Part shown: positions 1-36,831 of the stretch, in pieces
Layout of the letters: every line of letters starts with the position of its first letter
Position numbering within the stretch: the first letter of the stretch is position 1
Assembly (NCBI GenBank): GCA_030833985.1
Contig: JAURGC010000005.1
Location: forward strand, 1 to 36,831
DNA from: Algoriphagus sp.
GTDB taxonomy: Bacteria; Bacteroidota; Bacteroidia; Cytophagales; Cyclobacteriaceae
Direction: 5' to 3'
DNA: 36,831 nucleotides
Program-made: the position numbers and the translations under genes
Notes under the pieces: generated by a model
The model's database searches: none
Told to the model about the DNA's origin: nothing
What the model saw: only the letters and a program-made list of their open reading frames with translations

Positions 1-2
1 TA

Positions 3-338
3 GGCATTGCGGGCATATTCCTCCTCCTGACTGGGTTTTGGTGGATTAAAACCCAACAAAGGAAGCGTAATTTAGTGAACCTATCCCCTGTAGTAACCAA
101 GGAACATTTGGACCTATTTATCCGAGAGCACCTCAGTACCGTTTCCATAGAATTACTCTCCACGCACTATAAGTTGACTGTAGGTGAATTGTACAAACTA
201 ATGGGCAACAATAAACCTGGGGAATACATCCGTAAACTGCGCTTAGAAAAAGTGAAAGCGCTACGAGCAGAACAAAAGACTTTGGAAGAAATAAGTGCCA
301 TTACCGGATTCTCAGTGAGTTACCTCAAAAAAATCTAG
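3..338 (+). CDS. C-terminal part of an AraC-type HTH transcriptional regulator preceded by a hydrophobic (TM-like) segment; 5' end outside window
   Basis: The frame stays open upstream of the listed start to the window edge (GIAGIFLLLTGFWWIKTQQRKRN...). Two-helix AraC-like pattern ...EYIRKLRLEKVKALRAEQKTLEEISAITGFSVSYLKK. Confidence 0.7.
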   Translation, partial: GIAGIFLLLTGFWWIKTQQRKRNLVNLSPVVTKEHLDLFIREHLSTVSIELLSTHYKLTVGELYKLMGNNKPGEYIRKLRLEKVKALRAEQKTLEEISAITGFSVSYLKKI

Positions 339-356
339 TTTGCCACAAGGCAGACT
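327..356 (-). terminator. Rho-independent terminator downstream of galE
   Basis: Minus strand: AGTCTGCC-TTGT-GGCAAACT stem followed by AGATTTTTTT. Confidence 0.55.
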
Positions 357-1177
357 TATCCTTTTCTCAACGTCTGCTGCCAGCGCCAGCTGTCTCGCAT
401 GCAGTCTTCCAAGTCATACTTAGGATTCCAGCCCAAGACTTGATTTATTTTGGTGGTATCGGCCCAGGTCTTCACCACATCTCCAGCCCTTCTTGGACCA
501 ATTTCATAGGCCAATTGAAGATCATTTACTTTTTCAAAGGCATGGATCACCTCTAATACAGTGTTGCCTTTACCTGTGCCTACATTGAATACCTCGTAAA
601 AATCAAGCGGCTTTTCAAAGAGAAAACGGAGCGCCTTCACATGTGCATCGGCCAAATCCACCACGTGGATGTAATCTCGGATGCAACTTCCATCGGGTGT
701 GTCGTAATCGTTGCCAAACACGGTGAGTTTCTGACGAATTCCAGCCGCTGTCTGCGTGATGAAGGGAACCAGGTTTTGGGGAGTACCCATGGGTAACTCG
801 CCTATCTTTGCAGTCGGATGCGCTCCTACGGGATTAAAGTAGCGGAGTGCCACTACGCGAATCCCAGGTTTGCTTTTGAGGTAATCCAATAGGATATCCT
901 CTCCGAATTTCTTGGTATTTCCGTAAGGACTTTCGGCATCTTTTCGAGGGGTTGATTCCATAACGGGCAGCACATCTGGCTGTCCATAAACCGTGCAGGA
1001 GGAAGAAAAGACGAGATTTTTGATTTCCTTGTCTCGCATAAACTCCAATAAGACGAGTAAAGACCCCAAGTTATTCTTGTAATAAGCCAAGGGCTGCTGG
1101 GTACTCTCTCCTAAGGCCTTGAAGGCTGCAAAATGGATGACCCCTTCGAGTTGATGGTCTTTTGCGATTTGATCCAA
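356..1177 (-). pseudogene. galE: UDP-glucose 4-epimerase, N-terminally truncated (Rossmann GxxGxxG segment, about 60-65 aa, missing)
   Basis: GVIHFAAFKALGES, YGNTKKFGE, ALRYFNPVGAHP, GSCIRDYIHVVDLADAH, NVGTGKGNTVLEV are GalE hallmarks. The upstream frame hits TGA within about 10 codons with no TGGAGYIGSH segment. Confidence 0.85.
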
Positions 1178-1212
1178 AAGATTAAAACAGGAAAAAGTGT
1201 GAATTCATTTCA

Positions 1213-1461
1213 CTAAGGATTGAGAATAGATCGCTGGATATTGATCAAAAAATTATAGAGTTGGGAAGGCTGAAGAATAACCACTATCTCTTCTTCATCA
1301 GACTTATCCGATTCAATCAGAATCATTATTTTTTTAGCGAATGAATCCTCCTTCTCCGTTATTTCATCTGGACCAATAAAGTAGTCATCTTTAATAATGT
1401 AATGGGAGTCTGATTCTATGGCTAAGAGTTCTTTTAACTGACTACTTATTTTTCTTTCCAT
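1213..1461 (-). CDS. Hypothetical acidic 82-aa protein near left end of the insertion
   Basis: ORF with ATG start; no recognised domain. Confidence 0.4.
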   Translation of the reverse strand: MERKISSQLKELLAIESDSHYIIKDDYFIGPDEITEKEDSFAKKIMILIESDKSDEEEIVVILQPSQLYNFLINIQRSILNP

Positions 1462-1573
1462 GGTCTTCTACTATGCCAGTTAGGCTGAATTTATTTTTAC
1501 TTCCTTCAATATTTCCGGTAATTGAATCGAGCAAATTTTTCAATTGATTCTCTGTGATGATTAATTTCTTCAT
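1442..1573 (-). CDS. Hypothetical 43-aa protein (MKKLIITENQLKNLLDSITGNIEGSKNKFSLTGIVEDHGKKNK)
   Basis: Read on the minus strand; ATG to TAG, overlaps the start of the 82-aa ORF by about 20 nt. Confidence 0.3.
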   Translation of the reverse strand: MKKLIITENQLKNLLDSITGNIEGSKNKFSLTGIVEDHGKKNK

Positions 1574-1622
1574 ACCCATAAATATCCGATTCCTTGTTTT
1601 TTTGAAATTTTGGCCAGAAATT

Positions 1623-1656
1623 TTTTATGACAAAAGATCATTTTTTTGTCATAAAA
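1623..1656. repeat. Perfect 13-bp inverted repeat TTTTATGACAAAA / TTTTGTCATAAAA, 8-nt spacer
   Basis: Directly visible arms at 1623-1635 and 1644-1656. Confidence 0.8.
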
Positions 1657-2003
1657 TAATTTTTTCAGAAAAAAACTTCACTCAAAAAATTATCCCCCCT
1701 ATCCGAATTGCCAAATACTTGACATGTTAAGTTCTGATACCGAGAGGGGGGCCGGGGGGCCGGTCATTATTAGTGAGATCGGCAATTATTCTTTGCAGTA
1801 TGATTAAGAATTAACTGTTTAAATGAATTGAACTAAAGGGTTAGTTTGGTCCAGTCACTTTTTAACAGATCAGCGCTTACAAAACAGTGCGAAGTTTTAT
1901 TCTAGGCAGCTAAAATTCTTTGTGAATTGATGGTTTACAATTCAGGAACGAACAATGCTGCATTGTAATTTTTGTCGCTCTATATTAGCCCAAAGGGATT
2001 CAT

Positions 2004-2651
2004 ATGGAAAAATACATTGGTTATGTTCGAACGAGCACTGGAAAACAAAATCTTGGTTTAGAGGAACAACAAACTCAGATTATCAATTTTATATCAAGCC
2101 AAAATGGGGAGTTAGTGGAGATTATCATGGAACAAGAAAGCGGAAAGAATAATTTACGTAAAGGTCTCGAGACCGCTTTGGAGAAATGTTCTAGGAACGG
2201 TTGTACTTTGTTATTTACAAAACTAGATAGGTTGACTAGAGAGGTTGAGTTTTTGTTCGCCATCCGAAATAGAGGTGTAAAGTTGCGATGTATAGCTTTA
2301 CCGGAATTAAATACCCTGACCCTTGGCATTTTTGGTTCCATGGCACAATATGAAAGGGAAATTATCTCCCACCGTACAAAACTCGCATTAAATGAGTTGA
2401 AGAAGACAAGACCGCTTGGCAAAATCGAAAACCTGACGAAAGAAGGTCGTCAAAAAGGAAATGAGATAGTAAAACAACAAAGAATCGAAAATGAAAACTG
2501 GAGGCGTGCAAAAACATTCGTTGAACATTTTCAAATGAAAAATGGGTATTTGAACCTGGCTGAAGTTTCTCGCCTCTTAAATGAAAACGGGTACAAAACA
2601 AGGAAAGGTTGCTCCTTTAGACCAACTACAGTCAAAAGATTGTTGTCTTAA
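2004..2651 (+). CDS. Small serine recombinase (resolvase/invertase family)
   Basis: YVRTSTGKQNLGLEEQQTQI catalytic-Ser region, LLFTKLDRLTREVEFLF, GSMAQYEREIISHRTKLAL, C-terminal HTH-like region. Confidence 0.85.
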   Translation: MEKYIGYVRTSTGKQNLGLEEQQTQIINFISSQNGELVEIIMEQESGKNNLRKGLETALEKCSRNGCTLLFTKLDRLTREVEFLFAIRNRGVKLRCIALPELNTLTLGIFGSMAQYEREIISHRTKLALNELKKTRPLGKIENLTKEGRQKGNEIVKQQRIENENWRRAKTFVEHFQMKNGYLNLAEVSRLLNENGYKTRKGCSFRPTTVKRLLS

Positions 2652-2747
2652 TTTTTGATAAATATTGTTTTGTTTACTGTTGACCAAAACTTAAATCCAT
2701 TGTTTAGCTTCAACAGTAATGTCATCCACCCTACTTTTTTAAACTAA

Positions 2748-2761
2748 TCGTTAATTAACGA
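2748..2761. repeat. Perfect 14-bp palindrome TCGTTAATTAACGA
   Basis: Directly visible; TCGT...ACGA arms recur at 2782-2792. Confidence 0.8.
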
Positions 2762-3023
2762 AAGACTCAATCCCCACCTTGTCGTTTTACGATAAATAAT
2801 TAGACCTAATTTTTTAAAAATCATCGTTCTGGTTGATTGAATCGAAAAAATTCTCTAATGATAGTGCCTATTTAACTCAGTAAATCACACGGTTCTTTCT
2901 TACGACAAAAACATCAATTGAAGACCATATTTGTTTTTTAATCCTGTTCAAAATTAAATTAGTCAACTTTTTTAGGCGCAATTTTTTTTTACAAAAAATT
3001 GAGTTTATCCTTTTTAAAAAAGG

Positions 3024-4538
3024 ATGATCAAAGTTGTTGCAGTACCAAAAGGAATAGATGTTGAGGGTCTTTTTGAAAGTTTTAGTGTATTACAATTACG
3101 TACGAAAGCTCGCCTAAAGGACAAAATTTACTACTTCCTATCCAAAGTCGTTACTCATGACGGCAATATTCATTTACACGAAAAAAATGAAGGTTTTCGT
3201 CGAATTTCCATGAGTAAAATGGATAAGATACTTGGATCGAGGGATTCCAGATTCATCTTAAAAATACTCATGCAAGAGTCTAATCCAATTATTGAAAAAA
3301 AACCTAGTTACCGTGTTGGCAAATTCCCAAAAGGGTACCGATTAACTATAAAATATAGAACCGGTGAAATCGAATTTAAATCCTTAAAAAAAGACTTATC
3401 TGAAAAAATCCTTTTGGTTGAGAAGAATGAATCCTCCCTTCCAAATTACGATTTCTTGACTGAACAATTTTCGAAATACAGAATCAATTTTACTCTCGAG
3501 TTTCAGGAATTTATTTTTGAAATGGGTTTAGGTCTTATTGGACTTTCGGTCAACAAATTCCAACATCAAATCATATATAATAAAATGGGGAGGTACCTTA
3601 AATACTTAGAAGAAATGAATTCTGGAAGATTCCATATTAGTCATTCACAAAAAAACCACAGATTAAATTCAATACTTACATGGGTACCAAAAGAGAGTCG
3701 GAATTTTATAAATATAGGAGGGCAATCGATGGTTGAAGTGGATTTAAGTTGTAGTCAGCCTTACCTATTGGCTTCCATCATAATAGACATACTTAAAGAG
3801 GAAGGGTCTCTTAAAAAGGAAGAGAACACTACTAGAACATCCTTCTCCATTATTAACTATATTAAGGAAGTAGAGAATGAATTAATTCAAAGGATATATC
3901 CCTTTATGTTGCGCACTTTTTCAGAAATGAGTGAAGAACAAAAAGACTCACTTCAATATTTTACCCAAATTCCATTTGATCAGGATTTTTATACTTGGAT
4001 ACAGGATCAATCACGTCAAAGAGTGAAAAGAAACGAAGTCAAGGGGGCCATTCTTTTTTTCCTTTTTGATGATAACATGGGCCATAGAAGGAATAGTAAA
4101 ATCCTAGTTGAACTTTCATACTTACTCCCAGGACTAAATTATTTCATAGAGACCATGCTCAAGTTGGTCGGTAATTCTGATTTTGCTAGGTTTCTTCAAA
4201 TAATTGAAAGCCATATCTTAATTAATATCTTAGTCCGATCTTTCCATTCGTCATTCCCAGAAATCCCTCTTTTCACAATTCATGATGCAATACTTACTAC
4301 AGCAGAGTTTGCCCCTAAACTAAAGAAATATGTAGATGAGGAACTGAGTTCACTTACATCCATCAAACCACGGACTAAAATTTCTTACCCAACTCCAATG
4401 AAGGATTTAGTCGAGTTGTCGATCCTTAAGGAATGGGATAAAATCAAGAAAATAGATACCAGAAAGAAATATGAAAAACTTAAACACTCAATCTTTCCAA
4501 TAAACATCCAGCGAGGAAAAAATATGCTTGAGAGTTAA
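3024..4538 (+). CDS. Divergent A-family (PolA/T7 RNAP-like) palm polymerase or primase-like protein of a mobile element
   Basis: Ordered motifs: RNFINIGGQSMVEVDLSCSQPYLLAS (motif A-like), RQRVKRNEVKGAILFFLFDDN (motif B-like), IPLFTIHDAILTT (motif C-like HD). Confidence 0.6.
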   Translation: MIKVVAVPKGIDVEGLFESFSVLQLRTKARLKDKIYYFLSKVVTHDGNIHLHEKNEGFRRISMSKMDKILGSRDSRFILKILMQESNPIIEKKPSYRVGKFPKGYRLTIKYRTGEIEFKSLKKDLSEKILLVEKNESSLPNYDFLTEQFSKYRINFTLEFQEFIFEMGLGLIGLSVNKFQHQIIYNKMGRYLKYLEEMNSGRFHISHSQKNHRLNSILTWVPKESRNFINIGGQSMVEVDLSCSQPYLLASIIIDILKEEGSLKKEENTTRTSFSIINYIKEVENELIQRIYPFMLRTFSEMSEEQKDSLQYFTQIPFDQDFYTWIQDQSRQRVKRNEVKGAILFFLFDDNMGHRRNSKILVELSYLLPGLNYFIETMLKLVGNSDFARFLQIIESHILINILVRSFHSSFPEIPLFTIHDAILTTAEFAPKLKKYVDEELSSLTSIKPRTKISYPTPMKDLVELSILKEWDKIKKIDTRKKYEKLKHSIFPINIQRGKNMLES

Positions 4539-4937
4539 GTATTCAAATTTGCTGAGCCGATAAAAATGTTCATGTTTAATTGAAGTAATCCGTTTCTCAA
4601 TTTGACAAGAACCTTAAGAACATCAGCAACGGTTGAACTTTATTCCAACTTTCCTCTGAGGATTACAGACCGGTTCATCTATTGAATTTGATTTCTTCAT
4701 GTAAATCGTAAGGAAGTTCAACCATTAACCACCGTTCATTCACTCAATGAATCCCAAAGAAAAAGGGCGAACAAGGGGATAGGGTTGGACTTCTTTCAAC
4801 CGCAAAAGGCGTAGTATTGGGTTGATTGAATTAGAAACTTAGTTTTTTAATTTTTTTTTATTACTAAACCTTCGTTTTTAGAGGTTTTGGAGGGTTTTTG
4901 AAAAAAGATCAATATTTTTTAAAAAAATGTTGTGAAA

Positions 4938-4945
4938 TAAATTTG
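4938..4945 (+). promoter_or_regulatory. Possible Bacteroidetes-type -7 element TAAATTTG upstream of the 4995 ORF
   Basis: Matches TAnnTTTG consensus; weak upstream T-rich -33 region. Confidence 0.3.
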
Positions 4946-4994
4946 CATAACATTTTTGTTGTTACTAGCTTTGCTCACAACAAAACGAAAAACT

Positions 4995-5618
4995 ATGAAT
5001 CTTCTCCTTGAAATCACTAGCACCCCGGTATTGGAATCTCTCCTATTTCTCCTTCTTGCTGGACATGATGCAATGAAAATTAATTGGTCTAATGGGTTGG
5101 TTAAAGATTACTTCAACCAATTCAATGAATTAAAAGAAAAGTCAGAAGCAGTAGAATTCGTAAATATCGTCCTTCAAGACAATTTCAATGAAGATGTAAA
5201 AAATGATAAGTCTTTAACTCACCTTCACTACAGGTTGGAAAAACTCAAAAAACAACTCTTAAAAACCTACTTCACTTCCCTCAAAAGGGAAAAGGAGTTT
5301 TTGGATCAATACGAGTATGTTGGAGATTTTAATTCGGTTATTTCAAAACTCTTCCTACAGATGAAAAGACTTCAATTGGTCATTCAACCTGATGTTCAGA
5401 TTGCTACCAGTGTGCATGCTAAGTCTAAAATCACTTACATGACTGCACGAGGATTTTGGATTAATGATTCAGGTGAAAGAGAAAGGGCTTTTGTTAAGTC
5501 TCTAGGAAGGCTGGATGAGTTTAAGGAAGGAAAGAAAGACCCAGTTATCGAAAAAATTGGAATAGAAAAAATCCGAGAAGCAAGTCTTCAAACATACAAT
5601 TCAAAATACCCTGATTGA
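4995..5618 (+). CDS. Hypothetical protein (about 207 aa; ORF track start 4956 is a TTG, ATG at 4995 more likely)
   Basis: Long ORF in the same orientation between the polymerase-like and MTase genes; no recognised domain. Confidence 0.55.
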   Translation: MNLLLEITSTPVLESLLFLLLAGHDAMKINWSNGLVKDYFNQFNELKEKSEAVEFVNIVLQDNFNEDVKNDKSLTHLHYRLEKLKKQLLKTYFTSLKREKEFLDQYEYVGDFNSVISKLFLQMKRLQLVIQPDVQIATSVHAKSKITYMTARGFWINDSGERERAFVKSLGRLDEFKEGKKDPVIEKIGIEKIREASLQTYNSKYPD

Positions 5619-5784
5619 GGGGTGTTTTTTTGAGAATTTTGTCGGCCAAATTTCGATAACAACATTCATTGATTATTAATTAGTGCCTTCTATGATGTCA
5701 TAATGACCTCGCATGGGATTCCTACGCCTAATTAGTCGACCTGAAAAAGATAACAACAATAAGTAAACCATAAACCAATTTCTT

Positions 5785-7560
5785 ATGAAAAACCAAGTAC
5801 AAAATGATGTCCAAGTGATGTCAAATCCAATTGAAAAGTTTGTCAGAAAATCTGCTGAACTCCTTCCTGCCACATCTAATAATCACTCGCAGCTTCCTCA
5901 ATTTAGGGACAGTGGACGATGTCAAGATGCCAACAGCATGCAGTTGATTGAAGTATCTCAAATCATCGAAGTCGAAGGACTTAAAACTTTCTATGATGAC
6001 TGGACCGAGCTTGAAAGAGAAGACATGATTTCTTCTCTTGAAACTCACGGCCAAAAAGTCCCAGCGATTATTAATAAGGATAACATCCTAATTGATGGCT
6101 ACAGAAGAAAGGTTTGTCTTGAAGAACTCGGAATTGATGGAATTTGGGTGATAGTGAAAGACTGTCCTCCAGCGCTCGAGGAAAGAATAATCCACAATAA
6201 GTACCGAGTGAAGACAACTAATGACCTGGTAAAGGAAATTAAGTCAGTATTCGAAAAGTTCCCCAAAAAACAAGGAAAGAAAAATCTTGAGGGAAAGTAT
6301 ACCCGGCACGAAGTCATTTCAAATGAACTTGGGCGCAGATGGAAAGGTGATAAAACCCTTAAGAAAGTTGAGGAGGTAATGGAAAATGACCTTGAAGGTA
6401 ATACCCTACTAAAGGGTATCGTCTCCCAGAAATGGTCTGTCGACAAGTGTCATGAGTACATTGAAAAATGGAAAGGAATCGATGAGGTCAACAATTATGG
6501 GCTCACTGAACGCCTAAAAAAAGGAGAATTATCCATTTCTGAGACCTGTAAATTGATTGAGTCCAGACATGGACTAGATAAGTACCAAGACACTTTCGTA
6601 ATCCCCAATAAATCCATCTCATTCAACATGGATTGTACCTTAATCAAAAACATGAAGGATTTTTTCGGGAAGATCGCGCTAATTTTCACATCTGTGCCGT
6701 ATTTCTCCCTTCGTTTTTATGAAAATGGTGAAGGTTTTGATCAATTAGGTCACGAAGAAACTCCCTTTCAGTACTGCGAGAGAATGGCGAAAATAATTGC
6801 GGATGTCTCAGTAACACTTAAAGAATCTGGAAACCTGATGATCAATATCGGTGAGTCTTATGAGAATGGTGTTGGTCTTGGAATTCCTGATATGCTGAAA
6901 GAGTCAATTTTAAAGCACACCAAGTTAATATACAAGGAGAGACTGGTATGGACCAAGCCTAATCCTCGCCCTCAGAATGAGAATGTGCAAAGGCCAATCA
7001 ACAACTTGGAGTATATTCTTTGGTTTGTAGTTGACCCTGAAAAGGCCAAATACAATTTGGTCACCTACACTGACCCTAGGAAAGAGAAGAAAATGAAAAT
7101 TACAAATGGTGCTAAAGATGTGGACGAAAATGGAATTGTATGGGAGAAGGTGAAATCCATTTCCAAACCGTACCAAAAAATCATGTCCCATATTTCAGCT
7201 CAGCAGGTTCTTCACATGATTGAGTGTACCACTGGAAAAAATAGTGAAATCTATAAGGTTTATAGTGAAGGTGGGCCGGCAGTCATGGCAGAGCTTCTCC
7301 CAATACTTCCGATCATGATGACGACCACCGAAAACGACGGCGATATTGTATATGATCCCTTCTCTGGGACGAATGTGGTTGGAAGATCAGCAATCCTTCT
7401 AAATAGGATGGCCTTAGCCACCGAATTGTCTCGAAAGTATTACACCATAGGATGTGGAGTTGTAGAAAACGCTGTCAAAGATTTCAATCAAGAGGATTTA
7501 GATCTTGTGAATTATTTCTGTAATCCTGAAATGGAAAATCATTTCCCAGTTGCAGCCTAA
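5785..7560 (+). CDS. ParB-like N-terminal domain fused to beta-class N4/N6 DNA methyltransferase
   Basis: ParB-like ISSLETHGQKVPAIINKDNILIDGYRRKVCLEELGI. MTase motif IV-like TSVPYFSLRFY...ESGNLMINIGESY, then motif I-like VYDPFSGTNVVGRSA...YYTIG. Confidence 0.8.
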   Translation: MKNQVQNDVQVMSNPIEKFVRKSAELLPATSNNHSQLPQFRDSGRCQDANSMQLIEVSQIIEVEGLKTFYDDWTELEREDMISSLETHGQKVPAIINKDNILIDGYRRKVCLEELGIDGIWVIVKDCPPALEERIIHNKYRVKTTNDLVKEIKSVFEKFPKKQGKKNLEGKYTRHEVISNELGRRWKGDKTLKKVEEVMENDLEGNTLLKGIVSQKWSVDKCHEYIEKWKGIDEVNNYGLTERLKKGELSISETCKLIESRHGLDKYQDTFVIPNKSISFNMDCTLIKNMKDFFGKIALIFTSVPYFSLRFYENGEGFDQLGHEETPFQYCERMAKIIADVSVTLKESGNLMINIGESYENGVGLGIPDMLKESILKHTKLIYKERLVWTKPNPRPQNENVQRPINNLEYILWFVVDPEKAKYNLVTYTDPRKEKKMKITNGAKDVDENGIVWEKVKSISKPYQKIMSHISAQQVLHMIECTTGKNSEIYKVYSEGGPAVMAELLPILPIMMTTTENDGDIVYDPFSGTNVVGRSAILLNRMALATELSRKYYTIGCGVVENAVKDFNQEDLDLVNYFCNPEMENHFPVAA

Positions 7561-7599
7561 CCAACCTTATTCATTATCAAAACTAAAAACGAAAAAGAC

Positions 7600-7752
7600 A
7601 TGAAAACCAAGGACAAAAAAATCAAAAGACTTACTAAGGAAATCAAAATCAACAAACTTTATCCATGGGAGGACAACTGCATGGATGCTATAAACCTGAA
7701 TGGAAAGGTTTGTGGGATTATTCTACCCTTTGCTATTAACCAAGCAGCATGA
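7600..7752 (+). CDS. Small 50-aa ORF, first of a coupled trio with the large serine recombinase
   Basis: MKTKDKKIKRLTKEIKINKLYPWEDNCMDAINLNGKVCGIILPFAINQAA; stop overlaps the next ATG (ATGA at 7749-7752). Confidence 0.5.
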   Translation: MKTKDKKIKRLTKEIKINKLYPWEDNCMDAINLNGKVCGIILPFAINQAA

Positions 7753-7961
7753 TTACGAAAGAAAGGAATCTACAAGAGGAAAACTCAAGAAATGGACCCT
7801 CCCCTACTGGGGAGGATCTAATTTCCCTGGAACTATTGATGGATGCGTTTGCGGAATTAGAATATCAATTCTTCTTAGAAAAAAATGAGATGTTGAATGC
7901 AGCATCTAATCAACCTAGACTTGACCTTAGCCACACCACGAACCAAAAAACTGCTGCCTGA
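7749..7961 (+). CDS. Small 70-aa ORF coupled to the large serine recombinase
   Basis: ATGA overlap at its 5' end and TGATG overlap (7959-7963) at its 3' end. Confidence 0.55.
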   Translation: MITKERNLQEENSRNGPSPTGEDLISLELLMDAFAELEYQFFLEKNEMLNAASNQPRLDLSHTTNQKTAA

Positions 7962-9502
7962 TGAAAAATGTAATTTCCTATTCACGTGTCTCGACTGATG
8001 AACAAGCTCAACAAGGTTATTCATTGGACTACCAAGAACAAACCATCCAAAGGTACTGCGAATTGAAAGATTACAAGATCATTCAATCGTTCCGTGAAGA
8101 TCATTCGGCAAAGGATTTTGAACGTCCAGAATGGAGAAAAATCATCAAGCTGGTCAAATCCAAAGAGAAACAAAAAGACAAGATTTCCTCTGTTGTGATT
8201 TTACGAGCTGATCGATTTTCAAGGAATTTACTTTTATCACTCGTTGAAAAGGCGAAGCTGAATGTATTTGGTTGTACCGTTGAGTTTGTAGAGGGAGGAA
8301 TTGATTTAACCAGTCCCGAATCACTAGTTGTCGAAGCAATCCAATATTCGCTACCCCAAGTAGAGATTGAAAAACTGTCTTTGAGGACAAGAGAGGGTTC
8401 CTATAAGTGTAGGCTATCTGGCGGATGGACAGGTTCACCATTAAGAGGGTATAAGTCAATCAGACTTGAAAAATTTCCTTCTATGGCATTAAATGAACAA
8501 GCTCCAATAATCAAAGAGGCATTTGAAAAAATGGCCACTGGCCTGTATTCAGCTGATCAAATCAGACGTTGGTTGAATTCAAAAGGCATGAAAATCACAA
8601 AAAACCAATTCCCAAACATAATTAGAAACATCGCCTACACGGGAAAAATACTGATTCTACCATTCAAAGATCAACCGAGAAAAATTGTAGACGGTCTTCA
8701 CCCCTCTTTAGTCAGCGAAGAACTCTTTTCGGCAGCGAATCACGTTCTTGACGGAAGAAAAAGAAACATGAATTTCAACCCAGAAAAATCAGATTTATAT
8801 CCTCTCAAGGGGTTTTTGAGATGTCCAATACACAATAGGACTTTATCGGCTTATGGTTCAAAAGGAAGGTGTGAAATCTACCATTATTATGTTTGCACAA
8901 AAAATAGATGTCCAAGGTATCCTATTCAATGGGCACATGATCAAATTGAAAGAATCTTAGACCAGATTCAATTTTCTGCAAAAACGGTGAACCATTACAA
9001 AAAAATACTAGCGAAGAAATTTGATTCAATGGACTTAGATAGAAAGCGTAAACAGAGGGAGTTAGAAAGGGAGTTAGAAACTTTGAAGGGTCGCAAAACC
9101 TATTTACAAAATGAGTATTTGGAAGGTAAAATTACAGCTGCTGATTTCAACGAATTAAAATCCACCATCGAAGTGAAATTTTTCCAAACTGACTTGGAAC
9201 TATCTAACTTAAAAAGTCAAAAAACTCCATTTAAAGACTATCTGGACAACGATATTCCTTTAATGGAAGACTTGGTTGGATTTTACCAAAGAGCTGATGG
9301 CAGGTCTAAAAAGAAGTTACTTGGACTTATCTTTTCAGATAAGATTGAATTTGATGAAAACAAAGTGCCCAAATTCTCATTTACTCCTCCAATTAACTCT
9401 CTTATTCAAATCTCAAAGAATGCAGAAAAAGATGAGGTATCAATTGAGCAATTAGAAGGGTTCGTAAGAGGAAGTGGAGACTTTAAATTTTTAAGGATTT
9501 AA
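7961..9502 (+). CDS. Large serine recombinase / site-specific integrase
   Basis: YSRVSTDEQAQQGYSLDYQEQTI, ILRADRFSRNLLLSL, recombinase-domain region, zinc-ribbon-like LRCPIHNRTL...YYVCTKNRCPRYPI, coiled-coil C-terminus. Confidence 0.93.
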   Translation: MKNVISYSRVSTDEQAQQGYSLDYQEQTIQRYCELKDYKIIQSFREDHSAKDFERPEWRKIIKLVKSKEKQKDKISSVVILRADRFSRNLLLSLVEKAKLNVFGCTVEFVEGGIDLTSPESLVVEAIQYSLPQVEIEKLSLRTREGSYKCRLSGGWTGSPLRGYKSIRLEKFPSMALNEQAPIIKEAFEKMATGLYSADQIRRWLNSKGMKITKNQFPNIIRNIAYTGKILILPFKDQPRKIVDGLHPSLVSEELFSAANHVLDGRKRNMNFNPEKSDLYPLKGFLRCPIHNRTLSAYGSKGRCEIYHYYVCTKNRCPRYPIQWAHDQIERILDQIQFSAKTVNHYKKILAKKFDSMDLDRKRKQRELERELETLKGRKTYLQNEYLEGKITAADFNELKSTIEVKFFQTDLELSNLKSQKTPFKDYLDNDIPLMEDLVGFYQRADGRSKKKLLGLIFSDKIEFDENKVPKFSFTPPINSLIQISKNAEKDEVSIEQLEGFVRGSGDFKFLRI

Positions 9503-9558
9503 ACTGTTCTTAAAATGGAGAAAATTGAAAATCCACGACTAATTCCTAACCAAGAAAG

Positions 9559-9777
9559 TTAGGGCTTTAAATAACTCCACTTTTCTGATAAATTCTCTTC
9601 AGGAAATCGTATTCCAAATACTCTATTGATTTTATTCTTTATTTCGAGAAGTTCACTCTCAGGCATGTACCTTATAAATTTCGATTTTTCTAATTTGTTA
9701 TCATCAAAATCGGCCTCGCAAAATAATAATTGAATATAAGGAAATATGTCGAGAAGTGCATTTACGTCGAAAAATCG
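9559..9777 (-). pseudogene. 5'-truncated remnant of an unknown gene (about 72 open codons, no usable start)
   Basis: Minus-strand open frame RFFDVNALLDIFPYIQLLFCEADFDDNKLEKSKFIRYMPESELLEIKNKINRVFGIRFPEENLSEKWSYLKP*, bounded upstream by TAG. Confidence 0.3.
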
Positions 9778-9938
9778 CTAAATTATGAAAATCACTCATC
9801 CCTTACTTTCTAAAAATTATTCCCTCTTATATTCTACATCACATATTCTTTTCAAATTGACGAGAGTCCAAAAAATAATATGTTATTTTTCCACCGATAG
9901 TAAAATGCTTGTGTTTTAAATGTTCAAATCCTGAAAAA

Positions 9939-10967
9939 ATGGAAAAAAATCCTTCCAATAAAACTTCCTTAGAGCTCTTGGAAAACCTTATTTTGAATCG
10001 AATAAATGAAAATGCTGTAATGTGCCTAAGTATGTTTCAGGCAATGGATGCCTTTGAATCTACTAGGCAAAAATTGATTGATGATTTTTTTATAACAAGA
10101 GAGTTACCTGTAATTCGTAATTTTTTTAGAACTGGTACAAAACCAAATCAAAATGAATTTAATTTTTATTTATTGGTACCAGGTTTTGGTGATGTGCCAA
10201 TTAGTAATCCTTCTATGAAGGATTTTATTCTTGATAATTCTGGAGATTATATCGAAAAAAAAATTAGAGAAGAATTTAAGTTTGCATTAGCTAATCAATA
10301 CAACTACCATTTTTTTGGAGGAACGGACCTTGATGAATTCTTAAAAGGATGTAGAGAGGGAAATAGTTTTTTTGGCCTACCTAATTTGCCATTAAGAGGC
10401 GTTAGTCATGGTTCTCATTTTTTAGATGCTACAGAACGAGGATTTTTTGATTTTTACAAGTATCAGCTACAGATAGGTGATGGTGAAGTAATTGATTTTG
10501 AAAATGCAAATACAGCATCAGAATATCTGTCAAAAAGAGAATCTAATTTTACTAAACTTATAGATGAATATATAAGTAATTATATTAGAGTTATTTATAG
10601 CATGATGAAAGTTTCCAGCATTCACGCCATCATTAGAGAATTACATTGGATTGGAATTACATTGCAAAATGAGAAATTGATTTCAGAGGGAGAAGATGAT
10701 TTATATCTATTGGGTACAAATGGAAGAAAATATTACTATCAAGATCCATTTAGAATGGGCACGGCAATAGAGGAAGATAATTTCATGTTTGGTTTTAATA
10801 GTAAAATGAGATCTGTTTGCTGCAAACAAATAGAAGCGCTTGAAAATTTGAATGACAATGAAAGTAAATTGAAATATGAATACTTAATTCGGCTATGTGA
10901 TTTCAGAAGTGTATATGAATCATTCTTACCTGAAATTAATCTTTCTCCTTACTACTCTTCCTGGTAA
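9939..10967 (+). CDS. Hypothetical protein (about 342 aa), AT-rich cargo gene
   Basis: Long ORF; ATG at 9939 more plausible than the TTG at 9909; no recognised domain. Confidence 0.6.
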   Translation: MEKNPSNKTSLELLENLILNRINENAVMCLSMFQAMDAFESTRQKLIDDFFITRELPVIRNFFRTGTKPNQNEFNFYLLVPGFGDVPISNPSMKDFILDNSGDYIEKKIREEFKFALANQYNYHFFGGTDLDEFLKGCREGNSFFGLPNLPLRGVSHGSHFLDATERGFFDFYKYQLQIGDGEVIDFENANTASEYLSKRESNFTKLIDEYISNYIRVIYSMMKVSSIHAIIRELHWIGITLQNEKLISEGEDDLYLLGTNGRKYYYQDPFRMGTAIEEDNFMFGFNSKMRSVCCKQIEALENLNDNESKLKYEYLIRLCDFRSVYESFLPEINLSPYYSSW

Positions 10968-11124
10968 TTCGAATTACAAATTTGAAAAAGTTCTTAAGTA
11001 AAAGGTTAATAATTTGTAAGTACCCCGTTTTTTCGAACCACATACAAGGTGAATGAGAGTTAGCTTTTAGATAGTCAATAGGACTTTGGTTATTCAATGA
11101 TTGATGTGGGTGGTATCCATTCAT
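10936..11124 (-). pseudogene. C-terminal remnant of an IS3-like (rve/DDE) transposase
   Basis: NGYHPHQSLNNQSPIDYLKAN resembles the terminal motif of IS3-type OrfB (Y-N-x-RPHQSLNxxTPxxY). An in-frame stop lies just upstream of ATG. Confidence 0.4.
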
Positions 11125-11351
11125 ACCTTAACTAAAAAGAAATGGGGAAATCAACTGATTCAGAGTTTTGTCCAATCGTAAACTAACGAAAAGAGAAAAT
11201 TCCCCCTTCCAATCCTTGAATCAATTTAATGGATTGAAAACCAATTAGTTAAAAATTACAGCTGCATGTAGGTACATTTTTTCCCTAGTAAGTTTTAAAA
11301 AAGATGCAGCTGACAAAAATCCTTGTTTAAACGAAACTGGTGGGGATAAAA

Positions 11352-11384
11352 ACAAAAAAAAGAGGTCATTTCTGACCTCTTTTA
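11352..11384 (-). terminator. Rho-independent terminator downstream of tRNA-Asn
   Basis: AGAGGTCA-GAAA-TGACCTCT stem followed by a T8 tract on the minus strand. Confidence 0.75.
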
Positions 11385-11391
11385 CCCAACG

Positions 11392-11465
11392 CTCCCCCTC
11401 TTGGGCTCGAACCAAGGACCCCATGATTAACAGTCATGTGCTCTAACCAGCTGAGCTAAGGAGGA
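11392..11465 (-). tRNA. tRNA-Asn (anticodon GTT)
   Basis: TCCTCCT TA GCTCAGCTGGTTAGAGC ... GACTGTTAATC ... CTTGGTTCGAGCCCAAG AGGGGGA G folds as a cloverleaf; acceptor TCCTCCT pairs with AGGGGGA (one G-U). Confidence 0.93.
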
Positions 11466-11675
11466 ATTTTTACCCCTACCGGGGATGGTTAGGACGACCC
11501 CTTTCGGAAATCGTGTTGCAAATGTAGACCTACGAGATATTTTTTCCAAATGCACTACCTAAAAAAAACTGCTTTTATTTTCCATTTTTCAGGTTATGTT
11601 TCACTGTCAAGGACTTATTCATTCCTAAAGAGCTGAGTCTAGATCCAAGTAACAGAAAATTCCCCCCTAATTCAC

Positions 11676-13148
11676 TTACCAAGCCCCTACCTGTCCGTCT
11701 ATCCAAGCTGTTCGCTCCGTCAAATAGCTTTTCAAATTCTGAACAGACTGCTCGTGCTTGACGCCGATCCCCTGATCCCAAAGTTTGTAGTTTCGCACCA
11801 CCGCGCCATTCTTATTCAGTACCTGTACTCCCTCATCTACAATTTGTTGTATACTAGTCGCCGACCAAGCACCACGACGTAAATCCTGCCACCTAGCCTT
11901 GACCGCCTGCTTAAAGACTGGATCTGTGAGCAAACGCGGCCACCAAAATGGTACCATCCACGCATCATTTTTGACATGAACGTTGTAATTCGCTACCCAG
12001 TCGTTCATAGGAATCCTTCCCCCCTCGTCAAAACCCTGATTCATGTCCCACACCGGTCCCATGGCCAACTTCCCATCTCGGTCCTTTTGTAAAAAAGTAC
12101 TGATGCGGTAGGCATCCACATTCCGACACAACTCGGTCACTAAAAAGTAGTCAACAAAGGAGGCCAAATCGATGTACTGGGTGTAAGTCCGGGTTGTTGT
12201 TCCAAAATTATCCGCCAACAAGGCGGTCTCAAACTTATCTACATAATCCGCTAGGTAGGTCTTCTGGGCTTCCGTGATCTCCTCTGCTTTGGGATACTCG
12301 TAGGTAAAATAAGTTTCTAAGTACTTTTCGGAGTGATAAGGCGCCTGATATGCTGGAAAAGTAATTACCTGCTGAAAGATGTCGTATCGGCTTCGGAAGC
12401 TATTGAAAGAGTTGTAACGCGCATCGTCATCCCAATTGTTCATAAAATAGGAATTGGGCTTGCCGCTGTGCTCTGGCCCTGCATCCGCCTTATCTATCTT
12501 CAAAATATAGCCTCCTGTCAAGTTGGTGGACGAGGAATTGAGCGACTTGATGTTGATTCTGTTACTGTCTCTCTTCAGCTTTTCACAGAAAAAATACACC
12601 CCCTGATACTGTCCATTGATCTCCACCTCCACAAACTGGCCTCTGCTAGCATACTTACCCGCTTTTCGAGAAAGTTCGTAGCCCAGGTAGTTGTAGATCA
12701 AACTTTGATCTAGGATGTACTTGTCTTTCAGATTGACCACATGACCAATTAGTCGCCAGTCTTCTTCTGCAGGCATGCCCAAAAAGGCGACATCCACCCC
12801 AGCACCAGCAGCATCTACGGTTTCGAAATTGTATCCTTTTTTGTCCGATAGGCGGAAAGAGGTTTTACCCCGGTATTCCAAGTCAATCGGTTGGGTCTGC
12901 ACCAATTTCTTTTGTTGGTACAACTTCATCGTAGCAGGTACCCCCGGCTCGTATAAAATCTCCTTTCCCTTGGTGTCAATCACCAGATAGGGCAACTCAC
13001 TCTCCTCAGTGTCGATGGCGAAGACTTGGCCATCGTCCCCTTTGGGTAGTGGTATTTCTATGGCAGCTTCCTGGCAGGAAACAAAGAAAAAAAACGAAAG
13101 GACCAATAGCAGGGGAAATCGAAAAAACAATGGACGAGTGAAGTTCAC
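11676..13148 (-). CDS. CotH kinase family lipoprotein
   Basis: Lipoprotein signal ...FFFVSCQEA; IDLEYRGKTSFRLSDKKGYNFE, DWRLIGHVVNLKDKYILDQSLIYNYLG, FVEVEINGQYQGVYFFCEKLKRD, GPVWDMNQGF. Confidence 0.85.
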   Translation of the reverse strand: MNFTRPLFFRFPLLLVLSFFFFVSCQEAAIEIPLPKGDDGQVFAIDTEESELPYLVIDTKGKEILYEPGVPATMKLYQQKKLVQTQPIDLEYRGKTSFRLSDKKGYNFETVDAAGAGVDVAFLGMPAEEDWRLIGHVVNLKDKYILDQSLIYNYLGYELSRKAGKYASRGQFVEVEINGQYQGVYFFCEKLKRDSNRINIKSLNSSSTNLTGGYILKIDKADAGPEHSGKPNSYFMNNWDDDARYNSFNSFRSRYDIFQQVITFPAYQAPYHSEKYLETYFTYEYPKAEEITEAQKTYLADYVDKFETALLADNFGTTTRTYTQYIDLASFVDYFLVTELCRNVDAYRISTFLQKDRDGKLAMGPVWDMNQGFDEGGRIPMNDWVANYNVHVKNDAWMVPFWWPRLLTDPVFKQAVKARWQDLRRGAWSATSIQQIVDEGVQVLNKNGAVVRNYKLWDQGIGVKHEQSVQNLKSYLTERTAWIDGQVGAW

Positions 13149-13239
13149 AGGGTAGTTTGTTAAATAAGAATTTTAATTTCAAGAACGGAAAAATTGGGAT
13201 TCAATTGCCTTAGACTTAGGAAACACTTCCTTCCAGAAC

Positions 13240-14151
13240 TTAGTCGTGCCGAGCCCCCTCCAAAACGGAAAATGCATGCAACAAACCTGGAAAGACTGCA
13301 TCCATCCCTTCTGCTGCTCCTGCAGGTGATCCAGGCAGCGCAAGAACTAGCGTCTTTCCTATCTGGCCCGCAAGGGAACGCGAAAGCATCGCCGTAGCCA
13401 AGCGCTGCTGCCCATACGCACGAATCGCCTCCTCCACTCCAGGAATGCGTCGGTCCAATAAGGGTTCTAAGGCCTCTGGGGTCACATCCCGTGGAGATAA
13501 TCCGGTACCACCCGTCACAAGCAACAAGTCTACCCCCTGCGCGACAAATTCCTTAGCCGCTTCTTGAATCGCTCCTATGGCATCCGCCACGATGCGCTTA
13601 TCCGATACGGTAATACCCAGTTTAACTAGTTTTTCTCGGATTACTTCGCCGGATCGGTCTTGCCCCTTCCCTGCTGCGAGCGTATCGGAGCAAACCAAAA
13701 TCGCTGCTCGTTTAGCTGAATCTAGCGCAGCTTTGCGATCGGACTTGCCTCCTTTTTTCTCGAGCAACTTGATCTCTTCAATGCTCACTCCCTTATCAAT
13801 AGGCTTGAGCATGTCGTACATCGTCAAGGCTACCACCGAGGCCGCATGCATGGCTTCTACCTCCACGCCGGTCTTGTAGATGGTGTGGATTTCTACCTGA
13901 ATTTGGATTTCTAGCTCCCCCAATTCGTAGCGAACAGCGGTGTACTCGATCGGCAAAGGATGGCAATCCGGAATCATGTCTGCCGTACGCTTGGCAGCAA
14001 AAAGCCCCGCTACCCGAGCACATTCTAACACCTCTCCCTTGGGTACGGTACGGTTTCGAATGGCCAAAACCGTTTCCGGCTTACTTACACGCACAATAGC
14101 CTGCGCGATGGCTTTACGAAGGGTAGTGGATTTGTGGGTAATGGGCACCAT
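13240..14151 (-). CDS. moaCB: Bifunctional molybdenum cofactor biosynthesis protein MoaC/MoaB
   Basis: MoaC: PKGEVLECARVAGLFAAKRTADMIPDCHPLP, TGVEVEAMHAASVVALTMYDMLK, LLEKKGGKSD. MoaB: LLLVTGGTGLSPRDVTPEA, LALPGSPAGAAE. Confidence 0.92.
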   Translation of the reverse strand: MVPITHKSTTLRKAIAQAIVRVSKPETVLAIRNRTVPKGEVLECARVAGLFAAKRTADMIPDCHPLPIEYTAVRYELGELEIQIQVEIHTIYKTGVEVEAMHAASVVALTMYDMLKPIDKGVSIEEIKLLEKKGGKSDRKAALDSAKRAAILVCSDTLAAGKGQDRSGEVIREKLVKLGITVSDKRIVADAIGAIQEAAKEFVAQGVDLLLVTGGTGLSPRDVTPEALEPLLDRRIPGVEEAIRAYGQQRLATAMLSRSLAGQIGKTLVLALPGSPAGAAEGMDAVFPGLLHAFSVLEGARHD

Positions 14152-14229
14152 GAATAAGCAGATTGAAAAAGAAAGTTAGGACTTTTCTGCACTTTTTCTG
14201 AAGAAAGGACCCCTAAGTCCAGGAATAAT

Positions 14230-15915
14230 CTAATCCTGCTTGGATTTCTTTCTCTCTTCCAAAAGTTTTTTTGTCACCTCTGCATTGGATCCATAGGCTG
14301 CATTTTTTTCCAAGCGATCCAAGTAGGTATCCAAGTAGCCTTGAGAGATTTCTGCATTGTCTCCATATAGCTTCCGTAGCTCCTCCAACTTGCGATGTAG
14401 CTCTGCTACTACAGGGGCATAGGTAGGATCATTATATACATTACGCAATTCTTGCGGATCCTTGATTCGGTCAATTAGTTCCCACTCGTCGGTATCGTAG
14501 TAGTAATGTACCAATTTATACTGCTCGGTAACCACCGCATAGTGTCGCTTGACCATGTGTACCGCAGGATACTCGTAGTAGTGGTAATAGACCGCATCTC
14601 GAGTCCACTCTTCGGAATTACCAGTAAGTAAGGGAATTAGCGACTCCCCCTGCATATCTGCAGGTGCAGAGATGCCTGCCGCCTCCAAGAAGGTTTGTGC
14701 ATAATCTAGATTTTGTACCATCGTAGTAGAGATACTCTTGGGAGCTATTTTTCCTGGCCAAGCCACGAGCAAGGGGGTCTTGAAACTTTCATCATACACA
14801 AAACGCTTGTCAAACCAACCATGCTCACCCAGGTAAAATCCCTGATCCGAGGTGTACACGATGAGGGTGTTGTCCATCAGTTGGTTGGCCTCCAAGTAAT
14901 CTAACACGCGCCCCACATTTTCGTCTACTGCACGGATAGTGCCTAGGTAGTCCTGCATATAACGCTGATACCTCCATTGCATCTTCTCTTTTTCATCCAT
15001 AGCTGGAAAAGATTCTTTTAATGCAGCATTTACCTTGTCGTAGGAGCGAGTCCAGTTGGCAAGCTGCGCTGGGGTCAATCTCCCTACCTCACGAGAAAAA
15101 GCCATTGTATCCCAGGTGGATGTTTGTGGTATTCCCAATTCTCGCATCACCGAAGGATAGATCTTCGAATCTCCAGACCAATTCATGTGCTTAAGTAGAT
15201 TCATCTCCGCCTCCTTAGCCGCACGTCCTCGGCCAGAGTAGTCGTCAAAGAGGGTGGCTGGCTCAGGAAAGGATCGCTGGGTAAACTCCTCCAAATGTCG
15301 TTCCGCAGGCAGCCATTCCCGATGAGGGGCTTTGTGAAGGTAAAACAAGAGAAAGGGCTCCTCAGGATTTCTTTCTTCCTGCAGCCAATTTAGAGTCATG
15401 TCGGTGATAATGTCTGTGACATAGCCTTCTACACGAATAGTGCCCTCGTTTTTAGTGATAAAATCTGGGTTGTAATAGGATCCCTGCCCAGGTAAAATTT
15501 TAAATTGATCAAATCCCTTGGGATTATTTCCAAAGTGTAGCTTTCCAAACATGGCCGTTTGGTAGCCTGCCTCCTGAAAGAGTTGAGGGAAAGTTACATT
15601 GGTGGTATCAAAGGGAAAGTCGTTGTCGATTTTACCATTGAGGTGGGAATGCTTGCCGGTGAGGATGGTGGCCCTACTTGGCGCGCAAATGGAATTGGTC
15701 ACCGTGGCATTCGTAAAGCGCATGCCCATTTTCGCGATGCGGTCGATATTTGGGGTCTCGATAAGTCGATTGCTGTACGCCGAAATGGCTTGGTAGGCAT
15801 GGTCATCCGCCATAATAAAAATGATGTTGGGACGGTCTTTGGCGCTAGGGCTAGGGCTTTGTGCCCAAGCAGGAATGACAACCAATAAAAAGCTGAGAAG
15901 AGATAAAGTTTTCAT
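14230..15915 (-). CDS. Sulfatase (type I, formylglycine-dependent)
   Basis: Signal peptide; PNIIFIMADDHA, sulfatase signature SICAPSRATILTGKHSH, YTSDQGFYLGEHGWFDKRF. Confidence 0.93.
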   Translation of the reverse strand: MKTLSLLSFLLVVIPAWAQSPSPSAKDRPNIIFIMADDHAYQAISAYSNRLIETPNIDRIAKMGMRFTNATVTNSICAPSRATILTGKHSHLNGKIDNDFPFDTTNVTFPQLFQEAGYQTAMFGKLHFGNNPKGFDQFKILPGQGSYYNPDFITKNEGTIRVEGYVTDIITDMTLNWLQEERNPEEPFLLFYLHKAPHREWLPAERHLEEFTQRSFPEPATLFDDYSGRGRAAKEAEMNLLKHMNWSGDSKIYPSVMRELGIPQTSTWDTMAFSREVGRLTPAQLANWTRSYDKVNAALKESFPAMDEKEKMQWRYQRYMQDYLGTIRAVDENVGRVLDYLEANQLMDNTLIVYTSDQGFYLGEHGWFDKRFVYDESFKTPLLVAWPGKIAPKSISTTMVQNLDYAQTFLEAAGISAPADMQGESLIPLLTGNSEEWTRDAVYYHYYEYPAVHMVKRHYAVVTEQYKLVHYYYDTDEWELIDRIKDPQELRNVYNDPTYAPVVAELHRKLEELRKLYGDNAEISQGYLDTYLDRLEKNAAYGSNAEVTKKLLEERKKSKQD

Positions 15916-16050
15916 AGGTGGATGAAGGGTTGAACCGATGTTTCTCCTTAGGACTAAAGACTCCTTTGGAACACCTTAACCTACAGAAAAAGAACTAAAA
16001 ATCCGAAAATGTAAAAGTTTACATCCCCACGATGGGAGGTTTTCTATTTT

Positions 16051-16117
16051 CTCGCAAAGACGGAGAGACGCAAAGGGGGATCGAAAGCAGTCCTTGGCGA
16101 CTTGGCGTCTTTGCGAG
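16051..16117. repeat. REP/MITE-like imperfect inverted repeat (CTCGCAAAGACGGAGAGACGCAAAGG ... CCTTGGCGACTTGGCGTCTTTGCGAG)
   Basis: Perfect 11-bp outer arms CTCGCAAAGAC (16051-16061) / GTCTTTGCGAG (16107-16117), with imperfect continuation. Confidence 0.7.
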
Positions 16118-16179
16118 ACTATTTCTTTTTTTCACGCAGATCAATTAAAAAAATACATCGATCGATTGAGAAAGCTTCT

Positions 16180-18612
16180 TTAAAACTTAAGCGCAGCAGT
16201 CAAGTAAAACGTACGACCATCGGCAGGCATAATCCCTGGACCAGGGTAGCCTCCCGCTCGGCGCGTAAAATAGCGTGCGTCGGTCAAATTATTTACCCCT
16301 GCCTTGATCGAATGCTGCTTCCAGAAATTCCAGCTAGCTGACAAGTCCTGCACACGATAGGCTGGGATCAAACCTACCGTTGCTGCTGCATTGGGGGTGA
16401 TGGTATTGGAAGCATCTGAAAAGGCCTCTCCGATGTCACTCAGCTGCCAGGTCATGGAAAATTTATTGTAGCTGTAGGTAGCACCAAATCGATTAATCTT
16501 GCGCGGTGCATTCTCCACCTGATTGCCTTTCAAATTACGTGTTTGAATCTGCCCATTGTTTATAGAGGTCACTTCAAAATCCCCATAGGTAGCATCCACA
16601 AAGGCTAGGGAAGCAAATAGGTGCAAATAACCTACCTGGGAGGATTTGAAGAGTGGTGTGATGGGATCCACCTCCACATAACCTTCAAATCCGCGGCTAA
16701 TGGAAGTTCCCAAATTTGTTCGAAGCTGGACGATGCGGCCATTGGGCTCCAACTGAGCGATGGAACCGATTCGACCCGAATAGTGAAGGACAAAATAGCT
16801 CAAATCAAACTGCAGTGCAGGGGTCAAGCTGCCACGATACCCTAAGTCAAAATTATAGCCTTTGGAATCGGTTAAATTCGGGTCAATAATATCGGTGGTT
16901 GCAGGAGGGGTCAGGTCTGAAATCAACACGGGGCGGTAGGCCTGGGATAAGTTGGTGTAGAATTCAGAGTTTTTCGTGACATGGTATTCTGCACCCACAC
17001 CAAATAGAGCAAAAGAGCGGGTTCGGGTAATCGGTTCCAAGAATTGCGGTACACCATTCACTCGATTGAGCTGTCCTTGCATGGTGGACTGAATCTGCTC
17101 TAATCGAACACCCCCAGTGACAAGAAATTTATCTGAGAAGCGAAACATCTGCTCCACAAAAGCAGCCAAATTGGAATTCGAAAAATCCAGATTTCGGGCA
17201 AAGGGGCCAGCAGGAACGCTATAGTCAAGTACAGCGGCAGCGGTGCCCAAACCCAATTGCTTGCGATCAATGTGTCCATTGAAATAGCGAAGGCCGCCTA
17301 CGAGCGACTGCTCTAGTCCAAACAAGGTGTAGGAAGAACTAAGACGAACTTCAGATCCGTAGGTGGTGTAATAATCTCGGTCCACCTGACGGTTGCCCAA
17401 ATCATCCTCCATGTTGATCGGACGCATGAACCCTACACTGTTGCGCTCGGCAAAGGTACCATAGGCTTTTCCGCTAATCTTCGTTTTGGGAGAAAGGAGG
17501 TATTCTACCGTAAAGGCAGGAATGTACCAGGGCGTACTAAACCAGTTTCTATCTCGAGTACTTTGCTCTGGGTCAGTTGCAAACTGTACGTCTGTTAATC
17601 CACCAGGCTGTTGGGTATCGGCAGTCATGTAGGTCATTTCCATACCCAGCTTCAGTCGATTGCTCGCTGCATAGCTGGTCTCCAAGTGCAAATGATTGGT
17701 TTCAAATGCACCATTTTCTCGCCAACCTTGACCCTCCCGCCGCTGGTAATAGGCGGTGTAGCTCCACTTCCCTTCTGTACCTCCCAGGTAGTTGAAGGAA
17801 CTAATTAACCCATTGCTTCCCAACGTGTTGACCATCTCTGCAGTAAAGCGAGTAGAAGGGTCTGGCTTGCGTAGAACAAAATTCATCAAGCCCCCAAACT
17901 GCGATCCGAATTGCAGGGAAGAAGCCCCGCGGACAATTTCAATTTGCTCCACTACTTCCATGGGTGGGGTAAAGTAGGCCTCTGGATAGCCCATGGGATC
18001 CGGGGTGATGTCGTAGCCATTCATGCGCACATTAAATTCCCAAGAACGATTGGGGCTAAGTCCGCGACTAGCCACGCCCAATTGGACGCCCGAACCGTCA
18101 TTTTCCCAGATGCTGATGCCGGGTGTCTTTGCAAAAATTTGCCGGCTGTTGTTCATGGCAAGGTTGGCATTCAACTCAGCGATGCGAATCACCTCATTTT
18201 TCTTTCCCGCATTGATACGGTAATCTGCCACTTCAGGGAGATGGCCACGACCTTGAATTCCTCTGCTGGCAGATATACTAAATTCCCCAAGTTCGAAGGC
18301 TACTTCTTCCAAAACCACATCCACTTTTTGCTTGGTATTTTCCAATAGGTTGATCTCCTGTGTGAAGGAATGAAATCCCACCTGGCTGACTACCAACTGA
18401 TAGGTCCCCGCTGGGATATCCTTGAGAAGGTAATTTCCTGTACGGTCCGATTGGACCCCACGAACGGTACCTTGTAAGTATACAGAAACACCTGGCAAAG
18501 GCCGCTTCATTTCATCTAGGATCGTTCCAGAAATTGAATTTTTCTGCGCGAATGTGCTTGTTGTGGCAAGCAAAAAAGAAAGAAAAAACAGCGAGGAGCC
18601 AAAGATTTTCAT
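16180..18612 (-). CDS. TonB-dependent receptor (FecA-like outer-membrane transporter with carboxypeptidase-regulatory-like N-domain); start likely 18612 rather than 18651
   Basis: MKIFGSSLFFLSFLLATTSTFAQ signal peptide, SGTILDEMKRPLPGVSVYLQGT, plug VVEQIEIVRGASSLQFGSQFGGLMNFVLR, C-terminal YLTAALKF. Confidence 0.92.
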   Translation of the reverse strand: MKIFGSSLFFLSFLLATTSTFAQKNSISGTILDEMKRPLPGVSVYLQGTVRGVQSDRTGNYLLKDIPAGTYQLVVSQVGFHSFTQEINLLENTKQKVDVVLEEVAFELGEFSISASRGIQGRGHLPEVADYRINAGKKNEVIRIAELNANLAMNNSRQIFAKTPGISIWENDGSGVQLGVASRGLSPNRSWEFNVRMNGYDITPDPMGYPEAYFTPPMEVVEQIEIVRGASSLQFGSQFGGLMNFVLRKPDPSTRFTAEMVNTLGSNGLISSFNYLGGTEGKWSYTAYYQRREGQGWRENGAFETNHLHLETSYAASNRLKLGMEMTYMTADTQQPGGLTDVQFATDPEQSTRDRNWFSTPWYIPAFTVEYLLSPKTKISGKAYGTFAERNSVGFMRPINMEDDLGNRQVDRDYYTTYGSEVRLSSSYTLFGLEQSLVGGLRYFNGHIDRKQLGLGTAAAVLDYSVPAGPFARNLDFSNSNLAAFVEQMFRFSDKFLVTGGVRLEQIQSTMQGQLNRVNGVPQFLEPITRTRSFALFGVGAEYHVTKNSEFYTNLSQAYRPVLISDLTPPATTDIIDPNLTDSKGYNFDLGYRGSLTPALQFDLSYFVLHYSGRIGSIAQLEPNGRIVQLRTNLGTSISRGFEGYVEVDPITPLFKSSQVGYLHLFASLAFVDATYGDFEVTSINNGQIQTRNLKGNQVENAPRKINRFGATYSYNKFSMTWQLSDIGEAFSDASNTITPNAAATVGLIPAYRVQDLSASWNFWKQHSIKAGVNNLTDARYFTRRAGGYPGPGIMPADGRTFYLTAALKF

Positions 18613-18867
18613 ATTTTTATTTAGACTTATTACAAATAATAATGCAAACATAGGGCTGAAAGTATCTCAAGTCAATTTTTATTTAGACTTTTTCTAATTA
18701 ATTTATTTATCCTTCTCCAAAGCTTCCTTTATCGCCTAAAAAAACCTCTTTAAAACAACTAAAACCTCCTTTTTTTGACTTTAGGAGAATTAACCCTTCC
18801 TTTATTCTAGGGTATCCAATCTTGATTTTACTCGGATTTACCTGTAGCTTAACTCAAAAATTACCCG

Positions 18868-20058
18868 ATGTCCCTCCGTTTTTTCGCCATTCTATTCTTC
18901 CTTTTTCTCCAGGTATCTCTTGTGGCCCAAGAGAAAATTACCGTCTTCAAAAGCGGGCTGGAGGGCCATGCCACCTACCGCATCCCTGCCATCATCTCCC
19001 TTCCCAACGGGGATCTACTGGCCTTCGCTGAAGGGCGAGTCAAGGGAAGTGCGGATTTTGGAGATATCAATTTGGTCCTCAAGCGGAGCAGCGACCGTGG
19101 TCTATCCTGGTCTCCCTTACAAACCCTCGTAGACTACGATAGCCTTCAAGCAGGCAATCCTGCTCCCGTCGTGGATTTACTTGACCCCAAACATCCGCAA
19201 GGGGTAGTCTATCTTTTTTACAATACGGGCAATAACCATGAGTATGAGGTTCGCCTCAACCAAGGCCTAAGAGAGATTTGGGTGATCAAATCCTACGACC
19301 TAGGGTCTTCCTGGACTAGTCCTGAAAACATCACCATCCAGGTGCATCGTCCCAACCATCCAACAGCTAACCCAGCCTATACCCATATCGCCGACTGGAG
19401 ACATTATGCAAATACCCCAGGCCATGCCACACAGATAACAGAGGGACACTTCAAGGGGCGACTTTATGTTGCTGCCAACCACTCTGTAGGAGATCCACAA
19501 GAACGATTTCGCGAGTACCGAGCCCATGGGTTTTACAGCGACGACCATGGAAAAAGCTACCAGGTCTCCGAATCTCTCACCTTTCCCGGTTCGAACGAAT
19601 CTACCGCAGCTCCCCTCAGTGGGGACCGCCTGCTCATGAGTGTGCGCAATCAAGAAGGAACAGTACGGCAACGGATACTTGCCTACTCTTCGGATGGGGG
19701 CAGTACTTGGGAAGAAGAATATTTCGAACCCCAACTTCCAGATCCAGTTTGTCAAGGATCTCTGCTCGCATTGGGTGTTGAAAAAGGAAAAACAATCCTA
19801 GCCCATTCAAATGCCGCCGATCCCAAGGATAGAAATCACCTCACTGTCAAAATATCCACAGACGAGGGCCGCACTTGGGATCGTTCCCTCCCTATAGACT
19901 CCAGCTCAGACCCAAAAAAATCTTCCTGGACTGCCTATTCGGACTTGGTGCTCCTCGATCCTAACACGCTAGGCATTCTTTACGAGCGGGACAATTACCA
20001 AGAGATTATTTTTTATTCCTTTCCTTGGCGTCGTCCATTTCAACCCACTAGTAACTAA
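18868..20058 (+). CDS. Exo-alpha-sialidase (BNR/Asp-box neuraminidase)
   Basis: YRIPAIISLPNGDLLAFAEGR; Asp boxes SSDRGLSW, SDDHGKSY, SSDGGSTW, STDEGRTW. Confidence 0.92.
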   Translation: MSLRFFAILFFLFLQVSLVAQEKITVFKSGLEGHATYRIPAIISLPNGDLLAFAEGRVKGSADFGDINLVLKRSSDRGLSWSPLQTLVDYDSLQAGNPAPVVDLLDPKHPQGVVYLFYNTGNNHEYEVRLNQGLREIWVIKSYDLGSSWTSPENITIQVHRPNHPTANPAYTHIADWRHYANTPGHATQITEGHFKGRLYVAANHSVGDPQERFREYRAHGFYSDDHGKSYQVSESLTFPGSNESTAAPLSGDRLLMSVRNQEGTVRQRILAYSSDGGSTWEEEYFEPQLPDPVCQGSLLALGVEKGKTILAHSNAADPKDRNHLTVKISTDEGRTWDRSLPIDSSSDPKKSSWTAYSDLVLLDPNTLGILYERDNYQEIIFYSFPWRRPFQPTSN

Positions 20059-20100
20059 CCAGCTTCCTCTTTGTAAGAATTTATTCTTTGCTAATAAGGT

Positions 20101-20637
20101 CTATACTTGCGGTTTCCTACTTTTTTGAAACTGCTCCAAGGAGGATGCTAAAAAGGGCATCCATTCGGGTGCCTGTCGCTCGGCATACGATGCCAAAAAA
20201 TAGGACAAGGAAGGAGTAAATGGAGCGACACGGAGCTGCATGCCTACTTGCTCGGGGGGTTTATCTCCCTTGAGCACATTGCATCGGTTGCAAGCAGTCA
20301 CCAAATTAGTCCAAGAAGTTTTTCCTCCTTTTGATCTAGGAATGACGTGGTCTATAGTCAGCTGCTTGGAGCTCCCACAATACTGACAAGCTCCACGATC
20401 CCTACGAAACAAATTGGCTCGATTCAGCAGCACCCCCTTGTAAGGAATGTGCTTGTACTGAACCAGTCGGATTACCGCGGGATAAGGAAAGCTACGGGAA
20501 ACAGTTCGGATCTCAAGGAGCTCGTAACTACTGAGCTGCTGGGCCTTTTCCATCAGCAAAAGTACCATGGCTTTCTGAACAGTCACCACTGCCACAGGAT
20601 AATGATCCAAATTCAATACCAACACTCTTTTTTCCAT
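20101..20637 (-). CDS. HNH endonuclease family protein
   Basis: CQYCGSSKQLTIDHVIPRSKGGKTSWTNLVTACNRCNVLKGDKPPEQ. Confidence 0.9.
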   Translation of the reverse strand: MEKRVLVLNLDHYPVAVVTVQKAMVLLLMEKAQQLSSYELLEIRTVSRSFPYPAVIRLVQYKHIPYKGVLLNRANLFRRDRGACQYCGSSKQLTIDHVIPRSKGGKTSWTNLVTACNRCNVLKGDKPPEQVGMQLRVAPFTPSLSYFLASYAERQAPEWMPFLASSLEQFQKSRKPQV

Positions 20638-20640
20638 CCT

Positions 20641-21438
20641 TTACCCCACTACACGGTGCATCGATATTTCCAATTCATTTTCTGTGCTTTCTCTCAAAAA
20701 ATCCTCCCAATCATCCAAATCGGTAGTTTGCATCCGATGATCCATCCAAAAAACCTGTTCGGACCCAAGATACAAGGCATAATGATGCAGCTGCTCATTT
20801 GGATCTCGTGCGACCAACAAATCTCCCGCCTCTAGCTCCTCCGGAGCAATCTGTACCCCAGGTAATTTTCCTGGAGTCAGATGATAACCTCCTATTCTAA
20901 AAATCAAGGGGAAAACATGCCGCGCATCCATCCCAAAAATACTACGTCCACCAGCCTGAAAAGGGGCATTTAAAAAACGTAAAGCCAACTCCAGCAGCTC
21001 CTCCCGATTGGACTTCACTGTAAAGGGACGGTAAGTACCTGTAAAACCTAGGTGATCTTGCCAGTTGAATAACTCCATTTCTGAAAAATGAAGCCTACTT
21101 CCCGGTAGTAAGTACAAGTGAGCACCTTGGTAGTCAATGGCAGCGATGGGACTAGTCACCACCTGAAAATCTGGATTGCGAAAATTAGCATATGCCTCCG
21201 CAGTAATCTCCTTGATGGACTTGGCCCAAACCCAACCCCCGAGTTGGCTATCCTCATGAAACACTTTGAACCATGCACGATCGGCGGTCAAACCAGTTAA
21301 TAAGTAACATTCTCCAAAAAGGAGCTGTGTCACTAAGGATGAATCCGTCTTGGGCCGTGCATAAACAGGCAGCATGGTCTGCCGTACGATACCATAGGCA
21401 TCAATCAAAGGCCATTCTTTGGAGTTCCCTTTTCGCAT
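20641..21438 (-). CDS. SH3-like plus NlpC/P60-fold protein with apparently degenerate catalytic site
   Basis: N-terminal SH3b-like region; GGRSIFGMDARHVFPLIFRIGGYHLTP...ELEAGDLLVA...LHHYALYLGSEQVFWMDH parallels NlpC/P60 but has Ala where the catalytic Cys is expected. Confidence 0.65.
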   Translation of the reverse strand: MRKGNSKEWPLIDAYGIVRQTMLPVYARPKTDSSLVTQLLFGECYLLTGLTADRAWFKVFHEDSQLGGWVWAKSIKEITAEAYANFRNPDFQVVTSPIAAIDYQGAHLYLLPGSRLHFSEMELFNWQDHLGFTGTYRPFTVKSNREELLELALRFLNAPFQAGGRSIFGMDARHVFPLIFRIGGYHLTPGKLPGVQIAPEELEAGDLLVARDPNEQLHHYALYLGSEQVFWMDHRMQTTDLDDWEDFLRESTENELEISMHRVVG

Positions 21439-21871
21439 CTTTTTCCTTCAGGTCCTGCCGTTTGTCGTGATTTTTCTTTCCTCTAGCTAAGGCAATTTCA
21501 AATTTAGCCTTGCCTCGATCATTGATAAATATACGAATGGGAATTATTGCAAGCCCTTTTTCAGCAGACTTAGTTTGAAGTTTGATCAACTCTTTTTTCT
21601 GCAAAAGCAACTTTCGATCTCGTACAGCCTCGTGGTTATAACTACTCGCCATACTGTAAGGAGAAATATGCAGCTGACGAACAAAAAGTTCTTCCCCAAA
21701 AAAAACACAAAATGCCTCGGTCAAAGACACCTTGCCCTCTCGAATAGACTTGATCTCGGTTCCCTTGAGTACCAACCCGGCTACATAGGTATCAATGAAT
21801 TCAAACTCGAAGCTTGCCTTCTTATTTCGAATGTTGATGACCTTCTCAAATCTGTTGGACTTCGTAGACAT
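21401..21871 (-). CDS. smpB: SsrA-binding protein
   Basis: NIRNKKASFEFEFIDTYVAGLVLKGTEIKSIREGKVSLTEAFC; KGLAIIPIRIFINDRGKAKFEIALARGKKNHDKRQDLKEKDAKRE. Confidence 0.97.
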   Translation of the reverse strand: MSTKSNRFEKVINIRNKKASFEFEFIDTYVAGLVLKGTEIKSIREGKVSLTEAFCVFFGEELFVRQLHISPYSMASSYNHEAVRDRKLLLQKKELIKLQTKSAEKGLAIIPIRIFINDRGKAKFEIALARGKKNHDKRQDLKEKDAKRELQRMAFD

Positions 21872-21872
21872 G

Positions 21873-22886
21873 TTACAACTTTAATTTGGCTAAGGGAACG
21901 AGGTCGTCACCGACAAATTCCTTTCGAAGATACTTGTAATGAGCGGCCATTGCAATCATTCCTGCATTGTCAGTGCAATACTGAAATTCGGGAACATACA
22001 GGGTCCATCCCTTTCGCTTAGCAAGGGAAGAAAGGGTGCTTCGTAATCCTGAATTGGCTGATACCCCACCCGCTATAGCTACCTGATTAGTTCCTACTAG
22101 CTTCATGGCCTCCTTCAATTTGATGAGCAGCATTTCTACCAAAGTATATTGTATACTGGCACACAAGTCAGGCAAATTTTCATGAATGAAATTCGGATTC
22201 TCTTCCAATCGATCTCTCAAAAAATAGAGCACTGCCGTTTTAATTCCTGAAAAAGAATAATTCAACCCAGGCATGCGTGTAATAGGAAAGGAAAAAGCCT
22301 TTGGGTTACCCTCTTTTGCATAGCGATCCAGCAAAGGACCTCCAGGATAGGGAAGTCCAAGTAGCTTGGCGGTTTTGTCGAAAGCCTCCCCCACCGCATC
22401 GTCCTGAGTCTCACCGATTACTTCCATATCCAAGTGATCCCGTACCCATACGAGTTGGGTATGGCCTCCACTGACGGTCAAACAAATAAATGGAAAGTTG
22501 GGCCGAGGTTCTTCAATAAAATGGGCCAATACATGGGCTTGCATGTGATTGACATCAATGAGAGGAAGATTAAGTGTTTTGGCAAAAGCCTTGGCAAAAC
22601 TAACTCCTACCAACAAAGATCCCATCAGACCAGGACCACGGGTAACTGCGATAGCACTGAGCTGCTTTTTGGAAATACCCGCACTAGAAAGTGCCTCTTG
22701 CACCACAGGGATTAGATTTTCTTGGTGCGCACGCGACGCTAATTCTGGAACTACTCCCCCATATTTTTCGTGTACCGATTGCGTAGCCACAATATTATTG
22801 AGTACTTTGCCATTAACTATAATGGAAGCAGAAGTCTCGTCGCAAGACGACTCAATAGCAAGTATAGAAATATCGGTTGTACCCAT
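21873..22886 (-). CDS. tsaD: tRNA N6-adenosine threonylcarbamoyltransferase
   Basis: ILAIESSCDETSASI, ELASRAHQENLIPVV, TRGPGLMGSLLVG, NHMQAHVLAHF, TVSGGHTQLV, GGVSANSGLR, CTDNAGMIA. Confidence 0.97.
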   Translation of the reverse strand: MGTTDISILAIESSCDETSASIIVNGKVLNNIVATQSVHEKYGGVVPELASRAHQENLIPVVQEALSSAGISKKQLSAIAVTRGPGLMGSLLVGVSFAKAFAKTLNLPLIDVNHMQAHVLAHFIEEPRPNFPFICLTVSGGHTQLVWVRDHLDMEVIGETQDDAVGEAFDKTAKLLGLPYPGGPLLDRYAKEGNPKAFSFPITRMPGLNYSFSGIKTAVLYFLRDRLEENPNFIHENLPDLCASIQYTLVEMLLIKLKEAMKLVGTNQVAIAGGVSANSGLRSTLSSLAKRKGWTLYVPEFQYCTDNAGMIAMAAHYKYLRKEFVGDDLVPLAKLKL

Positions 22887-25800
22887 TGGAAAATAAGGCC
22901 AAAGTTACGGATTTTTTACACAAAGCTTTCCGAGTTATGGGTTGGGCTGTCTTTTCAAGTCTACTAGTACTAGTTGGCCTTGGACTTTCCCTTCAGCTTT
23001 ACCCTGTTCAAAATTGGCTACTCGGTAAACTCACAAGCTCCCTGAGTGATCAATCCAATTTTCGTACCGAAATCGGAACCATTCGGCTCCGCTGGTGGGA
23101 TGCCCTAAGTTTAGAAGATATCACAGTCTTTGACCAAAAAGATAGCCTTATACTGGGGGCAAAAGAACTTTATGTGGACTTTTCCCTCTTCTCCCTCCTG
23201 CCTCCTGGTGATCCAGAATTGGATCAAATAAGAGTAGAACAAGCCTACATTCACCTGATCAATCACCCCGGAGACAGCACTCTTTCCATCAACCGATGGA
23301 TAGGGACCCTTGGGGAGGTTTTCGGTACTACATCCAGTACCAATCCCGCAAAAATTGACATTCGTACCCTAGCACTACGCAATACAACCCTTGCCTACTC
23401 CAACCTACAAGCCCCTCCGATTACTGAAGGATGGGACTATTCAAGAATGGAATGGAACGAGCTTAGCGCCAATATGGCAAACTTTCAAGTTGAGGGCGAT
23501 CGTCTTGGACTAGAACTTCTCCACCTGAGTGGCAAGGAGCGGTATACAGGGATGAGCATTCAGCAATTGAAGACAGAGATTGCCTACAGTCCTGAGTACT
23601 TGGAATTGACCAAACTCGACCTACAAACAGATAAAAGTAGAATCAAAAACTACCTACGACTTGCTCCAAAAGGCCCCAAAGGCTATTCGGATTTTATCAA
23701 CCAAATTGAACTGACCGCCTTCTTTGACGAAACCGTCATTCACCTTTCGGATATCATCCGATTTGCTCCAAAAGCACCCATCATCGACGATGCGATTGTA
23801 TTGAGTGGCCCCCTCACGGGAACCATTGCCAACCTCAGCTCAGAAGAATTTTTGATCCGCTTAGGGGAAAAAACAGCTCTTTTTGGTTCTGTTTCCGTAA
23901 AGGGTCTCCCCCAACTGGATAGCACTTTCCTTCAATTGAAATTGAAAAATTCAGTAGTTGCAGCAAAAGACTTGAGACCTTACCTCAATACCAGTGCCCA
24001 GCGGGAACTGAATAAGTTTGGAATCCTTCGATTCAATGCCGACCTCAACGGAACCCTCCAAAAGCTGACTACCACAGGATCCTTTTCCACCTCTATTGGA
24101 AACCTCAACGGCCGTTTGGATTACACAAAAACAAATAAAATCAGTTCCATCAATTCTAAACTTCGAGTTCAAAACCTTGATTTGGGGATCTTGTTTGGAA
24201 ATCGAGAGACCTTTCAAAAAATATCTTTTGAAGGAACTCTCCAAGCAAAAGGGGAATCTTTAGAAACAGCACTCGTTGATCTCAAGGCTAGCATTAGCAA
24301 ATTGGGGCTGAACAACTACTCCTACACCAATATTGAGACCGATGCCATTTACGGAAAAAACCTTTTTAGAGGCAACTTATCGATTGATGACCCAAACCTC
24401 AAAACCCGCGTCCAAGGCTCCCTCAACCTAAACGAAGGGGTGGATTCTGTCAAACTCCTGGTAGCGATAGATACCGTGTTTTTGGATCGCATCAACCTAA
24501 CAAAAACACCCGTTTTTATTAGTGGCAACTTGGATATGGATACCCAAGGAATTACCATTGACGACATCCAAGGGATTGCACGCGTACGAGACTTGAAAGT
24601 GGGCTACCAAGACCGAAGCTTGGATGCTGGAGATTTTTTTGTGCAGTCTTTATTTGCCGGAGGCACCCGTACCCTTTCACTCAATTCAGATTACCTGGTC
24701 ATGGCAGCCTCAGGTCATTTCGAGTTGGAACAAATGGGAAAAGACCTGCAGGTACTCGGTAAACAGTACCTCTCAATTTTACTAAATGAAACCCCTCCTT
24801 TGGCAGACTTGAAGAAGAATTTTTCTCAAGACTACAACCTGGACTTAAACGTGCGGATGCTGGATATCAATCCCCTTATTCATTTGTTTGAACCACAACT
24901 TACTCTCTCCAAAAATACCAGCCTGGAAGGAGCATTTTACCAAACTACAGAAAACACTGTATTTAATTTTTTCACCTCCCTGGATACCCTTACCTACAAA
25001 GGCAATACGGTTTTTGATACCAACATTGATTTTAATACCTCCAAAATCATCAATAGCGAAAACATTCTAGCTTCCTTTTACATCTATTCCAAAAAGCAAC
25101 AGGTGGGTAATACACTAGGATTTACCAACCTAGGGCTGGAAGCAATTTGGAATCAGACTAACCTGGATTTACAGTTTAGCTTGGATCAAGACTCTACGCA
25201 AAGCAAGGCTCGGATTGAAGCAGAAACTCGCTTTACCACGGCAGGCACTTTCTTGAAGTTCAAGCCTTCGCTCCTACGCGTCTTAAACCGAGAATGGCAA
25301 TTTGATCCGAATAACCAAGTAAGCCTACAAGACGGAGCCCTTACGCTCTCCAAGTTACGTGTCTTGAATGAGGGACAGGCCCTAGGGTTGGAAGGAAAAA
25401 TTAGTGCTAATCCAAAAGAATCCCTAGAACTAGATCTCAAAGGAGTGTCGCTAGACCTCCTCAATACCATAAGCCCCTTAGAAGTAGAAGGGATTGCAGA
25501 CGGTCGCTTTGCGCTGTCTTCCCTACTTAGCGAAGCGACCCTAGCAGGATCGCTACATATCGAAGGGTTAGCAATCAATGATTTCCCGATTGGGGAAGTG
25601 GACCTTTCGGCAGCCATGGAAGAACGAAACTTACGACTCAATCTAGAAAACTACTTCAACGACCAAAAGAAAATCGAAATTGATGGAACCGTTGATTTGG
25701 ACTCCCAAAACTTGGACTTTGCTGCCAACCTGACCCAGGCCAACCTAGTGATCTTCGAACCTTTTCTTTCCAAATACATTACCAACTTAGGAGGAACTTT

Positions 25801-27484
25801 AACAGGAAACTTACAACTTCAAGGCAATTTAGACCGTCCCGAATTGATTGGTAGCACCCGTGTAGCACAAGGAAAAATGCGAATCAATTACTTGAACACA
25901 TCCTATCAACTGGATGGTAGCCTACTATTCCGTCCAACCCAAGTGAGCTTTCAAGACTTAGTCCTTCGGGATGGCAATGGGAATCGAGCCACCTTCACAG
26001 GAGGCCTCAACCACCAAGGATTTTCTTCTGTATTTCTGGATATCAACTCCCAGCTTACTAATTTTCAAGTCTTAAATACAAGCTCCAAGGACAATTCCCT
26101 TTTCTTTGGAACAGCCTATGCTACAGGTAGCCTAGCCATCAAGGGAAGTACCAGTAATCTGGATGTAACTGCTCGGATAACTTCCCAACCCAACACTCGG
26201 ATTGCCATCCCTTTGACGAGCTCTAAGGAACAATTCCAGGAAGACTTTATCCAAGTAATCAACGTACAGGATACCGTACGAATCCGAGCCCTTGCAGAGG
26301 AAGTCAAGCGTTTGGAGATAGAAAATATCCGGATGAACTTCATCCTTGATATCACTCCAGACGCATTTACAGAGATCATCATCGACCCACGCACAGAGGA
26401 AAGTATTCAAGGCAGAGGAAGAGGCACCCTGAATATGAATGTGGACACGCAAGGAAATTTCTCTCTTGCGGGCAACTACGACATTGTGGAAGGTAAGTAT
26501 AATTTCTCCCTCTACAACGTAGTCAAAAAACAGTTTATCGTCCAGCCTGGGGGAAGAATCACCTGGTATGGTGACCCGTATTCGGGAATCATGAACCTGA
26601 AAGCTAGTTACGAGGAAAATGTATCGCTGCAACCCCTACTCAATGCTACTAGCACGGATCAGGAGAATAGTCAGATGCGCAGAAGATTCCCCCTGAAGGT
26701 ACTGATGGATCTCCAAGGAGAATTACTTTCTCCCACCTTCAAGTTTGGTTTTGACTTCAGTGCCTTCCCTTCCAGTGGGGACGTACAAACCACCATTTCG
26801 GCCTTTCAAAATAGGGTAGCAGCCGACGAACAAGAGATGAATCGGCAGGTATTCTCTGTCATTGTCGCTCAAAGCCTTTCTCCTGAAGGGCAGTTTTCTG
26901 GCGGATCAACACTTTCCTCAAGTCTTGGGAACCTACTTTCCTCTCAAATAAACCGGTTTATGGGCCAGTTAGATAAAAATCTGGAAGTATCCATAGACCT
27001 GGCCACTTTGGATCAAAATGCACTAGAAAATTTTCAAATTAGCGTGGCACGCACCTTCTTAGATGGTCGACTTCGAGTTTCTCGAGATGGAGGATTTACT
27101 GACAACAAGGGAACAGCCAGTGCTGCTTCGATCATTGGGGATTGGCAGGCGGAATACCTAATCACCGAAGACGGAGTTTACAGACTGCGCATCTTCAATC
27201 GTAATAATTTCAATACTTTCACCTCACTATCCCTTTCTCAAAATGTGCTTTCCTATGGGGCCTCTGTGACCCAGAACGTATCCTTTAATTCCTTTACCGA
27301 ACTTTTCCGAAAACTCGCACGGAGAAAGGCTGAACGTCTCAAACTTCAGGATTCCGATGATTTTTTACGCGAAGATTATGGGGGAATGGAGGAGTGGAAA
27401 CCACTTCAACTAGAAAATCTACCCCTACTAGACGAATACATCCCTCCAGTGCGCTTGGAAAAAATTCCTCCTAAAAAGGATTGA
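22877..27484 (+). CDS. TamB-like translocation/assembly module protein (DUF490); start may be internal (about 22937)
   Basis: 1535 aa, N-terminal TM anchor, long repetitive beta-rich body, C-terminal GRGRGTLNMNVDTQGNFSLAGNYDIVEGKYNFSLYNVVKKQFIVQPGGRITWYGDPYSGIMNLKASY. Confidence 0.88.
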   Translation: MYPLENKAKVTDFLHKAFRVMGWAVFSSLLVLVGLGLSLQLYPVQNWLLGKLTSSLSDQSNFRTEIGTIRLRWWDALSLEDITVFDQKDSLILGAKELYVDFSLFSLLPPGDPELDQIRVEQAYIHLINHPGDSTLSINRWIGTLGEVFGTTSSTNPAKIDIRTLALRNTTLAYSNLQAPPITEGWDYSRMEWNELSANMANFQVEGDRLGLELLHLSGKERYTGMSIQQLKTEIAYSPEYLELTKLDLQTDKSRIKNYLRLAPKGPKGYSDFINQIELTAFFDETVIHLSDIIRFAPKAPIIDDAIVLSGPLTGTIANLSSEEFLIRLGEKTALFGSVSVKGLPQLDSTFLQLKLKNSVVAAKDLRPYLNTSAQRELNKFGILRFNADLNGTLQKLTTTGSFSTSIGNLNGRLDYTKTNKISSINSKLRVQNLDLGILFGNRETFQKISFEGTLQAKGESLETALVDLKASISKLGLNNYSYTNIETDAIYGKNLFRGNLSIDDPNLKTRVQGSLNLNEGVDSVKLLVAIDTVFLDRINLTKTPVFISGNLDMDTQGITIDDIQGIARVRDLKVGYQDRSLDAGDFFVQSLFAGGTRTLSLNSDYLVMAASGHFELEQMGKDLQVLGKQYLSILLNETPPLADLKKNFSQDYNLDLNVRMLDINPLIHLFEPQLTLSKNTSLEGAFYQTTENTVFNFFTSLDTLTYKGNTVFDTNIDFNTSKIINSENILASFYIYSKKQQVGNTLGFTNLGLEAIWNQTNLDLQFSLDQDSTQSKARIEAETRFTTAGTFLKFKPSLLRVLNREWQFDPNNQVSLQDGALTLSKLRVLNEGQALGLEGKISANPKESLELDLKGVSLDLLNTISPLEVEGIADGRFALSSLLSEATLAGSLHIEGLAINDFPIGEVDLSAAMEERNLRLNLENYFNDQKKIEIDGTVDLDSQNLDFAANLTQANLVIFEPFLSKYITNLGGTLTGNLQLQGNLDRPELIGSTRVAQGKMRINYLNTSYQLDGSLLFRPTQVSFQDLVLRDGNGNRATFTGGLNHQGFSSVFLDINSQLTNFQVLNTSSKDNSLFFGTAYATGSLAIKGSTSNLDVTARITSQPNTRIAIPLTSSKEQFQEDFIQVINVQDTVRIRALAEEVKRLEIENIRMNFILDITPDAFTEIIIDPRTEESIQGRGRGTLNMNVDTQGNFSLAGNYDIVEGKYNFSLYNVVKKQFIVQPGGRITWYGDPYSGIMNLKASYEENVSLQPLLNATSTDQENSQMRRRFPLKVLMDLQGELLSPTFKFGFDFSAFPSSGDVQTTISAFQNRVAADEQEMNRQVFSVIVAQSLSPEGQFSGGSTLSSSLGNLLSSQINRFMGQLDKNLEVSIDLATLDQNALENFQISVARTFLDGRLRVSRDGGFTDNKGTASAASIIGDWQAEYLITEDGVYRLRIFNRNNFNTFTSLSLSQNVLSYGASVTQNVSFNSFTELFRKLARRKAERLKLQDSDDFLREDYGGMEEWKPLQLENLPLLDEYIPPVRLEKIPPKKD

Positions 27485-27680
27485 AGTGAAAGTCAACAGC
27501 TACTAGCCCCAATTGCACAGCAGATTTGTTTGGCACCATGTTTAAAATCCAAATTTTAATGCCTTTTGCATGAAGTGAGGACCCTTGGTTATGGTAAATG
27601 TCGACCGTCAACTGTGATTAAATCGTATCCATTTTTAAACAATTTCAAGCTACTCGCTATTCTCTACTTAAAGAATACTC

Positions 27681-28979
27681 ATGAAAAAAATTACCCTTTG
27701 CTGGTTTCGAAGAGACCTGAGAATAGAAGATCAAACCGCACTTTTTTACGCCTTACAACAGGAAGATCAGGTACTTCCCTTATTTATTTTTGATCGCCAC
27801 ATCCTAGATGCCTTGGAAGACAAGGGCGATGCTAGGGTCTCCTTTATTCATGACCAAATTGCCAGATTGAAATCCTTTTTTGAGCAAAAGGGAAGTTCCA
27901 TGCTCGTCCGGTACGGGTATCCAGATCAAATCTTTCAAGAACTCCTCCACGAATACGAAGTGCAGGCTGTCTACACCAATCGGGATTACGAGCCCTATGC
28001 CTTGACACGGGATAGTCAACTAGAAGCATTGCTTAAAGAAAAAAATAGTTCTTTCTTCTCCTTCAAGGACCAAGTCATTTTTGAACCCAACGAAATCGTC
28101 AACGGTTCGGGAGAGTTTTACAAAGTCTTCACCCCCTACAGCAAAAACTGGTTGGAAAAATTTAGAACCACCCGGGTGCAACCACTCCCTCCAGCAAATT
28201 GGGGTAATTTATGCCAAATTCCACCGCTTCCCCTACCCTCTCTTTCGGATATGGGATTTACTCGCTCTTCAATTGAAATTCCTAGTAGCGACTTGGACGA
28301 AGAGATCGTCCGTCACTACGAGGAACGTCGGAATTTCCCAGCTCAGCGAGGAACCAGCAGATTGGGAATTCACCTACGCTTTGGAACCCTTTCCATTCGC
28401 AAACTAGCCCTTAAGGCTGCCTCCCTTAACGCCACTTATTTAAATGAATTAATCTGGAGAGAATTTTATGCCATGATCCTGGGTAATGCCCCTCAGGTGG
28501 TCGATCGGGCTTTCAAGCCGCAATACGACCGAATTCCTTGGCGAAACAAGGAAGACGAGTTTGAAGCCTGGTGTGCCGGCACTACCGGCTATCCCATCGT
28601 GGACGCTGGCATGCGGGAACTGAATGCTACGGGATTTATGCACAATCGGGTCAGAATGATTGTCGCCTCCTTTTTAACCAAACACCTGCTCATCGATTGG
28701 CGTTGGGGAGAGGCCTATTTTGCAAAGAAATTACTGGATTTTGAACTGGCCTCCAACAATGGAGGTTGGCAATGGGCAGCAGGGACCGGTACCGATGCGC
28801 AACCCTACTTCCGGGTATTCAACCCCGATTCCCAAACCGAAAAATTTGACAAAGATTTAATCTACATTAAAAAATGGATTCCAGAATTAGGGACTACAAC
28901 CTATCCAAAACCAATTGTAGACCATAAATTTGCACGGAATAGAGCCATAGAAACCTATAAAAAAGCGTTGACCCCATGA
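27681..28979 (+). CDS. Deoxyribodipyrimidine photolyase / cryptochrome family
   Basis: LCWFRRDLRIEDQTAL, LIWREFYAMIL, GYPIVDAGMRELNATGFMHNRVRMIVASFLTKHLLIDWRWGE, NNGGWQWAAGTGTDAQPYFRVFNP. Confidence 0.95.
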   Translation: MKKITLCWFRRDLRIEDQTALFYALQQEDQVLPLFIFDRHILDALEDKGDARVSFIHDQIARLKSFFEQKGSSMLVRYGYPDQIFQELLHEYEVQAVYTNRDYEPYALTRDSQLEALLKEKNSSFFSFKDQVIFEPNEIVNGSGEFYKVFTPYSKNWLEKFRTTRVQPLPPANWGNLCQIPPLPLPSLSDMGFTRSSIEIPSSDLDEEIVRHYEERRNFPAQRGTSRLGIHLRFGTLSIRKLALKAASLNATYLNELIWREFYAMILGNAPQVVDRAFKPQYDRIPWRNKEDEFEAWCAGTTGYPIVDAGMRELNATGFMHNRVRMIVASFLTKHLLIDWRWGEAYFAKKLLDFELASNNGGWQWAAGTGTDAQPYFRVFNPDSQTEKFDKDLIYIKKWIPELGTTTYPKPIVDHKFARNRAIETYKKALTP

Positions 28980-29926
28980 ACATAGGAGATCGAGTACGTG
29001 TCTTGCACGGAAAAGAAGAAGGCGTAATTCGCAAAGTTTCGACAGGAGGAAGACTCGAAGTGGAAATTGAAGATGGATTCGTCATTCCGGTAATGAAGTC
29101 TGAAGTAGTGCTGATCGCAGAAGCAGAAAAAAGTTATTTTGGCGACTCCCAAACTTCTTCTGTAGACATCGAAATACCCCTTCCTATCTCAGCCCCAAAG
29201 GATCAAGGCCTTTACCTTGCCTTCTTGCCAATCAACGACCAAAACTTGAGCCTATACCTAATCAACGATAGCCCGAAAGCCTATCTTTCCCATGCCTCCG
29301 AAGTGTATGGTTCCAACCACCGAACCCTCTTTGCAGGGATTCTTGGTGCTGGTGAGGTCAAAAAAATTGACGATCGACTCCTCAAGGAATTAGACGAGTG
29401 GCCCTCGTTTTTACTGCGCTTTATCCCTATTCAAGCCAAGTTAGAAAAAGCCATTCCTGCCTTTGAACGACAGTTTAAACTAAAGGCTACCCAATTTTTC
29501 AAACACCTGAGTACAGCACCCTTGCTCGGAAAAAAAGTGTACTTATTTGCCCTAGAGCAAACCACCAGAGAACTGGACATTCGCGGATTGAATGCCGAAC
29601 TCAACCCAAATAGTTCCACCCCTCCACCCACAAAAGTACAGGCCCCGGCAGCCTCCATCGACCTCCATATCGAAGCAATTCACCCCAAGCCAGACAGCCT
29701 AAGTAACTCTGAAAAGCTACGGATACAACTAGAGGTTTTTGAGAAAAATCTAAACCAGGCTATCGCGGTGGGAATGGACCAGATTACATTCATCCATGGT
29801 ATTGGCAACGGAGTACTTCGAAAAGAAATTCACAAGCGATTGAGTCAAATTGGAAATATTTCCTACTTTCAAGATACGCAGAAAGACCAATGGGGCTACG
29901 GTGCTACTTTGGTCAAAATTTCCTAA
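28976..29926 (+). CDS. DUF2027/Smr-domain protein
   Basis: MNIGDRVRVLHGKEEGVI...VEIEDGFVIPV N-terminus; C-terminal Smr IDLHIEA...TFIHGIGNGVLRKEIHKRL; ATGA overlap with the photolyase gene. Confidence 0.85.
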   Translation: MNIGDRVRVLHGKEEGVIRKVSTGGRLEVEIEDGFVIPVMKSEVVLIAEAEKSYFGDSQTSSVDIEIPLPISAPKDQGLYLAFLPINDQNLSLYLINDSPKAYLSHASEVYGSNHRTLFAGILGAGEVKKIDDRLLKELDEWPSFLLRFIPIQAKLEKAIPAFERQFKLKATQFFKHLSTAPLLGKKVYLFALEQTTRELDIRGLNAELNPNSSTPPPTKVQAPAASIDLHIEAIHPKPDSLSNSEKLRIQLEVFEKNLNQAIAVGMDQITFIHGIGNGVLRKEIHKRLSQIGNISYFQDTQKDQWGYGATLVKIS

Positions 29927-29938
29927 GCATCTCACCTA

Positions 29939-30763
29939 ATGAAATCCCCTGTATTTCAACTCTTTTCACACCAACACCAACAGGCAAAAGCTCTCTTTTT
30001 AGAATTAGGGAAGGAAATCAAATCTACCAAGGCCATTGCACTTTTAGAGCAACTGGAGTTTTTAGAACTCTATTCTGAGCTGCTAGAAAAAATTCATTTT
30101 GAGGAAAAAGAGCTGGGTTACCCCTTGTTTTTCCCATTGAAAGCCCTTAAAAAATCCTTGAAGAAAGTCCATCACCTCAAGCTGGTGGAGAGAGGTTTCA
30201 AACAAAGAGAAAAATCACAATCACTTAGCTACGAAACCTTCAAAAGTTACTTGTTTGACCAAAAACGCGAAATACAAAAACAAGCATTCGATCTGTTGGT
30301 GGGCAGCTCCTTGAAAATGTGGGAGGATTATTATCAAAAAGCCTATGAAGCGAGCAAAGGAATCAAACCCCTGGTATTGACTACCTCCATCCACCAATTG
30401 GTTCAGGAGGAACTTGAACAAATACGCAAAGAGGTGACAGCTCCAATTAGCACACAAGGCTTCCGAGATCTATTTGAAGGGTTACGGAAGGTGATCATTT
30501 TAGAAAATCTCCTTGTACACCTGGGGTTAAACGCTATTTTTATTTCTCAAATTCATGAGGAAATTGAGCGATTAAAGAATGGCCTAAAACCCTGGTATGC
30601 CAACCACCTCAGCCTTCAAAGCTTAACCCACTTTATCGGGCAACAGGATGAAGTATCCAAAAAATACTTAGACTGGGTGAAGGAACTGAAAGAAGAAAAG
30701 AAAACCCTCACGGCATCGCTTGAAAAACAAGCAATCCACCTCCTTCGGAAAGTTGGCAGCTAA
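29939..30763 (+). CDS. Hypothetical protein, helical (weakly CHAD-like)
   Basis: Long ORF in operon-like arrangement; only weak resemblance (LRK pattern) to CHAD domains. Confidence 0.6.
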   Translation: MKSPVFQLFSHQHQQAKALFLELGKEIKSTKAIALLEQLEFLELYSELLEKIHFEEKELGYPLFFPLKALKKSLKKVHHLKLVERGFKQREKSQSLSYETFKSYLFDQKREIQKQAFDLLVGSSLKMWEDYYQKAYEASKGIKPLVLTTSIHQLVQEELEQIRKEVTAPISTQGFRDLFEGLRKVIILENLLVHLGLNAIFISQIHEEIERLKNGLKPWYANHLSLQSLTHFIGQQDEVSKKYLDWVKELKEEKKTLTASLEKQAIHLLRKVGS

Positions 30764-30977
30764 TCACATCACGAATCAAAAAAAGTTTATCCGCTTTCTT
30801 AGCAGTAACTTCGTATTTTTTTAGTGTTGCGAGTAATCATTGACAAACGACGGTCCAAAGCTCCCCTAAATTGGACTTCAAGCCTATTTTTTACTTTCCT
30901 TTTCAGTGATCAAGCAGCTACTTACAAAAAAATATCCACCGTTGTGCAATGGAGATTTCTTGGAAATGCGCCAATAA

Positions 30978-32123
30978 CTAAACTTTACTTAAGGCGTCTT
31001 CCAGGTCTTTTTTTAGATCTTCCACATCCTCCACTCCTACACTCAGTCGGATCAAAGAATCCACCAGGCCTACCTTTTCACGCTCTTCCTTTGGAATGGA
31101 TGCATGGGTCATGCTAGCAGGGTGCCCACAAAGTGACTCCACGCCACCCAAGGATTCGGCGAGGGCAAAAAGCCGGAAATTCTCCATCACTTTTTTCGCA
31201 TCGGCAAGTTGATTGCCTACCAGCGTAAAGGAAATCATTCCTCCAAAATCACGCATTTGACTTTTTGCCACCTCGTGATTTGGGTGGTCTTCAAAGCCTG
31301 GCCAATAGACCTTCGCTACTTTGGGATGATTGCGTAAATACGTTGCAATGACTTTTCCATTGTGGCAGTGACGCTCCATGCGGAGATGCAAGGTTTTGAT
31401 GCCTCGCAGTACCAAGAAACAATCCTGAGGTCCTGGGGTTGCTCCACAAGCATTTTGCAAGAAGACCAGGCGAGCAGCGAGTTCATCGTCATTTACGATC
31501 AAAGCTCCCATCACTACATCGGAGTGGCCACCCAAGTACTTGGTCACGGAATGCATCACAATGTCAGCCCCTAGATCTAAGGGATTTTGTAGGTATGGAG
31601 AAGCGAAAGTATTGTCCACCGCCAAAAGCAAGCCGTGCTTCTTGGAAAAAGCTGCCATTGCCTTGAGGTCAATGATGTTCATCATCGGGTTAGTTGGGGT
31701 CTCTACCCAAACCATCTTGGTACGCTCGTTGACTAGCGAAGAAAGTCCCTCTGGATTAGCCATGGATACAAAATGGAATTTGATGCCGTAGCGCTCAAAC
31801 ACCTTGGTGAACAAGCGGTAGGTGCCACCATACAAGTCATTGGTGGAGATGATCTCGTCTCCTGGATTAAACAACTTAATGACTGAATCGATGGCTCCGA
31901 GTCCTGAGGAAAAGCAAATACCATGTTTCCCATTTTCTAAAGCGGCTAAACTCTGCTGCAAAGCTGTACGAGTCGGATTGTGCGTTCGACTATATTCGTA
32001 ACCCAGATGGTCACCAGGAGATTTTTGAACGTAGGTGGAGGTTTGAAAAATAGGCGTCATGATGGCTCCTGTGGAAGGATCCGGAGCTACGCCCGCGTGA
32101 ATGGCTTTGGTACCAAATTTCAT
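30978..32123 (-). CDS. Cystathionine gamma-synthase / trans-sulfuration PLP enzyme
   Basis: TKAIHAGVAPDPSTGAIMTPIFQTSTYVQ, YSRTHNPTR, HSVTKYLGGHSDVVMG, LGGVESLCGHPASMTHASIP, LIRLSVGVEDVEDLKKDLEDAL. Confidence 0.94.
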   Translation of the reverse strand: MKFGTKAIHAGVAPDPSTGAIMTPIFQTSTYVQKSPGDHLGYEYSRTHNPTRTALQQSLAALENGKHGICFSSGLGAIDSVIKLFNPGDEIISTNDLYGGTYRLFTKVFERYGIKFHFVSMANPEGLSSLVNERTKMVWVETPTNPMMNIIDLKAMAAFSKKHGLLLAVDNTFASPYLQNPLDLGADIVMHSVTKYLGGHSDVVMGALIVNDDELAARLVFLQNACGATPGPQDCFLVLRGIKTLHLRMERHCHNGKVIATYLRNHPKVAKVYWPGFEDHPNHEVAKSQMRDFGGMISFTLVGNQLADAKKVMENFRLFALAESLGGVESLCGHPASMTHASIPKEEREKVGLVDSLIRLSVGVEDVEDLKKDLEDALSKV

Positions 32124-32180
32124 CTAAAGTGAATTTAGGAGGGTTGGGTTTACATAGAAATCAAAACCTATTTTGGATAA

Positions 32181-32945
32181 ATGAAGGCAATTCCAATACT
32201 AGGTGCTAAACTTGTTAGCTTTTACTTCAAAAGCGTATCAAAGATGACAAAAAAGGACAGCATATTCAAGGACTTGGGCAGCTACTTCCGAAGCCATTCG
32301 ATCACCATGCTAGGCTGGATCTGGGTGAGCTTTGCTCCCCTCCTAGGTACGCTGTTACTGAGCACACACTACCAGGATCTGGAGCAGATTACCGTATTGG
32401 GCGTTGGGGAACAGATTCTGCTGATTCTCATCCTATCCCTTCTTGTTGGGCTAGCATTCCTCCCAACCACCTTTGCAGCGCTCGCCTCAGGCTTCTTTTG
32501 GGGGTGGCCTGTATTCCCTCACCTCGTGATCGCCTACCTTTTTGCCAATGTCCTGGGCTATTCTTTGGGAAAATGGCTCCATGCAGACTTCCGAACGATC
32601 CTGTATGCACGCCACCCGAATTTGCAGCAGGAAATCGAAAAACGAATCGAGCAGCCAGCAGGATTGGTGTTTTTTGTACGAATTAGCCCAGTGATTCCTT
32701 TTGCAATATCTAATTTTCTGTTTGCCTCTTTGGGAATTCCCCTCTCAAAAATCATTCGCTATGGACTTCCGGGCATGCTCCCAAGAACCATCCTAGCATT
32801 CGCTTCAGGGATGGCAGCACAGTCTTTTTTGGAGGCAAAAGCCTCTTTAAAAGACCCACAAGATTGGCTGGTACTTGGACTGCTACTTGTTGGGAGCGTC
32901 TGGGGAATTTGGTATTTTTGGAATAAGAAGAAAGCTGAAGCCTAG
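32181..32945 (+). CDS. TVP38/TMEM64 (VTT/DedA-like) membrane protein
   Basis: Multiple TM segments; FARISPVIPF-like VFFVRISPVIPFAISNFLFASLGIPLSKIIRYGLPGMLPRTILAFASG. Confidence 0.8.
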   Translation: MKAIPILGAKLVSFYFKSVSKMTKKDSIFKDLGSYFRSHSITMLGWIWVSFAPLLGTLLLSTHYQDLEQITVLGVGEQILLILILSLLVGLAFLPTTFAALASGFFWGWPVFPHLVIAYLFANVLGYSLGKWLHADFRTILYARHPNLQQEIEKRIEQPAGLVFFVRISPVIPFAISNFLFASLGIPLSKIIRYGLPGMLPRTILAFASGMAAQSFLEAKASLKDPQDWLVLGLLLVGSVWGIWYFWNKKKAEA

Positions 32946-32985
32946 CACTAGGGGGAACTTTTCCCTCAATTAATTCAAAAGACGT

Positions 32986-33345
32986 ATGATTACATCCATC
33001 CACCCCAAATTGCCTATGCGCAACAAAGCCATTACCCAGGCATTCTATCTGGAGAAACTCGGCTTTCAACGGCTAGGGTCCCCAGGCTATCCCGAGTACC
33101 TGATGGTTGAAAAAGATGCGATTGAACTTCATTTTTTTCTATTCCCTGAATTGGATCCTCTACAAAACTACGGACAAGTCTACCTGAGAACAGACGCTAT
33201 TGACCAACTCTACCAGTACTTTTTAAATCAGGAAGTAGCAATCCATCCAAATGGCCCTTTGGTAACCAAACCTTGGGGACAGCGGGAATTTTCGATCTTG
33301 GATCCCGATCATAATTTATTGACCTTTGGACAATCCTACCTTTAA
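32986..33345 (+). CDS. VOC family (glyoxalase/bleomycin-resistance-like) protein
   Basis: FYLEKLGFQRLG...YLMVEKDAIELHFF...VYLRTDAIDQLY...REFSILDPDHNLLTFGQ. Confidence 0.85.
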   Translation: MITSIHPKLPMRNKAITQAFYLEKLGFQRLGSPGYPEYLMVEKDAIELHFFLFPELDPLQNYGQVYLRTDAIDQLYQYFLNQEVAIHPNGPLVTKPWGQREFSILDPDHNLLTFGQSYL

Positions 33346-33645
33346 TAGGAATCCCTGCTGGCAAAGAATTTTGGGGAATTTTCCAATGCAGACCAGACTA
33401 CAAAAACCATCCACTAAGAAGAGGAAAGTCGGCTCTTGCAAGAATCCACTTTTGCGCGGTAACTGTACATTTTCGGTCACTTCCTTGTGCTATTGGTGAA
33501 CAAATTTTTCAGAAAACCCTATTCTCTAAAAAATAAAAATTAAGTGAGTTAATTTTTAAATAGAAAAAAAATAAAATTTAATTATCTGTTTATCAATAGT
33601 TTATAATTTTTTTGATTATTTTTTTTCATATAATTCCTAGAATTA

Positions 33646-33741
33646 GGTGATACCTGGTTGTGAACTAAAAATGTGGTATTACTTTTTCTAAGAATGTGAA
33701 GAGAAAAAAGCAAAAGCTTTCTTCTTTAACCTGTAGATACC
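33646..33741 (+). promoter_or_regulatory. Three related GGTGATACC-like half sites upstream of padR/pspC (possible PadR operator)
   Basis: GGTGATACC (33646-33654), GGTATTACT (33675-33683, inverted), GTAGATACC (33733-33741). Confidence 0.3.
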
Positions 33742-33747
33742 ACACCC

Positions 33748-34101
33748 ATGAATCAAACCAACACCCAAAGACAAATGCGCCAAGGATTGCTTGAATATGG
33801 TGTCCTACATATCATTTCCCGAGGAGAAGTGTACCCCTCGGACTTAATCGATGAACTCACCCAAGCAAAGTTGATTGGGATAGAAGGTGTTCTATACCCC
33901 TTACTCAACCGCCTTAAATCTGAAGAGCTGATTACCTACCGCTGGGTAGAATCAGAAGAAGGTCCTTCTCGAAAATATTATTCCATTACTGAAAAAGGCA
34001 AAGCAAGCCTTAAAAATCTTGCTAATACCTGGAAAGCACTCGTGCTATCCATCAGTCAAATCACCAAAAAGAAACCTCAGCCAACGACTATTACCCCATG
34101 A
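33748..34101 (+). CDS. PadR family transcriptional regulator
   Basis: GVLHIISRGEVYPSDLIDELTQAKLIGIEGVLYPLLNRLKSEELITYRWVESEEGPSRKYYSITEKGKASL. Confidence 0.92.
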   Translation: MNQTNTQRQMRQGLLEYGVLHIISRGEVYPSDLIDELTQAKLIGIEGVLYPLLNRLKSEELITYRWVESEEGPSRKYYSITEKGKASLKNLANTWKALVLSISQITKKKPQPTTITP

Positions 34102-36050
34102 AAAAGACCATAAGCATCACGATCAGTGGCATTGTATTTCATATCGAAGAGGATGGATACGATACCTTAAAGAATTACTTAGAAAGCATTGCAGCTCACT
34201 TTTCAGGCTATTCGGATAGCAAAGAGATTGTATCTGACATTGAAAACCGTATCGCTGAGATTTTTCTTTCCTACTTAAAAAACAACAACCAGGTTATTAC
34301 AGCAGAGAATGTGGCTCGTCTGATTGAGAAAATGGGGACTATTGCAGACTTCAGCACATTGGAAGATCCAACAACTGAGGACGAAGCAAGTGAACCCACA
34401 GGTGATGATTTTTACAAATACGTCACGCCACCTTCCTCTGCTGAAGGAGGGTATAAAAAGATCATGCGGATGGAAAATAAAAAAATCCTAGGTGGGGTCT
34501 GTGCTGGAATTGCTCACTATTTTTCCATCGATGCATTATGGATTCGACTGATTGCCATTCTACTCTTATTTAGCGGAAACATCCATATCAAGCCAATCCT
34601 TTTTGACTTCAATCCCTTCGATTGGATGGAAGTAAATTTTAGTTTTGCCGCACTTGCCATCATTGCCTACATCGTCTTGTGGATCATCCTTCCAGTATCG
34701 TACACACAAGAAGAAAATAAGGAAATCAAAAAACTTTATCGAAATCCAGATAGTAAGGTTTTGGGTGGTGTCGCTAGTGGTCTTGCTGCCTATTTTGGGA
34801 TCGAGGAATTGTATGTTCGACTAGGCTTTATCTTCCTAACTATTGCAGGGGGGTCCGGTGTTGTGATCTACCTGATTCTTTGGATCATTACTCCAGTAGC
34901 CAACTCCATCACGGAACGAATTAAAATGAAAGGAGAAGAAATCACCTTAGATCGAATTAATTCTAAGGTTAAGGAAGCAATTAATCCAGAACCAGCTACA
35001 CCTGAATCTACCTTAACAAAAATACTAATCACTCCATTTCGGGTAATTGGTCAAGTGATTGAAGCACTTGGCTCTGCATTTGGATCCATAGGAAAAATTA
35101 TTCTGACCTTGCTTCGCGTCTTTTTTGGGTTGATTATTTTCTTCTTTGGAATCGGTCTTGTTGCTGCTCCTCTGGTAACTTTCACCCTTTACCTAGGTAT
35201 TATTGACCCTATCGTTTATGGTGCAGTAAATGAATTCCCCTTGGAAATGATTACAGAATTAGTTCCTACAGGACTGGCAGCTGCCGGCCTTGGAGTCTTA
35301 GCAGTTCCTGGTATAGTGATCCTAATGCTCGGTTTGAGCGTCCTGTCCATGAAAAATCTGGTAGGGACCAAATTTGGCCTCACAGCACTTGCCCTTTGGC
35401 TTTTATGTATTGGAATTGCCGGATTTCAGATTCCTCAAATTGTCTCCAAATTTAAGGTTGAGGAGCGCATTCAAACCAATACTACCCTTCCAAATACACA
35501 AGGAACCCTCCTCTTGAAAGTAAAGGAATTCCAAGAGGAAAATAACTTCAAAAACTTAAATCTTCAATTGATTAGTAGTAGCGACACTACCTTAGTCCTT
35601 ATCAAGGAAATAACTGCACGAGGAAAGGATAAAGATCAAGCGCGAGCCACTGCTGAAAAAGTAACGTACAACTACGTTTTTGAGGATTCCGTATTGACCT
35701 TTGACGAAGGGGTTGACCTCCTATCGATGGGCGCCTTCAGAGACCAAAGAATTAAATTAAAGTTGGCAATCCCCTACAACCGCCCATTTATTTTGGACAG
35801 AAGTCTACTGCGTATTCTTGAAAACACGCTCTACCGAAATGGATACGAAACCAGTGACGTACGTCCAGAAGCCGTGTGGGTATTCAATGAAGCAGGGCTG
35901 ACCTGCCTCACTTGCCCAGGAAAAAAAGGAGAACGGCGAGATTGGGATTCATTTGAATCTGAAAAAGCCCAACAAGATTCCCTCAGCAAAGTTCAACAAG
36001 ATAGCTTGAGCAGAGCTAAGTTTAAGGATGCTTATTTCCTTAAACCCTAA
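34098..36050 (+). CDS. PspC domain-containing membrane protein (two PspC-like modules)
   Basis: NKKILGGVCAGIAHYFSIDALWIRLIAILLL and DSKVLGGVASGLAAYFGIEELYVRLGFIFLTI; ATGA overlap with padR. Confidence 0.92.
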   Translation: MKKTISITISGIVFHIEEDGYDTLKNYLESIAAHFSGYSDSKEIVSDIENRIAEIFLSYLKNNNQVITAENVARLIEKMGTIADFSTLEDPTTEDEASEPTGDDFYKYVTPPSSAEGGYKKIMRMENKKILGGVCAGIAHYFSIDALWIRLIAILLLFSGNIHIKPILFDFNPFDWMEVNFSFAALAIIAYIVLWIILPVSYTQEENKEIKKLYRNPDSKVLGGVASGLAAYFGIEELYVRLGFIFLTIAGGSGVVIYLILWIITPVANSITERIKMKGEEITLDRINSKVKEAINPEPATPESTLTKILITPFRVIGQVIEALGSAFGSIGKIILTLLRVFFGLIIFFFGIGLVAAPLVTFTLYLGIIDPIVYGAVNEFPLEMITELVPTGLAAAGLGVLAVPGIVILMLGLSVLSMKNLVGTKFGLTALALWLLCIGIAGFQIPQIVSKFKVEERIQTNTTLPNTQGTLLLKVKEFQEENNFKNLNLQLISSSDTTLVLIKEITARGKDKDQARATAEKVTYNYVFEDSVLTFDEGVDLLSMGAFRDQRIKLKLAIPYNRPFILDRSLLRILENTLYRNGYETSDVRPEAVWVFNEAGLTCLTCPGKKGERRDWDSFESEKAQQDSLSKVQQDSLSRAKFKDAYFLKP

Positions 36051-36088
36051 AGCATCCCCAATAATTTGTTTAGTAAGGTTGATGGAAG

Positions 36089-36126
36089 AGGCCTCGCCCC
36101 CATACTTGCGGGGCGGGGCTTTTTTT
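36089..36126 (+). terminator. Rho-independent terminator after the pspC gene
   Basis: GCCTCGCCCC ... GGGGCGGGGC stem followed by T7. Confidence 0.85.
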
Positions 36127-36151
36127 GTACCTTCTAACAAACTTTTAAATC

Positions 36152-36831
36152 ATGGATGTTACTGCAAAATTTTTAGGAGGGGCCGGAGTTGTCACCGGTT
36201 CTAAATACCTCATCGACATTGGAAACTTTGAATTTCTCGTTGACTGTGGCCTTTTCCAAGGGGGACGCAAATTGAGGGAACTCAACTGGGACCACTTCCC
36301 CATGCCCCTTGGAGAATTGGAGGCCGTTGTCCTCACCCATGCACACCTCGATCACATTGGCTACCTACCAAGACTTGTCAAACAAGGATTTAATGGACCA
36401 ATCTACTGCACGGAGGCCACAGCATCGCTAGCCAAAATCTTACTCCTTGACTCTGGGAAGCTCCAAGAAGAAGAGGCGGAGTTTGCCCGCAAAAAAGGCT
36501 ACTCCCGTCACGACGATCCCCAGCCCCTGTACACCATGGATGATGCAGAGTCGGTATTTCCTCTCCTCGTACCCAAACCCTTTGAAACTCCCTTCTCCAT
36601 CCACCCAGCAATTACCGTCACCTTTTTTCATGCAGGCCATATCCTTGGTGCCTCCATCGTCAAATTCCGATTCAGGGAGAAAAACAAACCAAACGACTCG
36701 TGTTTTCAGGTGATCTTGGGCGCTACAAAGATCCGCTCCTTGTCCCTCCCACTCGAATTCCAAAAGCAGATATCCTCTGGATAGAATCTACCTATGGAGA
36801 TCGAAAATCGGCCAACCCAAAACCCGAAGAA
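36152..36831 (+). pseudogene. MBL-fold/beta-CASP-like RNA-processing exonuclease, apparent frameshift near 36680-36684; 3' end outside window
   Basis: [66 protein letters not shown]. The +1-shifted frame continues [46 protein letters not shown] to the window end. Confidence 0.8.

Follow-up and report, generated by a model that had tools for sequence, protein, structure and literature searches.

Positions ~1180-9502 of the window, the whole 36,831-nucleotide stretch of Algoriphagus sp. DNA analysed here, hold a compact element of ~8.3 kb with two serine recombinases and its own polymerase. We read this segment as a complete-looking integrative element that cycles between the chromosome and a circle, with a probability of about 0.65. 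The element belongs to the TV-Pol integrative elements, a kind already known, in a new arrangement. Direct support was obtained for its gene content, the co-occurrence of its genes across genomes, the TV-Pol catalytic signature, the exchange of modules and the end genes common with a relative.

Extent and gene content of the element

The window corresponds to contig C10 of a MAG of 2.6 Mb (229 contigs, 82% complete), in which the element is present in single copy. The genus resembles the Cyclobacteriaceae, the family to which Belliella is also assigned. GC content is 0.30-0.40 from ~1.2 to ~11.4 kb, compared to ~0.46 in the surroundings; the AT-rich DNA described after galE by the sequence-only reading does start at ~1.2 kb, but it extends to the tRNA-Asn gene at 11391. 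From left to right, the element comprises two small leftward ORFs, a small serine recombinase, the polymerase, a small orphan, a ParB-methyltransferase (ParB-MTase), an ORF of ~70 aa and a large serine recombinase (LSR). All the genes named by that reading were found at the positions it gave, with the small serine recombinase near the left end (2004-2651, + strand) and the large one near the right (7961-9502, + strand).

The candidate left end, or attL region, lies at 1180-1212, between the point where galE similarity ends and an ORF of 82 aa (1213-1461, - strand). Homologs of this ORF are present at the left end of a related element in G085, another species of the same genus (28% identity, E 4e-10), and as a leftover in G350. 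It adjoins a 45-aa ORF (MGMKKLIITENQ...; 1442-1579, - strand), and the DNA at 1532-1626 is 75.5% identical to the equivalent place in G085. The right end was placed at, or just beyond, the LSR stop. Because the genes at both ends are common with G085, the left-end ORF (~1180-1212) and the end of the LSR (~9502) were taken as the limits of the element; the boundaries first proposed for it are close to them. In the AT-rich gap between the divergent genes, positions 1740-1763 form a 24-nt nearly pure G/C run (CCGAGAGGGGGGCCGGGGGGCCGG), and a different G-rich tract occupies the equivalent gap in G085. The tract was considered as a structured origin and rejected, its folding being no better than that of shuffles.

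Neither relaxase, T4SS nor other transfer genes were found among the ORFs or family matches of the element, and no helicase among those of 1180-9502. Capsid, terminase, tail and packaging genes were likewise missing from the element, with no such PHROG match. These results agree with the earlier observation that no relaxase, T4SS, capsid or terminase could be recognised.

The polymerase, its neighbours and their recurrence

The polymerase ORF (3024-4538, + strand; 504 aa) gave no match to the Pfam, PHROG and NCBIfam polymerase models and has no exonuclease match. In an alignment of 20 homologs, R213, D240, R336xxxK340 and H420-D421 were invariant and R226 nearly so; the catalytic acids correspond to the motif A Asp (D240) and the motif C HD (H420-D421). 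The top 50 PDB fold matches listed for the structure model (pLDDT 87.4) were all DNA polymerase I-type, T7-type or mitochondrial RNA polymerases, with modest scores (best E 3.5e-4, E near 1e-3, TM 0.2-0.34); a TV-Pol profile found no match among PDB sequences. The TV-Pol branch of A-family polymerases was described in 2008 for mobile elements of bacteria and for SCCmec, and its hallmarks are palm acids, an RxxxK motif, a template Arg, the lack of a nuclease domain and a resolvase or integrase neighbour (PMC2579912). Because the defining residues, the fold, the missing nuclease and the serine recombinases on both sides match this description, the ORF is assigned, from sequence and model, to the TV-Pol branch as a candidate primase-polymerase. 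CcPol of SCCmec has been placed in the same group, and a complex of CcPol and MP makes primers (PMC10061031). Homologs of the polymerase were found in 26 of 391 genomes of the order and at 21 named loci.

In two Aquirufa species, a homolog of the small orphan (4956-5618, + strand) with 30% identity lies between TV-Pol and ParB-MTase, and a weak one precedes the ParB-MTase of a marine Bacteroidota MAG (L125; E 0.006). No family model matched the orphan or the small ORFs. The structure model of the orphan (pLDDT 74) comprises a helical N-part and a beta3-alpha C-part, which is not an OB fold, and all its matches were non-significant, several of them, faint, being to PC4/Pur-alpha ssDNA binders. 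Its homologs beside ParB-MTase and this model make it a candidate polymerase partner or DNA-binding protein. The following gene (5785-7560, + strand) encodes a ParB-domain N4/N6 DNA methyltransferase, with a clear match to N6_N4_Mtase (PF01555, 1.9e-23), a weak one to ParB (TIGR00180, 1.9e-5) and a resemblance to PHROG_67. Motif IV of this protein has SVPY/SIPY where PPY is usual, and the protein is conserved in G085 (75%), L127 (53%) and L130 (51%). In Fusobacterium animalis (NZ_CP077186.1, 209393-211786), a recombinase stretch resembling the LSR N-part adjoins a methyltransferase resembling the ParB-MTase C-part. The small serine recombinase (215 aa, resolvase-type; Pfam Resolvase 2.7e-24) has counterparts at the equivalent position in G085 and Sandaracinomonas, and is a candidate dimer resolvase.

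A search for the co-occurring gene set, as had been proposed, showed that further genomes carry the cassette at different loci, so the genes are not scattered remnants. In three marine Bacteroidota MAGs (L125, L127 and L130), ParB-MTase, TV-Pol and an LSR with 43-47% identity to that of the window follow each other in one direction. Two Aquirufa species (L128/L129 = L103/L104) carry, in order, a small tyrosine recombinase, TV-Pol, an orphan of ~250 aa and ParB-MTase, with a right end made of HTH/Xis and tyrosine integrase that is complete in one of the two; the order in Sandaracinomonas is small serine resolvase, TV-Pol, HTH, tyrosine integrase. A Chitinophagaceae TV-Pol (L135, 7119-11197) is divergent to a distant LSR (25% identity) that ends in a tRNA-Arg gene. 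The G085 element keeps the left-end ORFs, the small resolvase, the ParB-MTase, the small ORF and the LSR (81%), but where the window has TV-Pol and the orphan it carries an HTH protein of 291 aa and a protein of 372 aa.

In the TV-Pol tree, the window grouped with tyrosine-integrase elements (96/96), whereas its ParB-MTase and LSR grouped with LSR elements. A single clade of LSR-borne TV-Pols was rejected (p-AU 0.014; 0.0013 for a subset picked after the tree was seen). Because the TV-Pol branches with one kind of element and the ParB-MTase and LSR with the other, the comparison points to modules being exchanged between elements, integration parts being kept and replication parts swapped.

The G085 locus (L174) also contains, at 15-4450, a long CRISPR-like array of ~72-bp spaced repeats near the integration site, where G350 carries a comparable array. 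G350 was considered as an empty site for the G085 element, but it retains the left-end leftover and so is not clean. Behind the intact LSR of G085, the C-terminal part of another, related LSR survives at 9842-10169; the two LSRs reflect serial integration at one site.

Large serine recombinase, flanks and integration site

Resolvase matches were obtained at 2.7e-24 and 1e-19 in the element, together with a Recombinase match at 3.9e-12. The 513-aa LSR, a predicted integrase, carries Resolvase and Recombinase domains (PHROG_95, 3e-66); its Y-x-R-V-S-T catalytic motif is invariant (Y7, R9, V10, S11, T12) and a weak zinc-ribbon match (PF13408) reached 17 bits, below the cut-off of 25.3. In its clade (L145-L173), a tRNA gene is present at the LSR 3' end in 25 of the 29 loci, always antisense and overlapping the LSR end or within ~0.2 kb of it, and the isotypes vary (Arg, Pro, Gln, Lys, Met, Glu, Asn, Leu). 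The LSR ends of L127 and L130 overlap tRNA-Asn. No adjoining tRNA is found in the window and in the other four loci (L145 = G085, L147, L148 and L172). For six tRNA-adjacent loci, attL copies were sought in the DNA around them and none was found; in the window, a search for attL/attR as direct repeats or tRNA-end copies gave nothing convincing.

A 70-aa ORF (7749-7961, + strand) overlaps the LSR start codon, as does a short ORF in G085 (61% identity over 46 aa), L125, L127 and L130. A profile built from eight ORFs preceding LSRs was searched against 297 kb in six frames; all matches (E up to 0.05) fell directly before LSRs, and 13 came from loci that had not contributed to the seed. The profile missed the 70-aa ORF of the window, which has just an LAxIEYxxY-like motif in common with it. 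Members of this family are 45-80 aa long with the pattern ...ILxFLRKLAxIxVxxYL, precede most LSRs of the clade and have no model in Pfam or NCBIfam. Where elements use a tyrosine integrase, Xis takes this position. From this position and these homologs, we infer a candidate family of recombination directionality factors, the 70-aa protein being the candidate of the window.

The right flank consists of a tRNA-Asn(GTT) gene (11391-11465, - strand; ARAGORN) followed by CotH, an order conserved in four relatives (G002, G004, G007 and G013). The locus is an integration hotspot, because the tRNA/CotH side is kept whereas all sequence beyond the tRNA 3' end differs among these genomes. In G004 the hotspot contains the decayed end of a related LSR, and in G007 the tRNA-Asn 3' flank with its terminator is duplicated around a 0.9-kb insert (window 11269-11403; L050 178-310 and 1228-1315). 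The 10-mer TTAAACGAAA occurs close to tRNA-Asn in both the window and G007, and again in G004 where the LSR end has decayed; as a trace of an att site it is suggestive only. The window LSR does not end in a tRNA, and 1.9 kb of other DNA lies between it and tRNA-Asn. A 352-aa orphan without family match (9909-10967, + strand; 30% GC) stands there outside the element, and a short frame at 10936-11124 (- strand; MNGYHPHQSLNNQSPIDYLK) resembles by eye the end of an IS3-type transposase, with no Pfam match. For the element of the window, tRNA-Asn is a likely integration site.

The left flank had been taken as evidence for insertion into galE. The joint itself is real, since a galE lacking ~60 N-terminal codons (356-1177, - strand; TIGR01179 positions 60-330) loses its similarity to the closest relatives at 1179-1180. 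However, this copy is a second, partial one belonging to the flank and not to the element: an intact resident galE is present on contig C204 of the same genome, and the end of contig C41 overlaps C204 (337 bp, 98.5%), which restores the PKD-protein/galE order of the relatives. The missing N-terminus does not lie to the right of the element, where the sequence leads to tRNA-Asn and CotH instead. Insertion into galE was thus ruled out. The partial copy looks acquired because its product is nearer to G007 galE (93% aa identity) than to the C204 copy (83%). The ORF to its left (3-338) is absent from 38 relatives. Since this contig stems from a MAG, a misassembly at 1180 is also conceivable, which would make the left flank uninformative and is compatible with an integrative element. 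The 229 contigs, the position of the galE piece at a contig end and the resident galE elsewhere speak for such a chimera; we nevertheless hold it unlikely, as no repeat across the joint could have misled the assembler and 33 bp separate the joint from the ORF whose homolog sits at the left end in G085.

Alternative readings, proposed cycle and known systems

The most serious competitor is a former plasmid or integrative element stuck in the tRNA-Asn hotspot and no longer mobile. No complete attachment-site pair was found, decayed LSR ends are present in the hotspots of G004 and G085, and the element is flanked by the galE piece and orphan DNA. Against this, the core ORFs are all open and full length, G085 retains the same end genes and the galE piece has no frameshift, and we regard a stuck remnant as rather doubtful. 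A phage satellite or prophage remnant replicating by TV-Pol would account for the ParB-MTase, fusions of this type being enriched in phages (PMC12704722) and PHROG_67 being its likeness, yet no capsid, terminase, tail or packaging gene accompanies it and the TV-Pol has no match in 50,697 phage records, so that this origin is very improbable. Among viral contigs, the LSR had no match, the ParB-MTase one weak partial match, and the TV-Pol matched one bacterial-looking contig with cys genes and a tyrosine integrase. One of 72,556 plasmids matched the TV-Pol (25%), and it carries a replication initiator of its own. TV-Pol as the sole replicase of a Hymenobacter plasmid was rejected, that plasmid also having an annotated replication initiation protein. 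The least probable reading, for which we see hardly any chance, is an SCC-type cassette with a CcPol-MP primase. It would combine LSR, A-family polymerase and small neighbour ORF, and CcPol itself is filed under TV-Pol (PMC2579912, PMC10061031), but the element has no COG3378/DUF927 helicase, the orphan model is not an OB fold, the CcrA, CcrB and CcrC scores are 54, 64 and 24 bits for cut-offs of 700-900, and the flanks are the galE piece and the tRNA-Asn/CotH hotspot, not rlmH or ssrA. Membership in SCC is refuted by these tests and a functional likeness remains; the earlier proposal of a non-phage, non-conjugative integrative element with SCC-like logic is supported.

For an integrative element, the cycle can be pictured as follows, with excision, replication and the roles of the 70-aa protein, the resolvase and the methylase inferred from the gene content. 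The LSR would insert and excise the element, and the overlapping 70-aa protein would most likely turn it to excision. TV-Pol would prime and copy the circle with the assistance of the small orphan, the host supplying the helicase, and the small serine recombinase would resolve dimers. The ParB-MTase may mark or protect the DNA of the element or aid its maintenance; it could also act in anti-defence or host interaction, as proposed for the phage fusions (PMC12704722). More tentatively, and with odds that we put below even, the element may represent a Bacteroidota-wide class of integrative elements that replicate themselves, do not conjugate and are assembled from interchangeable parts. One part would serve integration, another would be a ParB-methyltransferase, and a third, open to swapping, would serve replication, with a TV-Pol working in it as primase and polymerase although the element brings no helicase. 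For integration, this possible class would use a tRNA-seeking LSR together with a very small directionality factor coupled to it in translation, or else Xis together with a tyrosine integrase.

TV-Pols were predicted in 2008 to be primase-polymerases of mobile elements (PMC2579912). An 8-kb element with natural replicase-swapped relatives offers a clean set on which to examine replication by TV-Pol, alone or with one small partner. To our knowledge, the SCCmec branch is the only one tested so far among TV-Pols. Directionality factors of serine integrases are hard to find and useful as tools, and the small conserved protein that precedes most of the clade's LSRs provides a family of candidates.

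Several known systems share parts of this organization. Pipolins are integrative elements with their own primer-independent replicase (piPolB) and tyrosine recombinases; they resemble the element in being integrative and encoding a replicase but differ by the family B polymerase and the tyrosine recombinases. piPolB is mentioned in PMC10061031. The Aquirufa elements have in common the TV-Pol, orphan, ParB-MTase order and a tiny DNA-binding protein then an integrase at the right end, and differ by using a tyrosine integrase and a small tyrosine recombinase instead of two serine recombinases. Bacteroidota LSR islands at tRNA genes have a related LSR preceded by a small ORF; in the eight examined at 12-18 kb, no relative of TV-Pol or ParB-MTase was found nearby. 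SCC and SCCmec CcPol-MP cassettes (PMC7581432, PMC10061031) are also LSR-driven islands with an A-family polymerase and a small partner ORF, whereas the element has neither helicase nor OB-fold partner and occupies a different site in another host phylum. Viral TV-Pols and the CcPol-MP of SCC operate next to a helicase, while the element encodes none. The element is also close to the TV-Pol elements described by Iyer, Abhiman and Aravind in 2008 (PMC2579912), in a paper whose main text describes neither a ParB-MTase nor the gene arrangement of the window. In those elements too, the polymerase is a minimal one of the A family that lacks a nuclease domain and has a resolvase-type recombinase or an integrase as neighbour; they occupy integration hotspots, and Bacteroidetes are among their hosts. 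The element of the window differs from them in combining an LSR with a small resolvase, a ParB-MTase and a small LSR partner.
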